Shown: piece after piece, positions 1 to 64,000 of the stretch
Numbering within the stretch: the stretch's first letter is position 1
Layout: each line of letters starts with the position of its first letter
Assembly: GCA_900323505.1 (NCBI GenBank)
Contig: OOIN01000001.1
Location: 682,001-746,000, forward strand
Reading direction: 5' to 3'
From: Ustilago trichophora
Taxonomy: Eukaryota; Basidiomycota; Ustilaginomycetes; Ustilaginales; Ustilaginaceae
DNA: 64,000 bases
Notes under the pieces: generated by a model
The model's input: the letters and a program-made list of their open reading frames with translations, nothing else
What the model was told of the DNA's origin: nothing
Databases searched by the model: none
Program-made: the position numbers and the translations under genes

Positions 1-1
1 G

Positions 2-1102
2 CACTCCCACGTCCGCTTTCTCGGCAACCTCGTTCTCAACCTCTGGGATTGTGGTGGACAACAATCCTACATGGACTCTTATCTCGACAAGCAGCGTAGT
101 CAGGTATTCTCCACCGTCGGCGTCCTCATCTACGTCTTTGACCTCGTTGGAGCCGAAGGAGGCGAAGAAGGTCAGACCGAATGGGAGCGAGATTTGCGCT
201 ATTACAAGGACTGCATCTCCGCTCTCTACCAGTATTCTCCCGATGCACAGGTGTTTTGCTTACTTCACAAGATGGATCTGGTGGACAAGTCGAGGAGAGC
301 TGCAGTTTACTCGAGTAGGGTCAAGGAGCTTCGTCGTAAAAGTGCCGAAGTGGCCCAAGCAGCCGCTTCTTCGCGTGGGGCAGAAGGGAAACATGGTTTC
401 AGAGTACACGCCTTCGCTACAAGCATCTGGGACGAAAGCCTCTATCGTGCTTGGAGCCGTATCGTCCAGACTCAAATCCCCGCCCTCTCGGTTCTCGAAA
501 GACATCTCAAACAATTGGCAGACACTTGTTCAGCCAACGAAGTGGTAGTTTTTGAAAGAAATACCTTCTTAGTCATTACCAAAGCTACCAGTACCACCAA
601 TACCACCACCTCTAACAACAGCGGTCTTGGTAGCTCATCATCTCAAAGCGTCGGATACACCTACGAAGAAGAAGAGGAAGGAATGGAAGGTTTCCGAGAC
701 ACTCAAGGTCGACTTTCCTCTTCCAACCTTTTACCTCTTGGATCTGGATTCATCACTTGCACTTCTTCTCTCGATCCAAATCCAACCTTTTCTCATCCTC
801 AACACGTATCTACATCCACCACGACAATGTTGGATCCAGAAAGGTTCGAAAAAGTCTCGGAACTCATCAAGAACTTCAAACTATCCTGTCAGAAACTTCC
901 CGCCAAAACTTCACAGTGCGAGTTTCAAGCGGTAGAATTGAAGGCTCCCAACTTCACCGCTTACATCGACAGCTTGACAAGCAACACCTACATCATGATC
1001 CTCCTCACCGATCCTTCCATCCAAATGGCTAGCGTCAAACTCAACGTCCAACTAGCCAGAGACCACTTTGAAAGGTTACAGGCTATCAATCTTCGTTCTT
1101 AG
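2..1102 (+). CDS. GTR1: Rag-family small GTPase Gtr1/RagA (5' end outside window)
   Basis: Gtr1/RagA pairs with a RagC-type partner on the vacuole or lysosome and signals amino-acid sufficiency to TORC1 (known for the family). The frame is open from base 2, upstream of the first Met at 71, and reads through the G3 motif WDCGGQ and then the Rag-typical QQSYMDSY. The G4 motif is HKMD, the Rag form of NKxD. The G1/P-loop lies before the window, so 366 residues of a 5'-truncated gene are visible. After the GTPase domain the C-terminal roadblock-like region is interrupted by a Ser/Thr/Asn-rich stretch and an acidic EEEEEG run, longer than in yeast or human proteins. The stop is only 145 bp from the convergent UPF3 stop. 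Confidence 0.93.
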   Translation, partial: HSHVRFLGNLVLNLWDCGGQQSYMDSYLDKQRSQVFSTVGVLIYVFDLVGAEGGEEGQTEWERDLRYYKDCISALYQYSPDAQVFCLLHKMDLVDKSRRAAVYSSRVKELRRKSAEVAQAAASSRGAEGKHGFRVHAFATSIWDESLYRAWSRIVQTQIPALSVLERHLKQLADTCSANEVVVFERNTFLVITKATSTTNTTTSNNSGLGSSSSQSVGYTYEEEEEGMEGFRDTQGRLSSSNLLPLGSGFITCTSSLDPNPTFSHPQHVSTSTTTMLDPERFEKVSELIKNFKLSCQKLPAKTSQCEFQAVELKAPNFTAYIDSLTSNTYIMILLTDPSIQMASVKLNVQLARDHFERLQAINLRS

Positions 1103-1247
1103 AATTCAAACTTGGGAGATTATCTGAACGTAGTAGCAATTACCCAATGTCCTGATTTTTTGTCAGATCTTTTCTCATGGATATGTTGGATGAGGAAGGT
1201 AAGGATTGCGATGTGCATTAGGGTATGACGTGGAGAGAGTGGGCGAT

Positions 1248-2798
1248 TTAAGATTCGCGCTTGAGAATTTGGATCTTTGTCGATTGCGAAGGGGTAGAGT
1301 TGTTGGTTTTGTCCTTTGGTGGAGCTTTACGTCGAGGTGGTCTAGGCTTGGGTTTGGTTTGGCCTTTACCGGTTGGATCGGGTGGCTGAGCCGCAGGTTC
1401 AGCGTTCTTATTCGCCGATGCTTTGGGAGGTGGTAATTGCTGCTGCTGTTGTTTGGCCTGTTTCTTGGCGGTATTGCCTTCTGATTTCTCCCCAGCGTTC
1501 GGGTTGTCTGTGGGTTTCTCCTTGCCCTTCCTCTTCTTCTTTTCGCGCTTGGCCGCTTTTGCAGCCGCTTCCTCCTCAGCAGTGACGACCTGGCCCTTGT
1601 CCTTCGCCTTATCCTTGTTGCTCTTCTTGGATTTCACCTTCCCCTCCACCCCCACCCCCACCATGGGAGTCGCATTCGAACCCGACCCCTTGACGAGACC
1701 CTTGGCAGCAGCTCTAGCAGCAGCCTTTTCAGCCTTCTTGGCCTTCTTGGCCGCAGCAGCCGATCCCAACTTGGCCATCTTGAGCGCTCGCAGATGCTCC
1801 AACAACGGCGTCGATTTGCCCTTCTCTGCAGCCTCGATCCTAGCCCTCTCCTTGTGCTCTGGATCCCACAGGGAAGCTAAAACATCCCGTTCAGACTTGA
1901 CTTCATCAACTGGCTTGTTCAGCCGCTCTACGAATGCCATGTAGTCGGCATCCTTTTCGATGGTCCCCTGTTTCGGATCCGGCTTGGTCCTGCGTCCTCG
2001 ATTACCAGAAGCGGTAAGGATCACCTTTTGGTACGGTGCGAACTCTACAATCGCCACCGATTCTTTGCCTTGACTATCGCGAAAGATGTGGCCGTCGAAT
2101 GCCTTGTGGAACGTGACGAGCGATTCAGCGTCGAGAAAGCGCAGATAGGCACGGGCGTGTTTGTTCTGCTTGTTGGCATCGGACTTCTGCTTGCCTGCAA
2201 CAAACTTTTTGTAGTCTACCGTAGGCGTAACAGCATTCTGCACCACAGTCGAAGTAGACGCTTCACCCTCATCCCCACCCCGAGCAGATGCGGCACTGTT
2301 GACCACCTGACAATCGACAACGTTGCGAATCCAAGGCGAAACAGCTCTCCAGAACACCTCCTCGGGAAGGTTGGGTGGCAATCGACGCACTACAACTTTG
2401 CTCTTGAAGTTTGCAGATGGTTTACCTTGTCTTTCAGCTGCAGGTTTGTGAACAGGTTCTCTTTTGGGTTGATGCTGTTTCTTCTGCTGCTGCTGCTTTG
2501 CACCGCCTCCTGATGCAGGTGTGGGTTTGGCTGCATCATCTTGAGATTTGACCTGGCCAGACTTGTCATCGCCAGACTTGCGCTCCTTTTCCTTCTCCTT
2601 TTGCTTCTGAGCGCGGTTCTGGGCAGCACGCTCCCGATTCTGCTGAGCTTTGACCCGGTTATCGGCCGCCTTGTCCTGCTGATGCGTTCGGTGAGATTGC
2701 TGATGCCGGACATTGCGAGTTTGCGCCTCGGTGGCAGCGGGACCAGGAGCAGAGGATCCTGCTTCCGGTTGCGGCTGCGGCTGCGGCTGCTGGGACAT
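1248..2798 (-). CDS. UPF3: Nonsense-mediated mRNA decay protein Upf3
   Basis: Upf3 joins Upf2 and Upf1 on mRNAs that terminate prematurely. The Smg4/UPF3 RNP-like domain covers about residues 134-297 of 516: KSKVVVRRLPPNLPEEVFW opens it, RAYLRFLDAESLVTFHKAFDG is the middle, and VAIVEFAPYQKV is the RNP1-like strand. A charged insert of about 40 residues splits the domain. The rest is very low complexity: Gln/Pro-rich N-terminus, Lys/Gln-rich linkers and a long Lys/Ala/Glu-rich C-terminus that may bind RNA. I chose the Met at 2798 (MSQQPQPQ) because the frame upstream of it is unlike a protein and overlaps the shared promoter with SYF2. No intron is needed. Confidence 0.92.
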   Translation of the reverse strand: MSQQPQPQPQPEAGSSAPGPAATEAQTRNVRHQQSHRTHQQDKAADNRVKAQQNRERAAQNRAQKQKEKEKERKSGDDKSGQVKSQDDAAKPTPASGGGAKQQQQKKQHQPKREPVHKPAAERQGKPSANFKSKVVVRRLPPNLPEEVFWRAVSPWIRNVVDCQVVNSAASARGGDEGEASTSTVVQNAVTPTVDYKKFVAGKQKSDANKQNKHARAYLRFLDAESLVTFHKAFDGHIFRDSQGKESVAIVEFAPYQKVILTASGNRGRRTKPDPKQGTIEKDADYMAFVERLNKPVDEVKSERDVLASLWDPEHKERARIEAAEKGKSTPLLEHLRALKMAKLGSAAAAKKAKKAEKAAARAAAKGLVKGSGSNATPMVGVGVEGKVKSKKSNKDKAKDKGQVVTAEEEAAAKAAKREKKKRKGKEKPTDNPNAGEKSEGNTAKKQAKQQQQQLPPPKASANKNAEPAAQPPDPTGKGQTKPKPRPPRRKAPPKDKTNNSTPSQSTKIQILKRES

Positions 2799-3058
2799 CT
2801 TGAGAATTGCACCGAACGAGCGAGCGAGCAAGTATCGATTGTTGGATGATGGATGAATGGAAAGAAGACTGATGACGAGGTGGAATGGGCAAACTGCGAT
2901 CCAACCTTTCAAGGGTCCAGAGATTTTTCGATGCAAAAAGAAAACCCCCCGAACGGCATAACGGAGATGTGGAGCTGTTCGATCTTCATTTCACTCCATC
3001 ACATCGCAATTCTCATCATATCACTTTCACAATCTCAAGGCCACACATTCCTCCCACG

Positions 3059-3985
3059 ATGCCAACCCGCAGAACAAGAGCAGCACAAAAGGCACACGAT
3101 CACCACGACGCGGCCGAGGAGCAGGTCAAGGTAGCTGAATCTTCCTCCACAGCAGCACCTCTTCTCACCACCGAAGTACAATTCGAAACAACCTCTTCGA
3201 CCGCAACCAAGCCGAAAGGCAAATCTCTAGCAGTGCGGCATCAACCTCTTCTACCCTCAGAAACCATCCAATCATCCGCCGATGCCTCATCGTCCAACTC
3301 CGCCACCTTACCCCAACGCGACGAGTCCACATCACCCTCCTCCTCTACCATCACGATGTCAGACCGACAAGCGCGACTCACCTTACTACGGGCCAAGATG
3401 GCCTCTTCCACAAGAGCCAATCGCCAAGCCATCCTCTCTGAACAATCGCGTTCGCGAACCATCGCCTCCGAACTCAAATCCTCTTCGTCTTCTCGAAAGC
3501 TCGAAAAAGCCGAGAAACTGCTCGAAGAACGAGACCTCCTCCAAAGCGGACAGGACGTAGAACGTCATCGTAACATGCACTACTCGCTCGAGGACAGCCA
3601 AGCCTGGGACGCCAAGTTGGAGGCAAAGGAAAAGAGGAAAGATCATGGACCTGGTGATTTTGGCGACGCCGCAGAACGCGCCTACCAACGACAGCTGAGG
3701 TCGCTCAAACCTGAGCGCGCTAGTGAAACACAAGACCGACATCAAGACCAACTCAACTACGGCTCTCATATACCCACCCAAGACGCCATCGACAGAGTGG
3801 TATCCCATCTCAACCACGAACGTCAAATCATCCAAAACAGAAGTAGAACCAGACAGGATGATCCAGACGCAGAGATCAACTACATCAACGATAGCAACAA
3901 GCATTTCAACAAGAAACTCAAGAGGTACTACGACAAGCAAACCAAAGAGATCAGGGAAAACTTGGAGAGAGGTACGGCTCTTTAG
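3059..3985 (+). CDS. SYF2: Pre-mRNA splicing factor Syf2
   Basis: Syf2 belongs to the Prp19/NTC complex of the active spliceosome and helps with cell-cycle progression (family knowledge). The C-terminal SYF2 domain is clear: AWDAKLEAKEKRKDHGPGDF, then AERAYQRQLRSLKP, YGSHIPTQDAIDRVV, and the end block INYINDSNKHFNKKLKRYYD. The N-terminal 90 residues are Ser/Thr-rich and not conserved-looking. The start at 3059 (MPTRRTRAAQ) follows CCCACG and gives 308 residues; the frame runs open upstream but those codons fall in the 260-bp divergent promoter with UPF3. No introns. The gene converges on the exo-glucanase with 232 bp between stops. Confidence 0.94.
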   Translation: MPTRRTRAAQKAHDHHDAAEEQVKVAESSSTAAPLLTTEVQFETTSSTATKPKGKSLAVRHQPLLPSETIQSSADASSSNSATLPQRDESTSPSSSTITMSDRQARLTLLRAKMASSTRANRQAILSEQSRSRTIASELKSSSSSRKLEKAEKLLEERDLLQSGQDVERHRNMHYSLEDSQAWDAKLEAKEKRKDHGPGDFGDAAERAYQRQLRSLKPERASETQDRHQDQLNYGSHIPTQDAIDRVVSHLNHERQIIQNRSRTRQDDPDAEINYINDSNKHFNKKLKRYYDKQTKEIRENLERGTAL

Positions 3986-4217
3986 TCTCATCTCCAGTCT
4001 TGCAATCAAATCACATACCCATGTTCCATCGTTCGGAAAAGATCATTCGATTGATTCATTGCTTTGCATTACATCATTAGGAAGCCTGCTCTCCACCAAA
4101 CTGTTCGATCATGGGGAGCAAGGGGGGTATTACACAAGTTGACGGGGGGGAAAAAAAGAAAGAGTTCACTGGTGTCCGTGGTACGGACCCAAGCTTGACA
4201 CCTTTTCTCATTATCAT

Positions 4218-5689
4218 TTAGCAGCGGGCGTTGGGTCTCGAGTTGAGGTTACGCGTGATCCAACCGCCGTTGAGACCACGTTGGTAGTCCCAATCCGCCG
4301 CCTGTTCCGTTTTCCAAGTCCAAAAGATCCAGCCGGTGGCACGTTCGTAGACCGAGATTTGGGTTTCAAACAGACGCTGGAGTTGCGCCTTGTATGCCGC
4401 CGAGAATCTGGAGCCGTCGCCAGTCTTGTCAGCACAGCTTCCTACGTAGTAGCTTCCCTGGCCAAAGCTGCCGTCGTAGCGAGCACCCACACCTCGGCCG
4501 TTGAGGTACTTGGCGCAGTCGGTGGGGGCGGTGGTCCATTCGCCGACAATGGTCCAGAGGTTCCTGTTCGAGGAGGCGAGACCGTCGGCTTGGCTACAGT
4601 AGTTGTTGAGACGCTGGTCTTCCGACATGGCCACCTCCTGGGGCGAAAAGACCGAGTAAATGTGTGTATCGAGCAGCACCTGCTGGAACTGAGGTGGTTG
4701 TGCGACGCCGTTCCAGTAGGAAAGGCCCATGAATCCGTCGTGGATCATGATGGCAGCATTGCCAAACTTGGATCGTGCATTGTAGTAGCCCGAAAAGTAG
4801 TAGTTCTTGGTAAAGTCCATCATGTTGCCTCCAAGGAAGCCGGCAGGCTCGTTTAGAAGCTCGATCGAGGTGACGGTGCCATCGTACTTGGCAAAGCGAG
4901 CGGCAATGGTCGAGATGACAGCGACGGCACGGTCGGCATTCCTCTGGTTGCTGGGCCAGTTAGCTGCACCTTTGCGGCCGGAATTGTCAAAGCCGTTCTG
5001 CGAGCCAGGAACCCCGTGCAGGTCAATGATAACCTTGAGACCGTAATTGCGCGACCACTGTACAGCACGCTCGAGATAGTCGGCCTGGTTCCACTTGACA
5101 TAAGGCTCACCGGCCGAGTTGTCGAAAGCCCAGTAACCAATGGGGATTCGGACGTGGTTGAGACCGGCAGCTGCAATGGCGGCAAAGTCAGCCTCGGTGT
5201 AGAAGGTAGACCAATGCCTCTGAAGTCGTCCGTAAGCATTGCTGGCGTACTGGCCAAAAGTCCACTCGTCAATCACGCGCGAGTCGCCAGTGTTGTCAAA
5301 GAGGCTTGGGGTAATCCATGGCTCAGCAACTAGCCATCCACCGATGTTTACACCTCGGACCTGAAGCAGTACGGAAAGGGAGAAGATACAACGTTAGTAT
5401 ATTTACAATAGCAATCGCTGCTTTGATCGTTACTCACTTTCTGGGTTCCATACGAGAATCCGGGATTCTGTCGCGGTTCGAGAACGACGCGAGCGTTGTC
5501 AAGGAGTTCGCCGCGTTCGTTGAGAAGAGAGTCCTGAAGGTTTCCTGAAGGGTCGGCCCGAATGACGGGGCGAGTGTCGTTGCCAAAGGGGACAAAGGCA
5601 CCGATCGGAGAGGGAGCGGCCGCAGCCTGCTGCGACACGAGTGCGAGCGCCGACGCGAGGACGGGGAGAAGAGTGAACTTGAGCATCAT
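4218..5689 (-). CDS. EXG1: Secreted exo-1,3-beta-glucanase (GH5)
   Basis: Two exons, 5438-5689 and 4218-5360, join across a 77-bp intron (5361-5437; GTGAGT...TTCAG) to give 464 residues. The enzyme trims glucose from 1,3-beta-glucan in the wall. A hydrophobic signal peptide (about residues 1-24, ending QQAAAA) precedes a short pro-region. The GH5 start RGVNIGGWLVAEPW spans the splice junction, which confirms the intron. Further motifs are HVRIPIGYWAF, DLHGVPGSQNG, the acid/base glutamate in LNEP (about E255), DTHIYSVF, and the nucleophile in VGEW (about E358), ending with ATGWIFWTWK. Two adjacent Met codons (5689, 5686) could both start it. All catalytic residues are present. A long 3.8-kb gene-free region lies upstream. 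Confidence 0.95.
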
Positions 5690-6428
5690 GGTGGCTCGCG
5701 AGGATCCCTGTTCCAGCTTCGTGAGAAAGAGATGGAGTGGTGTTTGGAGAAGGTGAAGATCTAACGGCCTTTCTGGCAAGGCGAGATGAAGGGAGGGTTC
5801 GAGACCTATGAGAGATGGTTGGGCGGGCGGTGAAGAAGAGAAGGAGAAGGCGTTGGCGAGGGGAGCGGAGCGGAGGGATGGTGTAGATTTGGGAGTAGCT
5901 CGGCGAGGATAAGCGGAAGCCAAGGCCAGGAATGTGAGTGGTATATATGGGCTAATGAGTAGGGAAAGGAGTCTTTGCGGCTGGGTCCAGAATCCGGCCT
6001 GCGGAGAGCAAGAGGACAGCGAGTGGCTAAACGCAAGGATGCAAGAGTCAGAACGAGGAAAGAAGAAGAAGAAGAAGAGTTGCGCGCGGGAGGGAGGGAG
6101 TGAAGAGAGAGAGAGAGAGATGCAGGTCTGCCGGCAGGCCTGAGAGAGCTAGTACTCAGCGCGTGAACGTGATGAAGGGAGACGAGGAGGAGGAGGAGGA
6201 GCAGGTGGTGTGTGAGAAAGGGGTTGGGGATGGAGTTGGAGATGGAGATGGAGATGGGGAAAGCGGAGTAACTAACGAGCAGGAGACGGCAACAAGCAGA
6301 CGAACTTTGAGCTGCAGCTCTGTTGGACAAGCGACCTTGGTTGGGTCAATTGCAGCAGCTAAGTTAGGCAACACAGACGGGGTCGGGCGGCGGCGAAAGG
6401 CACACACCACAAGGTTGTGGTAACATAT

Positions 6429-6493
6429 GTGTGCTAGCAGAGCTGTGTGCTAGCAGAGCTTGGTAAAAGCTTGGTAAAAGCTTGGTAAAAGCT
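6429..6493. repeat. Two adjacent short tandem arrays
   Basis: A 16-bp unit (GTGTGCTAGCAGAGCT) occurs twice (6429-6460), directly followed by three perfect copies of an 11-bp unit (TGGTAAAAGCT, 6461-6493). Perfect copies suggest recent slippage; no function is evident. Confidence 0.9.
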
Positions 6494-7013
6494 TGCGTTT
6501 AGGGGGATAAACTAGCCATTGCGCAACATGACGCCTGTGTTGACAAGACCCGGCACCGCATCGGCAGGACTGGAACGTAACAAGAGGACCACCAACTGAG
6601 CAATGCGCGCTAGAGCGTTTCTATTGGATGATGTACAGTAGACAGGGCAGAGCGACGGGACAGGACTAGTTGTAGTGAGAGGCGGCGACTATGGAAGGGA
6701 CTTGGTTTAGCGGAGTGATTGAAGCTGCATCATCTGGCCAAAGCTGTCGTCCGGAGGGTCCCTGCGTCGGGGAGATATGAGTGAATGAAAGACGACGGCT
6801 AAAAGACAAAGCCGTGTGTGGAGAGAGAGAGAGAGTGCAGGGTGGGGGGGAAGCGTAGAAGCGAGGTGGCACAGATGGCACAAAAAACGGCACTAAGGAC
6901 GAGAGCGATGCATCTCGGATGTAGAAAGCATATGTTGTTGACCCTGTCTGTCTGACACGGATGTTTGAGCAGCTTAGACGAGACAAACACTTTTCAGTTT
7001 CCATTGTCCTGTC

Positions 7014-7057
7014 TGTACAGTCCTGTCTGTACAGTACTGTACAGTACTGTACAGTAG
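7014..7057. repeat. TGTACAGTAC palindromic cluster
   Basis: A run of alternating TACAGTA and TACTGTA heptamers forms a self-complementary stretch (7029-7057), preceded by two copies of CCTGTCTGTACAG. Similar clusters lie at 8570-8596 and 56437-56460. All are outside genes. Confidence 0.85.
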
Positions 7058-9205
7058 ACAGAACACCACTTCGCCCGCCTTTTTGTTTTTCTCGTTTCTC
7101 TCGCTTCTGCCGCACTACTGCTTAGCTTAGCGTTGCACAGGAGTCTGACTCGAAGCTCCAACCCTTTGCGGTGTCCAAATGTGGATTGTGCCGGTGACTG
7201 ATTTGGCTATGCAAATTCTGAGTGCTAGCAAGCAACTCGATCCGACGGAGAGAATCTGGTGCTCTGGCGAACCGGCAAATTGGCAATCACAAGCGAGTGC
7301 AACGGCCAAGCCATCTACATGCTTGGCGAGCGTGACAAAACAGAGAGCACATCGTCCAATTTGGTACGCTATCATTGGTCCAAGTGATCACAATCACACC
7401 AAAGTTCTCCGACACCATCACGGGACAGGGAACCCTTTGCGCAATTTTTGGTTTCAAAAGCGGGATCAACCAACAACGTGCGATCTCTGGTTGAGGTGAC
7501 GAATGGAGCAACGACGGCGATAACGACAACGACAACGACGACGATCTGTGTCTGGACTCTCGGGAACTGGAAGCCAAAGAGGATCATCGCTACATTTGAG
7601 TCATGATCCAGCTGTCCCGTGTCGTGTACTGTAGAGTAGATTCAATGCAGTCGGGCAAATAGAAACACAAACTCGTTGACTCTCACACGGGGCATGAGCG
7701 GACTTTCGGAGCGCAGTCAGCGTGAGTATGAACCAAAGGCGTAGAGTGACAAGAAGCATGTTGGTGAGATTGCGCGCGGTAGAGATGATCTGCCGAGCTG
7801 AGTTGACATTCTGAGACACTGAGCTGATGGCTTACTTGACTCGAGGTAAGGCTACCCTGTTTTTGGCTCTCATGCGACGGTCAATTCAACATACAGAGAG
7901 TCGGAATAGAACTTGGTTCAGTCGGGGAATACCTCTGGCGTCTTTTGAGTGCTTGTCTCCATTGCAGACTGCATAAGAGATCGTACAAGCCGGGGGCGCG
8001 GGCGCTATACTGTACTTGTATGCGAAGGGTGGGGCGCAAAATTCACACTCGGCCCATTTCAGCCCGGTCAATCCAAAGCTGCTTTCTTGAACCTTGTCTC
8101 TTGTGTACAGTATGCGACTCAAGTTACAGAAACAGCGGCATGAGCTCGCCCTCGGATCAAGTGTAAGCTTGTATGCATGTGCACTGTAGCCATCTCGATT
8201 CGGACCTCGCTTCCTATACATTTACTCGAGTGTCGCGCGCTTTTGAGCTGTTGCAGTGCTAAAGAAAAAGGGGGCATCGCATAGACATGCCCTCCTTGAC
8301 ACACTTCAGCTCGAACATCGAGTCGGCCCGCGCGGCGAGTTGCTATATACTGTAACTACTATGCCATGTGTCTGCGATCGATCGATCGGCCGGCAACCCA
8401 TGATACCACGTTTAGAAGCTCTAGCTTCGATCGTAGATATGTCACTAGCGAACACACAGACAAACAGAGACGCAAAGCGATGCCGCATTACAGCAGGATA
8501 GAGTTCAAACGGCAGGGCAAGAACAGACGACGCGCGCTTGGCATTCGAGCATCTACAATCAACCCCCAGTACAGTACAGTACTGTACGTATGTACAGTTG
8601 CCGGTCATCGACAAACTAATGCAACGTCCCTTCTCTCGTCAGTAAAGGTCACGCTACCCAAGCTCGGATCTTGTCCTCTCCGATCGAGCCCAACTACGCA
8701 CGCCTTTCGACACGGTAAACAGTTTCTCAGATTGCTCTAGGAAGAGATGATGGAGCCAAGAGAGACAACCCTCTTCTGGACACGATCCAAGGCTTAGGTC
8801 TTGGGAGAGCTTGGCGTTCACGATGAATGCAGATGGACATGTTCCATCGTTTGGATCAAGCTCGCCGCCGATCCTAGCCCGATAGACTGTAGCCTCATTC
8901 AACACCTACCACGCTACCACGCTACGAATGATCCTTGCACACAGCACGCAGCTGGCAGAAGAGGGGAGCTCCGTTGATGTTCGCCTGCTAAAGTTCAGCA
9001 TGGTTGCCTCTGATTTGCCAAACGCGCCAACGACGCGTCTTTGTTTCTGTACCCAAGATTTGGGCGCTTTGCTATTACTGTTAGACTTTAGCATGCTTAC
9101 AAGCGCTAGCGCTTACTTGATGATGACTAACGATGCGCAGCAGAGAGAATAGAGCACGCACCCTTTAAACTTTCTTGACAACTGAGCTTCTCGAGATTAA
9201 CACTT

Positions 9206-9264
9206 TTTCTCTCTTTCTCTCTTTCTCTTTCTCTCTTTCTCTTTCTCTCTCTCTCTCTCTCTCC
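9206..9264. repeat. CT/CTTT pyrimidine microsatellite
   Basis: An imperfect (CTTT)n array passes into (CT)n about 205 bp before the UPF1 start. Pyrimidine tracts of this kind are common in fungal core promoters and leaders, so it may mark the UPF1 transcription start region; that role is inference. Confidence 0.85.
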
Positions 9265-9468
9265 CACCTACCTACCATTCCGCTAGGCCACACTTCCTAT
9301 TCGATTGGCGCATCCAACCAGGCTTCAACCACCTCATTAAGCGCCATTGCTGTCGCAGTCAAGGCGCCCTTTGCCGATACCAGTGGCTAGCTCTCCACAT
9401 GCTCTGAAACAGCTTCGCATCCGGCTCGTCGACCTTTGCTCGACTTTTTGCCACTCACTCATCCAACC

Positions 9469-12400
9469 ATGTCCGAGCCTCACAGCTTTGACCATTTCCA
9501 TGCCACCTCTACCTACCACGCCAGCAGCTCCGACTACTCGTATACCGACGCCTCCTCTCGCTCCTCTAGTCGTGCCAATGGCCACAATCATACAAAGTCC
9601 AAGCCTGACCCGCGCCGAAAGGATATCGACCTCGACCTAGATCTAGATGCCATCAGTGACCTCCATCTCACCGAGCACCACCTCGACCCATCGCGCTCTT
9701 ATCTTGATTCTCACCTCCCTACCGCCGCCCCGCATTCGCACCCCACACACAGCAGCTTGGATGGCAGCTCCACTGCTCTCTCAGACATCCGCCTCGACAG
9801 CATCCGAGATGAAGCCGATCCTGCATCGCTTCTAAGCTTGCCCGAACACGCATGTGCCTACTGCGGCATCTTCAACCCATCATGCGTAGTCAAGTGCCTC
9901 ATCTGCAACAAGTGGTTCTGCAACTCGCGCGGTTCCACCTCCGGCTCCCACATTGTCAACCATCTCGTCCGCGCAAAGCACAAGGAGGTCAGCTTGCATG
10001 CCGACTCGCCCCTCGGCGAAACCACGCCAGAATGCTACAACTGCGGAGCCAAGAATGTATTCCTCCTCGGTTTCATCCCCGCAAAGAGCGAGACTGTCGT
10101 CGTGCTCCTCTGCCGTCAGCCTTGCGCTGCCGTATCCAATTCCAAAGATGTCGTCTGGGATACCACCCAATGGTCGCCGCTCATCGAAGACAGATGCTTC
10201 CTCACTTGGCTCGTCAAAGTCCCCACAGAGCATGAGCAGCTCCGCGCCCGTCCCGTCACCCTCCAGCAGATCAACCGTCTCGAAGAAGTCTGGAAGGAGA
10301 ACGCCAACGCCAGCCTCGATGATTTAGACAAGCCAGGTGTAGACGACGAACCCAACGGCATCTTGCTCCGATACGAAGACGCCTACCAGTACCAAAACAT
10401 CTTTGGTCCCTTGGTCAAGATCGAGGCCGACTACGACCGCAAGCTCAAGGAGTCGCAGACACAGCAGGATCTCGTGGTCCGATGGGATCAGGGTCTCAAC
10501 CAGAAGAAGATCGCTTGGATGATGCTTCCCAAGCTCGAGAGTGGAGAAGTGCGTCTCGCTGTTGGAGACGAGCTCAAGCTTCGCTACCGAGGCGAAATGG
10601 CTCCACCCTGGGAAGGCGTCGGTCACGTCATCAAGATCCCCAACAACGTCTCGGACGAAGTGGCGCTCGAGCTCAAGAGATCGGATGGCGTCCCTGACCA
10701 TTGCACGCACAACTTCTTTGCCGACTTTGTCTGGAAGGCCACCTCGTTTGATCGCATGCAGAGCGCCATGAAGACGTTCGCCGTCGACGAGCAGAGTCTC
10801 AGTGGTCACATCTACCACAAGCTCCTGGGTCATGAGATCGATAATGTCACCTTGCGAACCACCATGCCCAAGCGCTTCAGTGCTCCCGGTCTTCCCGAGC
10901 TCAACCATTCTCAAGTCAACGCTGTCAAGAGCGTCCTTCAGAAACCTCTCAGTCTCATCCAAGGTCCTCCCGGTACCGGTAAGACCGTCACCTCTGCCAC
11001 CATCGTCTACCAGCTCAGCAAGATGAATCCTGGTCCAGTGCTGGTCTGCGCACCCTCCAACGTCGCCGTCGACCAGCTCACCGAAAAGATCCACGCCACA
11101 GGCTTGAAGGTGGTGCGCCTTACCGCCAAGAGCCGAGAGGCACTCGACAGCCCCATCAGCTTCCTCACGCTGCACGAGCAGGTCGCCAACAACGACACGC
11201 ACATTGAGCTGCAAAAGCTCATCCAGCTCAAGAACGAACAGGGCGAGTTGAGCAGCAGCGACGAGCGCAAGTACAAGGCGCTCACACGTGCTTGCGAGAA
11301 GGAGATCCTCAGCACCGCCGATGTCATCTGCTGCACCTGTGTCGGTTGCGGCGATCCTCGTCTCTCCAAGATCAAGTTCCGCACCGTGCTTGTCGACGAA
11401 GCTACGCAGGCTGCCGAGCCCGAATGCATGATTCCACTCGTCATGGGCTGCAAGCAGGTCGTCTTTGTCGGAGATCACCTCCAGCTTGGCCCCGTCATTA
11501 TGAACAAGAAGGCGGCTCGCGCGGGTCTGAGTCAGAGTCTGTTCGAACGCCTCATCATGCTCGGCAATCGGCCCATACGACTTCAGGTGCAGTATCGTAT
11601 GCATCCATGCTTGTCCGAGTTCCCTTCCAATATGTTTTACGAAGGCACCCTGCAGAACGGTGTCACCGCGCCAGAAAGGTTGCGTCGATACGTTGACTTC
11701 CCTTGGCCCGTACCGTCGTTGCCCATGCTCTTCTTCCAGAACCTCGGTCAGGAAGAGATTTCGAGCAGCGGCACTTCCTTCCTCAACCGCACGGAAGCGT
11801 CGAACGTGGAAAAGGTTGTCACGCGCTTCTTCAAGGCTGGCGTCAAACCTTCGCAGATCGGCATCGTCACCCCCTACGAAGGTCAGAGGAGCTACATTGT
11901 CAACCACATGCAGCTGCACGGTTCGCTCAACAAGGAGCTGTACAAGGATGTCGAAGTGGCCAGCGTCGACGCTTTCCAAGGTCGTGAGAAGGACTACATC
12001 ATCCTCAGCTGTGTGCGTAGCAACGAGCATCAAGGCATTGGTTTCCTGAGCGATCCACGACGACTCAACGTGGCGTTGACTCGTGCTCGATTCGGTCTCG
12101 TCATCCTCGGCAACCCCAAGGTGCTCAACAAGCATCCTTTGTGGCACTACCTGCTGATTCACTACAAGGAGAAGGGATGCCTCGTCGAAGGTGTCTTGTC
12201 CAACTTGCAACCTAGCATGGTTCAGTTCCCCAAACCGCGTCGACCCTTGCAGAAACCAGGCGACCTCATGGCACGGCATCGCCACGATCTCGTAGGCGCC
12301 GATGGCTATGGCGCGTCACGCAGCGGTCGACTCCCAGACGTCGGTGCCGAGGGAGATGGCATGGCTCGACTCGGCACCAACGACCTCAACTTCTTTCGAA

Positions 12401-12768
12401 CCCACGACCCCATGTCTTATATCCCATCCGACGCTCAAAGCGTCACCAGTCTCGGTACGCAAGCCACCTACCCTTCCGCCCACCTCTCTGTCGGAGGCAT
12501 CCACGGCCCTTACGCAAGCAGCATCGTGAGCCAGGACGTCGACACCGAGAGTCTCGCCGGCAGCACCGCTCCCTCTGCCAGCATCACCTACAGCCAAAGC
12601 GACAGGCTTCACCGACGACTGAGCTTGAGCAGCATGGGTGGCGTTTCGGACGTGACGAGTTTGGACAATTACAAAGGAGATGGTGGGTTCGTGGGTGGTG
12701 GACATGATGACGATGCGGCTTCGACGTTCTCTGCTGCCATTTCGCAGTCGTCTTTTACCACTTTTTGA
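9469..12768 (+). CDS. UPF1: ATP-dependent RNA helicase Upf1
   Basis: Upf1 is the SF1 helicase at the centre of nonsense-mediated decay. From the Met at 9469 (AACCATGTCC; preferred over an in-frame Met 33 bases upstream) the protein has 1,099 residues. Residues 1-125 are Ser/His/Asp-rich. The Cys/His zinc-binding domain that contacts Upf2 begins at about 129 ([20 protein letters not shown]) and includes CYNCGAKN and LLCRQPC. Walker A GPPGTGKT is at 499-506, the DEATQ box at about 643, QYRMHP follows, and motifs [12 protein letters not shown] and NVALTRAR close the second RecA domain. The last 110 residues are low complexity and hold three SQ and one TQ dipeptides. No intron. UPF3 lies about 6.7 kb to the left. 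Confidence 0.97.
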
Positions 12769-13296
12769 AGGATGCATAGATATCGCGAGGTTTGATATTG
12801 CCTTTCGACACATTACTTCTAAAAGCTGGCATCAAGGCATCAGGGATACGTCGTCCAATTGACATGCACACGCCAAGCCTACGGACACATCTGCCCCTTA
12901 TAACACGGCAGGCTCCGTTGGAAATGCAAAACCTATCGTCATTCAGCGCAATAGGCCATCACCTAAAGCGATCGGACATTCCACCAGAGCCCTACTTGTC
13001 CACTGCACAACACATGATAGATTAACAAAAGACAGACGGTGCTTGTCCTTGTTCTTGTAGTGACTATAGATTGCATCCTTTTCCAGCACAATGGTGAAAG
13101 ACTGTCTTTTCTCGTGAAGAAAAAAAAAAGGAAAGGGCGATCTTTCTTTATCCTCTTTGAATGTGGACCGACGCTCGTAGTAATTGTATCGCAACGGCTT
13201 CTTCTGATAAGGGGTGAATACAAAGGGGACAAAGAGTGCTTTCCTGAGAGTGCAAAGATCTCGCTTCACTATGTATGCTTCGGTTAAATAGCCGAC

Positions 13297-13300
<4 letters not shown>

Positions 13301-13342
<42 letters not shown>
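13301..13342. repeat. (CA)21 dinucleotide repeat
   Basis: Twenty-one uninterrupted CA units lie 530 bp after the UPF1 stop, followed by a short CAA run. The tract is likely polymorphic between strains. Confidence 0.98.
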
Positions 13343-13343
<1 letters not shown>

Positions 13344-13698
13344 CAACAACATTGTGATTGATTTTTTGATGTTTGGCTTGGTGTGTGCCATCCGATTCGT
13401 CCATGTCGATACTGTATGTGGTTGGATGGAGAGGTTGCTGCAGGAGGCAGGAATACCTTTTGGTAGTGTGTTTAAGCATGACGGCTTTAACTCTGACTGT
13501 CGTGTACAGTATTCAGGGTCAAAAGGGCTGATCAGCAACGTGGGCGAAGATACCCTAAGAAGTACAGTATTGAGCCCACCTTTGTTCACAAAGCCTGGTC
13601 GGTTTCACTTTGTTTTGCAAAGAATTGCGTTGCGTGGTCTCTCCGGGATTGGTTTGCCGAGGAATTGACAAAGAGATTGCAACCACGTACCCAAGAGT

Positions 13699-13742
<44 letters not shown>
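13699..13742. repeat. Homopolymer of 44 G
   Basis: An uninterrupted G tract far longer than any other G run here. It could form quadruplex structures, but could also be a sequencing or assembly artefact, since such a tract is hard to read exactly. Confidence 0.95.
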
Positions 13743-13743
<1 letters not shown>

Positions 13744-15813
13744 TCTGAGAGCTTGAACATCAGGAATGCAAGCAAGCGAAGCGATCCAAGCGTAATCGTG
13801 ATGGTAATCTTGTTCCACCAAAGGCAAAGTGTAAGTTACATTCGCACCATGCTCGACAAATGTGAATGTGTCAAACTCTACATTGTGAGAGCATTCGCCG
13901 AATCCTTTGTGGGAAACAAAAAGACGCGGTTAGAGAGAGAGAGAGAGACAAAGTAGTAACCTGTGTGTATGAATGTGGCTAAGTCGGGATTCTCGATATG
14001 TGGCGTCTTCCGGCTGACAAGATCAGGGTGGATGGTTATGATACCGTCTTGGAGGAATGTTTGCTTGCGATGATGGGTTCACCTCCAACGATCGCGAGGA
14101 GGAGGGAATTTTCAGCAACATGTCAGATCGACCACACTCTGGTGCTTGGGCGCCGAGGGTGAAACCAACAAACCCTTTTTTTTTTCCCTTGGCGGCGGGC
14201 GTGGCGGCGGTGGTTCAAAATTGGGCGTTTTGACAGCACAACCCTTCTCTCACACACACCTTGCTTGCATTAGATCCGAGTCAAAACAAACGATTCATGC
14301 TTTACCGCACAACTGCTCTGCTCTGCTGTGATGCCTCGCCCTCTTTTTCTCCTCTTTTTTTTTTTTTTGAAACTCATCCTCAAAAAAGCAAGGCCGCGAA
14401 CCTCCTTACCTCTCTTTAGATGTCTCACTTTGCACGTCTCCCATCTACATTGACACTCTTCACCGAGCTGTCTGTGGATTCCGACAAAAGAGAGTCGCGA
14501 TCATCTCGAGTGCGTGCGGGGATTTCTTTGTGTGTGTGTGATTGATTGGTCCTCTTTGTGTAGAATTCCTCGGTCCATCCACAGAAAGCTTCCCGTTCGT
14601 TTTGCCTCTACTGTGGCGTGGTATGGCGTGGCGTTGCGAAGCGTTGGGTCACCAATCCACTCAAACAGAAAGGAGGTGGTGGGTTGATGTTGTGAATGGT
14701 GAATGGTGGATGGTGGATGGAGAGATGCTCAAGCCAGCCAACTAGCCAGAATCTGAATGAGGAAAGTGTGCTCTGGTGCGTGTATGCAGTTGGAAAGCTC
14801 CTCGCTTAAGATAGGTAGAAGAAGAAGAAGAAAACGAGGGCACTGCACTGCACTGCAACGCACCGCACCGCACTCGACCAAATTTCCCATCGCACAGAGC
14901 TCTACTGCTGCTGCACCCTGTCTGCAGCCTTTCGACTTGTGTGAGTCTCTCTCTCGCTGTCGAATCCACACGATCCACAAGCACGCACACACCGGCCAGC
15001 TCCTGCAATCAATACTGAACTCTTAGCTCGATCGTGGTAGCCCCGCTCTCTCTCCCTCTCTTCCCCCCCTTGACCTGATTCTTTCGTCGAGACAGATAGC
15101 GCTAAGCAGCAGCTTCTTCGTTGTGCTACACTCACACTTTCACCACCACCATCATTTTCTCCATCAGCTTGCCTTTTTGTTCGAGCGTTCCTCTGTTCAC
15201 TCTTCATCCGGTGCACATTTTGCCACTCTATCACCATTTACCAGCATCGTACGCCTTGTTCCCCTTGGTGCTCTTCTGGGTCAGCCACCGTCACAGCATC
15301 GTCTCCGGAAAAGCGTCGACGTATACCCTCCGGCTACTCACCCAGTTGGTGCCGGTCATTCTCCATCGTTTTTGTCTGTCATCCCCACTAACTTGCGCCT
15401 CTTGCGTTGTGTGGGTCCACCATCAACCGCCTTCATCTCGACCAAGACGTCAAAAAGAGAAAAGAAAGTAAAACAAGGCATGACTGCAGAATAAAGGGGT
15501 CCACCACCCCTCTCTATCTCTCCATCCGTCCCCCTAGAAGAAAACCAGCCCCTGGCTTGTTCAACTGTGCTGGTCACAGAAATCGAAAACTGCGCGACCC
15601 AACACTTCATCTCGTGTTCACTAGGAACAATCACACCCGCCACATACACACGCACGCAGCACGGGGTTTTTTTTTGGCTGCACAATACCCCTTCGTCGAT
15701 TTCATTTGGCTACTGTCTCCTTGGCTCCTTTCTTGTTCGCCGTGGGCGAGTTACCGAACAACAATAACAGCTAGTCAAGTGGTTGTCCTTGTCATTGTGA
15801 CTGTTGTCCAACA

Positions 15814-18800
15814 ATGTTTTCTCAGTGGCGAAGCAAACGGCACTTCCCGATGGACTCTGTCTCGTCGGTGTATCCGCCAACAACAACCATCACGTCCAAC
15901 AACAACACCTCCAGCAGCAGCTCTCGTTCGCAACCAACCACTCCGATCGAATCTGATTTTGCACACATTTCCAACCGACATCCTCCTCTTGCTCCTCCTC
16001 CATCATCCTCTGCATCTCGTTCTACAGGTGTCAAGGCGAAAAGTAGCAGAGTAGCCATTGGCAAAGGAGCCAAGTTTCGACCTGGTACACGAGACGGTGG
16101 TACACGTTCTCCCATGAGTTTTGCCGCTGGACCTCGTTCCACCAGCCGCGGAGCCAACAGTTTAGAGTTTGGTGGAGGCGTCGTACCAGATGACTCGGTT
16201 TCGGAAGAGGCCGATGGTTCCGATTCTTCTGGATCACCTGTGACACCTCAATATATCACATCCAAACATAGCACAGCCACCGGAACAACCGTCGCATCTC
16301 ACTCAGCATCAGCATCAGCTTCAGCTTCAGCTTCAGCGTTACTCTCTGCCAAAAATACGCAGTTGGCACAAAATCAAGAGGCTTCCTCCTCCTCCTCCTC
16401 CTCCTCCTCCTCATCCTCATCTTCAAACCACCACGCTCGTCTCGAATCCATCGGTACTCTGGGAAGCTTTGAAGACTTTCGATCGATTATTGCCTTTTCT
16501 TCCCCTTCCAATCTCTTGGATGAGAGTCCTGCACTCACCATGTCGACCGATTACTCGAGTCCTGATTTCCCAGCTTCAGCAGCCCTTGCGACCAAGGACA
16601 AACCTCTACCTGTGGTTATTGCAGACAAGCCGCAGCCGCCCATTCCGGTTTCATCTCAACCAGAGATGGTCACTTCGTCAAGTCAACAGACGTTAAGCGG
16701 ATTGCATCCCATGCGAACCCCGCCCAAGAGGGTAGCCGTCAAACATGGCTCCTCTAGCGCAGATGAGCCTGTTCATCTTCGTCCCGTTTCCATTGGTGTA
16801 CATCGTCGATCCACCGCATCCAGTCTGCCCGAATCGGTCTCGAACCCAGGATCATCCCAGATGGCCAGCGACGAGTTCCATTCGCCAGGTCGCAGGACTT
16901 CTACCACAGATGCTATGCGTAGGCTCGAGGAAAGCGTCCGTCAAGGCTCTGCAAGTACCACCACATTTGGTCTTGGCATCACTTCCGACGACGACGCACA
17001 ACCTACCACTTCAACAAGCACCCCTCATCGATCCAGCATCCCCACCCAGCGCACCAGCACCAGCACCCGCCGCCATACCAAGTCCAGCAGCGAAATCTCC
17101 GGACACAGTTCCGCAGACAGTTGGGGCCGCACCTCTTTCGGTCGCGACACCTTGCGCATGTTGATCGATTCCGAGCAGCACTCCCACAACGAATCTCAGA
17201 AAACCGCCTCTTTAGCTTCCAGCAAGACGCAAAAGACCTACATCAGCGATAGCGGCCACAGCACAAATACGGCAGAAACCAGCAACGACGTTCACGACTC
17301 TGACCAGCTCTCGACCATTAAAGAGCGCACCGAGTCGCCCTCGATTGCCGAATCCTCGTCGTCGCTTCGCAAACGTCAGATTTCGATGGATTCCGGTTTC
17401 AGTCAGTCGCAGAACGCCGATTTTTCAGATGCTCGCACTTCGAGAACTTCGGCTTCTTCTTTGGCTAGGTCGGTGGATGGGTTTAGGACCGGTTCGCCAG
17501 AGTCCAGGTTTACCGTGAGGACGCACGCTGGGGTGCAGCAGAGCTTCGGAGGAGGTCATCAACAGGCAGAAGGTGGGATGCTCGATTCGAGGGCGCTGCT
17601 ATCGACTCTGTCGCAGACCGCTGCGGTGAATGGGATCGGCTCGCCTACTTTTGGTTTCAGTAGGCAGAGAAGGACTTCTCAGTCTTCGACGGTGACCGAG
17701 CTTCTGCCTCCGCTGGAGCTCGACGCGACTGCGTCAAAGGCGCATGTTAGGAGCACGTCAAATGCTTCTTCCGCTCATAAGCGTACTGCACCTTCTGAAC
17801 TCTCGGCAATCGCTGGATTGCGTCGTGGATCAGCAGGCGTGCTATCCACCAGCACCACACCACGCGTCATTACAGAACCGTACACGGCACCTCTCCCCTC
17901 CCATCCCTTCTCAGCATCCGCATCCGCATCTACTCCTCTCCTCCCACCCACATTCACCCGCACTCCCATCCCTGCTTCAGAACCCAACACTCCCAACCTC
18001 ATCTACGAAGCCGCCTTGGCCAAAGCAGTCGGCAAGCAGCGTAAAAATCGACCCGCCGCACTGGCTCTCAACCTCACCTCTTTATCGGCGTTCTCACCCA
18101 ATGCGAAAAATCCAGGTGCTGGCGCCACAGCCGCGGCGGCAGTCTTATCGCCCAACAATCACACGTTCAAGGGACTCTCAAGTCCAGGCAAACCACGTGT
18201 CCCACCACCATCTGCTCCGCCGACAGAACCTCTGCCACCCATTCCGAATACTCCTTCGTTGGCGCCGCCGAAAAGTCCCAATCCGACGACGGCGGCGGCG
18301 GCTGCTGGGGTTCGGTCTGCAGCGATGCAAAGCGATGCGATGGGTGAGGATGTGGATCCGCTGAGGACGCCAAAGGGAATATCGCAGGGGAAAAGGGCTT
18401 CGCAGATCAGTCAGAATCGTTCGTCCTCGGGTTCGTCGGGCTCGTTGGTGGTGGTGCGGAAGAGGGACACGCCGGGGAGCGATGGGTTGAAGCAGAAAAG
18501 TGTTGATGCTGAAGAGAAGGAGGCGGACTTGCCAGTGGTGGAGGAGGCGATGGCGAGCGTCTCGCCGATTGTGGTGAAGGCGGAGGAGGGTTCGGATGGT
18601 GTGAAGGCGCATACACAACCTGCAATGTCGCTCAGCAAGAAGGAGGAAGTGGTGGTGGTGACAGCTGCATCGGCTTCTCGTTCTGCAGATGCTCCAGCTG
18701 CAGCATCCGTTATCAAGCCCCCCTTCGTGAACAGTACGGCGATGAAACCTCACCTCGAGCCTGGCCGTCCAAGCTTCACGACAACATCCACAACCACCGC

Positions 18801-20298
18801 CCGTGCCCCACCATCAGCATGGACAACGCGCAACCCGCTCTCCTCCACCCACCACGATCTCCCCACCCTCACCACCGCCGCCAAATCCGATTTCACCCAT
18901 GACGCACCCGCACGCGACGGCGCCCTCTCCGTCGCCAGCAACCACTCCTCCCACTCCCTCCTCTCCGATCGACGACTTGAGATTCTCCACTCTAAAAACC
19001 TCGATCCCAACTCCCATCTCAAGCGCACCGAGACCCGATTCGCCGGCGCATTCTCCGAAATTGCCCTCGCTTTCCGTCAACTTCAAGCCGACAAGCTCCT
19101 ACTCGAGCAGATCGTTCGCGAGAAAACCCCCCTCAGCGGCGTCGGTGTCGGCAACGTCGACCTTGCCAACTATCTCTCGACTCTCAATGCCAAAGTGGAA
19201 AGTAGCAATGGCGAGATTCGCAAGCTCTTGGACCTGCTCGAACAGCAGCGGGAGGTGATCGAGCAGCTTTTGGCGACGCATCAGTTGGAAAAGGAGACAT
19301 ATGCCGAAGATGTCGAACGGTTGCACTGTGCTCTGGATGAGGTGCATGCAGAGTTGGACGCGGAGAGGGCCAAAGTGGCGCGGTTGAACCAAGAGCTGAC
19401 CAGGGCACATGCGGGGATGGTCGAAGCGAATAAAGACAACATGCGGGTCAAGATGACGCTAGAGGAAGAGGCAAGGAGGAGGGAGAAAGTGGTGGGACTG
19501 TTGAGATTGGCAAAGGACCGATTGCGAGAGGTAGAGAGTGAACAGCAGCGGGTGGCGGAGTTGGTGATTGAGGAAGATGATGATGAGGCAGAGGAACAGT
19601 TGGTGAGTGTTGGTGGTGGAAGAAAGGAAGCTGGTGGGTCGATGGATGAGGAGAGCGAAGTAGCGATGTTGAGGAGGATGTTGGAAGAGAGAGATGGGGA
19701 GATTGCGGCGCTAAAGTTGAGTCATGCTGATGCTGTGATGCGGGAGCCTTCGCCTTCCAACACTGCCGCTGACGCTGCTCGACCCTCCTCATCCACCACC
19801 ACCACCACCACCACCTCGGACGCCAACGAGGAACTCGCCCAGCTCCGCAACCAACTCCTCACGCAAAAAGAGCGCGAAAAGCACATCCGCAGTGCCTACC
19901 TCTTCATCCGAGAAGAGCTCCGCAAAGCCAACGTTGAACGACGTCGCTCTTCCATCTCCTCGCTCAACACCACCGTTTCCCGCACCACCGCCACCACCAC
20001 CCCCACCAGTGCCTCCTCTTCCTCGCCCTGGACCGCCTCCAACGCCAAACTTTCTCGCGCGGGACTATTGGAGCACCTCCGCACAGCATCGACATTTGAA
20101 ACTGGCCAAACCACAACACCAGTAAAACTGAAAAGGTTAAGTTTACCCATCGTCGCAAGAGCCAGTGCCATCTCAACCCCAAATCACACAATCGACGATC
20201 AGCCGCAGGAGATCCTCACCGCCGCTTCCGGTTTCACAACAAACCCTCCACCAGATCCACGACATCACAGAAGACACTCGAGACAGATCGTCAACTAG
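15814..20298 (+). CDS. Large Ser-rich coiled-coil protein of unknown function
   Basis: An uninterrupted frame of 1,494 residues that I do not recognise. Residues 1-1070 are mostly disordered in look: Ser, Thr and Pro-rich, with a 14-residue Ser tract near 191 (from a CCT repeat), an Ala/Ser repeat near 165 and many SPxR/RxxS-like sites. The only folded-looking part is a coiled coil at about 1075-1260, starting RTETRFAGAFSEIALAF and running through LLDLLEQQREVIEQLL and LDEVHAELDAERAKVARL, with a second helix at about 1336-1380 (EREKHIRSAYLFIREELRK). No signal peptide or membrane segment. The shape, a long disordered N-terminus with a C-terminal coiled coil, resembles fungal polarity, septum or cytoskeleton scaffolds, but that is only analogy. 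The first Met is used; a second Met at residue 13 is possible. Confidence 0.8.
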   Translation: MFSQWRSKRHFPMDSVSSVYPPTTTITSNNNTSSSSSRSQPTTPIESDFAHISNRHPPLAPPPSSSASRSTGVKAKSSRVAIGKGAKFRPGTRDGGTRSPMSFAAGPRSTSRGANSLEFGGGVVPDDSVSEEADGSDSSGSPVTPQYITSKHSTATGTTVASHSASASASASASALLSAKNTQLAQNQEASSSSSSSSSSSSSSNHHARLESIGTLGSFEDFRSIIAFSSPSNLLDESPALTMSTDYSSPDFPASAALATKDKPLPVVIADKPQPPIPVSSQPEMVTSSSQQTLSGLHPMRTPPKRVAVKHGSSSADEPVHLRPVSIGVHRRSTASSLPESVSNPGSSQMASDEFHSPGRRTSTTDAMRRLEESVRQGSASTTTFGLGITSDDDAQPTTSTSTPHRSSIPTQRTSTSTRRHTKSSSEISGHSSADSWGRTSFGRDTLRMLIDSEQHSHNESQKTASLASSKTQKTYISDSGHSTNTAETSNDVHDSDQLSTIKERTESPSIAESSSSLRKRQISMDSGFSQSQNADFSDARTSRTSASSLARSVDGFRTGSPESRFTVRTHAGVQQSFGGGHQQAEGGMLDSRALLSTLSQTAAVNGIGSPTFGFSRQRRTSQSSTVTELLPPLELDATASKAHVRSTSNASSAHKRTAPSELSAIAGLRRGSAGVLSTSTTPRVITEPYTAPLPSHPFSASASASTPLLPPTFTRTPIPASEPNTPNLIYEAALAKAVGKQRKNRPAALALNLTSLSAFSPNAKNPGAGATAAAAVLSPNNHTFKGLSSPGKPRVPPPSAPPTEPLPPIPNTPSLAPPKSPNPTTAAAAAGVRSAAMQSDAMGEDVDPLRTPKGISQGKRASQISQNRSSSGSSGSLVVVRKRDTPGSDGLKQKSVDAEEKEADLPVVEEAMASVSPIVVKAEEGSDGVKAHTQPAMSLSKKEEVVVVTAASASRSADAPAAASVIKPPFVNSTAMKPHLEPGRPSFTTTSTTTARAPPSAWTTRNPLSSTHHDLPTLTTAAKSDFTHDAPARDGALSVASNHSSHSLLSDRRLEILHSKNLDPNSHLKRTETRFAGAFSEIALAFRQLQADKLLLEQIVREKTPLSGVGVGNVDLANYLSTLNAKVESSNGEIRKLLDLLEQQREVIEQLLATHQLEKETYAEDVERLHCALDEVHAELDAERAKVARLNQELTRAHAGMVEANKDNMRVKMTLEEEARRREKVVGLLRLAKDRLREVESEQQRVAELVIEEDDDEAEEQLVSVGGGRKEAGGSMDEESEVAMLRRMLEERDGEIAALKLSHADAVMREPSPSNTAADAARPSSSTTTTTTTSDANEELAQLRNQLLTQKEREKHIRSAYLFIREELRKANVERRRSSISSLNTTVSRTTATTTPTSASSSSPWTASNAKLSRAGLLEHLRTASTFETGQTTTPVKLKRLSLPIVARASAISTPNHTIDDQPQEILTAASGFTTNPPPDPRHHRRHSRQIVN

Positions 20299-20826
20299 AC
20301 CACCCATCCATTAGGTTACGATCGGTTTTTTCCCCCCCGCAAGGTTTCAACCAGTCACATTCTCTTTCCTTTCTTTTTTCTTTGCTGTACACGGTGCGCT
20401 TGTGACTTGAATGTTATGGACTGTTGTTGTGCTTCAAGAGTGAATCGTGAATATGAAGCCTGATGATGTGTGGCAAGTTTGGAGCCAAATCCAAGAATTG
20501 GCTGAGGCCAGCCGCTCCGTAGGTCGATTTTATCTCGCTCGAGCATGGTGCAACTTTGCAAACGTGCACAAGTGGACAAGTGTGATTCACAACGTGAAAA
20601 GAGGGGGGGGAAAATGCGTCACAAAGTCACGCTTTGAAGCCACGGGCCATAGCCCACGGCAAGGTGGATTTGGAGGAAGCCAGCCAATTGGGGGTGGGGC
20701 TTTGAGGGTGGTTTTGTGACGGGAATTTTTTCTCAGGATGAGGGGGGGAACAAGACAAGCAAGCAAAGATTGAAAAGATGGCAAAGACATGTTATTTGGG
20801 ACGAAACAGATGGAAATGTTGGCTGG
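20299..20826. other. Convergent intergenic region with one dispersed repeat
   Basis: The 3' ends of the coiled-coil gene and SSK1 face each other here. The interval holds a diverged copy of the family A palindromic repeat (20604-20738) and otherwise nothing I recognise. Confidence 0.7.
20604..20738. mobile_element. Dispersed diverged copy of palindromic repeat family A
   Basis: GCGTCACAAAG...TTTGAAGCCAC on the left mirrors GGTGGTTTTGTGACGGG on the right. The centre keeps GAAGCCAGCCAATTGGGGGTGG, matching the core seen in copies at 60.9, 61.6 and 62.2 kb. It is more diverged than the island copies, so probably older. No coding capacity. Confidence 0.7.
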
Positions 20827-23800
20827 TTAAGTTAGTTTTTGTTCGTAAGTTAGAGCTGAACCTTTTGTGACTTTTTGATGGGTATTCTGTGCCTGTCTTT
20901 GGTGTTGCATTCTTTGAGGGGATATCTGTTGATCCCTCGAATGTTTATTCTCCATCATCTTGACCTTTTCTTTTTCCTGTTCTTCCACCAATCTCTTCTT
21001 CTTCTTAACCGCAATCGTATCACCTAGATGCAAATTGTTCGCAAGAGCTTTCGCCTTCTCCGCAGGTCCATATCCAAATCCCAAGCGCACCTGCGCCTTG
21101 TTATCCCTCCCTCCTCCTTTCTCAACCGCACTAAATTCAACTTCATCCAACGCCAACCCAGAATACATGAGATACATCATACTCCCCCATTCCAGAATCT
21201 TCTGGTTCAACCAAGGCAAACTAACCGGCTTGTTCAGAAAATCATTGCATCCAGCCGCAAGCGCTTCAACTCGATCCGACGATAGAACCGACGCCGTAAG
21301 CGCAACAATGATCACCGAAGCTCGAAAGGGATTAATCCCCCCACCTCTGCCACTACTGCGAGTTGTGGCAGCGTTGTTGTTACCCTCAGTCAGTGCCGTA
21401 CCAGTACCAGGATCGATACCACTACCAGAGGTCGAATCATCCTTCTTACCACCACCCACGGAAGAAGAATCAGATCCAGCAACACCCTGCCTCACCAACC
21501 CCTTCGCAGTCAACCTAGAACCTCCCACTTTCCCTCCACCTTTACCATCCTCTTCAACCGGCGGAGTATTCGGCAGAATGCCAATATTCGCATTCCTCTC
21601 CAACTTCCTAATCTCCTTTGTAGCCTCAATTCCATCCATCACAGGCAACTGAATATCCATCAAGATCAGATGATATCCGCCCGTCTTCCACTTCTCAACC
21701 GCCTCCCTACCGTTGTTGGCAACGTCGTACTTGATCTTCTTCTTGCCCATAAACATGGACAGGATGCGCTGGTTGATCGGGTTGTCTTCGACAATGAGGA
21801 CTTTGATCGGCGGAAGCACCGCTTCTCGGACGGGTGCCTTTTTGGGTCCTCGCCCGCGCCGTGCCGACGAGGTGAATCCCATCCCCATCATAAATCCGGA
21901 TTGGGGCACCGCCGAGGGTTTGGTCTTGGTGGCGTCTGACGACGAGGTGAAGGTGGTGACCGGCAGACGGGGTCGGTGTCGAGTAGAGGCTGCTGGTGCG
22001 GTCTTGCTGCTCGGGGAGGCAGTAGCGGCGCTGGTGGTGTTGGTGGAAGATTCGACCGCAGTGGGGGGTCTAGACGCAGGTTTGCGTGCGGCGGTGGCGG
22101 CGGTGGCGGCGGTGGCGGCGGCGGCTGCGGCTGCGGTTGCGGTTGCGGTTGCGGAGGTGCCAGACTCGACAGATTTGGAAGAGTCGGGTCCAGATTGCGT
22201 CGCCGGCTTGGCAGTATCACCCTTGGCGACGCTGGCAGCGGCCTCCGACGCAGCCTTTTGCTTGTCTGCCTGCTGGGCATCCTCGTTCTGCCCGCGAGAT
22301 ACATCCTGTATCGCTGCCGCCGATTGCTGTGCATCACTTCCTTCTCCCCCAGCCTCTTGAGCCGGCGGCGTCGGCAAACTCGGACCTAGCGGAGTAGTCA
22401 TCGGCGGCCTCGAAGAGTTGAGCACTGAATGGATCCCCACCTGAGGTGCAAACATACTTCCACTCGGATACTTGCCTCCATTAGGAACCTGCAACTGCGG
22501 CACTGCAGGCGCCTCTGCGGCGTCGGCTGATGGTCTCTGTTCCGAGAGTGTCGGCAGATTGCTGGCGCGGATTTGAGATCCTTCGTTACCACCTCGGGTA
22601 GAGGCACTGCTCGAGGCGTTGCTGCGGTTGGTGAGACGTCGTTCTCTGGGTGCCGACTCTGACCTGTCGCCATGATCCGACGGAGTGTGATGGCTGCGAC
22701 GTAGTGAAGATGCCGACACACCCCGGGAAAGCGCAGGTTTGGATCCGGAGACGGAAGGCTGGAAAAAGATACCTGCAGGACGACCGTCCGGGCTCTGGAT
22801 CACCATTCCGCTCGCCGCGCTGCCGCCCATCTTGGCTGCCGTCTCACTAAAGTACTCGAGCGCATCGGCGGGCATGGGGCTGCTGACGGGATGGGAACGA
22901 TTCTGCAGTACGGAAGAGGAGGGAGACGTGTTGCTAGCTGGAGCTGAGCTGGCGTTGACGCTCTTTTGCGTCGAGGTGGCATCTGCAGCTGCGGCTGGAA
23001 CTGCGTTTACATTGCTCGAAACGTTCCTGCCAGTCTGGCGCGAGGCTGTGGATCGGGGAGCAGACTTGGTCGTGGTGGCAGAGGAAGAAGGGATAATGCC
23101 TTGAGGTGCGTCCTTGGCGGTCTCCTGGGTGTGGGTGGTGCGCGCACCACCAGCGCCGTGTGCTGACGGCTCGCCGGCCAATGGAAGAGTCTCGCTGGTT
23201 AGAGGGACCTGAGGTGTTGGAGGCGTGTCGGAAGGCTTTGTGGCGTCGATGGGTGTCCAAGGAGTTGAAGGCATCGTGTCGAAATCGGTATCTGTCGAGG
23301 CTGTCTGTCGTCGGGTCAATGTCATGATCCCCTGTCCGTCTTGTTTGTGCGATGCGTCGGGCGTCCACCACGTCTTTGCGTGTGTCGTAAGTGGCGACAA
23401 AGGAGACGTGGCGATGGGCAGGAAAGGCAGCCGGACGACCGGTTTGTGCTCTGCCAGATGCAATGCCGTCAAGATCCTCTTGGCTCCTGCTGGTTTGGGC
23501 AGGACCATGATTTCAGGTGGCGACGACACTCCGCGGAAACTGGCCGAATCGATAATGGGTTGCACCGTATCTCTCACCAATCTGTACGACTTCATCGAAG
23601 TGAAAAAGATGATCGTCTGAGAGACAGACTCGTCCATATGGCCCACCTTGTCATCATCGTCGTTGCCGTCATTCTCGCCCTTGTCAGCATTCTCGCCCTT
23701 CATGAGCACAGACCCAAGCGAGCCAAAGGAGCGCGAATGAGAGGAATCCGGTTGAGAAGCCATAAGACGGTTCACCTGTGGACTCGACTTGGTGCGGTGG

Positions 23801-25869
23801 TCAAGTGTCGGACGTGGTGCCTGTGGCTTCTGTGCTGGTGTGCCAGGAGATGAAGACCTGGAGGTCAAAGCCGACTTGAGGAGCGGTACGGCAGATCGAA
23901 TGCGGAGCAGCTCCTTTTGCAATGTGACAATATCATCGTCGATAATGACAAAGCTGAAAGGTACGACCCGCCTGCCGGTAGGATCGATCTGGGTCTCTTT
24001 CGACAATGCCTCCTTGTCGCTATCAGGCTGCTGCGCTCCAGGTTTCGCTTTCGGCACAGGTGGCTGATGAGAAGAGTTGTCAAAAGTGACGGGAACACCA
24101 GTGACAGGATCCAGTACAGCCGTGTCGACGGCATCCAACGGTTGCGCAGTATCCTTGGATTGCGCTGCTGGAGACTGCACCGGGTGCACTCGCCTATCAA
24201 TGTCGCTGGTGTAGCTGACAAGCGCAGGTCGACCCGAGGTCAAGGCAACGGCAGTGTGAGCCTGCTTTCCAAAGACGTGATCGTTACCGTCGAACGAGGA
24301 CTCGTCGGCACTATCCGAGAAGACAGGAGCAATGTCGCAGCCGAGATCGGACAGCAACGTGGAAAGTTGACGAGCAAAGAGGCTGTGGGATGTCGAGTAG
24401 AGAGCCACCTTTTTACCTTGCAATGAGAATGCAAAGTCGATGAGTTGCTGTTCATCCGGACCAACGATACGCTTGGAAGGCTCGGTGTCTTGTTGTTGTT
24501 GGAGCGAAGCGGCTTCGTCAGATTCGGGAAGTTGGCCTACGGAAACATTGATGGAATGCTCAATGGCGACTCTGTCAGGGTATCCGGAAAGCTGACTGGT
24601 CGACTGCTCGGTGGTGAGTCGGGCCCCAAAAGCGTCGAGGAGCAGCAAGGCGGGGGATCCTGAAATGGCTGCCATGAGCTCTGGCGTTGAAGCAACGGTG
24701 CGAGGGAGGATGAGACGGAGACCGATGGAAAGGATCATGAGCTTCATCTCCGAGTTGCTATCCGGCCGAACGACGGACTCTTCCTTCTGGGTCAAGGTGG
24801 AAGTGATAATGACGGACGATTGGACGGGAGCACTGTGAAGGAGCCTCGAGATGCAGCTCATGAAGAGGAAGGTCATTGCAACACGATCTCCCCAGACGGA
24901 GCAAGAACCGAGCTTGTAATGACGTTGACCATCTGCTGGTTGACCTTGAAGCTTGGGGTTGAGATCAAGAACGAGATCGATGCCCCTCGAAGCGGCGAGA
25001 CCACTGACGACGTCGGCGACCTTTTGGAGAAGCTGCAAGTAGTCAAAGTAGACAAAGTCGGTGCCATCTTCGGACATCTGTTGTGTAGTTGAGTTCCTGC
25101 GGGATGCTGATGCTTTGTCGTTAGTTTCAAAGTTGTGAGCTTTGGTGGCGAGCCATTCGAGGGCCTTGCAAGCTTCAAAGAGAGCGTTGAAACTGGTGAC
25201 AGGGACTTGCAAGGTGCTGGCACTGAGACCCTCATCGTTTGTGACGGGGAAGGAGTTGTCAGGGATGAGGGAGCGCAGTAGGTTGAGAGGCATGGTGGCG
25301 GCATTGCGGAACATGTCGGGTAAGAAGCCAGCATACTGAGAAGCACTGGAAGAAGGATCGGCTTTGTCAGAGCCAGCCGACTTGTTGGTACCGTTGGAGG
25401 AAGAGCGCAGCATGGACTGGGGTTGAGGGCTGAGCATGGGGAGTGAAGAGGCTGATGGGAGGAAGGAGGTGCTGGTAGGAGAAAGCTGCTGTCTGCGATC
25501 TTCTTCGATGCTGTTGAGAGTAGCGGCGAGCTGTGCGGATAGCCTTGGATGATCGAGTCCGGGATAGGTTTGAGACTGGGCAGGCTGTGAAGCAGCGTCC
25601 TGATCTGCGCTGATGATGCGTTCCGAGATGTCGCGATTGGCGTCGTCTACGCTCTTTTGCGACTCTTGTGGGAGGGAGGGACGACCATTGTTCAAAGGTT
25701 CGGATGGCCACTGGAAAGCGCTCTTGGAAGGTGAGCGTGGTGCTTGTGGTAGCGGTAGGGTCTGATCGTTGGAGTCAGACGAGGTGAAGTTGAGATCAGA
25801 AGAGCCGTTGGGGTTGGAGGAGGAACTGTTGGTTTGGCCCTGACGGCTGTTGGATGGTTCGGTGGACAT
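20827..25869 (-). CDS. SSK1: Response regulator Ssk1 (HOG stress pathway)
   Basis: Ssk1 receives phosphate through the histidine phosphorelay and, when unphosphorylated, activates the MAPKKK of the HOG pathway under osmotic stress (known). The receiver domain lies near the C-terminus at about 1353-1560 of 1,680 residues: VLIVEDNPINQRIL with the acidic pair, the phospho-acceptor in LILMDIQLPVMDG (about D1405), the VALTAS threonine/serine and the NKP lysine. A Gly/Ser/Thr-rich insert of about 100 residues sits between EIRKLER and INPFRASVII. The N-terminal 1,350 residues are Ser/Thr/Ala/Pro-rich with a poly-Ala/Thr tract. The C-terminal tail is Lys/Gln-rich. Single exon; the first Met (MSTEPSNS) has no competing upstream start. 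Confidence 0.95.
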   Translation of the reverse strand: MSTEPSNSRQGQTNSSSSNPNGSSDLNFTSSDSNDQTLPLPQAPRSPSKSAFQWPSEPLNNGRPSLPQESQKSVDDANRDISERIISADQDAASQPAQSQTYPGLDHPRLSAQLAATLNSIEEDRRQQLSPTSTSFLPSASSLPMLSPQPQSMLRSSSNGTNKSAGSDKADPSSSASQYAGFLPDMFRNAATMPLNLLRSLIPDNSFPVTNDEGLSASTLQVPVTSFNALFEACKALEWLATKAHNFETNDKASASRRNSTTQQMSEDGTDFVYFDYLQLLQKVADVVSGLAASRGIDLVLDLNPKLQGQPADGQRHYKLGSCSVWGDRVAMTFLFMSCISRLLHSAPVQSSVIITSTLTQKEESVVRPDSNSEMKLMILSIGLRLILPRTVASTPELMAAISGSPALLLLDAFGARLTTEQSTSQLSGYPDRVAIEHSINVSVGQLPESDEAASLQQQQDTEPSKRIVGPDEQQLIDFAFSLQGKKVALYSTSHSLFARQLSTLLSDLGCDIAPVFSDSADESSFDGNDHVFGKQAHTAVALTSGRPALVSYTSDIDRRVHPVQSPAAQSKDTAQPLDAVDTAVLDPVTGVPVTFDNSSHQPPVPKAKPGAQQPDSDKEALSKETQIDPTGRRVVPFSFVIIDDDIVTLQKELLRIRSAVPLLKSALTSRSSSPGTPAQKPQAPRPTLDHRTKSSPQVNRLMASQPDSSHSRSFGSLGSVLMKGENADKGENDGNDDDDKVGHMDESVSQTIIFFTSMKSYRLVRDTVQPIIDSASFRGVSSPPEIMVLPKPAGAKRILTALHLAEHKPVVRLPFLPIATSPLSPLTTHAKTWWTPDASHKQDGQGIMTLTRRQTASTDTDFDTMPSTPWTPIDATKPSDTPPTPQVPLTSETLPLAGEPSAHGAGGARTTHTQETAKDAPQGIIPSSSATTTKSAPRSTASRQTGRNVSSNVNAVPAAAADATSTQKSVNASSAPASNTSPSSSVLQNRSHPVSSPMPADALEYFSETAAKMGGSAASGMVIQSPDGRPAGIFFQPSVSGSKPALSRGVSASSLRRSHHTPSDHGDRSESAPRERRLTNRSNASSSASTRGGNEGSQIRASNLPTLSEQRPSADAAEAPAVPQLQVPNGGKYPSGSMFAPQVGIHSVLNSSRPPMTTPLGPSLPTPPAQEAGGEGSDAQQSAAAIQDVSRGQNEDAQQADKQKAASEAAASVAKGDTAKPATQSGPDSSKSVESGTSATATATAAAAAAATAATAATAARKPASRPPTAVESSTNTTSAATASPSSKTAPAASTRHRPRLPVTTFTSSSDATKTKPSAVPQSGFMMGMGFTSSARRGRGPKKAPVREAVLPPIKVLIVEDNPINQRILSMFMGKKKIKYDVANNGREAVEKWKTGGYHLILMDIQLPVMDGIEATKEIRKLERNANIGILPNTPPVEEDGKGGGKVGGSRLTAKGLVRQGVAGSDSSSVGGGKKDDSTSGSGIDPGTGTALTEGNNNAATTRSSGRGGGINPFRASVIIVALTASVLSSDRVEALAAGCNDFLNKPVSLPWLNQKILEWGSMMYLMYSGLALDEVEFSAVEKGGGRDNKAQVRLGFGYGPAEKAKALANNLHLGDTIAVKKKKRLVEEQEKEKVKMMENKHSRDQQISPQRMQHQRQAQNTHQKVTKGSALTYEQKLT

Positions 25870-26506
25870 GGTGGAGAGGCAAGCTGATTTTGCTCAAGCT
25901 GTAGCGTATTGATATAGTATAGATTCGAGAGTTGGATATTGGTCCAAGCTGGCATTCAATGATTAGATGGGCTGATGAAGCGGCCCAAGGACCTTTGTCA
26001 TTTTGCGGGAAAGCAAAGTTGAGCTGTGGTGAGTGCGAGTTGGGGTGAATGTGGATGAATGCAGTTGGTGGCTAAGAATGTGGAATGCAAATTGGTGGTG
26101 CGAAGGGTGAGGAGGGTGTCAGGTGTGATACACAGAGTGTCTGTGTGGAGAAGTCAACGGCATTTGATTCCGATACCGACAGAATCACACACAACTCAGC
26201 CCCGATTTGAGCTGATCCTCATCACCCGATCTGCAACCCAAGCCATATAGACATGCTCATCCTAGTACTCAAACTCACTCACTCACTCGTGCCATTGACT
26301 TCAGTTTGCTCACTGCATAAAGCACAGTCACAACCACATCGGATCGGATCGAGTTGAATCGAATCGACCGAACAGAATGCCGAGAAAGGTGATTTTAAGA
26401 ATGGGATGCTATACAAGTACACGACTAGCCTTTGCGATGATAGACTAATCAGGATGAATCGACGTTGGCTGCAACGAATAGAAATGAGGTTCGATGCGAC
26501 AGGACT
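25870..26506. other. Upstream region of SSK1
   Basis: This 637-bp stretch between the SSK1 start and the 3' end of the bS6m gene holds no supported frame. It includes GGATCGGATCGAGTTGAATC-type short repeats near 26340 and a run of CTCA units near 26275. The SSK1 promoter is presumably here. Confidence 0.6.
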
Positions 26507-27128
26507 CTACTGCCAACCGTATCGCATAGTCTTGCCTCCAAACAGTGCACGAGCTTCGGGAGCATCGGAATTCGAATCCAAACCTCCTGATGTCGCCTTT
26601 GGTGTAATCTGGTCAAGCTTGTCTCCAAGCTTGAGTGCCGTCCACTTGATCACTCGTGGATCGGCTCGAAGTCGGTCATTGAGAGATTTGAGGACGGGTG
26701 CATTGGTGTCAAAGTGCATCAACCAGTAGCTGCACGGTTCAAGTCGCCACAAGCAAGGGGCAAATAAAAACATATCAATGTCAGTATCAAAGCTGTATCA
26801 AAGCTGTTGTGATTGGTTTTGACGTTGTGGCATCAACACTTACTCTCCGGTGCTGTGGTATTGCTGATGCCTTCGTGCTCGCTGAGGCAGTCGTCGCTGT
26901 CCCCAGTATTGTACTCCTCGTACTGCGCCTCCATTTTCCAGGATGAGCTTGGACGTCGACTTGACCAAATCGCGAAGAGGTGCCGACTCTGCCGATGATG
27001 CGGCGATGCAAAGAAGTTCGTAGAGACTGTATTGTCAAAGCATGAGAATAACGAGGCTGGTAAGAGTGTGTCGCTTCATCGCCTTGCTTGCAGATTCAAA
27101 AGGCCTTGTTGAAGTGTACTTACGGCAT
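26507..27128 (-). CDS. MRP17: Mitochondrial ribosomal protein bS6m (Mrp17)
   Basis: Three exons rebuild a 136-residue protein: exon 1 27124-27128 (only ATGCC), exon 2 26844-27026, exon 3 26507-26729, with introns of 97 bp (GTAAGT...ACAG) and 114 bp (GTAAGT...GCAG). The joined start reads MPLYELLCIAASS, the usual bS6m opening, followed by LILENGGAVRGVQYWGQRRLP and, across the second junction, DYWLMHFDTNAPVLKSL with LNDRLRADPRVIKW. These are the conserved S6 fold segments, so the reconstruction is strongly supported even though no single frame covers it. The protein would sit on the small mitoribosomal subunit beside bS18m. It is transcribed divergently from UTP4. Confidence 0.9.
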
Positions 27129-27564
27129 GGTTGAACAGTATATGCAGCTACGATACTATCACAGCTGATTCCAATGTAATGAAGAAGGATGCAGCGATGC
27201 GATGCTGATGATGATGATGATGATGATGATGACGATCAAGAGTGGAGTTCTAGAATCAAAGATGTCGTTGCTTTCAAGTCAAGTCTTTGCATCGTCACGT
27301 GCGAGTGTGCTTCCTTTTCTTTTTTTTTTTTTTTTTTTTTTTTGATTAATTTTTTTGGAAGAACCCTTTTTTTTATGCAGTGCACCGCTCCACAAAAAGA
27401 AAATCTCAACAGAGAGCCCTTCTGCTGCCTTCTTTAATTTTTCTTGTCGCCCTGCTTCCACCGGTACTACCACCATCTTCACCTTCAAGTTCGAGGAGCA
27501 AGAGAGTCTTCCCAAGGACCTTGCCACATACATCCTCGCTAATCTTAAGCTGTGACAAGTCATC
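27129..27564. promoter_or_regulatory. Divergent promoter region bS6m / UTP4
   Basis: A 436-bp gap separates the two start codons. It contains a (GAT)n tract near 27207 and a T run of about 24 bases (27320-27343) followed by more T-rich sequence; poly(dA:dT) tracts are typical nucleosome-depleting promoter elements in fungi. The promoter role is inferred from position. Confidence 0.5.
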
Positions 27565-30500
27565 ATGGCCACCCTACACCACCAAGACTCTGGCGCTGAT
27601 GACCATCACGCATCTCTCGCCATCCATCGTGTCCGCTTTGTCAACTGGTCTCCTTCCACCGTCACTGCCCTCGCCGTATCCCCTACCTTTGCAGGCACTA
27701 CCCGAGGCCTCCTAGCCATCGGTCGACAGAATGGAAACATCGAACTTTGCACCTGGGTTGGCCCCCGCGCTGCTCAAAAGTCCGAATTCGATGATCGAGC
27801 CTTCCAATCCGATGCAGCCGGTTGGGCAGTCCACACCATCCTTCCCGGTCAGACCAACTCCAAGATCGAGCAACTCTGCTTTGTCAACCCTCCCAACAAT
27901 GACGACCTCACCCAGCAACGCAAGCTCCGCCTCTTCAGCATCTCGGGAGGATCCATCGTCACCGAGCACTACATCCCCCTCCACCTCGCCAAACTCGGCG
28001 CTCGTAGAGATGCCGATATCGACGACGACGACTCGGAGAACAACAATGCAGTAGCCAAGCCTGGAACCGTTTCGTCGCTGTTTGGTAAAAAGACTGCCTC
28101 CAATCTGGACCCGCACTACCCCGGTGAGACGAGGACTTTGCCTTCGCTCGCTGGGGCCGTGTGGAGTATGGCTCCCAGCGCTACCGGAAGGTATCTGGCG
28201 CTTGGATGCGAGGATGGATCGGTCAGGATCATTGATCTTGAAAACGATCGCTTTGAACATTTGGCCAGTACCTCGGGTCAGGATCGAAAGATCGTACCTC
28301 GTTTTGGAAAGGCCAAGGGTAAGGTCATCAGTCTTTGCTGGGGTCCACCCGTGCGCTCTTCCAAGCGTGCCAAAACCAACAACAAGCCTACAACTTCTGG
28401 TTCCGACAGCGACTCTGATAGCAGCAGTGATGACAGCGACTCCGACTCTGACGACGAAGAGGCAGACCAATGGCAAGAATCTTTCCTCGTCGGCGGACTC
28501 GCCCTCTCCACCGCCGTCGTTTGGGACGCCTCCACCGGCAACATCTCCACCAAGCTCTCCGTACAAAAGAACCGTACCGAATCCACCATCGTCTGGAGCG
28601 TCGCCACCCTCCCCGACGGCACCATCGTAACCGGCGACTCCACCGGTCGCGTGACCTTTTTCGACCCACAAACCCGCATCCCCATCCCCGAAGCCACCTT
28701 CCGTGCCCACGCTGCATCGTCAGACGTCCTTGCGCTCTGTGTCGGTCCCGATGGTAAGACGGTCTACAGTGCAGGTGTAGACCAGAAAGTGGGCGAATAT
28801 ACCAAACTGGATACTTCCAATGGAAGAGGTCGATGGATTCAGATTGCTTCTCGTCGATTGCATGCGCACGACATTCGGGCGCTGGCTTTGGACCCGCCTT
28901 ATTCTCCGATCGATGCCGCTCAGGCGATGGCGACGGGCAGGGGAAGCTTGACACCTAGCAGGCTGCCGGTGCTCATCAGTGGAGGTGTAGATTTCAACCT
29001 GGTTCTCACGCCCGCCTCTCCCCCGTCTGCCATTGTCAAAGCCCAAAAGTCGTCCTCTATCGCAGCCATCCCTTCGGCCACGTCGAAATCCAAACGAACC
29101 ACCTTGACCAAAGTCGAGCAGGAGCACGCCTCCATCAACCCTATCTCCTCCAACCCCCTCACTACTTTCGCCGACACCACACAACGCCGTGTGCCCTTTG
29201 TCCCCACCACCTCGCGCTCTGGCCTTTTGGGTGGCGGATCCGTCGCTGCCCTCTGCCCGACCAAAGGCTGGATCGTTCTGCGTCGCGAGCAATCGATTGG
29301 AATCTGGGATCTGGGAAGTCAATCCGACTTGCTCTCCATCTCGCGTGCTGTCGAAGCGGGAGAGTCCAGTGCTCAGCATCCCAATTGGGTAAAGTTGCTC
29401 GAGATGGAGCTCAAAGTGGATTCCAACCTTGTCTGCGTTGCTATCAGTAACAATGGCCAGTATCTTGCAGTTTCGGATCTGTACGAGACGAAGCTCTTTG
29501 AGCTTAAACAGCGTCGTCGTCCTCAAGATGGGGTCGAGATTGAACCCAAGAAAATCAAGAGTTTCGGAAAAGCCTTTGGAGGCGAAAGTAGAACCGCACC
29601 ATCGGCGAGTGCGCTTCGATTTTCGCCGGATTCCACTCGGCTGGTTGTATGTTCGCTCACGGGGGCGTACGTGCACGTGTTGGAATTGGCCAGCGCTCAC
29701 AACGACGAGACGTGCAAACTGTTGCGTTCCTTCGGTCAACATCGACGCAGTCCCACCACCACCACTTTTCCCAGTGGAGAGCGTCAAATCGCCGGTCGAA
29801 CCCCACCCAATTCCACAACAGATCGAACAGAACGTTCTACATCCAGCATCATCCATCACGCCGAAATCTCCTCCGATGGCGCTTGGCTTTCCACCATCTC
29901 TTCCGATCTTCAACATCACATTTTCAACCTTGACTCGTTGACGTATGGACGTACTTTACCTTCGCCTTGGAGCTTGCCCTCGGGTGTAGTGTTTCATCCT
30001 TCGACGGGGGCAAGCTTGTGTGGGGTTTTGACGTTGATTTTTGCATCGGGGGCAAAGGTTGAATTTTGGAATGTGGAAAGTGGCAGGGAATTGTCTGGTT
30101 CTTCCCACTCTGGTTCTGATTCCAGTTCGAACGGACAGAGGAAGAAAGAAGTAAACGGAGCATCAAGTGCACTCGTAGGCAATCTTAGCAGCCTTAAACA
30201 GAATCTACAGCTCCGTTTGGCCAGCTTGAGAGATTTCGCAGTAAGTGCGCTTTGGATAGGTGCGGATAAATCAAGTGGAAACCTGTCGGATTATACCCTA
30301 CTCCTCTGGGGTGCCACTTGGATCTGCACAGCTCGACCCATCACCAACAACCGAGATGATGACGATGTCGAAATGCAAGACATCATCCCAACCCCCAAAA
30401 CCTTGGAATGGTCCATTCGTACAACCGCCAAATACCAACCTCTTCTACTCGTCGCTCAAGCCCAAGTGGAATCCACAGAAGATCAAAAACCCAACCCACA

Positions 30501-30585
30501 TCTGCTTGTCGTCGAAAGACCATACTTCGAACTGGCCAAGAAGTTACCTGCCGCTTTCCATCGTGGTGCCCGTTACGGCGCCTAA
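27565..30585 (+). CDS. UTP4: U3 snoRNP / small-subunit processome protein Utp4 (WD40)
   Basis: Utp4 (human cirhin) is part of the t-UTP subcomplex that loads on nascent pre-rRNA in the nucleolus. The 1,006-residue single-exon protein opens with VHRVRFVNWSPSTVTALAVS-like sequence typical of Utp4 and shows successive WD-type blades: LLAIGRQNGNIELCTW, RYLALGCEDGSVRIIDLEND, GTIVTGDSTGRVTFFDPQT and KTVYSAGVDQKVGEYTKL. An acidic/Ser insert (DSDSDSSSDDSDSDSD, about 275-295) and several disordered loops enlarge it beyond yeast Utp4 (776 residues). The start is well placed (CATCATGGCC). The C-terminal blades are less regular, as in the family. Confidence 0.9.
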   Translation: MATLHHQDSGADDHHASLAIHRVRFVNWSPSTVTALAVSPTFAGTTRGLLAIGRQNGNIELCTWVGPRAAQKSEFDDRAFQSDAAGWAVHTILPGQTNSKIEQLCFVNPPNNDDLTQQRKLRLFSISGGSIVTEHYIPLHLAKLGARRDADIDDDDSENNNAVAKPGTVSSLFGKKTASNLDPHYPGETRTLPSLAGAVWSMAPSATGRYLALGCEDGSVRIIDLENDRFEHLASTSGQDRKIVPRFGKAKGKVISLCWGPPVRSSKRAKTNNKPTTSGSDSDSDSSSDDSDSDSDDEEADQWQESFLVGGLALSTAVVWDASTGNISTKLSVQKNRTESTIVWSVATLPDGTIVTGDSTGRVTFFDPQTRIPIPEATFRAHAASSDVLALCVGPDGKTVYSAGVDQKVGEYTKLDTSNGRGRWIQIASRRLHAHDIRALALDPPYSPIDAAQAMATGRGSLTPSRLPVLISGGVDFNLVLTPASPPSAIVKAQKSSSIAAIPSATSKSKRTTLTKVEQEHASINPISSNPLTTFADTTQRRVPFVPTTSRSGLLGGGSVAALCPTKGWIVLRREQSIGIWDLGSQSDLLSISRAVEAGESSAQHPNWVKLLEMELKVDSNLVCVAISNNGQYLAVSDLYETKLFELKQRRRPQDGVEIEPKKIKSFGKAFGGESRTAPSASALRFSPDSTRLVVCSLTGAYVHVLELASAHNDETCKLLRSFGQHRRSPTTTTFPSGERQIAGRTPPNSTTDRTERSTSSIIHHAEISSDGAWLSTISSDLQHHIFNLDSLTYGRTLPSPWSLPSGVVFHPSTGASLCGVLTLIFASGAKVEFWNVESGRELSGSSHSGSDSSSNGQRKKEVNGASSALVGNLSSLKQNLQLRLASLRDFAVSALWIGADKSSGNLSDYTLLLWGATWICTARPITNNRDDDDVEMQDIIPTPKTLEWSIRTTAKYQPLLLVAQAQVESTEDQKPNPHLLVVERPYFELAKKLPAAFHRGARYGA

Positions 30586-30907
30586 GTAGACTTTGGTTTC
30601 TGTACTTTACTCTCATCTCAAACCCGATCTTTAACAAACATCGTCAAAATCAAAGTGCGACCCTGTGAGAAGAATGATACCAATGATACAGTTTGTATTA
30701 TCACACCACGCAAAAAAAAAGCCCATTACAAAATCACCAACGACAAAAACTCACAAGTTCCTCGTCAACGGATAGTACGCATCTTGATGCATAATCCATC
30801 CCTCAGCACCAGCAGCAGTAGCAGCCGTGTGAAGCATCTGTAATCGTAAAGAAAAAAAAAAAAAAAAAAAAAAAAGGAAAGAGCAAACGGGTGCAATGGT
30901 AAAGTTG
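30586..30907. other. Convergent intergenic region UTP4 / bZIP
   Basis: Contains A-rich stretches, including a run of about 24 A at 30851-30874, and no supported gene. Confidence 0.6.
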
Positions 30908-32038
30908 TTAAACTAGGATTGCCGGTTCCAAGCTTTGCATTCGTATTCCTTTTTCAGCCCACCTCTTTCCCCGTATCGAAAAATGACGAAGAAGGAGGGA
31001 AGGTAGGGGGGATCTGGCATCACTGATACTCGCCGAGGAACTTGGTATCGTTGTTGGTGTCGAGGCGGGCCAATGGGGGGATAGTTGATGGTCGAGCCAT
31101 GTTGTTAGCAATTCGGTTTGGTGGAGGATCTGTGGTGGTGGGATAAATGGTTGTTGTTGTTGTTGAGGAGGAGGTGGTGGAGGGCCAGGAGGAGCAGCGA
31201 ATTGTGAGAATGGTACCGAGGTTGTGGGGTTGATCGATGGAGACCAGGGTCTTTCGATGTGAGTCGAGGATAGGCCTTGTGTGGGGTCGAAGGAGAAATC
31301 TGTTTTCTGAGAAGGGGTTTCAACAGCGTCGAATCGGGGAGTTCTAGGCGAGCGATGGGAGACAACAGACGCTCGTGATGAAGAGGAAGCTGAGGGGGTG
31401 CTTGTCATGTATGCGTGTATCGCTTGTTGATCCGGATGTTCGAATGGAGTCACTCCGCCTTCGAATGCTGCTAGACTGGATTGCGCCTCGACTGCGGCAG
31501 AAGAGAGTAGAGGCGTAGACGAGGAGGGTAGACTATGAATCTGTGAATCGACATCCTTAGCATATGCTTGCATCTTTGTCAACTTTCTCTTCTTGGTAGT
31601 TATCGAAGAGGTGTTGCTCCAATTCTCCGCTTCGGCCTTGCCTGTCTTCGCCTCTGCCTCTAACTTGTCTCGCGTCTCGTGGAGGGGCAAATCTTTACCC
31701 ATCTTGGCCAACCTCGTCGCAGCCGCAGCAGCGAGCCCTGCTTCAGCTAGCATTGTATGCAGTCGAGCATTCTCCCCTTTCAACCGTTCCACCTCGTCGC
31801 AAATCATTGAAGAAGAGCTTCCGGTATCTTTGCAAGAAGAGAAGAAGGAGGAGGAGGAAGAGGAGGAGATAAGGTCGGAGTTCTGGGCGCGCAAAGAGCG
31901 GACACAGGCTTCGAGAGAGGAAACGGTGTCTTCGAGTGATTTGATGTATGCCTTGCGACGAGCGCGAAGATCTGCTTGCGCCTGGGCATTGCGTGTCCGC
32001 TGTTGCCCTTTACTGCTGGGTGAAGGTGTTGAGGACAT
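30908..32038 (-). CDS. bZIP transcription factor
   Basis: The protein (376 residues from the Met at 32038, MSSTPSPSSK) carries a bZIP domain at its very N-terminus. The basic region is RTRNAQAQADLRARRKAYIK (about 14-33), with the conserved Asn and Arg of the DNA-contacting helix. Leucines at 35, 42, 49 and 56 form a regular heptad zipper. A Ser-rich break then precedes a second helix, CDEVERLKGENARLHTMLAEAGL. The remainder is Ser/Pro-rich with poly-Pro and poly-Gln. Subfamily is uncertain; fungal Yap-like factors are the nearest I can name. An in-frame upstream Met at 32155 would add a low-complexity Ile/Thr leader and is less likely. Target genes cannot be inferred. Confidence 0.85.
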   Translation of the reverse strand: MSSTPSPSSKGQQRTRNAQAQADLRARRKAYIKSLEDTVSSLEACVRSLRAQNSDLISSSSSSSFFSSCKDTGSSSSMICDEVERLKGENARLHTMLAEAGLAAAAATRLAKMGKDLPLHETRDKLEAEAKTGKAEAENWSNTSSITTKKRKLTKMQAYAKDVDSQIHSLPSSSTPLLSSAAVEAQSSLAAFEGGVTPFEHPDQQAIHAYMTSTPSASSSSRASVVSHRSPRTPRFDAVETPSQKTDFSFDPTQGLSSTHIERPWSPSINPTTSVPFSQFAAPPGPPPPPPQQQQQPFIPPPQILHQTELLTTWLDHQLSPHWPASTPTTIPSSSASISDARSPLPSLLLRHFSIRGKRWAEKGIRMQSLEPAILV

Positions 32039-32284
32039 CCTGAGAGTGCGACACCAAGATAGAGAGAGTACTGTGGTGGGTGTAGTAGGGATGAAGGAGG
32101 AGGTGGTGGTGGTGATGATGGTGATGATGGTTGAAAAAGGAACACACCACGGCACTGAGACGCCGCCTCTCTGACAAGGTGCCGAGTAATTTCGACTGAC
32201 AGCGCGGGATGAGGAGCTAACCGATTCGGATTTTTAGCTCCAAAATCGCGAGACGCCGCGAGTCGCGATTCGTTCGGAAAGAGT

Positions 32285-32298
32285 AAAAAAAAAAAAAA
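32285..32298 (-). terminator. Pol III terminator of the 5S gene
   Basis: Fourteen consecutive T on the transcribed (minus) strand, two bases after the mature 3' end. Confidence 0.9.
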
Positions 32299-32300
32299 GG

Positions 32301-32418
32301 AACTGCAGCACCTAGGATTCCCGCGTGGTCCCCCACCGCAGTACTGACTAGGCGATACTTTGCTTAACTTCGCAGATCGGACGGGATGCGGTGCTTTCAA
32401 GGTTCTATGGCCGCAGAT
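32301..32418 (-). rRNA. 5S ribosomal RNA
   Basis: Read on the minus strand the 118 bases begin ATCTGCGGCCATAGAACC and include AAAGCACCGCATCCCGTCC, GATCTGCGAAGTTAAGC and GTACTGCGGTGGGGGACC, the standard fungal 5S sequence with its internal promoter boxes. A run of 14 T (A at 32285-32298 on the plus strand) follows the 3' end as the Pol III terminator. The gene is solitary, 262 bp upstream of the bZIP start codon and not next to an rDNA repeat, as in other fungi with dispersed 5S genes. Confidence 0.97.
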
Positions 32419-32441
32419 GCTATCCGACACCTTTTAGCTGG

Positions 32442-32448
32442 ATATATA
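32442..32448 (-). promoter_or_regulatory. TATA-like element upstream of 5S rRNA
   Basis: TATATA on the minus strand sits about 24-30 bp before the 5S start. External TATA elements at this distance are known to help TFIIIB placement at Pol III genes in some fungi; the role here is inferred from position. Confidence 0.55.
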
Positions 32449-32590
32449 CGCGGACGGTTCTGGTTGGTCTTCCTTTGGTCCTTTGAAGAGAAGGACAGAC
32501 TACGTGTCACAGAGAATGAAGAGGTATGCTAGGGGAAATGCTATGAAATTGTACTAGATTGTAAAGGGTGATACTAGGTGTACAAGGTCG

Positions 32591-35440
32591 CTACTTCTTG
32601 GGCTTGCGCTTCTGCACCTTTGCAGTGCTGTTCTTCTTTGCTTGCCTGACCTGAGCCTTTGCAGAGTTGTCGCTGGCAGCGGTGGTTGCAGCAGACTTGT
32701 CCGTCTTGGCCTTCTTCTTACTCGGCTGTTGGTGCTGTTGTCTCGACTGCAGATCCGTCTGTGCATCCGTATTCTGTACGCCCAAGATCTGTTCATGACT
32801 CTTCTGACTAATCATGTCGTCGACCCACGCACTACCCTGCAGACCTGTCGCCGTCAAGTACCTATGCGACAGACCTTTTGTCGTAATCGGCTTTGCCAGC
32901 AATCCGGCCAATTTCGCCTTCATCTCGTTCAATTTCGCCGCCGCCTTGCCCTTCTGCGCTTTGCTCTTGGACACTGTAGGAGCATCAGGATCGACATCTT
33001 CGTCCGACATGGCGAGATCTGCCTCTTCAGCAAGCTTGGCAAGCCAGTTGTCATCGTGGGCTTGCTTGTTGGCTTCGTGGGTCTGCTTGTCGATCGCCAG
33101 GGCAAGTTCGACGCGCTCGCGGAGCAGCGAGAGGGTGGAGAATGTGATGGGGAAGGTGGGGACGTCGGATTTGCGAGACATGGCTTTGCAGAGTTGCGCC
33201 CAGAGCGTCTTCTCCTTGGGCTCGATAAGGGCAAGGGAGATACCTGAGCTTCCAGCACGGGCCGTACGACCACTACGGTGGACATAGGTATCGGCAGATC
33301 GCGGGAGCTGGTAGTGCACAACGTGCTCGACGCTGGGGATGTCGAGACCACGAGCAGCAACGTCGGTAGCGAGGAGGACGCAGTTGGTAACCTTTCCGGA
33401 GCGGTTGAAGGCTCGGAAGCGGTCCAGATTCTTCAATCGCTGTTTCTGCTGCAATTGACTGTGAATGGGATAGCAAGTGATGTTGAGCTGAGCCAGGATC
33501 GGTGTCAGTCTTCGAATGCCATCGATCGAGTTGACAAACACCAGCGATCGTCCCGGATATCGCAGCAAAAAGTAGTACAGATACAGATCCTTGTCCTTGC
33601 CAACACATTCGATCTTGGTCTCCATCAACCTCTCGGGCAAACCTTGACCAGGCGTCAAATCGATCACGGCCGGAGCCTCATCTCGGAAATCAACGCGGTC
33701 CATCAACTCGTCGAGGGTCGTTGCGTTTTCCTTGCGCTTCGAGTGGCGTTTTTTGGTGAATTGCTGAGGCTTGCGACGCCTCTTGAGGTTGATCTGCAAA
33801 GCTTTGCTGAGCGTGGCGGAGAAGATGAAGGTTTGCATGTTCGAGTTTGGCTTGACACCGTGCGATTCCACCTCGGATTCGGATTCGTCGCATTCGTCGG
33901 ATCCGCCGTGCTGCTGTCCATCTTTGCCCTCGGAGGGACGCTTGGCCTCGGAACGGTTGACGAGGTTCAAGATGTGCTCCATCTCGGCGAAATGCCCCAC
34001 TTCGACCATCCTGTCCGCCTCATCGAGAACCAAGAATCGGGTCTGCTTGATTCTTGCCGCCAAATGATCGTCGAGACGTGTCATCTCCCACAGACGACCA
34101 GGAGTGGCAACGATGATGTCAACTCCAGCCTTGCGATCGCCTTGCCTGGAACGGCCGTCGAGCAGTCGGCGCTGCTTTTGCTCCGACATTCCACCGCAAA
34201 CCACGGCGATCTGGGGTCGACGCAGGAGCTTCTTGTGCGAAATCTCTGCATCTTCGTCGTCCCCTACGCGACAGCTGGCACGAACTAGGTCGGTGAGGTG
34301 GGAAGAGACCTGCAGTGCCAGTTCACGGGTCGGACACAGGATGAGTGCGCCGAGCGGTGGAGGCACATCGTCCGTTCCGCTTCGTTTGGAGGACGAGGCG
34401 ATCGCATTCTCGGCATTCTCAAAGAGATAGTTGAGGATGGGCAGACCATAGGCGAGCGTCTTACCACTACCGGTCTGGGAGACCCCGACAACGTCACGCT
34501 TCCTGCGGGAGCTCGAGGCGGCGGAGACTGCTGCTGCATCGTCGTCAGACTCGTCTGAAGATGCTGCTTCCTGCTGAAGACCCAGCGCAAAGGGTAGGGA
34601 TCGGTTCTGAATCTCGGTAGGCTTCTTGAAGCCCTTGTATACGAGTGCGCGCTTGAGAGCAGCGTGGAGGGGAAGATGTGACCAAGCAGGGAGCAGCTTT
34701 TGGTCGAACTCGCCATCGTCGTCCTCGTCGTCGTCCTGCAAATCGAGCTGGTGTGCGTTCCGGAAGGCTTCGGCCAAGTCGTCGTCGTCCAGGTCCAAGT
34801 CCGAGTCCGAGTCCTCGGCAGCGGCGGCATCGTTGGCGGTTGGCATGGTGACGTCTGCTGCTGTTTCGTATTCGTCCGAATCGGCATCTCCGGCATCTTC
34901 TGTGATCGCTGTGACGTCGCCAGCCTCTACTTCTTCGGTGGCTTCAGGTTCGGCCTCGGAGACAACTTCTTCGATGGTCCTCTTCTTTGACTGCTTCGCT
35001 TTTTGCTTTTGCTTTGGTGCTAGCTTCTGGGTGGATGCAAGGTTTGCAGATGCGGCAGCGGCAGTAGCAGCAGCAGCAGCAGCCTTGTTCTTATTCTTGA
35101 TCTTCTTGTCGGATGCCAGGAAGCTAATGGTGCGCGAACCATCAGCACGTGTCTCTTGCAGTACATCGACATCATCGATCTCCTGCAGACCCATGAAGTC
35201 ATCATCGTTCCAGTTGAGCGAGTCGAAAAAGTCGGATTCGGTCACACCAGCACCTCCGGATTGCGCCTCAAAGGGAAGATGAACGGTCGACCATGCGAGC
35301 TTTGTAGGGTCGACGAGTTTGCGCTCTTCTTTGTGGGTGGCAGCTTTAGAGGTCGAGGCTGCTTTGTTGGTGTGAGCGTTCTTGGCGCGCTTTGCTGACG
35401 ATGCAGCGTGCGCCTTGGTTGTTGGCTTTCCCTTGACCAT
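32591..35440 (-). CDS. MAK5: DEAD-box RNA helicase Mak5 (60S ribosome assembly)
   Basis: Mak5 (DDX24) remodels pre-60S particles in the nucleolus. Residues 44-60 carry the Mak5-specific KLAWSTVHLPFEAQ-like block, and WNDDDFMGLQEIDD follows. The acidic N-terminal third leads to the helicase core: Q motif region FKKPTEIQNRSLP, Walker A SQTGSGKT (about 323), PTRELALQ, VATPGRLWE, DEAD in LVLDEADRMVE (about 471), FSATLSKAL, and HRSGRTARAG. An insert of about 45 residues with KRRRKPQQF follows motif III. The Lys-rich tail may hold nuclear signals. 949 residues, no intron. It is divergent from the EF-hand-like gene with 343 bp between starts. Confidence 0.95.
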   Translation of the reverse strand: MVKGKPTTKAHAASSAKRAKNAHTNKAASTSKAATHKEERKLVDPTKLAWSTVHLPFEAQSGGAGVTESDFFDSLNWNDDDFMGLQEIDDVDVLQETRADGSRTISFLASDKKIKNKNKAAAAAATAAAASANLASTQKLAPKQKQKAKQSKKRTIEEVVSEAEPEATEEVEAGDVTAITEDAGDADSDEYETAADVTMPTANDAAAAEDSDSDLDLDDDDLAEAFRNAHQLDLQDDDEDDDGEFDQKLLPAWSHLPLHAALKRALVYKGFKKPTEIQNRSLPFALGLQQEAASSDESDDDAAAVSAASSSRRKRDVVGVSQTGSGKTLAYGLPILNYLFENAENAIASSSKRSGTDDVPPPLGALILCPTRELALQVSSHLTDLVRASCRVGDDEDAEISHKKLLRRPQIAVVCGGMSEQKQRRLLDGRSRQGDRKAGVDIIVATPGRLWEMTRLDDHLAARIKQTRFLVLDEADRMVEVGHFAEMEHILNLVNRSEAKRPSEGKDGQQHGGSDECDESESEVESHGVKPNSNMQTFIFSATLSKALQINLKRRRKPQQFTKKRHSKRKENATTLDELMDRVDFRDEAPAVIDLTPGQGLPERLMETKIECVGKDKDLYLYYFLLRYPGRSLVFVNSIDGIRRLTPILAQLNITCYPIHSQLQQKQRLKNLDRFRAFNRSGKVTNCVLLATDVAARGLDIPSVEHVVHYQLPRSADTYVHRSGRTARAGSSGISLALIEPKEKTLWAQLCKAMSRKSDVPTFPITFSTLSLLRERVELALAIDKQTHEANKQAHDDNWLAKLAEEADLAMSDEDVDPDAPTVSKSKAQKGKAAAKLNEMKAKLAGLLAKPITTKGLSHRYLTATGLQGSAWVDDMISQKSHEQILGVQNTDAQTDLQSRQQHQQPSKKKAKTDKSAATTAASDNSAKAQVRQAKKNSTAKVQKRKPKK

Positions 35441-35783
35441 GATTCGTCTGTCTTCTGTCCCGAAAGTGGTGTAGGAACAGGTGAAGGGGATAGTGGTGGG
35501 GAGAGATCAGGAAGGAGAGTGAGGCCCTGTTTGACGTGTGCGAGGTTGAATTGAAATTTTTCGCGGAAAAGTGGCAGAAATGCAGAGAGAAGGCGCTCAG
35601 AAGAAATGTGAATTTTTCTTGGACTTCGGGAATCGGAGGTGGAGAAACACAAAAAGTCGCTAGAGTGGAGAAAGGTTGCATATGAGAGAACAACACCAAA
35701 GCATGCAGCGTTTGCCTCAACTTCTCCGTCTTGAACGACCAATACAGCTGCATTCGCATATTGTCAAGACGAAGCAAAGCAAA
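35441..35783. promoter_or_regulatory. Divergent promoter region MAK5 / EF-hand-like gene
   Basis: 343 bp between two start codons on opposite strands, with no other supported feature. The shared-promoter role is inferred from position. Confidence 0.5.
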
Positions 35784-36401
35784 ATGAGCAACACCACAGA
35801 GAAAGCCGCTTCCTCTCAAACAAAGGTGGAAAGGGCAGCTTTGCTCGATGACGAAGGAGATCTCACTGCAAAGGTAAGCATTCCGAAGATGATCCCTAAC
35901 CGCACTCACCCGAGCATCACACTGACCCAATGAGACTACACCGGTTCTTACCTGTTCTCTACACAACAGTTTGAGGCAGCCCTCGTCCGCATCTTTGCCC
36001 GCTTCTCGACCTCGTACCGCAAGAGCCATCCCGACGTGCACGCTTCCGGCAGCAAGCCTTCCGCAACACTGCCACGCCCGGACGCAGCCGACGTGCTGAC
36101 AGAGGCCGACTTGGACGCCTTTTCAACCGTCACAAATGGTGCTGCGCTGCCGCAAGAGTCGAAAGACGAGATTCGCGAGTATTTGGATACCGACACGGAC
36201 GGCAACTTGACGTTGAGAGGATTCATCGAGATGTACCACCTGCAGAGCGACAATGATGCGGAAGAAACGTGGAAGGATCTGGGAAAGCTTGGTTTTGACA
36301 ATGAGTTGGAGTACAACGGCGATGCTGAGGAGCAGTCTGAGACGAAACAGGCACCAGCTTCGGAGGAGAAAGAGGCGAAAGAGGCCGAAGACAATGCATA
36401 G
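35784..36401 (+). CDS. Small EF-hand-like protein resembling a Miro EF-hand-associated module
   Basis: Two exons (35784-35873, 35970-36401) around a 96-bp intron (GTAAGC...ACAG) give 173 residues. The junction joins EGDLTAK to FEAALVRIFARF in phase 0. Residues 103-114 (DTDTDGNLTLRG) look like an EF-hand loop, but position 12 is Gly instead of Glu, so calcium binding is doubtful. The following GFIEMYHLQSDNDAEETW and LGKLGFDNEL resemble the EF-hand-associated segment of Miro GTPases (a GF..L....ETTW..L..FGY pattern). No GTPase domain or membrane anchor is present. The C-terminus is acidic and Ala/Glu-rich. I recognise the resemblance but not a named family, and infer no function. Confidence 0.8.
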
Positions 36402-38299
36402 ACAAGGACACGCAATTGAATGGCGTTTGATGCAACTCTTCCCAACATCGAGTACTTGTGAATGCTATTTTGTCATTGAGCAAGTATGAACATGAGCGAT
36501 ACTCTGTTCCTGGACGCAACGCTCTGATTCAAGCGTGGATGTTGGCATGCGAGAATGGGGAGTAGAGCAACGTGAGCAGCATGCAATCAACCAGGTGAGT
36601 GGTTGGAATAAAACAAGAGCTGAAAAAGAGAACGAAAAGAAAAAAAGAAAAAGGAAAAATGCAACATCAAAAAGTCGTGTACTGCACAGTAGAAATGAAG
36701 TCGACCCAGAAGATCATTTGGACCCTTCTCAGGAGGTGGTTTGGACCTCGTCACTGTAACAATGCTGTTGACACAGCCACTATTTTGGGAGTGAACTAGC
36801 CGCCACTGACACTGTAGCGCCATTTCATGTGTCTTTAATCTGTGACAGAATCGGAAATGTCGGGATGCTCTTGACTTGTACGAGACAAGCCCTCTCACTT
36901 TCAGGCAAGTCGGTCACTGCAGAACCGTTCCTGCTTTTTGCAACTTTCGATTCGGCACATTTGTCACGCGGTCAAGAGAGAAAGACTCGAGCTGTGACTC
37001 TCTCTTGAGATCGGCGGATGGACCGAAGCGGCATCCACGGTTCCTAGAGAGAGAGCAAAAAAGGTGGGTTCAGAGAGCAGCAGTGGAGCAGAAAAAGAAG
37101 GGGGACGACGCATGAAGCGTAATCATCTGCCAGCGAGTCGGGACTTGAAAGGGGAAAGCGAAAAGCAAGCTTGAGAAATGCCTTGGCGAAGCAAAGTCGC
37201 TTCTTGTTGAAGCAAGTCGACGATCATCCCCGCTTCAAGCGAGAGAAACGGAAAAATGGATTTTGAATTTTGTATTCCTCTTTGGCTTTGCAGTGTGGTC
37301 CAAAAGACATGCGCGGCAGCAGCAGCAGCAGCAGCATAACACGGCAGCTTTGCAGGCTTTTGCTCCCCAAATGCCAATTTAAGCGAGAGAGTCGCTACTC
37401 TACTCACCAACCACTCTCAATCCAAAAAGCCAGTTCACCCCTGTAGATCCCCTTTTATTTGGCCCGCTGAGCGCAGTTGAACCCTCTCTGTCTCTCTTTC
37501 TCTTTGGAATCTAACCAAAAAATGGACCATTTTTCGATCCGCGTCGAGTCGACTTTCTCCTGACCAACTGTGCTGTAGCCAAGCCAAGAAAAACTAACAG
37601 CGTCAGCTCACTCAGAGTCTCAACTCACACTACAATCCAAATTGTGCTGCTGTCTCTCTCAGCGTGATTTCTCATTCAACTCAGAGACCAAAGACAATAA
37701 AAAAAACAAAAAGTGGGTTTTCCGGCTCTGCCCCAGTCTGCTCGAGCTGTATGTCCGCATCAAGCAAGCCGTCAACCAACAGCAAAGCAACCCAAATCTA
37801 AGAACAGCAAACAGCCTCGTTTGTGCATTGCAACACTCTACCCTCTTGCTTTCTCTCCTTTTCCACCATCCACCATCCACCATTCACCATCCACCATTCA
37901 CCATCCACCATCCACCATCTCAATTTCGCTTCTCTCTCGTTTAACGCTACCACCCGACTCTTTGCGTACTCTTCACTCGGTCACACTTCATCCATCCTCG
38001 CTTATCATTCTCGACTCGGAACATCCGGCTTATCGCACTTGAACCGCTGTTTGGATCACAATCTTGTCGAATTGATCACAACAGATCACATTGCTCGCTT
38101 CGTTTCGCCTCATAGCAATCCGCTATCTTGCACAACCTTTGACTTTGTGTGAAAAAGAAGCAGTCTAGCGTGCGCTCAGGCACCGCCTCCCCTGTCCGGA
38201 CCATCCGAAGAATTCGACCGTCCAATCAACGCTTGCTCATATAAGCTTCAACCTTTTTCCCCCACATCCATCGCTGCCGACTGGTCATCGTTGCCCATC
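36402..38299. other. Gene-free 1.9-kb region before the 353-residue gene
   Basis: No supported gene. It contains a short GCA repeat near 37316-37336, an array of CCACCATCCA-like units near 37866-37920, and a pyrimidine-rich final part that is probably the leader of the next gene. Confidence 0.6.
37866..37920. repeat. CCACCATC / ACCATTC minisatellite
   Basis: Imperfect 7-8 bp units built on CACCAT repeat about seven times in what is probably the leader or core promoter of the next gene. Confidence 0.8.
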
Positions 38300-39361
38300 A
38301 TGTCGGCAGTCTACTCGATTTACACTTCGCCCAACCATGCGCCCATCCCTAACCACCTTCCCACCCTCATCGTAACACCATATGGCCAGCCACACCACAC
38401 CCTCTACTCGTACATCCACACCAACTTCAACAAGGAGACCTACCTCCTCACCCCTTCTCCTCAGGGTGACCTCTGCGTCGCCAAGATGGTCCCTCCCCCA
38501 GGCTCCCGAGGTCCCGGCGGTGCTGCCTCCTCCGAAGGTGGTCACTCGAACGGTCACGACAACAAGACTGTCCGCTGCGAAGCTTCGCGCAACTTGAAAT
38601 GGTCCATCACCAACACGGGTATCCACGCACCGGTCTACAAGCTCACATTGCCAAATCCCGATGCACCCGGCCATGAGCAGCCTCTTTTCCAGATCTCGAA
38701 ACCCAATCCCAACGCCACATGGTGGACCATGTTCTACTTTACGTACGCCGGTCACCTTATCCCACCAAAGCGTATCGAGTTTGGCAAGATCCAGAAGAAC
38801 GCAGCAGCAGGAAGCGGAGGAGGAGGAGGAACTCGTGTCACCATTGCAGGAAAGACACCAGAGGAGAAGGCAGTCTGGCAGACGCTCGGCGAGGGCAACG
38901 AGGACATGGTCGAATGGATCGTGCTCTGTGCCGCTCTCAATGTGCTGGACGACGAGATCATCAAGGCTGCACAGGGCAGCGAGCCAAAACAGAGCGCACC
39001 CGCCGCTTCCAAAGCAGTCCCTTCCAGCCGTCCAGCAGTCGGTGCTGTTCGCGGCGCAAATCCACCTCCCAAGATGGGCATGCCCGTGCCTCAGCCACAG
39101 GGCGGCGTCAATGCAGGCTACAGAGGTCCCAACCAGGCCACTGGTCCTCCTATGCGAGCAGGTCCCGGTCCCCAACCCAACCCGCAAATGTACCAGCAAC
39201 CACCACCACAGCAGCGAGGACCACCTCCGCCTCAAGGCTATCGCGGTCCTCCTCCACAAGGTCACCCAATGCCCATGCCACAACAGGGATACGCGCCGCC
39301 GCCGCCGCAGCAAGCGCGTGGTCCTGGTCCTGTTCCAGCCAGCAACGGCCGTCGCTTCTAG
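38300..39361 (+). CDS. Conserved-looking protein with Pro/Gln-rich tail, function unknown
   Basis: 353 residues from the Met at 38300 (CATCATGTCGG). I do not recognise it. The N-terminal 215 residues look folded: SAVYSIYTSPNHAPIPNHLP, LYSYIHTNFNKETYLLTP, NLKWSITNTGIHAPVYKL, WWTMFYFTYAGHLIPPKRIEFG and MVEWIVLCAALNVLDDEII. A Gly-rich loop interrupts it. The C-terminal 135 residues are Pro/Gln/Gly-rich (PPPQQRGPPPPQGYRGPP-like), as in adaptor or RNA-associated proteins. No signal peptide. High third-position C supports real coding. The long pyrimidine-rich leader suggests a well-expressed gene. Confidence 0.85.
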   Translation: MSAVYSIYTSPNHAPIPNHLPTLIVTPYGQPHHTLYSYIHTNFNKETYLLTPSPQGDLCVAKMVPPPGSRGPGGAASSEGGHSNGHDNKTVRCEASRNLKWSITNTGIHAPVYKLTLPNPDAPGHEQPLFQISKPNPNATWWTMFYFTYAGHLIPPKRIEFGKIQKNAAAGSGGGGGTRVTIAGKTPEEKAVWQTLGEGNEDMVEWIVLCAALNVLDDEIIKAAQGSEPKQSAPAASKAVPSSRPAVGAVRGANPPPKMGMPVPQPQGGVNAGYRGPNQATGPPMRAGPGPQPNPQMYQQPPPQQRGPPPPQGYRGPPPQGHPMPMPQQGYAPPPPQQARGPGPVPASNGRRF

Positions 39362-39709
39362 GCGGACGCTTTTACTCTAGTCTTGCGCCTCCCCCTGCGC
39401 TCAAACGTTGTCGACGCCCATCCACAATCGGCCCACTTATCCCTTCTGTAATATGCTACTACCTCTCCCCTTGTTCCCCAACCCCCTTTCTCCGCCTTCT
39501 ATAACCAGTTTCACGATTCTTCTCTCTTGCTCTATCTTTCGCCTTTGCTTGTATTCAGACCTCGTGCCACTCTTTTTTTTCCCTTTTCTTTCGATGCATT
39601 CTTTTCTTCAAGTCGCTTTCGCTCTCTCTCTCAGAATACGAACAATTTCTATACGCATCGTTGTAGTCTATGTGTTTTTTTCGTACAGTTTACATGTGGG
39701 AAATGGTGT

Positions 39710-41034
39710 TTAGAGTGGTTTGACGCCAAAGAGTGTTCGGAATCGCTCGAAGAGCTGGCGAAGGCGAGGGATCACAGAGGTGAGGAGAGGTGGGAAGGGG
39801 ATAGTCGGGTCAGAGATCATGTGTTTGCGGAAGATGGAGTGGGAAAGGGTGAGGGAGAGGACTTACGATCAATGAGATGACTGTGTGGGAGCCTAGGCGG
39901 GCCCAACACATTCCGAAGCTGATTGTGTCGAATTGAAGTCAAAAGATGTGTTAGCTACCGTGTCAGTGTAGAAGAAAGAAGGAAAAAAGGATAGGAAAGG
40001 GTTGAAGGTGTACTTACCCCTTGTACAATGCTAGTGGGCCTTCGTTAGCGATGAGTTTACCTAGGCAGTCGAAAGCGTTTTTGTACTGTCTTGATTTGTC
40101 CTGCATCAATCTGACTTTGACCGTGTCAAAGGGGGCGGATGTGACGGAGCATACGAAACCTGCCACCATTGAGGCGGAAAAGTGGAGTGCGAAACCTTCG
40201 TCCATAACGCCGTTGGATTTCAGCATGGTTTTCACCTGGTCGTAGGAGGCGATTTGTGAGCTGGTTAGAACGGCGGCTCGGATGATGGTAGGTCCAACTC
40301 CACGATAGAGGCTGCGAATGCCGCCGGTGATGCCGGATTGGGAGCCTTCGTGATAGACGTGGGCAAAGGCGCGGAATGTGTTTCGATAGGGAGGTTGGCC
40401 TGTTGGTCGAACTGCTTGCATTCGGACTATAGAGGTGGGAGAGATGTGGATTCATCGTCATCGTCGTCAGCATGACCATTCGGCTACCATTTCATCGCTT
40501 CATCAAGTAAGATAGGATGGACACCCCAAAAGAGACTGAGGGCTACTGACCTTTTACCAAATCCGTCGGACAAGCAAAAGCACTTCCAATAGCTCCACTC
40601 GAAATCCCACTCAACGCCTTCAGTGCAAAACTAGCCTCATTCACCCCCAACATTTTTGCATACCAATCCTTAAACGTCTCATACAGTCCAAATCTCACGG
40701 TACTATATGTCAATTCTCTCAAACATGAAGCCGTTACGCCATTCCACAGCGCCTTGATTCCTTCTTTCTTGACCATGTCGGAAGCAACTCCAATGAAATT
40801 GGCTCGAGTCTTGTCGACCTTGAGCTGCTGTCGTACTTTGACAATGTCGGCGGGGTTGGTACATGCTGCGGAGATGGCGTTTCCCAAGCCGGCGGACGCG
40901 AAGGTGGCGGCGAGGGTGTAAGAGGCAGAATGGGTTGGTGGAGGCTGAGGGGTGGAGGGGTTGTGGGAAGGGTGAGTGATGGATGCGATCGCTTGATCGC
41001 GGGAGAGTGAGGAGGACGGGGTCAGCTTGGACAT
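39710..41034 (-). CDS. Mitochondrial carrier family protein (SLC25)
   Basis: Four exons (40551-41034, 40018-40426, 39867-39918, 39710-39754) with introns of 124, 99 and 112 bp give 329 residues. All three carrier repeats are present: PADIVKVRQQ, PTDLVKVRMQ (this one spans the first junction) and PFDTVKVRLMQ. Each is followed by an aromatic/Gly motif (LWNGVTAS, LYRGVGPT, LYKGFGMCW). The last two exons encode GFGMCWARLGSHTVISLI and LFERFRTLFGVKPL, the usual carrier C-terminus, which confirms the small exons. It sits in the inner membrane and exchanges metabolites. The repeats resemble the dicarboxylate/oxoglutarate/uncoupling branch, but substrate cannot be decided. Divergent from the P1 gene. 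Confidence 0.9.
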
Positions 41035-41715
41035 TGTTCCAGCGTTCAAGCCAAACTCCCGGTTGGAGAGTTGGTCTCAGGGGTGGTCGAGATGGTGGTG
41101 TTTGTTGACGAGGATGATGACGAGGAGGAAGATGGAGCAGGTGTGGGGGAAGAGGGTGTGTGCGAGTGTATCGACACAGTTGGTCGACTGTGCGGGGCCA
41201 TCATCGGCTTTTTGGCCGGCTAAACCGACCGACTTCCCCGCCTCGCGTCGAGACGCGGAATTTATATATCATTGTGAGATCGCAACTAGCTACACCGAGG
41301 CGCACAATTTCCACGGGATTGTTGGAACTTCAAATCCCTAACAGCTCTCGGGGAAATTTCCACACGAATCGGGGCTCGGTCTCAGATCGATTTTGAAACC
41401 TCGGCCGAGCATTCTTCTGAAAGCACGTGATGTCATTCTGCCACAGTAATTCTGAGGCAGACGCAACACAGACACTGAGCCGTCTATTCCCTGAAGTTGG
41501 AAGCATCTCCTGCATAGCTCAAAGCACGGCACAGCTCAGCGCAGTCTCCCAGTTCAGTCATTTGCAGTTGAGGCTAGCAGCTGCCAAGTTGGTCGATGGC
41601 GCGAGTGCGAGCGTCAGCCAAGGGCCAAGTCCATCGAGCTCACGATCAATACCTTTCTCCTCTTCTCACCTATCGTCAAGTATCCATTCTCGATATCTCA
41701 TCACATATAGTCAAA
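41035..41715. promoter_or_regulatory. Divergent promoter region carrier / ribosomal protein P1
   Basis: 681 bp between starts. It contains TTTATATATC near 41260, but no motif I can name with confidence. Confidence 0.45.
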
Positions 41716-43061
41716 ATGGCTTCCTCGTAAGTTGATCCCTTCAACACATCAAGCATATCCACTCTACGTACAGCATTATCGAAACAGCATTCTGACCATC
41801 GTTCCACCATCCGCATTACCACACACACACACACACCCCAACACATATACATATTGCATCAACACATTTTACAACAATGAACAGCGATCTTGCCGCCACT
41901 TACGCTTCGCTCATCCTCGCTGACGAGGGTCTCGAGATCACCGTACGTATTTCTTACTAGGACTGAAGGAGAGATTCGCAGGATAGCAGGACCAGCATCA
42001 GCATCAGCAGCAGTTTTCGATCCATCAGCAATGGCATCAGCAGTAGCAGTAGCAGTTGCACCCAATGGACATAGCAACGACTTCCAACAGCTACAGCACA
42101 TACAGGACGCAGTAGACACGATATCGGATCTGGCGCAGCAGACACCATCGCAGTAAACATCATTGGACCATTCTTAAAAACATTACCCAACCCATCAGAT
42201 GGAGCCGGACATGCATCTTGAATCAGTCAAAGCTGTCGCCAGGTGCATCGCATCACTTCTGGGATCGGCATGGATGTCGTCATCACATTTATACTCGGGA
42301 GAAAAAGATGCATCACACGACCGCCCACAGCAAGCAAGGTTTCGCGAAGGGTTGGGCTTGCAAACAGCACACACTCCCAATTTCGCTGCAAGACCGTTTT
42401 TCACTCTGGGGGTTCGAAACCGGATCTGGCATTGTGCAAGGGCAACAAGGAAGGGATATGGTTCATCATCAACGACAAGGTGCAGTGGGATGATGGCAGG
42501 CACGCATCGTGCTCCGACAGTCAGGATCAGAGTGCTGGAATTGATACGATGCTGGATAGGAATGGGGTTCGAATCCCAGATTTGGATACCAGCATTCTCG
42601 ACCTCTGCTACTGTTGCGCTGCTACGACTATTGCTACTGCCAACTCGCTCGTCTGCTGCTGCGACTGCATTTCAGCGCTATCTCTCTCTCTCTCTCCCCA
42701 GCCGCAAACCTCCAACACACACAAGCCCAAGCGCCAACTCAACAGCCCCACTAACTCTCCAATTTTCTCTCCTTTCTTTTATCCACAACAATCAAAACAG
42801 TCCGAGAAGATCGTCGAGCTCACCACTGCTGCCGGATGCCCCGTTGAGCCCATCTGGGCCACCCTCATGGCCAAGGCCCTCGAGGGCAAGGACGTCAAGG
42901 AGCTCCTGACCAACGTTGGTGGTGGAGGAGCCGCTATCGCCGCTGCCCCCGTTGCCGGTGGTGCCGCCGCTACCGGCGCCGCCGAGGAGAAGGCCGAGGA
43001 GAAGAAGGAGGAGGAGAAGGAGGAGTCCGATGACGACATGGGCTTCGGTCTCTTCGACTAA
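41716..43061 (+). CDS. RPP1: 60S acidic ribosomal protein P1
   Basis: P1 forms the ribosomal stalk with P2 and P0 and recruits elongation factors. Three exons, 41716-41726 (11 nt), 41885-41942 and 42801-43061, give 109 residues. The joined start is [19 protein letters not shown], and exon 3 opens [19 protein letters not shown], followed by the Ala/Gly hinge and the invariant tail [12 protein letters not shown]. Intron 1 is 158 bp (GTAAGT...ACAG). Intron 2 is 858 bp (GTACGT...ACAG), by far the longest intron in the window and unusually open in two frames. Kozak context (AAAATGGCT) and C-ending codons in exon 3 fit a highly expressed gene. Confidence 0.96.
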
Positions 43062-43823
43062 ACGTCTCCTTTTCATCCCACCCCCACACCCTTTCCTCCA
43101 TCTGGCCCGAACCTTTCTCACTCATAATGTATCATCAGATCACATCCCATCCTCTTCCCACATTCACTTGTAACGCTCTTAGGGTATAAAAAAACCCTTG
43201 ATTGTTGTTGCAAGCACGGTGCGGATCACATCATACACAACCCAAAATTTACATCTCTGGCTTTTGCTACCCATCCCAAAAACCTGCCTTTCTTGGTCTG
43301 ATCGAGTCCATGCCGTACCATTCTTACAAACACGGTCTTGTGAGTGAGCCAGTAAAAAAAAAGCTTTCAAGAAATACGTGAGCATGGCCAACAACCTTCT
43401 TCGTATCACCCTTTTTCCTCCGTCATGATCCACGGCTCTTGTTGTCATGATTCCTTAAAACACGACGCGAGGTGAAACAGAGTCCGTCAGTTTCGGTTGC
43501 AGCTTGTCAACAGACTTTTCACGAACCATGGTATGCCTGGAGTGGCGAGGTGGCTGCAATGAGAAGCCAGGTGGCTTCAGGGGTGGCTTCGTGACGGATT
43601 TTTCCTTTTTTTAGGATGTGAATGTCACTTTTAAACCTGCTCAATCTCACGAATTGATTCCCCATCTGTAAACAGCCGCAAGTCTCTCTAGAACAGACGC
43701 CTTCTGACACGGCATCAAGATCTGAATTTTCCCTTGTGCATTTTGACTTGGGGTATGACATACGAACTCTTGGAAAATGCATGACTTGACCTGGAGAGAT
43801 GGCGCGCCTAAGATGACTGCAAG
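43062..43823. other. Convergent intergenic region P1 / F-box gene
   Basis: No gene is supported. It holds a half-copy of the family A repeat (43571-43622). Confidence 0.65.
43571..43622. mobile_element. Partial dispersed copy of palindromic repeat family A
   Basis: GGTGGCTTC, GTGACGGATTTTTCC and TTAGGATGTGA match the right arm of the island elements almost base for base. The left arm is missing or reduced to a short GAGGTGGCTGCAATGAGAAGCC part. Its similarity to the 62-kb copies suggests a fairly recent element. Confidence 0.8.
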
Positions 43824-45605
43824 TTACGCCCCTCGGCGCTGGAAAAGGAAACACCCTTCATAACCGTACATGTTGTCGGGAGTAAAGGTATCTCTCCAAC
43901 GACCGACGAGTTTGCCACCAGCCACCGAGTAGCCGCGGTAGAGCCATTTGCCGCGACCGTCGGGACGATACTCTTTGGTCATGATGAGCATCCCATCCCA
44001 ACTACGCACGCGTCCACGGACGACAAAGCGACCCCATGCAGAGTGACCCGTTCCCGAGAGCACAATCTCGTATCTCTCCCTACCGTCTTCATCGGGGAAG
44101 GATGGGTATCGATCCCAGTCGTGCGGCAGAGCTTTCCCTTTTCCCTTTGCGTGTGATGCACCACCACCTGCCGCTCCTGCTGCTGCACCAGATGGATCTT
44201 GCTGTGGATCACTGGAGGTGTAACCCGCGGCCAAAATGCTTCCTTTCCCACCTTCCGCCTCACCAGGTCCTAGTTTCACGAGCTTCTCCTTGATCTTCCA
44301 GATCTGCGGCTGTTCTCCGAAAGGACCCTCGTACAAACTGCGCATTCGACCGGCGAGCATCTCTCGATAGCTGTCAAAATCGAAGAAGCTAAACCTGCCT
44401 TCCCAGATCCCTTCAAACATGCCTTGAAAAAACAGTGGTGGCAAGCCAGGAGAGCGGGTGGCGTCGAGGCAAGAGAGTAGGCGTGTCACGTCCTTGTCGT
44501 GGTCGGCAGAGGTGAGCGAGAGGGGTGGGCGGGTAGATGTGGGTTGACGGATGGTGGTCTCTGAGGTAGGGTCATCCGGGTCGCTTAGGGCGGCCATGCC
44601 GAGAACGGCGGGATCCTTTTCAACTTTCATAAAGAATGAGAAGAGGGCACCTTGGGCGAGGATGGGAGCGGCGATGCGAAGTTGTCCGCCAACATGGTCG
44701 ACAAGACAGCTGCGATCGCGAGGAGTCAAATCGGCGAGGAATGGATTGGTTGCCAGCGGGCCGCCTGGGGTTTCTTCTGTGGATTCCGCTCCACTATTGG
44801 CGTTGTTGCCGGCTCTGCTCGAGTTGTTTATAGGCAAATTGCGGAGCGTCCATGGCGCCATGAATGCATCAAACTTGTGTGCGGCAAATACGAATGGTCG
44901 TAACACGAATAACCTCTCCACTGCCTCGCCCCTCGGTTCGAACGCCAACTGCTCCGGATCGGTCAGCAGATACACCAGATGCAACGCCAGCGCCTTGTGC
45001 ACCGCATCTGACGGATACCCTGCCTGCACTGCGCTGTCCAGCATCTCAGACGCATGATGAAGTGCCAAAAAGCTATGCAACTGGGCCCAGCACAACTGTT
45101 CGTAGTTTAACCCGTCATTTTCCAACATCATCAGATAAGCCAGCCAAAGCATCTCGGTAACAGACTCATCGCTCTCGCTCAGCGCTGCACCATCCTCGGG
45201 GTTCAGTGCAGCATCGACAACACAACGACGCATGCGTTTGAGTAGGATACAGCGGCGACGGAGCTCGTTGGCGAGGTTATGGGATGTCAGCGCCGTCTTG
45301 CCAAAGCGTCGGCCGATGGCGGCTGTATCGAATTTGTTGTAAAACACTCTTGCGTAAAGACGTGGATTCGATTGGATGCTGAGCAGCGAGTAGAGTTGCT
45401 TGCAGACCAGCTGGAGGGCGTGAAGGTCGGTCGGTGGGGTGACGACTTTGGCCAAACGAACAGAGGCGTCGTACAGGAAACTGCAGGGTGCCGAGGTCGA
45501 GGAGGATGCGAACGCTGTATCAGACATGGCAGCATAGCTGGCGATGCTGTCCAGAATTTCTGGTGGCAGGGAGAGGAGGCCCACCCTTGAAGTCTCGCCG
45601 TCCAT
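43824..45605 (-). CDS. F-box protein
   Basis: A single-exon frame of 593 residues. The N-terminus reads LLSLPPEILDSIASYA, then after an insert of about 35 residues LHALQLVCKQLYSLL, an F-box split by a loop; F-box proteins hand substrates to the SCF ubiquitin ligase through Skp1 (family knowledge). The central part is helical with an NPFLADLTPRDRSCLVDHV segment. The C-terminal 100 residues (YEIVLSGTGHSAWGRFVVRG, then GRGKWLYRGYSVAGGKLVGRW) form a beta-rich module seen in many fungal F-box proteins that ends in a W-x-D-x-F pattern. The substrate is unknown. Start at 45605 (MDGETSRVG). Confidence 0.82.
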   Translation of the reverse strand: MDGETSRVGLLSLPPEILDSIASYAAMSDTAFASSSTSAPCSFLYDASVRLAKVVTPPTDLHALQLVCKQLYSLLSIQSNPRLYARVFYNKFDTAAIGRRFGKTALTSHNLANELRRRCILLKRMRRCVVDAALNPEDGAALSESDESVTEMLWLAYLMMLENDGLNYEQLCWAQLHSFLALHHASEMLDSAVQAGYPSDAVHKALALHLVYLLTDPEQLAFEPRGEAVERLFVLRPFVFAAHKFDAFMAPWTLRNLPINNSSRAGNNANSGAESTEETPGGPLATNPFLADLTPRDRSCLVDHVGGQLRIAAPILAQGALFSFFMKVEKDPAVLGMAALSDPDDPTSETTIRQPTSTRPPLSLTSADHDKDVTRLLSCLDATRSPGLPPLFFQGMFEGIWEGRFSFFDFDSYREMLAGRMRSLYEGPFGEQPQIWKIKEKLVKLGPGEAEGGKGSILAAGYTSSDPQQDPSGAAAGAAGGGASHAKGKGKALPHDWDRYPSFPDEDGRERYEIVLSGTGHSAWGRFVVRGRVRSWDGMLIMTKEYRPDGRGKWLYRGYSVAGGKLVGRWRDTFTPDNMYGYEGCFLFQRRGA

Positions 45606-46212
45606 GGTTTTGTGTTGAACGGCGACGGTCTTTGAATGTGTTTGTGTGCGGTGCGGGTGCTCGAATCGTAATCACTTGATAAAAAATGCGAATTCTGAGT
45701 GATCCTTTCTTTTGGATGTGATGAATGTAGTGTTGTTGAAGGATATCTGGATGGTTGACCGAGATGAGTGTGAGAGATGGATGCGATGGTGGCGGGGAAA
45801 GCAGATACGCTGGGAAGTGTGGTGGGTGCGTTAAACGGGTGGAGAGACCCAAAACGTGGCGTTGAGTTTAGAAAACCGGCTTTGCGCCTCAATGAAATAA
45901 CCGAGTAGGAAACGCTTAATTTGGGCGCTGCACCTGTCGGTGTGCTGCCATTTGTACTTGTGGGCACACTCAACAGCCGTGTCATGGTCAATAACTCCAC
46001 CTCAGACTGCATCTGCATCTGCATCTGCTTCTGCCTCGACATCCTAGACTCACTCCGCCCGCTTCTCCCACTGAGAACAGAACAAGGGCCTCATCAAATC
46101 AGCACATTGAACAATCAGGTTGGCTGTTGCTTTGATAAGAATAAGATTGCTAGTGTTTGACAATGTCGGTGCTATGCGCTCATCATGAACGCGTATGCTC
46201 CGTACAATCGGC
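45606..46212. other. Intergenic region F-box gene / CAP gene
   Basis: 607 bp between the F-box start and the CAP stop on the same strand. A GCATCT repeat lies near 46009. No gene seen. Confidence 0.6.
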
Positions 46213-47760
46213 CTAACCCATATGGGCGACAACCTCGGTCTTGATACGAGTCTTACCCTTGGAGCTGAGTCCATCAACAGTGTGCTTGAGCTGTTCGGGC
46301 AGAGCAAACTCTTCAAATTCACCCTCCTCTCCACCGGGCACGGGCAGGCTGACGTTGATAGCACTGCACTTGGCTGCGATGATCTCCGAGTCCAGCGACT
46401 TGTCCGAGAGGTAGATCTGGCCACTGTCACACGAGTCGAGCAAGATGGTTGGTGCACGTCCCGTAATCTGCACCGCAAACGATGGCGAGCCCGTCACCTC
46501 GAGCGAGGATACGAGTGTGTCGACGAGAATCGAAGTTTTGGTGCAGTTGGTCATCTGGACGGCGTTGATCTTGCCCTTGATCTGGATGATGCTGTTCTTG
46601 CAGTTGAAGATGTTGACAGTCTGGTTGAGCTCAGTCTGGTCGATAACGATGGAACGGTTGTCCTCGTGGTATTCGATCGTCCACTTGTTGCCGTCGAGCT
46701 GCGTCTTGGATGGCTTCTTGGCTTTCAGTTGTGCTGGCTTGGCCGCGAGCTTGGGTGGTGCGGCTTTGGTAGGGGGAGGGGCAGTGGATCCTCGAAGCTC
46801 GGGGTTCTTGTGTGTCATCTGGCTGGCGTCTACCTTCTTGAGACCCCTGGTGATGTTTTCGCCCTGGTTGAGCTGACCAAAGACAGCATCCATACCGCCT
46901 GCGGCGGCACCTCCTGCTGCACCTCCAGCGGACAAGTCAGCTGCAGGGGGCGGCGGTGGAGGCGGGGGAGGTGCACCTCCGGATGGAGCCGCACTCGACG
47001 ATCCCTTGAAAGAGGCAGCATCGCCTCCCTTGGGGTTCCACACCAAGCCGGTGGTGTGAGTCTTGAGCACATACGCCTTGAGCGCCTCGAGAAGCTTGGT
47101 GAAGGATCTGCTCCACTCGACATGAGTCTTGTCGGTGTCCTTGAAGTCCTTGATGACACGGTTGGCATAGAACTGAGCGCTGTCCTTCATCTCTCCGACG
47201 TACGGGGCAGGCTTTGGCTCGACAGCAACCCATCCGACGGCGGGGATTCCTTCGCTAACAGTGCTGAGGTGGTTAAAGTGCTGCTTGTCGCCACGGTTCT
47301 TGTCGCGGATCTCGATGACCTCGGTGAGCGCAGCCTGGAGCGGCTTGAGCAGGTCGGCAAATATGGGCGATGTGACACCTCCCGCTGGTTTCTGACTGGA
47401 TGCAGCAAGCAAGACGAGATCACGTTGCGCCCTGAAGGTCTTGACAACACTTGCAGCCTGTTCGTGCACGATGCCGCCGATTTTGGCGCTGAGTTGCTTG
47501 AACTCGTCGAGTGCCTCGTCGAGCTGCTCATCAAATGCCTTTACAGCAGGTGGGTCTTCTTTTGGCTCTTCAACAGCAGCGGGAGGGGGAGGTGGAGGAG
47601 GTGGAGGAGCGGATCCAGCTGCCGAGGTGGCTGCTGCAGGTTGAAGATCCCTTTGCGATGAGCCAGAGGTCTGATGGAGAGCGATATCCTCGAGGCGGGA
47701 AGTGGCTGCTTCCAGCCTCTTGATAAGCGTGCTCAGATTTCCAATGCCTGGAGCTGACAT
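46213..47760 (-). CDS. SRV2: Adenylyl cyclase-associated protein (CAP/Srv2)
   Basis: CAP binds adenylyl cyclase through its N-terminus and recycles cofilin-bound actin through its C-terminus. From the Met at 47760 (MSAPGIGNLSTLIKRLEAAT, the cyclase-binding coiled coil) there are 515 residues. A first Pro run (about 52-60) is followed by the helical CAP_N domain (VKAFDEQLDEALDEFKQLS, AVGWVAVEPKPAPYV, NRVIKDFKDTDKTHVEW), a second Pro run, and the C-terminal beta-helix: NKWTIEYHEDNRSIVI, QTVNIFNCKNSIIQIKGKIN, TKTSILVDTLVSSLEV and a final KTRIKTEVVAHMG. A longer frame upstream adds a His/Pro run and is not favoured. In smuts cAMP signalling controls dimorphism, so this gene is of interest there (known). 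Confidence 0.95.
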   Translation of the reverse strand: MSAPGIGNLSTLIKRLEAATSRLEDIALHQTSGSSQRDLQPAAATSAAGSAPPPPPPPPPAAVEEPKEDPPAVKAFDEQLDEALDEFKQLSAKIGGIVHEQAASVVKTFRAQRDLVLLAASSQKPAGGVTSPIFADLLKPLQAALTEVIEIRDKNRGDKQHFNHLSTVSEGIPAVGWVAVEPKPAPYVGEMKDSAQFYANRVIKDFKDTDKTHVEWSRSFTKLLEALKAYVLKTHTTGLVWNPKGGDAASFKGSSSAAPSGGAPPPPPPPPPAADLSAGGAAGGAAAGGMDAVFGQLNQGENITRGLKKVDASQMTHKNPELRGSTAPPPTKAAPPKLAAKPAQLKAKKPSKTQLDGNKWTIEYHEDNRSIVIDQTELNQTVNIFNCKNSIIQIKGKINAVQMTNCTKTSILVDTLVSSLEVTGSPSFAVQITGRAPTILLDSCDSGQIYLSDKSLDSEIIAAKCSAINVSLPVPGGEEGEFEEFALPEQLKHTVDGLSSKGKTRIKTEVVAHMG

Positions 47761-48245
47761 GCTGTGCAATGTCCAGAGTGAGACGGAGAGATAAGGAGGA
47801 GCAGAAGGAGGAGGAGGATGGTGGTGATGATGATGGTGATGGTGGTGTTGACAGCCAGGAGAAGAGTTGCACAACGCGTGTCATGATGAGAATTTAGCTT
47901 AGCCGAAAGGGGCAGTGTCTGAGCACTGGCCATCCAGCTCGGAATTCCCTAAATGACGCCCGATTCTCGCTCTCTTCGATTTTTGAGCCCCGACATTGCA
48001 ATGCACATCGTCTCCACTACAGTACCACCATCTCAAAAACATGAATTCCTCTCAACTTGGTCAAAGCTGTTTGCTACTCATCGGATAGATTGAAAAGGCG
48101 TGGTATACTGATACTAAGCAAAGAGCGTATCGAGGCAGGTCCTACAGGGAATGATGGCACAAGATGGGCACAAGTACAACAATGGAATACAGATGGGGTG
48201 AGATGCAATGACGTGAAGAGCGAAAGAGAGAGGGATGAAGCGTGT
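47761..48245. other. Intergenic region CAP gene / NDC80
   Basis: A repetitive GGTGATGATG tract just upstream of the CAP start (47820-47855) may be leader sequence. One TACAGTA motif at 48018. No gene. Confidence 0.55.
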
Positions 48246-50353
48246 TTAGTCGTCGCGGCTCTTGAGTGCAACGGCTGCCTGGATCTCGCGCAATTGGCCC
48301 GTGACATCGGCCTTCATCTTGCCGAGGAGCACGACAAAGTTAAGCATGTCTTCGTCCATGCGCGATCGCTGCTGGTTCCACTCTTCTTCCTTGTGTTCGG
48401 CGGTGAGTTGGAGACTCGTCAATCTCGATTCAGCTTGTTGCAGATGTACGCTTCCCGATGCTTCAGTCTCGTAGGTCGACTTTTCCAGCTTGCCCTCGTC
48501 GGCCTTGTATCGCTCCTGCACCGTTTTGCAGCTCTTTTCGTACTCGGCTGCTTGTCGGGACAGGGCTTCACAGCGCTCTCGGTCAGAAGCCAGCTGCGTT
48601 TCTTGCTCCGAAAGAGCCTCCTGCAGCTTCTCGTACTCCTCCTGCATCGTGAGTCGCTTCTTGGACGCTTGGCGGTACTTGTCAGCCTCTTGCGATCGCA
48701 GCGTCTCGATCTGTCGACGGAAAGATCCCTTGATGTCGACACCCGGTTGCAGCATGGTAGATGGGTTGGAGGGTGTCAGCTCCAGCTCCTCTACAACATT
48801 ACCTGACGCAAGCCTAAACGGAAGAAGTGAGATGGAGCGCGCCAATGGATTGAACTTGGAGATGCGATCCTCTGTGTCGGCCTGCTTCTTTGCGATGGCA
48901 ATCTCGAGTGACCAGCCATCGCCCGCTGCCTTCTTGTTCTGCTCGCCGAGCACTTCGAGACGTTTGCTCAGGCGATTCCTTTCGGCAAGCATCCTCTCGT
49001 ACTCTTCGGCCGACATCTCCTGTGCATTGACCTGTTCCTGCAAGTCGACTCTACGCTTGTCCTTGTCGTCGATCTCCTTCTCGGTAAGGGCGATTTCCTT
49101 GATGAGCCTCTCGATCGCCTTCTTGGTCTTGTCAAGTTTGGGCACAAGAACCTCGTCGTAATACTTGTGAAACTTGGAAATGTCCTTGGTGAGCATGTCG
49201 TTTTCGCTGCGCTCAACCTTGAGCGGCGAGTCGTTCTTGAGGTAATCGGCGAGCTCTGCTTCCAGCTTGAGATGCTCCTGCTGCAAGTCCTTGAGCTCTC
49301 GCTCGATCGAAGCGTTCTTCTCTTCGAAGCGTACTCCGAGCTTGGCATGCTCCTCTGGGTACGTATCCTCGTTCTGCCAGAAGCGATCGTAGCAGTCCCA
49401 AAGGTAGGGGAAGAAGAGGGACTGTAGGTCCTCGATCTCGTCGGGTCGTGACCTGGGACCGGTGCCGATGGTCTCGGCCTGGTTGCCCAAGTTGACCATC
49501 CACTCGAGCATGGCAAGGCAGTAAGGCCAGTGACTCTGACTTCCGGCAGCAGTGAGCTTGGTCTTGCTGAGTTCGTCTGCGGCAGGGTACTTGATCTCCT
49601 TCATCAGTGTGAGCACTTCGTCCTCAAACTTTTTCCCATCTGCGCCCATGACAAAATTAGTGTCGATGCAGCTGGCATAGATGTGCTTGAACATGCCGAC
49701 GAACGCAGACTGTGTGGGCTCGTGTACACCTTTGTTGGCATCCCATCCAGCCATGGTGAATCCTGTGCGCTCGAGATGCTCCTTGACGGTCAGACCCATG
49801 CGGGTCTTGTAGTGTTTATCCTTGATGGGTCTTGTTTCCCTAACGCCCGAACCACCGGTGTTTCCAATGTTTCCTGGTGCAATGGAGAGGCGACCGACCA
49901 TGGATCTTCTAGAGCTGTATTTGAGATGAAAGGGAAGAAAGCGTGAGCAAAGAAGAGATGATACACGGAAGCAAGATGCTGTGGAAGAAGGAGGTCGACT
50001 CACTTTGGTGTGGCGGCAACGGCGACACTCTGACGGCCAGCGGAAGCGACGCTTTGACGACCTGCATACATTCCAGAATCGCCTCGACGAGCACTCTGAG
50101 TTGCTGAGTGTACAGGACCGGAATGCTGTGAGTTCTGCTGTGCATCTCTGATGGTGGCGGATGCGCTGACCTGACGAACTGGGTTGGATTGCTGAGGAAT
50201 CATGGATGCACGAGGTTGGAAGGAGCCGCTGGAAAGCGTCTTTACCGCTTTGACGGCGGATGAAGGTATGGGGAGTGCGGATGCGATGTGTCCATTGTTC
50301 TGATTTGGGTCGATGGCGGCGAGCGTCGAGCGACGCGTGTTTGTGCTCGCCAT
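48246..50353 (-). CDS. NDC80: Kinetochore protein Ndc80/Hec1
   Basis: Ndc80 couples kinetochores to microtubules. Exons 50004-50353 and 48246-49914, joined over an 89-bp intron (GTGAGT...ACAG), give 672 residues. The basic, Ser-rich N-terminal tail (MASTNTRRSTLAAIDP) is the part regulated by Aurora B in other species. The calponin-homology domain follows: ETRPIKDKHYKTRMG, FKHIYASCIDTNF, FEDEVLTLMKEIKYP and the conserved SQSHWPYCLAMLEWMVNL. From about residue 290 the protein is coiled coil (LKDLQQEHLKLEAELADYL and on) that pairs with Nuf2. The intron lies between the tail and the CH domain. Start chosen at 50353; an upstream in-frame Met would add unlikely sequence. Confidence 0.95.
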
Positions 50354-51249
50354 GATGGTTGAAGGGAAAGGAGAGTGTTGAGAGTAGGAGCCGAGATGGA
50401 TGAGACCGGGTGGTGGCGCTATGCCTGGCCGAAGGTTGGAATGATTGGCTCTAAAATTTAATGGTTGCAATGCTGACTTTGTTTGTGGTCGAACAAGAGA
50501 GAAAGATGATGGTAGTATATGGTGGATGGGTTGCTGTCAAAAGAGGGTTGATGGTCATCCAACCCTTTGCGCTTGCCAAAAGAGCAACAAAAACACGCGT
50601 CGCGAGCCAATTCATCGACTTAACAATATCACGTGATGCAAAAATCATGGGGGACAATCGGTGCATCTTGGCAGTTGCTCATTGCCGCTCGTTTCTCATC
50701 ATCATGTACTTGATCATCAGCAGAGTTGAAAAGCATTGCCACAGCGTACATGGTGTTCAGCTGACATGGCGCTGCAGAACTTCAACATTGAGTCATGGAG
50801 CGATATTCTCTCCGACGTTGCTCTATACTGTACCACCGTCTACACCCACAGATCATGTCCAAGTGAGTTTTGCGGAGTTTGTGGCGCAAGCAACTATGAT
50901 TTTGCATCACATCACATTTGCTCCCAACTCTCGGCGCGAGGCACAGCCAATCTAACACCGCTCTGATGACACGCACTCCAAACTGGGCTCATTTCCAACA
51001 TGCACAGCACTGCACAGCACTCCACTCCACTCCTTAGCAACTCAACTCACACTCCACTGTTGCACTTTCCAACTCTCCGTCACTTTGAGTCTCCCACCCT
51101 CATCATCTTTCCATCTGAACTTATCCACCCATCGCAGCCGCGCTGGTCTCGGTCGCAGCGCACTTTGCTACGCCACGGCGAAGCAGCTGCTTCCTAAGTA
51201 ACTCACATCATCACCTCTTGGCATCCACCATCAACTAGTAGCCTTTAGT
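50354..51249. promoter_or_regulatory. Divergent promoter region NDC80 / glucosidase
   Basis: 896 bp between divergent starts. A few short frames occur but none has coding character. TACTGTA at 50825 and small direct repeats (GCACAGCACT) near 51003. No gene seen. Confidence 0.5.
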
Positions 51250-53904
51250 ATGGTCAATCCTCAATCCCACTCGCCAGTCACAGGCAAGCCTGTTCCCGAC
51301 TACTACATTCACGCTTCCGATGCTTTCTTCCGCGATACGAAAGGTCGTGCTCTTCTCTTGCGCGGCGTCAACCTTTCTGGTCAGACGAAATCCCCAATCG
51401 GCCAACCCTCACAGAAGCTACAAGGCTTCTGGGAATCAGCTGAATCCGGCGGCGAAAGCTTCGTTGGTCAACCTCTCAATCTTCAAGATGGAACTGCAGA
51501 TGTTCATCTCGCCCGTCTCCGCTCATGGGGCTTCAACTGCATGCGATACGTCTTCACCTGGGAAGCTCTCGAGCACAAGGGTCCACGTCAATACGACTCG
51601 GATTTTATCGACTACACCGTTCAGGTGCTTCGCAAAGTCAAGCAGTACGGCTTCAGGGTCTTCATGGATCCCCATCAGGATCTCTTCTCCCGTTTCACCG
51701 GCGGCTCTGGCGCTCCCTATTGGACTCTCATCGCTTGCGGAATGAATCCGCGCAACTTTACCACAACACAGGCCGCCTTTATCCAGGCAGAATGGCCAAA
51801 CGCTCACCAACCGGATCCAGCCAACTTCCCCGATATGCTCTGGGCCACCAACTATACCCGCCTAGCTGCTGCTACACTCTCCGTCCTCTTCTTTGCCGGA
51901 AAACACTTTGCGCCGCGATGCATCATCGACGGCCAAAACATTCAAGACTGGCTCCAGTCTCATTATCTCAACGCCTGCAAGCAGCTCCTCCAAAAGATCG
52001 TCGACGCAGGCGACCTTGTAGACCAGTGTGTCATCGGTTGGGACAGCGTCAATGAGCCCAATCACACTTACGTTGGTCTCGACAGCATTTCCTCCATCCC
52101 CAAGTCATGGCAGCTCAAAAAAGGCCCTGTACCCTCTCCCATCCAAAGTTTCCGTCTTGGCGCCGGTCAGGCTCAGACTCTAGAGAATTGGGTGTTTGGT
52201 TCAATGGGTCCCAAACGCAGCGGCTCGGTCGAAGTCGACCCTAAAGGTACCTTGGCCTGGCTGACTGAGGAAGAGGATCGAGTCCAAGGTGGATCCAAGT
52301 GGGGATGGAAGCGTGATGACGCTTGGCCTCTCGGACAATGTCTGTGGGCCGCACATGGCGTTTGGGATGAAACTACAGGCGATGTTCTCAATGACGCCTA
52401 CTTCAAATTTTACGAAGGCCCTGCTGGGACCAAGCCTGCTGAGTTTGCCGAGGACTACTGGCTACCCCACTATCGCGCATACGCCGCTCTCGTCCGATCC
52501 ATCCACCGAGAGGCCATCATGTTTATCCAGCCCCCGGTCTTCGAGCCACCACCCAAATCCATTTCCGAAGACGACCTCAAGCAACGCGCATGTCTTTCTG
52601 GCCATTTCTATGACGGTCTCACGCTCATCACAAAGCATTGGAACTGGTTTAATGCGGATGCCGTCGGTCTACTTCGAGGCAAGTACCCCGGCGTCCTCTT
52701 TGCTATACGTATGGGAAGCAAAGCCATCCGTCAGTGCATTAGAGACCAACTAGGCTACCTCCGTCAGGACTGCCTCGACGGCCTTGGTCAGTACCCCAGC
52801 TTGATTGGCGAGATCGGCATACCGTATGACCTCGACAAGAAAAAGTCTTATTATGGTGATGGCAGAGGCAGAGGCATCGGCGACTATGCCTCCCAGACGC
52901 TGGCACTCGATGCTTCACTCAACGGCTGTGATGGCAAGAACCTGCTCAGCTACACCCTGTGGACTTATTGTCCGGACAATAGCCATGAATGGGGAGACGA
53001 CTGGAATGGTGAGGATCTAAGTATCTGGAGTCAAGACGATGTCAAAGGAGGTGATTCGGACGAGTCGTCCAGCACCGCAGCTCTTCGAAGACCAAGCTCC
53101 GCTTCTTCATCAAGCGCTCGCTTGAAACCCACGAGCAGCTCCAGCGCTCTCTCTTCCAGCTCCAGTCTCAAAACCAACATCCATCTTCCCGAGATCATCC
53201 CTGGCGATGGCGACTACAACGCACCTCACCTTCTCAATGGCTCCCGTGCCGCCGCCGCCTTCTGTCGTCCCTTCCCTGTCGCCACGGTCGGCACTCCCGC
53301 AAGCATCGACTTTGACATCAAGTCGTCCGAATTCACTTATGCCGTAGACATCACCGGAGCCCAATTGGATCACGCCGATGCCGGAGTTCCCACTGAGATC
53401 TATCTTCCCTTCCTTCACTATGGCACTGGCGACGTCGCTGCAGCTGCTTGTGGCGATCCAGGCAATCGACGCAAAAAGAACGGTTCTGCCTCGGCACGTT
53501 GGGCAAAGAAGCAGGAAAAGAGGATCCGCTCTGTCGACTCGCTCGCCTCTTCACAGTCTAGCCTCAGAAGCAGCGAAGTATCGAGCACCGATGATCTGTC
53601 CAGCTCCTCCGCTTCAACCATCCTCGCTGAGTCGACTGAGCTTTCCAGGGAAGCTTCGACAAGGTCAGCAGCAGCTGATCAGCTTCTCTCCATTGAAGTC
53701 GAAGTTTCCGCTGGTCGATGGGAAGTCGAAGGCCAGTATCTGAAATGGTACCTCAACAAGGCAGAGGCCATTGCCGAGGATGCTGGCCACTCTACGGATG
53801 GCACCTTCCGTCATTCAATCAAGGTCAAACGAAGAGGTGGGCCCGTCAAGCTCGAAATGTCTGGTAGCGCATGGGACATCTTGACTTCCTGTGGCATTCT
53901 CTAA
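51250..53904 (+). CDS. GH5_12-type intracellular glycolipid (steryl/ceramide) beta-glucosidase
   Basis: Proteins of this type (Cryptococcus EGCrP1/EGCrP2, yeast Egh1) hydrolyse glucosylceramide or ergosteryl glucoside inside the cell; no signal peptide is seen here, in agreement. The 884-residue frame opens with GRALLLRGVNLSGQTKSP, then WGFNCMRYVFTWEAL, RVFMDPHQDLFSRFTGGSGAP (family signature), the acid/base glutamate in DSVNEPNHTY (about E269) and the nucleophile in LIGEIGIPYD (about E521), followed by LLSYTLWTYCPDNSHEWGDDWNGEDLSIWS. The C-terminal third has two Ser-rich inserts around a beta domain. Both catalytic residues are intact. Which lipid it prefers cannot be read from the sequence. 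Confidence 0.9.
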   Translation: MVNPQSHSPVTGKPVPDYYIHASDAFFRDTKGRALLLRGVNLSGQTKSPIGQPSQKLQGFWESAESGGESFVGQPLNLQDGTADVHLARLRSWGFNCMRYVFTWEALEHKGPRQYDSDFIDYTVQVLRKVKQYGFRVFMDPHQDLFSRFTGGSGAPYWTLIACGMNPRNFTTTQAAFIQAEWPNAHQPDPANFPDMLWATNYTRLAAATLSVLFFAGKHFAPRCIIDGQNIQDWLQSHYLNACKQLLQKIVDAGDLVDQCVIGWDSVNEPNHTYVGLDSISSIPKSWQLKKGPVPSPIQSFRLGAGQAQTLENWVFGSMGPKRSGSVEVDPKGTLAWLTEEEDRVQGGSKWGWKRDDAWPLGQCLWAAHGVWDETTGDVLNDAYFKFYEGPAGTKPAEFAEDYWLPHYRAYAALVRSIHREAIMFIQPPVFEPPPKSISEDDLKQRACLSGHFYDGLTLITKHWNWFNADAVGLLRGKYPGVLFAIRMGSKAIRQCIRDQLGYLRQDCLDGLGQYPSLIGEIGIPYDLDKKKSYYGDGRGRGIGDYASQTLALDASLNGCDGKNLLSYTLWTYCPDNSHEWGDDWNGEDLSIWSQDDVKGGDSDESSSTAALRRPSSASSSSARLKPTSSSSALSSSSSLKTNIHLPEIIPGDGDYNAPHLLNGSRAAAAFCRPFPVATVGTPASIDFDIKSSEFTYAVDITGAQLDHADAGVPTEIYLPFLHYGTGDVAAAACGDPGNRRKKNGSASARWAKKQEKRIRSVDSLASSQSSLRSSEVSSTDDLSSSSASTILAESTELSREASTRSAAADQLLSIEVEVSAGRWEVEGQYLKWYLNKAEAIAEDAGHSTDGTFRHSIKVKRRGGPVKLEMSGSAWDILTSCGIL

Positions 53905-54494
53905 AATCATACATTTTCATCAGTTTCATGACAAATTGCAAACCATTTAACGCAACGGCGTCTTCGCATCCGCATCCTCGCAATGATATTTATGCACAGC
54001 AGACAACATAGCAGGCGAGAGTGCGTGTACGAAAGCGCAGTTGAACCTTCAATGACAAACAAGACAAGTGTATGGGAAAAGACCAAATCGACTTTGAGAA
54101 ACAAAGGTATTGAGCGGAACAAAAAACGAGAGAGAAACAAAGGAAAGAGAAGGCGACAGGGTCCCGCAAACGACTGAGCCAGCTGTCGTGGGGACATCGA
54201 GAAGGAGCAAAACAAGGTGCCAAGCAAGCGACCCGCTGCCGTGAATGCATGAGAAGGCGAAAGTTCGAGCATGGGTGACTGAGGGCGACGAGGACCGGTC
54301 TCGAGGCTGCTAACCCTGTGCTGTTGATGGGGGATAAATATCCTTTTGATCCCTTCCTTCCAAAGTACAAGAGACGAACAACTAAATGAATGAATGTATG
54401 AGGCTGACCGGCAGATTAAAAAAAGTCCATAAGCACCCAGCCCTTTTAAGGAAGGGAGAGAGTGTGGGATGTGGAGAGGTGGAGGTGGGGGCAC
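53905..54494. other. Convergent intergenic region glucosidase / expansin-like gene
   Basis: 590 bp, A/G-rich in its middle; nothing recognisable. Confidence 0.6.
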
Positions 54495-55530
54495 TTAAGA
54501 ATCAGCCTGCTCCATGATGATCTTGGAGAGACCGTCGTAAAGGTTGGCAAAGTTGTTGAGGTTGCCGGTGGGGGTGGCAGCAGCAGCCGAAGCGGAAGCA
54601 GCGGCAGCAGCAGACGCAGAGGCGGCGGCAGCCGACTTGCTGGCCCGAACGCTAGCACGGGAGCTGGAGGCAGCAGCTCTGGATGCAGAAGCGCTTGCGC
54701 GGGCTGCAGCCTTAGTGACCGAGTAGACGGAAGCGCGAGAAGCAGCGGCGGAACGAGAAGCAGCAGCAGACGAGGAAGCGGCAGCAGCAGATGAAGAAGC
54801 TTCAGCAGCAGCTTGTGCAGCGGCCTGCTGAGCCTTCTTCTTGGCAGCGGCAGCAGCGGCCGCATCATCGTCGTTGTTATTGTTGTTGTTGTTGTTGTTG
54901 TTGCTGTTGTTGTTTTTCCCACCGCCATTGTTGCCACCTCCGTTGTTGTTGTTGTTGTTGTTACCGCCAGAGTTTCCGCCATCCTCACCCGCGGGCCACC
55001 AGGTGATGGGGAAGACACCGGTGCCGAGACCAGTGAACTCGGTGAAGAGACCTACACTCATGTCGAGCGAACCGTAGAAGCAGTTTCCTCCACCAGTGGG
55101 GCAGGCATCCTCAACACGGGCGGTGGCAGTCTTTTTGCCATTAGAGATGACGATGGTCTTACCGCACCAAGAGGAACGCTGACCGAGGTCGCCGTACATG
55201 GGCTGGTTCAGGGCAACGACGTGGTCGTTGGGGTTGAGGAACTGACCGCAAGCACTGTAGAAGCGAATGGAGAAGAACGAGTTAGTTGTGGGCTCATTTA
55301 CGAGATGATGCAGAAAGGGCGAAAGCTAAACCATATACGTACCCAGCGTTACCAGTACCAACGTCGTACCAAGTGGCCATACCAGAGTAGGTAGCGCGCT
55401 TGGCGAGGGCCTGTGCATGGTCGACAGGACCCTGGTTATGGTGTCTTCGGGCAGGGCTGGTGGGGCCATGGGATGAGGCCAAGGTGGTCGACACCAAGGT
55501 GGTGAATACAATCGCAGCGACAGCCTTCAT
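54495..55530 (-). CDS. Secreted expansin/barwin-like protein with Asn- and Ala/Ser-rich tail
   Basis: Exons 55343-55530 and 54495-55254, split by an 88-bp intron (GTACGT...ACAG), give 315 residues. A signal peptide (about 1-19, MKAVAAIVFTTLVSTTLAS) is followed by a pro-region with a Kex2-type site, ALAKR|ATYSG. The double-psi beta-barrel (about 49-150) reads SGMATWYDVGTGNAG, ACGQFLNPNDHVVALN, SWCGKTIVISN, VEDACPTGGGNCFYGSLDMS, with the family Asp and paired cysteines. No second (carbohydrate-binding) expansin domain follows. Instead come a Gly/Asn linker with a 10-residue Asn run and about 95 residues almost entirely Ala and Ser with scattered Arg/Lys, ending ATPTGNLNNFANLYDGLSKI. Wall loosening or wall binding is inferred from the fold; no GPI signal is evident. 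Confidence 0.88.
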
Positions 55531-57152
55531 GTTGGGCTTGATTGTACAAGGTGGATTGAAAGTAGAAAGAGCAGATGCGATGGCGACAGCTGGACGTTGC
55601 GTGACGAGCCTAAGGTACTGTGGTCGAAATGGAAACGAACGTGTTCTATCCGGTGTTGGGGGAAGGGGAGGGGGGTGAAGCGGAGTGGAGAGGGGGATGG
55701 TAGTGGTGATGGTCGCGAAAAGGAGTGACCCGCGTGAGTTTGTGTAGAGAAAGGGACCGACAAAAGGCACATACTAGGAACGAAGTTACACGGCGGCGCT
55801 TCACGCTGTCCTCAGGGCGAATTGTCGAGCTTGGTGTTGGCGGCACGACGGGAGCAGCAGCAGCAGCAGCAACAGGGCAGAACACACTTGCACCAGCACT
55901 GACAGGGTACAGTAGCATCGCACATAGCAGCACCAGTGCAATGGGACCGACCAGCCTCACTCGCAAAGCCAATGCCAGAGGTCTCTACTCGGATGAGTTT
56001 GAGTGTTGGACAGCCAAGTTCAAGAAAGCGGCTAGTACTGCACTGTACATTGAGGCGAGCCGACCAAGCGAGGCACTAGTGGCAAGGCGACAGACAAGTG
56101 TGATGTACCCATGTCGATCATACTGATCCCGAGTCAGCACAAAAGTCGCGTGTTCCTTGATACAGTTCTTGAAACTGCACCGCTGAAGTTGTACTTGAAT
56201 AATACAAAACGTGCTAAAAAAGACTCTGAATAGACTTGTATTCAGATTAATCAACTTGCTATGCGAGACGCAGCTTAGAATTTGCAAGTCCGTGAAGCGG
56301 GCGCATCTGATTTCCGCGCCGTCTTTTGGTCTCTTCCATTTTTGAAATGCACCAAAAGGCATGTCCGAGCCTCTCCTTTCCGAGGCACGCCCCTTTTTCA
56401 AAAACTCAAATCACCCAATACCGAACCTCGAGAATATACTGTACAGTACTGTACAGTACGATTTCCATATTTTGTTACTACTGTACTTCGAGCCAAGATC
56501 GACAAGGTACTGTGCCGATGCATCTGGTCGGTCGTTCGGCTGCAGGTCGGCTGCCCAAGCGTTGCTGCAGACGACGCGTTCTAAAGAAAGTGGACGCGCA
56601 CCTCACGCACCTCCTTTGGCTTTCTTGGGATCCAAGACCGCATGGTTCTGTGGAATGCCAAGACAAGATTTCTTTAAAAAAAAAAAAAAAATTAAAAGCT
56701 GCAACCTCCTTCTTCTTAGCCTTCCTCCTGGACTTCCATTTCCTTGCTTCTCGATGATTCTGGCGCATCTTTTTGTGTGCGAGTTGTGTGTGTGTGTGTG
56801 TGTGTGCGTGTTGCTATCTTCCTGCCGAGATCCCGATTCAAGCCGCCTGCAGGCACAGGTTGTTTTGCACGCCTGGTGCCGCCATCGTTTCTTGGTTTTG
56901 GTCGGGTTTTCGGCTGTGTGCATGTTGCATCTGCTAGGTGCACCGGCGTCTATCGGTGACACCGCAACATACATTGTAGTGGACGTAGATCACAAAACCT
57001 CAGAACAACCAATAGTCTGGGCACGCTGCGATGTGCTCGTCTTGCAAAAAAAAAAAAAGTACCAAAACTAGTCCGAATCGATGGTGAATGAAAGAGTCGA
57101 AATTTCTTCTTTATGGTGGGGAGCAAAACAAAAAACAAAACAAAAAGAATGG
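55531..57152. other. Gene-free region with TACAGTA palindromes
   Basis: No supported protein gene in 1.6 kb. It includes a GCA run (55855-55869), a self-complementary TACTGTACAGTACTGTACAG cluster at 56437-56460, an A15 run near 56676 and a GT repeat near 56785-56805. Confidence 0.6.
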
Positions 57153-57256
57153 TGACAAGAGTGGGATTCGAACCCACGCCCGAAGATAGCAGGTCCCCCT
57201 GATTGCTCAGGGTATCTTCCTTAATGCTACGCCTTAGACCACTCGGCCATCTTGCC
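57153..57256 (-). tRNA. tRNA-Leu, probably anticodon AAG, with intron
   Basis: On the minus strand the acceptor stem GGCAAGA pairs with TCTTGTC, followed by discriminator A. The D arm is GCCGAGTGGTCTAAGGC, typical of leucine tRNAs, and the T arm GTGGGTTCGAATCCCAC is perfect (B box). The anticodon stem TAGCA/TGCTA encloses TTAAGG, giving AAG at 57220-57222 and a 26-nt intron at 57193-57218, after the purine next to the anticodon. The intron carries a 6-bp hairpin (CCCTGA-GCAA-TCAGGG). The variable arm is short for a leucine tRNA, so the exact intron edges, and thus AAG versus TAA, need confirmation. TTTTT follows as terminator. Confidence 0.88.
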
Positions 57257-57556
57257 TGTGATGTTAGAATTGAGACCTATTGTATATATGTCAATAGATC
57301 AATGACTTTGACAGCACAAGAGCGTTTGCGAGTGATTTTCCATGCACAACAAGACGAGTGGACATGCACCCATGACTCTCGGAAAGACCATGCTGGCACC
57401 GATAACGAGCTAGGATCGATCATGTAGCGGACAAGTACAAAGGTTGATGTGTATTTCAGGGTATAGAATGAATCTGTACAGGACGATAATTACCGACACT
57501 ACTGTGCCTTGCAAAGAGACACAAAGAATGCAAACCCTTCCACCTCTCCGGCTGGT
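57257..57556. other. Spacer between tRNA-Leu and the hydrolase stop
   Basis: 300 bp with no recognised feature; part is presumably the hydrolase 3' UTR. Confidence 0.5.
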
Positions 57557-59515
57557 CTACAAGGCAGCATGCTTGCGGATGCTCTCAAAAACTTCCACAA
57601 CCACATCAGTGCTTGTCATCAAGCTATGGCCGGCACCCTCCACGATGCGCAACGAGCAATCACGCATCTCCCTGGACAAGCTGACGGAACTCGATAAAGG
57701 AATCCGTTCGTCCTTGGAACCGTGCCACACCTCGCACGACACTTGCAAATCTGAGTATCCAAATCCCCATGGTCGTTTGCCGAGCACGAGGTTGAGGTCG
57801 TCTACCAGCCCACGCGCGCTCTCGGCGTGCGACGCTCTAAGCAATTCCAACGCGCTACTCCGCTCCGCCTCCGCCAGCATCGAATTCTTATCCTCGTGGG
57901 TCAGAAAGGGCCGGCTGCCGTCCACAGCATCTCGTGTGGCTGCCTCTTGGCAGTCATCGGATCTGCAAAACGGACCGATGGCAGCACCATTATTTGCACG
58001 TGTGCCCTGCTCCACTGTAGGATCACCAAGGCGCGGAGTACGCTGTCTTGGGGGCGGTGTCGGTTTGCGATGCGCATCGCCACAGACAAGGTCATCGTTC
58101 GCTTGGGTTAGAGCGGTCCTGTGTATGGATTTGGCCCCTTCTTTGTTCAACTTCCAGTTCTGTATCCTCCACTCTGCTGCTTGCGCCGTCTTTATGACCC
58201 CATCAGGAACATAGCGCAGCCATCGGTAGCCGCTGTCCTGCTGCATCCCCGTCCAGGGTGCGAGAAGATGGAGAGGACCTTGGACGCGATGAGGGAAGAG
58301 CAGCGCTAGCGCAGCGGCAAAGGGCGCACCAGCACTGTGGGCAAGGATCGAAAACTTGTCGAGGCCTAAAAGGTCCGCCACTTGCTCCACAACAAAGCTC
58401 CAGCCAAGGATGTTGCGCCCGTCTGTAGAGATGCTGTCAGTGCGTCCAATGCCCCATCTGTCGATGCAGACTAGACGCAGACCGAGAGACACCGCGAGAT
58501 CATCGTAGAGGCCGATCAGATGTCTGGAAGCCCCCAAGCCGAGGAAGACCATGACAGGATGACCACGTTCGATACCCACGTCAGCAAAAGACACCAACAA
58601 ATTTGGTGCACCAGGCACCTTTACTTGAACGCATCGAGTCAGGCCCCTTTTCAATACCGCGCTTCCAGAGTAAGTTTCTCGGACAGGCGATTGCCGTGGT
58701 GACAAGAGATTAGGAGACACAGCCCTGCCATCGAGCTTTGCTCGGGCATCGTGCCGTACGGATCCAGTGCGTGGGTCGATATTTCCAACCGAGAGCTGTG
58801 ACAGTCTACGGTCGAGACGGTCGCCTTGTGCATTCTTCAGAATCGTGCGGGCTTCCTGTTCAATCGAGCCATCTGAGTAGTCTGATTCTGTATCCGATGG
58901 CTCTTCTTTTTGTGGTAGATGCGTTGTGACAATCCTCTGTGATTCACGAGCGGTGTGTTCGAATGCTGACCATGAAACCGAGCATTGTGGACCTCTTTGC
59001 GAGGGAGCGAGGCCCAGCAGGTTGCTCGAATGCGCCCTGACGATTTCCTCGATCGACTTGACGGGTTGTGGTTCGATGGCATGTGGTCGGGCCCGCCCCA
59101 GCGCTTTCGAAGAAGCGGCATAGGTGCTGGATACAGATCGTCGGACCGGTCTGGAGCCAGCGTCGTCGATTGAGTCTGGCAGCCGCAGCGAGGCGCCCGA
59201 ATGCTTGTGCTTTGAATCAGTCGTATAGGTTGTGCTCTCGTGCTGAGAGTCGAGCTGACTGCCTGAGCGAGACCTCCGGATGGTCCCCTCCTTCGATCCT
59301 GGCGTCCGACTGTCGCTGGGCAGGATATTCTCATGCGCCAGAAGGGTAGGTTTGGGTATATAAGGCCCCGTCCGCTTGCGTTCTGGGTATAAGTCGTAGT
59401 AGCTCGTTCCAGGTTGACCAGCATTGGTGCGAGCAACGCCTCCTCCCATCATCCGTGCCCCGTGTCGCGGACCACCAATGGCGTCGGAGGTGGTCCGGGC
59501 AGAAGACGAGCCCAT
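57557..59515 (-). CDS. Alpha/beta-hydrolase fold protein
   Basis: A single frame of 652 residues. The first 290 are disordered and Arg/Ser-rich. The hydrolase core begins near KVPGAPNLLVSFADVG, with the oxyanion-hole strand HPVMVFLGLGASRHL, the strand LRLVCIDRWGIGRTDS, the nucleophile elbow ILAHSAGAPFAAALAL (about Ser394; Ala replaces the usual first Gly), an Arg/Asp-rich lid insert, and the C-terminal catalytic pair in WHGSKDERIPLS (Asp) and VEGAGHSLM (His). All three catalytic residues are present, so it should be active. The substrate is unknown; similar proteins are annotated only generally in fungi. No signal peptide. Confidence 0.85.
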   Translation of the reverse strand: MGSSSARTTSDAIGGPRHGARMMGGGVARTNAGQPGTSYYDLYPERKRTGPYIPKPTLLAHENILPSDSRTPGSKEGTIRRSRSGSQLDSQHESTTYTTDSKHKHSGASLRLPDSIDDAGSRPVRRSVSSTYAASSKALGRARPHAIEPQPVKSIEEIVRAHSSNLLGLAPSQRGPQCSVSWSAFEHTARESQRIVTTHLPQKEEPSDTESDYSDGSIEQEARTILKNAQGDRLDRRLSQLSVGNIDPRTGSVRHDARAKLDGRAVSPNLLSPRQSPVRETYSGSAVLKRGLTRCVQVKVPGAPNLLVSFADVGIERGHPVMVFLGLGASRHLIGLYDDLAVSLGLRLVCIDRWGIGRTDSISTDGRNILGWSFVVEQVADLLGLDKFSILAHSAGAPFAAALALLFPHRVQGPLHLLAPWTGMQQDSGYRWLRYVPDGVIKTAQAAEWRIQNWKLNKEGAKSIHRTALTQANDDLVCGDAHRKPTPPPRQRTPRLGDPTVEQGTRANNGAAIGPFCRSDDCQEAATRDAVDGSRPFLTHEDKNSMLAEAERSSALELLRASHAESARGLVDDLNLVLGKRPWGFGYSDLQVSCEVWHGSKDERIPLSSSVSLSREMRDCSLRIVEGAGHSLMTSTDVVVEVFESIRKHAAL

Positions 59516-60107
59516 TGTCTGGGAAGAAAGTCCTCGATCCTTAGCCGTAGCTGAGTGCGCTTCGATGATGTGACCGGTGCAGTGCTTCGAGTTTGTTCAG
59601 TGGGCGAGCCATGCGGTTGAAATCAAGTGCATGGTAGTCGCTTGATGTCTCGTGCCCTCCCGGACCTACGCAGTATCGGTGTCGCATGCGGCAGTCTTGA
59701 TAAGGGTCGAGAGCTGCATGCCGATTCGACAAGCTGAGTGTGTGAGGTGCTGTTGAGATAGTCGCCGTCTCGACGACAAGGATGTTAGTTGGTGGGTGGG
59801 TGTGAACAACAAACACAGCACAGACTAGTCCGAGTATGGACCTCCTGAGCTTAACCTCACCCGCGTTTCCAATTTTCAGCACCGCGGACGTGCCGTGACG
59901 AAAAGTGGAGACCGCGTCTCGGCTGAACACAGTATCTTCATGCACGCAAGCGTATCCTCGCATTCACATCCTCTGCAACATCATTCGTACCTATCCATGA
60001 TGGTCAGCATAATCGCTCAGACTGCCTGAGCGAGCTGATAGATGAGCTCCTCAGTCATAAGTGAGGCAATCCTGCCTGTGATGCAGTTCTTCGTACTCAG
60101 GACTACA
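59516..60107. other. Spacer between hydrolase gene and repeat island
   Basis: Upstream region of the hydrolase; frames present are short and without coding character. Confidence 0.5.
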
Positions 60108-60248
60108 CCGGCCCGAAGCCACCCTCCGTCAGGGTGGCTACTTTGAGAAGCCAGATGCGAAGCCACCCAAATCGGGGGTGCTGAACCCGTGATTTGTACG
60201 GCTACGGGGCTTCAGGTTGGATTGATTTTTTTTTTTCCCTAGTATTGT
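60108..60248. mobile_element. Family A copy, diverged
   Basis: CCCGAAGCCACCCTCC on the left mirrors GGGGCTTCAGGTTGG on the right; the core has GAAGCCACCCAAATCGGGGG. Ends are degraded. Confidence 0.65.
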
Positions 60249-60542
60249 GATTTCCGAGACGACAGCAAGTCGCCTTGCCAAAGCACTTTTTTGCCCCGTT
60301 GGGTTCTTATCGTGAGTGACCGGAGAAAAAAGGGCATCTTCAACACGCCGCCTCCTCTCCTCGGCGGCCATCCCGCATCTAACTTCTTGACCCTGGACCA
60401 TTACGATGACATTCAATTAGAGTGCTGAAAACAGTAGCAGGCATCACAAAAACAGTCCCAATTGGGGAGCTGGGATCACGAACAGGTCAGATTTCTTCCC
60501 GGTTTCCTCCTGAAAAAGGAATAATAGGCTACTCTCATGAAC

Positions 60543-60703
60543 TAACGGGAGTGGTCCATAACAGAGTCAGGCCCATTAAAGGATCAGCAATACAAAATAT
60601 GCACGCATTTGTATTCCTACTTGAAATTTTTTGAACATTTCAGGGGAAAATTGTATTTGTGATTCTTTAATGGACCTGACTCTGATGTGAGCCACTCCCG
60701 TTA
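60543..60703. mobile_element. Family B copy, complete palindrome
   Basis: Starts TAACGGGAGTGG and ends CCACTCCCGTTA; inside, CAGAGTCAGGCCCATTAAAG mirrors CTTTAATGGACCTGACTCTG. The arms are about 60 bp each around an asymmetric A/T-rich centre with GCACGCATTTGTATTCC. Confidence 0.85.
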
Positions 60704-60903
60704 GCATCAATCATGACTTGTTGAAATGACTGAATCACCTCTTTATCATGGGACGTCACGTCAAATTATTGAACAACACACCTTGAACTAGACCTGCACA
60801 GTAAGATGACAAAAATTGGTCATTTTCTTTGTCCTTTGTGAGGAGACTTTTCAGGGGAATCACACATCATCAAAAAAGAAGTGAATATTTCGTCGCGAGC
60901 CAT

Positions 60904-61031
60904 TCACTTTCAAAAATGAAAAATCTGTCACGAAGCCACCCAGGGTGGCTACACCACCAAATCCAGCCAAATCGGGGGTGGCTTCGAGGGTAGCTTCGTG
61001 ACAGATCTTTGATTTTTTTTTTCAAATGTGA
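60904..61031. mobile_element. Family A copy
   Basis: TCACTTTCAAAAATG at one end and TTTTCAAATGTGA at the other. CTGTCACGAAGCCACCC mirrors GGGTAGCTTCGTGACAG, so the inner arms are better kept than the tips. Confidence 0.85.
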
Positions 61032-61140
61032 GTGACTGCAAATCCATGATCGGGTCGGGTCAACTCATTACGTTAGCTAGACTCGTGATTTCATCTGACT
61101 TGAACAACGACTTGTTCGTCACGCAGACACTACCATCCAT

Positions 61141-61337
61141 ATCCTTAAAAAAAAAAAGGGTTGGACCCCGGAGCCACCCTAGCAGCCACCCTCGGTGGTT
61201 GCTCTGGGGGAGCCACCGCGCAAGCACCCCCAATCTAGGTGCTTGCTCTGCTCTGGGTGGCTGCTCGGTGGAGCCATCCGGGTGGTTGGTTGCTAGGGTG
61301 GTTCCCGGGACAACTTTTCCTTTTTTACGATGTGATT
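61141..61337. mobile_element. Family A variant (GTTGGACCCC arms), about 197 bp
   Basis: Left arm AAAAAGGGTTGGACCCCGG then AGCCACCCTAGCAGCCACC; right arm GGTTGCTAGGGTGG then CCCGGGACAACTTTTCC and the ACGATGTGA tip. It shares the tips of standard family A but has a different arm sequence and a longer core with AAGCACCCCCAATCTAGGTG. Confidence 0.8.
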
Positions 61338-61529
61338 GCATGGCCCACACACCAGACTAGCTGATCAGTGATTCTAACGAATGACTCCACAAGTCCTTCA
61401 CGGACCTGCCACAAAGTCGGAACTCCCATGTTCTAGACATAACTTAAAAAGAAAAAATACATCCGCGTAGCCACCTTTGGAGCCATCCACCTGGCTAGGG
61501 TATGTGAGCCACCGTAGTAGCCACTCGAT

Positions 61530-61641
61530 TCACATCGTAAAAAAAGGAAAAATCCGTCGAAAAGCCACCCTTGAAGCCACCCCCGATCAGCTGGCTTTCT
61601 GTGAAGCCACCCTAGGTGGCTATGGTTTTTTTACGATGTGA
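61530..61641. mobile_element. Family A copy, 112 bp
   Basis: Perfect tips TCACATCGTAAAAAAA and TTTTTTTACGATGTGA; left arm GGAAAAATCCGTCGAAAAGCC, core GAAGCCACCCCCGATCAGCT. Confidence 0.88.
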
Positions 61642-61837
61642 TTGGTATTTTTCTTTTTCCAGGATGTGATTGTGTGTCTGGGCACTTGAAGGGCGTGTCA
61701 AAGCTTGAGGAAAACATGACAAATCTGTCTGTACGTAGCAGATTGAGGCTCAAAACATACCATTTTTGTCATTGAAGACCGAGAGTTGCGTCCGCGAACC
61801 CACACAAGCAACCACCCCCGGTTTAAGGGTAAATCAA

Positions 61838-62033
61838 CTTAGTTAACGTGACTGGCCCATTAACGGGTCAGGCCCATTAGTGGGTCAGCACTACAATTTT
61901 TGCGAAAAGTGTTCAAAAGATTTGAAGCTGAAATACAAAAGCTCCTCAAATTTGTATGAGTGACCCACAAATGGGCCTGACCCACAAATGGGCCTGACCC
62001 ATTAATGGGCCAGTCCCGTTAAGTTAACTTAAC
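61838..62033. mobile_element. Family B variant with doubled arm motifs
   Basis: AGTTAACGTGACTGGCCCAT on the left mirrors ATGGGCCAGTCCCGTTAAGT on the right. GGGTCAGGCCCATTAGTGGG is mirrored by CCCACAAATGGGCCTGACCC, with one arm unit duplicated on the right side. Confidence 0.82.
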
Positions 62034-62149
62034 CCACAGGCATCCACCCCGATTGAGTGATTGCTTGGGTGAGCAGTGGGTGAGCAGATGAAACTTGTCC
62101 CTTCTGAGAATAACTTAACCTAAGTCGGCGTTAACTTAACTTATATGAA

Positions 62150-62262
62150 TCACATCGTAAAAAAAAGAAAAATCCGTCACGAAGCCACCCTCGAAGCCAG
62201 CCAGATCGGGGGTGCCTTCAAGGGTGGCTTCGCGACGGATTTTTCCGTTTTTTACGATGTGA
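62150..62262. mobile_element. Family A copy, 113 bp, best-preserved palindrome
   Basis: The two arms, each about 43 bp from TCACATCGTAAAAAA through ATCCGTC to GAAGCCACCCT, match with only about four differences. The centre is GAAGCCAGCCAGATCGGGGG. It directly abuts a truncated family B element on its right. Confidence 0.92.
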
Positions 62263-62267
62263 TTACA

Positions 62268-62381
62268 GAATCACAAATACCCCGAAGTGTTCGAACAATT
62301 TCAAGTAGGAATACAAATGCGTGCATATTTTGTATTGCTGATTCTTTAATGGGCCTGACTCTGTTATGGGCCACTCCCGTT
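62268..62381. mobile_element. Family B copy, left end missing
   Basis: From AATCACAAATAC onward this matches the reverse complement of the 60543-60703 copy closely, to the shared CCACTCCCGTTA end. The left 35 bp or so expected for a complete element are absent where the family A copy begins. Confidence 0.85.
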
Positions 62382-62506
62382 AGTGGGTCACTAACACAAT
62401 TTTTGCGAGAAGTGTTCAAAAAGTATGGGTTGAGGCTCCTCAAAATTGTATTGGTGACCCACTCTGTGACTTATGGGCCCGACCCGTAAGTGGGCCAGTC
62501 ACGTTA
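62382..62506. mobile_element. Family B variant, short palindrome plus half arm
   Basis: GTGGGTCACTAACACAATTT mirrors AAATTGTATTGGTGACCCAC; a further GGGCCCGACCCGTAAGTGGG and CCAGTCACGTTAAG complete the right side. Confidence 0.75.
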
Positions 62507-62564
62507 AGAGAGGCTCCTCCTGGAAAAAAGGGAAATTTCAACCCGAAGCCCCGTAGCCACCTCC

Positions 62565-62636
62565 TAAGAAAAGTAAAAGTTGGACCCCGGAGCCACCCTG
62601 GCGACCACCTGAGGTGGCTTCTCAACAGAGCCACAC
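62565..62636. mobile_element. Half copy of family A variant
   Basis: AAAAGTTGGACCCCGGAGCC matches the left arm of the 61141 copy; the right arm is lacking. Confidence 0.7.
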
Positions 62637-62769
62637 TCATATCCTAAAAAAAGTAATAATCCGTTATGAAGCCACCCGGGGTGGCTTCATGGGTGGCTTC
62701 ACAACGTAGCCACCCGGGGTGGCTTCGAGGGTGGCTTCATGACGGATTTTTCCTTTTTTAACGATGTGA
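62637..62769. mobile_element. Family A copy with internal duplication
   Basis: Tips TCATATCCTAAAAAAA and TTTTTAACGATGTGA. The block GTAGCCACCCGGGGTGGCTTC and its partner occur twice inside, which suggests a duplication of the palindrome centre. Confidence 0.82.
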
Positions 62770-62780
62770 CTCTGTGACTC

Positions 62781-62929
62781 TAGCAACCACCCTGGATGGT
62801 TGCTCCGAGCAGCCACCCAGAGCAAGCACCTAGATTCATAATCACATCGTGCATTGGGGGTGCTCGCGGGGTGGCTCCCCCAGGGGTGGTTGCTAGGGTG
62901 GCTTCGGGGTCCAACTTTTACTTTTTTTT
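62781..62929. mobile_element. Family A variant (GTTGGACCCC type)
   Basis: CTAGCAACCACCCTGG mirrors CAGGGGTGGTTGCTAG. The right side continues into GGCTTCGGGGTCCAACTTTT; the core carries AGCAAGCACCTAGATT and an ATCACATCGTG remnant. Confidence 0.75.
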
Positions 62930-62930
62930 G

Positions 62931-63027
62931 GTTAAGTTAACGTGGCTGGCCCATTAACGGGTCAGTCAGGCCCATTCACGTTAACTTGATTTTCCCGCTT
63001 GAGTCAGGTCGTGAATTAAGTTAACTT
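62931..63027. mobile_element. Family B fragment
   Basis: TTAAGTTAACGTGGCTGGCC, GGGTCAGTCAGGCCCATTCA and AATTAAGTTAACTT are family B end and arm motifs in shortened form. Confidence 0.7.
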
Positions 63028-63310
63028 ACATCGTGTAAAAAAGCGTCGCGAAGCCAACCTCAAAGCCACGTAGCCAGCTGATTCATATACTAAAAAAGGA
63101 GATTGTCGACCCGAAGCCACCCTCTGTAGCCACCCAGGGTGGCATCGCAACGAAGCCAGCTATGAAGCCACCCCCGATCGGCTGGCTTCGCAGAGTGGCC
63201 ACCCTGGGTGGCTTCGAGGGGTGGTTCGGGTTGGCGTTTTTCGTTTTTCAGGATTTAGTTGGGGGTGGCTTCGGCTTCGCAACGGATTTTTCCATTTTTA
63301 CGATGTGACT
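63028..63310. mobile_element. Composite of two or three family A copies
   Basis: A left half (ACATCGTGTAAAAAAGCGTC) is followed by a full but diverged copy with ACCCGAAGCCACCCTC and GGGTGGCTTCGAGGGG arms around CCCCCGATCGGCTGGC. A right half then ends ACGGATTTTTCC and TTTTTACGATGTGA. Confidence 0.75.
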
Positions 63311-63651
63311 TGTGAGGAGATAAATCATTTTTTGAAATGACGCAGACAGAAGGAAAGGGAACGAATCATGAATTTTCGATATTTCCTGGCCTGAATGCGC
63401 GAGTTCCTGAAGTAATAATCATACTTTCGACTTCAACATCAAACATCACTGACAGCGTCACATCCGATGAGCTGATGCAGTCCCCTGAGAGCAGGCACTC
63501 AGCGGTGCACGAGATCAGCCCAAGCCCAAACGAGGTGCCGGCAACATCATCTCTTGCTGGCTGCTCTTTGACGCTCGTCTCCGATGGGACGAGGAAGGTT
63601 ACGCTGTAGTTTTAATCGGATTGAGATCGGTATCATCGACCGGTGTCAGAT
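63311..63651. other. Unassigned sequence after the repeat island
   Basis: A 90-codon frame (63337-63609, plus) is present but has no recognised motif; it may be chance. Confidence 0.4.
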
Positions 63652-64000
63652 TCATGCCCTCATCCACTGAATCAAGGGCGAGCCGACCTGTTGGAGCCCT
63701 GCAGAAGGATGCGATAGACTTACCCTCTCGTTGAGCACAAGATCTTCGAGGTTGTGCTTGGTCTCCTCACTGGAGGTATCGCGATTTCGCCACGGGTCAG
63801 GGTGAGCACCACAGCCACGAGTACTGTGTTGCTGGGTGGGAGATGAGGAACTGGGTCCAGCAAAGCCAGGGTAGCGACTTGATGCATTAAACTGCCTAGG
63901 TGTCATGCGAGCCGTCGGAGGCTCACGAGGATGCGATGATACAATACCAAGTGCTGGATTTCGAGGACTACCGTGCAAGTATGCCGGTAAAGGTGTTGCG
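63652..64000 (-). CDS. Possible partial gene running off the right edge
   Basis: The minus-strand frame is open from the window edge (reading ATPLPAYLHGSPRNPALG) to a stop at 63652, about 116 codons, Ser/Pro/Arg-rich and without a recognised domain. A consensus donor (GTAAGT) interrupts it after LEDLVLNER near 63722, so the true 3' end may use another exon, for example from an acceptor near 63608 (ACTACAG). Its reality and its end are both uncertain. Confidence 0.3.
   Translation of the reverse strand, partial: ATPLPAYLHGSPRNPALGIVSSHPREPPTARMTPRQFNASSRYPGFAGPSSSSPTQQHSTRGCGAHPDPWRNRDTSSEETKHNLEDLVLNERVSLSHPSAGLQQVGSPLIQWMRA

What the first reader, a model, noticed from the sequence alone, without database searches (positions are those of the whole stretch)
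60108..63310. Dense island of two families of near-palindromic repeats
About 3.2 kb is almost wholly made of 110-200 bp elements whose two arms are reverse complements, alternating between families A and B. Seen directly: shared tips, shared arms and different cores across about ten complete or half copies. No coding frame and no transposase motif. Each transcript would fold into a long hairpin, so the island could seed small RNAs, be a landing site for non-autonomous foldback or MITE elements, or act as a boundary. I know of no described smut element with these motifs, but cannot search.
Basis: partly seen in the sequence, partly recalled or inferred. Interest (0 to 1): 0.78.

Follow-up and report, generated by a model that had tools for sequence, protein, structure and literature searches.

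The report
Centromere islands built from hairpin transposons
In a smut fungus genome, a 3-kb patch made largely of small hairpin-shaped transposon relics recurs at a single place on most contigs, and it is likely the centromere, the point by which each chromosome is pulled apart at cell division.

Summary
In detail: 60108-63310 is a dense nest of near-palindromes. It is not a local oddity. Of 60 exact matches to a B motif, 58 lie in islands that make up 0.26% of the genome. Clusters of at least 3 exact hits number 28, on 28 different contigs; random placement by length occupies 19 on average, 26 at most. Of 8 islands whose counterpart in the second chromosome set was located, 5 lie between the same flanks on both sides, 2 on one side, 1 does not, while the island sequence has turned over. 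Both families carry transposon hallmarks: A has 3-bp target duplications (19 of 26); B has TA flanks (22 of 26) and shares its 42-bp ends with a pogo-type transposon inside another island. These are likely short centromeres colonised by two MITE families. Kinetochore binding is untested; 5 of 45 contigs show no island and one island breaks synteny.

The parts
60108..63310 (.). Repeat island, likely centromere core or part of it (C1:742108-745310)
   Evidence: homology to C2 stops at 59911 and resumes at 63330
60542..60704 (.). B-type palindrome, tips CTAACGGGAGTGG
   Evidence: I8, arms 85% complementary; copies on other contigs
60912..61017 (.). A-type palindrome
   Evidence: I24, arms 90% complementary
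61138..61340 (.). A2-subtype element
   Evidence: copies such as C28:355056-355252 and C23:585974-586165, 85%
61531..61640 (.). A-type element, ATT on both sides
   Evidence: flanks, read with the tip boundary (not among the 26)
61846..62019 (.). B-type element flanked by TA
   Evidence: 124 matches in the genome
62151..62261 (.). A-type element; outer triplets AAT and ATT, so no exact target duplication
   Evidence: RNA fold z -13.1; 147 matches
62262..62384 (-). Partial B copy
   Evidence: 89% to 60541-60671; I1
62469..62507 (.). Arm of a partial B copy
   Evidence: I19
62563..62931 (.). A2-type arms (62563-62609 and 62885-62931) around nested A copies
   Evidence: I13, 89%
62638..62768 (.). 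A-type element with ACT target duplication
   Evidence: RNA fold z -11.5
62931..62965 (+). Half B copy
   Evidence: I20
63087..63254 (.). A-related palindrome
   Evidence: I3, arms 70% complementary
57557..59521 (-). Left neighbour gene, alpha/beta-hydrolase type (relative SRS1_11604 in Sporisorium reilianum)
63652..64000 (-). Right neighbour gene, RRM protein, 3' end facing the island; runs off the window (relative SRS1_11605)

Best explanation
The island is a nest of two families of short inverted-repeat transposon relics (MITEs) that recurs at a single place on most contigs of this genome, and it is likely the core, or part, of a short centromere. SHOWN: one cluster per contig on most contigs; the same flanks in the second chromosome set for most pairs located; island sequence replaced while position is kept; transposon ends and target duplications; a coding pogo-type relative of family B inside an island. 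INFERRED: kinetochore chromatin (CENP-A) sits on these islands; B, and to a lesser degree A, persist there because they insert into or survive in centromere chromatin; hairpin transcripts would be cut by the RNAi machinery, whose Argonaute is present, and so would help to keep silent chromatin around the kinetochore.
For: 58 of 60 exact B hits, 84 of 100 listed exact A-body hits and 54 of 79 exact A-tip hits lie in 39 intervals totalling 0.26% of the genome. Clusters of at least 3 exact hits (gap up to 5 kb, span at least 300 bp): 28 on 28 contigs, random mean 19.1, maximum 26 of 20,000 trials. B alone, gap 20 kb: 31 clusters on 29 contigs, random mean 20.4, maximum 28. Both flanks conserved for C1/C2, C6/C7 and C15/C16, C5/C8, C3/C4; one flank for C13/C14 and C20/C23. 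Flanks of the C8 island predicted an unrecognised island at C5:475658-478916; when read, 33% of it was covered by island repeats. Longest frame at most 186 aa in 22 of 25 islands read. A dispersed pogo transposon has 9 of 24 listed copies within 15 kb of islands, 0.7 expected (8 of 23 without the copy through which I found it).
Against: No CENP-A, Hi-C or expression data. C17, C22, C25, C41 and C44 show no island, two of them about 0.7 Mb (C22 and C25 are short); C29 is weak; C43 has two clusters. The C24 island's flanks map to C19:451 kb and C35:158 kb, where no A or B copy was listed. C10/C11, C19/C24 and C26/C27 were all read without a flank match to each other, though whether they are partners is not known. 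Many islands lie near contig ends: 15 of 39 within 10% of contig length. Islands are only mildly AT-rich (GC 0.446-0.509). A copies also occur elsewhere (25 of 79 exact tips outside). A held paper describes Ustilago centromeres as large, and RNAi-proficient relatives are reported to have long ones.
Confidence: 0.74

Rival explanations
1. The islands are safe havens or insertion hot spots for self-nesting MITEs that have nothing to do with the kinetochore, such as recombination-cold or silent sites.
For: A and B are mobile elements with target duplications and sit inside one another; A also occurs alone elsewhere; five contigs lack an island.
Against: Self-nesting does not predict one cluster per contig whatever its length, nor the same place in two diverged chromosome sets. 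A dispersed pogo transposon shows that ordinary elements here scatter over many sites.
Confidence: 0.18
2. The islands flank or replace the real centromere: they are pericentromeric repeats, and the kinetochore sits on neighbouring unique or transposon DNA.
For: Transposons accumulate within 15 kb of islands, and several islands are split by larger inserts: C4 15.5 kb between flanks, C11 with a Copia element.
Against: In C1, C2 and C5/C8 conserved gene-bearing flanks come within 0.7 kb or less of the repeats on at least one side, leaving little other DNA.
Confidence: 0.07
3. A local expansion of one repeat in this window only.
For: Repeats are dense and share arms.
Against: The same elements occur on most contigs.
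Confidence: 0.01

Closest known systems
Short regional centromeres of Malassezia sympodialis (PMC7025860, passages seen)
   Same: Basidiomycete, 3-5 kb, gene-free, conserved in position
   Different: Malassezia ones are AT-rich with a 12-bp motif and without inverted repeats; these are built of palindromic MITEs and only mildly AT-rich
Inverted-repeat centromeres of Candida tropicalis (PMC4741521, abstract seen)
   Same: Inverted repeats shared among chromosomes, a few kb
   Different: There one 2-5 kb unique core lies between long repeats; here many 110-230 bp palindromes are nested with no common core
Predicted Ustilago and Salmacisia centromeres (PMC7025860 and PMC10849329, passages seen)
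   Same: Smut relatives, transposon-rich, gene-poor
   Different: Described there as large regional type, or 32-181 kb with LTR elements; here 1-3 kb of MITEs in most cases
pogo transposons and CENP-B (recalled; domains)
   Same: Transposase with Psq and Tc5-type helix-turn-helix and DDE_1 domains; TA flanks; short derivatives with the same ends at candidate centromeres
   Different: Here the transposase lies between matching ends as an element, not as a host gene; binding of the ends is untested

Membership tests
MITE (family A) | Terminal inverted repeats, short, non-coding | tested here: met
MITE (family A) | Target-site duplication | tested here: met
   Exact 3-bp repeat in 19 of 26; shuffle mean 5.3, maximum 13 of 10,000; 1 and 0 of 26 at shifted positions
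MITE (family A) | Autonomous relative with the same ends | tested here: inconclusive
   None seen; no dedicated search was left. The dispersed pogo element TE1 has other ends
pogo-derived MITE (family B) | TA target site | tested here: met
   TA on both sides in 22 of 26 rows, two of which share an end
pogo-derived MITE (family B) | Ends shared with a pogo-type transposon | tested here: met
   42 bp, 95% identical, both ends of C18:11208-13300; 648-aa frame with DDE_1 and HTH_psq above cut-off, HTH_Tnp_Tc5 just under it
Fungal short regional centromere | One per chromosome | tested here: met
   28 strict clusters on 28 contigs; about 40 of 45 contigs by looser reading; exceptions C17, C22, C25, C41, C44 (none) and C43 (two)
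Fungal short regional centromere | Gene-free | tested here: met
   Longest frame at most 186 aa in 22 of 25; the others are C2 (262 aa), a Copia element and the pogo transposase
Fungal short regional centromere | Position conserved while sequence changes | tested here: met
   5 pairs both flanks, 2 one flank, 1 against
Fungal short regional centromere | CENP-A and kinetochore binding | not testable with these tools
   Needs ChIP or Hi-C
Malassezia-type centromere | Strongly AT-rich core without inverted repeats | tested here: not met
   GC 0.446-0.509 over whole islands, many inverted repeats
Candida tropicalis-type centromere | Unique core flanked by one long inverted repeat | tested here: not met
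   Many short nested palindromes instead in the window

The most novel reading that the evidence does not exclude
A centromere assembled from the ends of a pogo-type transposon: family B elements, almost confined to the islands, carry the ends that the transposase would bind, so a CENP-B-like protein and its DNA box would be caught here before domestication, with hairpin transcripts feeding RNAi at the same sites.
Probability: 0.2. Interest if true: 0.92.

Novelty: new variant of a known kind. Interest (0 to 1): 0.76.

Why it matters
If true, it gives candidate sequences for most centromeres of a smut in one step and shows a repeat architecture, nested MITEs, of which the listings of searches showed no described case in a smut or at a fungal centromere (the library is partial). 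It puts 1-3 kb candidate centromeres in an Argonaute-bearing fungus, against the proposed link between RNAi loss and short centromeres (PMC6107279, passages). And it places a pogo-type transposase, the class from which CENP-B is thought to come (recalled), beside island-restricted copies of its own ends, so that the origin of such a system could be tested directly.

Tried and rejected
Rfam scan of the window: only a 5S rRNA and a tRNA, both outside the island. Subtelomeric origin: rejected, since 24 of 39 islands lie more than 10% of contig length from the nearer contig end, C1 at 28%. First look for target duplications used TCA as the tip and found almost none; the flanks printed there and the lone copies showed by eye that the tip is CACATC, which was then counted. 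Three of its 26 copies (L020, L066, L072) are lone copies used to set the boundary; without them it is 17 of 23, and other flanks had also been seen, so the boundary is not blind. The '39 islands in 39 contigs' test printed is circular, because I drew one island per contig, and is not used. The A-body list was cut at 100 rows (to C41), and one-mismatch rows were cut too. The dispersed pogo element TE1 was considered as the parent of A and rejected: its ends differ. TE1 was noticed because one copy lies beside the C24 island, so its enrichment is also given without that copy. One of 15 control pieces scored 0.353; its place was not printed, and I presume it overlaps the C1 locus that is itself in the database. 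Island limits are my approximations.
Full report
OBSERVATION. Window 60108-63310 holds many inverted repeats whose arms pair with one another and with arms of neighbouring copies (38 pairs of at least 25 nt in 59800-63700, 25 listed). Two families are visible. A has tips CACATCGTAAAAAA and arms with GAAGCCACCC; an A2 subtype carries GTTGGACCCCGGAGCC. B has tips ACG(G/T)GA(C/G)TGG and arms with GGCCCATTAANGGGTCA. Four elements (two from the window, two from C20) folded as RNA give z-scores from -11.5 to -24.4. The longest frame in the island is 121 aa. Rfam finds nothing in it.

SOURCE. The window is C1:682001-746000 of a genome of 38,820,965 bases in 45 contigs; the lengths given sum to that figure. 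Another U. trichophora assembly is reported at 20.7 Mb (PMC8951962, table passage). Contigs here match in pairs, mostly at 80-96% identity in the flanks read. So the assembly appears to hold two diverged chromosome sets.

ONE PLACE PER CONTIG. DNA searches with A, with B and with a 1.2-kb piece of the island return clusters of copies at one place on each of many contigs (only the best 40 first-look candidates are scored, so these are lower bounds). Pattern searches count 306 A-tip, 218 A-body and 127 B matches with up to one mismatch, against 15, 2 and 0 for the reversed patterns. Taking 39 island intervals (102.8 kb, 0.26% of the genome, drawn by me from those hits), 58 of 60 exact B hits, 84 of the 100 listed exact A-body hits and 54 of 79 exact A-tip hits fall inside. 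The fairer test clusters the exact hits without those intervals. With at least 2 hits it is 35 on 34 contigs, against 22.0 and at most 30. B hits alone, gap 20 kb, give 31 clusters on 29 contigs (C43 has three), against 20.4 and at most 28. With C5 (below) 40 of 45 contigs have an island by my reading, C29 weakly. C17, C22 (28 kb), C25 (160 kb), C41 (scattered A copies only) and C44 have none; C43 has a second cluster at 83-86 kb.

SAME PLACE IN THE TWO CHROMOSOME SETS. C1 and C2 align from window 56982 to 59911 (C2:738566-741459, 85%) and again from 63330 on, past the window's end (C2:747008-750581, 80%); between them both contigs have island repeats, over 3.4 kb in C1 and 5.5 kb in C2. C6/C7 and C15/C16 also match on both flanks, C13/C14 on the left flank. 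The C8 island's flanks map to C5:472134-475657 and C5:478917-481969. The 3.3 kb between them, where a single A2 copy had been seen, proved to be 33% covered by island repeats when read; 14 of 15 control pieces of the window gave 0-8% and one 35%. The C3 island's flanks map to C4:90547-93852 and C4:109343-111440, with the C4 copies in between. For C20 the right flank maps beside the C23 copies, while the left flank maps about 180 kb away in inverted order, a rearrangement breakpoint near the island. The C24 island is the counter-example: its unique flanks map to C19:451 kb and C35:158 kb, where no A or B copy was listed. In all: 5 with both flanks, 2 with one, 1 against. Other loci read had no flank partner among the 26 loci compared and were not searched further. 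For the four pairs read on both sides (C1/C2, C6/C7, C13/C14, C15/C16) no alignment of 400 bp or more joins the islands themselves, so position outlasts sequence.

SURROUNDINGS. In 25 islands read, GC is 0.446-0.509 and the longest frame is at most 186 aa in 22. The exceptions are C2 (262 aa), C11 (a Copia-type retrotransposon) and C18 (the pogo-type transposase). A dispersed pogo-type transposon (TE1, other ends) has 24 listed copies; none starts in an island, but 9 start within 15 kb of one where 0.7 are expected, or 8 of 23 without the copy through which I found it. The genes on either side of the window's island have relatives numbered consecutively in Sporisorium reilianum (SRS1_11604 and SRS1_11605), so the island sits between genes that are neighbours there. 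In Ustilago sp. UG-2017b the gene model of the right neighbour (UHOD_11054) runs on into a pogo-type transposase, 34% identical over 238 aa to the one below. As that gene's 3' end faces the island here, pogo-type DNA probably lies at the same spot in another smut; this rests on one predicted gene model, and the U. hordei model (P0126) has no such extension.

WHAT THE ELEMENTS ARE. Paired A copies bounded by CACATC and GATGTG have an exact 3-bp direct repeat outside in 19 of 26 (17 of 23 without lone copies used to set the boundary), mostly of the form ANT. Shuffling the right-hand triplets gives 5.3 on average and 13 at most in 10,000. Two lone A copies are missing from the homologous contig: C20:587529-587654, which is 98% palindromic, and the one at window 43567-43631 (290 bp in C1 against 93 bp in C2). 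I assign A to no superfamily. Of 26 paired B copies 22 are flanked by TA on both sides, and 157 bp is the commonest length, 11 of 26. At C18:11208-13300, inside that contig's island, a 2.09-kb element has two ends whose outer 42 bp are 95% identical to the window's B element. It encloses a 648-aa frame with DDE_1 (8.5e-28), HTH_psq (2e-7) and a Tc5-type helix-turn-helix just under its cut-off. C21:725946-728020, also in an island, is a second copy with a broken frame. So B is a pogo-derived MITE, and the two coding relatives seen sit in islands too.

MECHANISM. The simplest account is that these are the centromeres: one per chromosome, gene-free, kept in place while the DNA turns over, surrounded by transposons, and next to rearrangements in two of the eight cases. 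The MITEs would be centromere-preferring or centromere-surviving passengers that now make up much of the DNA. Argonaute is present as two long open frames (C24 and C19), so hairpin transcripts would have a processing route. These last steps are inference. The transposase's domain set is the one from which CENP-B is thought to descend (recalled), which suggests, but does not show, that B ends could be protein-binding sites at the centromere.

LITERATURE. Held papers describe Malassezia centromeres as 3-5 kb with an AT-rich core and no inverted repeats, and Ustilago ones as large (PMC7025860, passages). A 2017 paper said that Ustilago centromeres remain to be defined (PMC5568439, passages). A 2018 review says that U. 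maydis lost RNAi and cites work linking RNAi loss to short centromeres (PMC6107279, passages). Candida tropicalis has inverted-repeat centromeres (PMC4741521, abstract). Salmacisia centromeres were predicted as 32-181 kb LTR-rich regions (PMC10849329, passages). Searches for MITEs with centromeres in Ustilago or fungi and for MITEs in smuts showed no such case in their listings. The library is partial, and the 2018 PNAS paper on Cryptococcus and Ustilago centromeres is not held.

Noticed in passing
window 48246-50450 (-); C2:742237-742510 (L018): The window carries the kinetochore gene NDC80 (Pfam Ndc80_HEC) about 10 kb from the island, and the C2 island holds two short pieces 89-90% identical to it.
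   Followed up: no
whole genome G000: The assembly is about twice the 20.7 Mb reported for another U. trichophora strain, and contigs pair at mostly 80-96% identity: a hybrid or highly diverged diploid.
   Followed up: partly
C20 (L034) against C23; C24 (L036) against C19 and C35: Synteny between the two chromosome sets breaks at these islands, as if rearrangements had used them.
   Followed up: partly
L036:6614-8875 and 23 other listed places: A pogo-type transposon with ends unlike A and B, dispersed but enriched within 15 kb of islands.
   Followed up: partly
window 43567-43631 and about 20663-20733: Lone A-related pieces inside the window; the first is missing from C2.
   Followed up: partly
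L008:1501-1626 (C20:587529-587654): A nearly perfect 126-nt palindrome standing alone, folding at -119.5 kcal/mol as RNA; perfect palindromes are usually short-lived, so it may be recent.
   Followed up: no
C43:82700-86300 and C43:137597: A second cluster and a further B copy on the 168-kb contig that also has an island at 12-16 kb.
   Followed up: no
window 32300-32418 (-) and 57153-57256 (-): A 5S rRNA gene and a tRNA gene.
   Followed up: no
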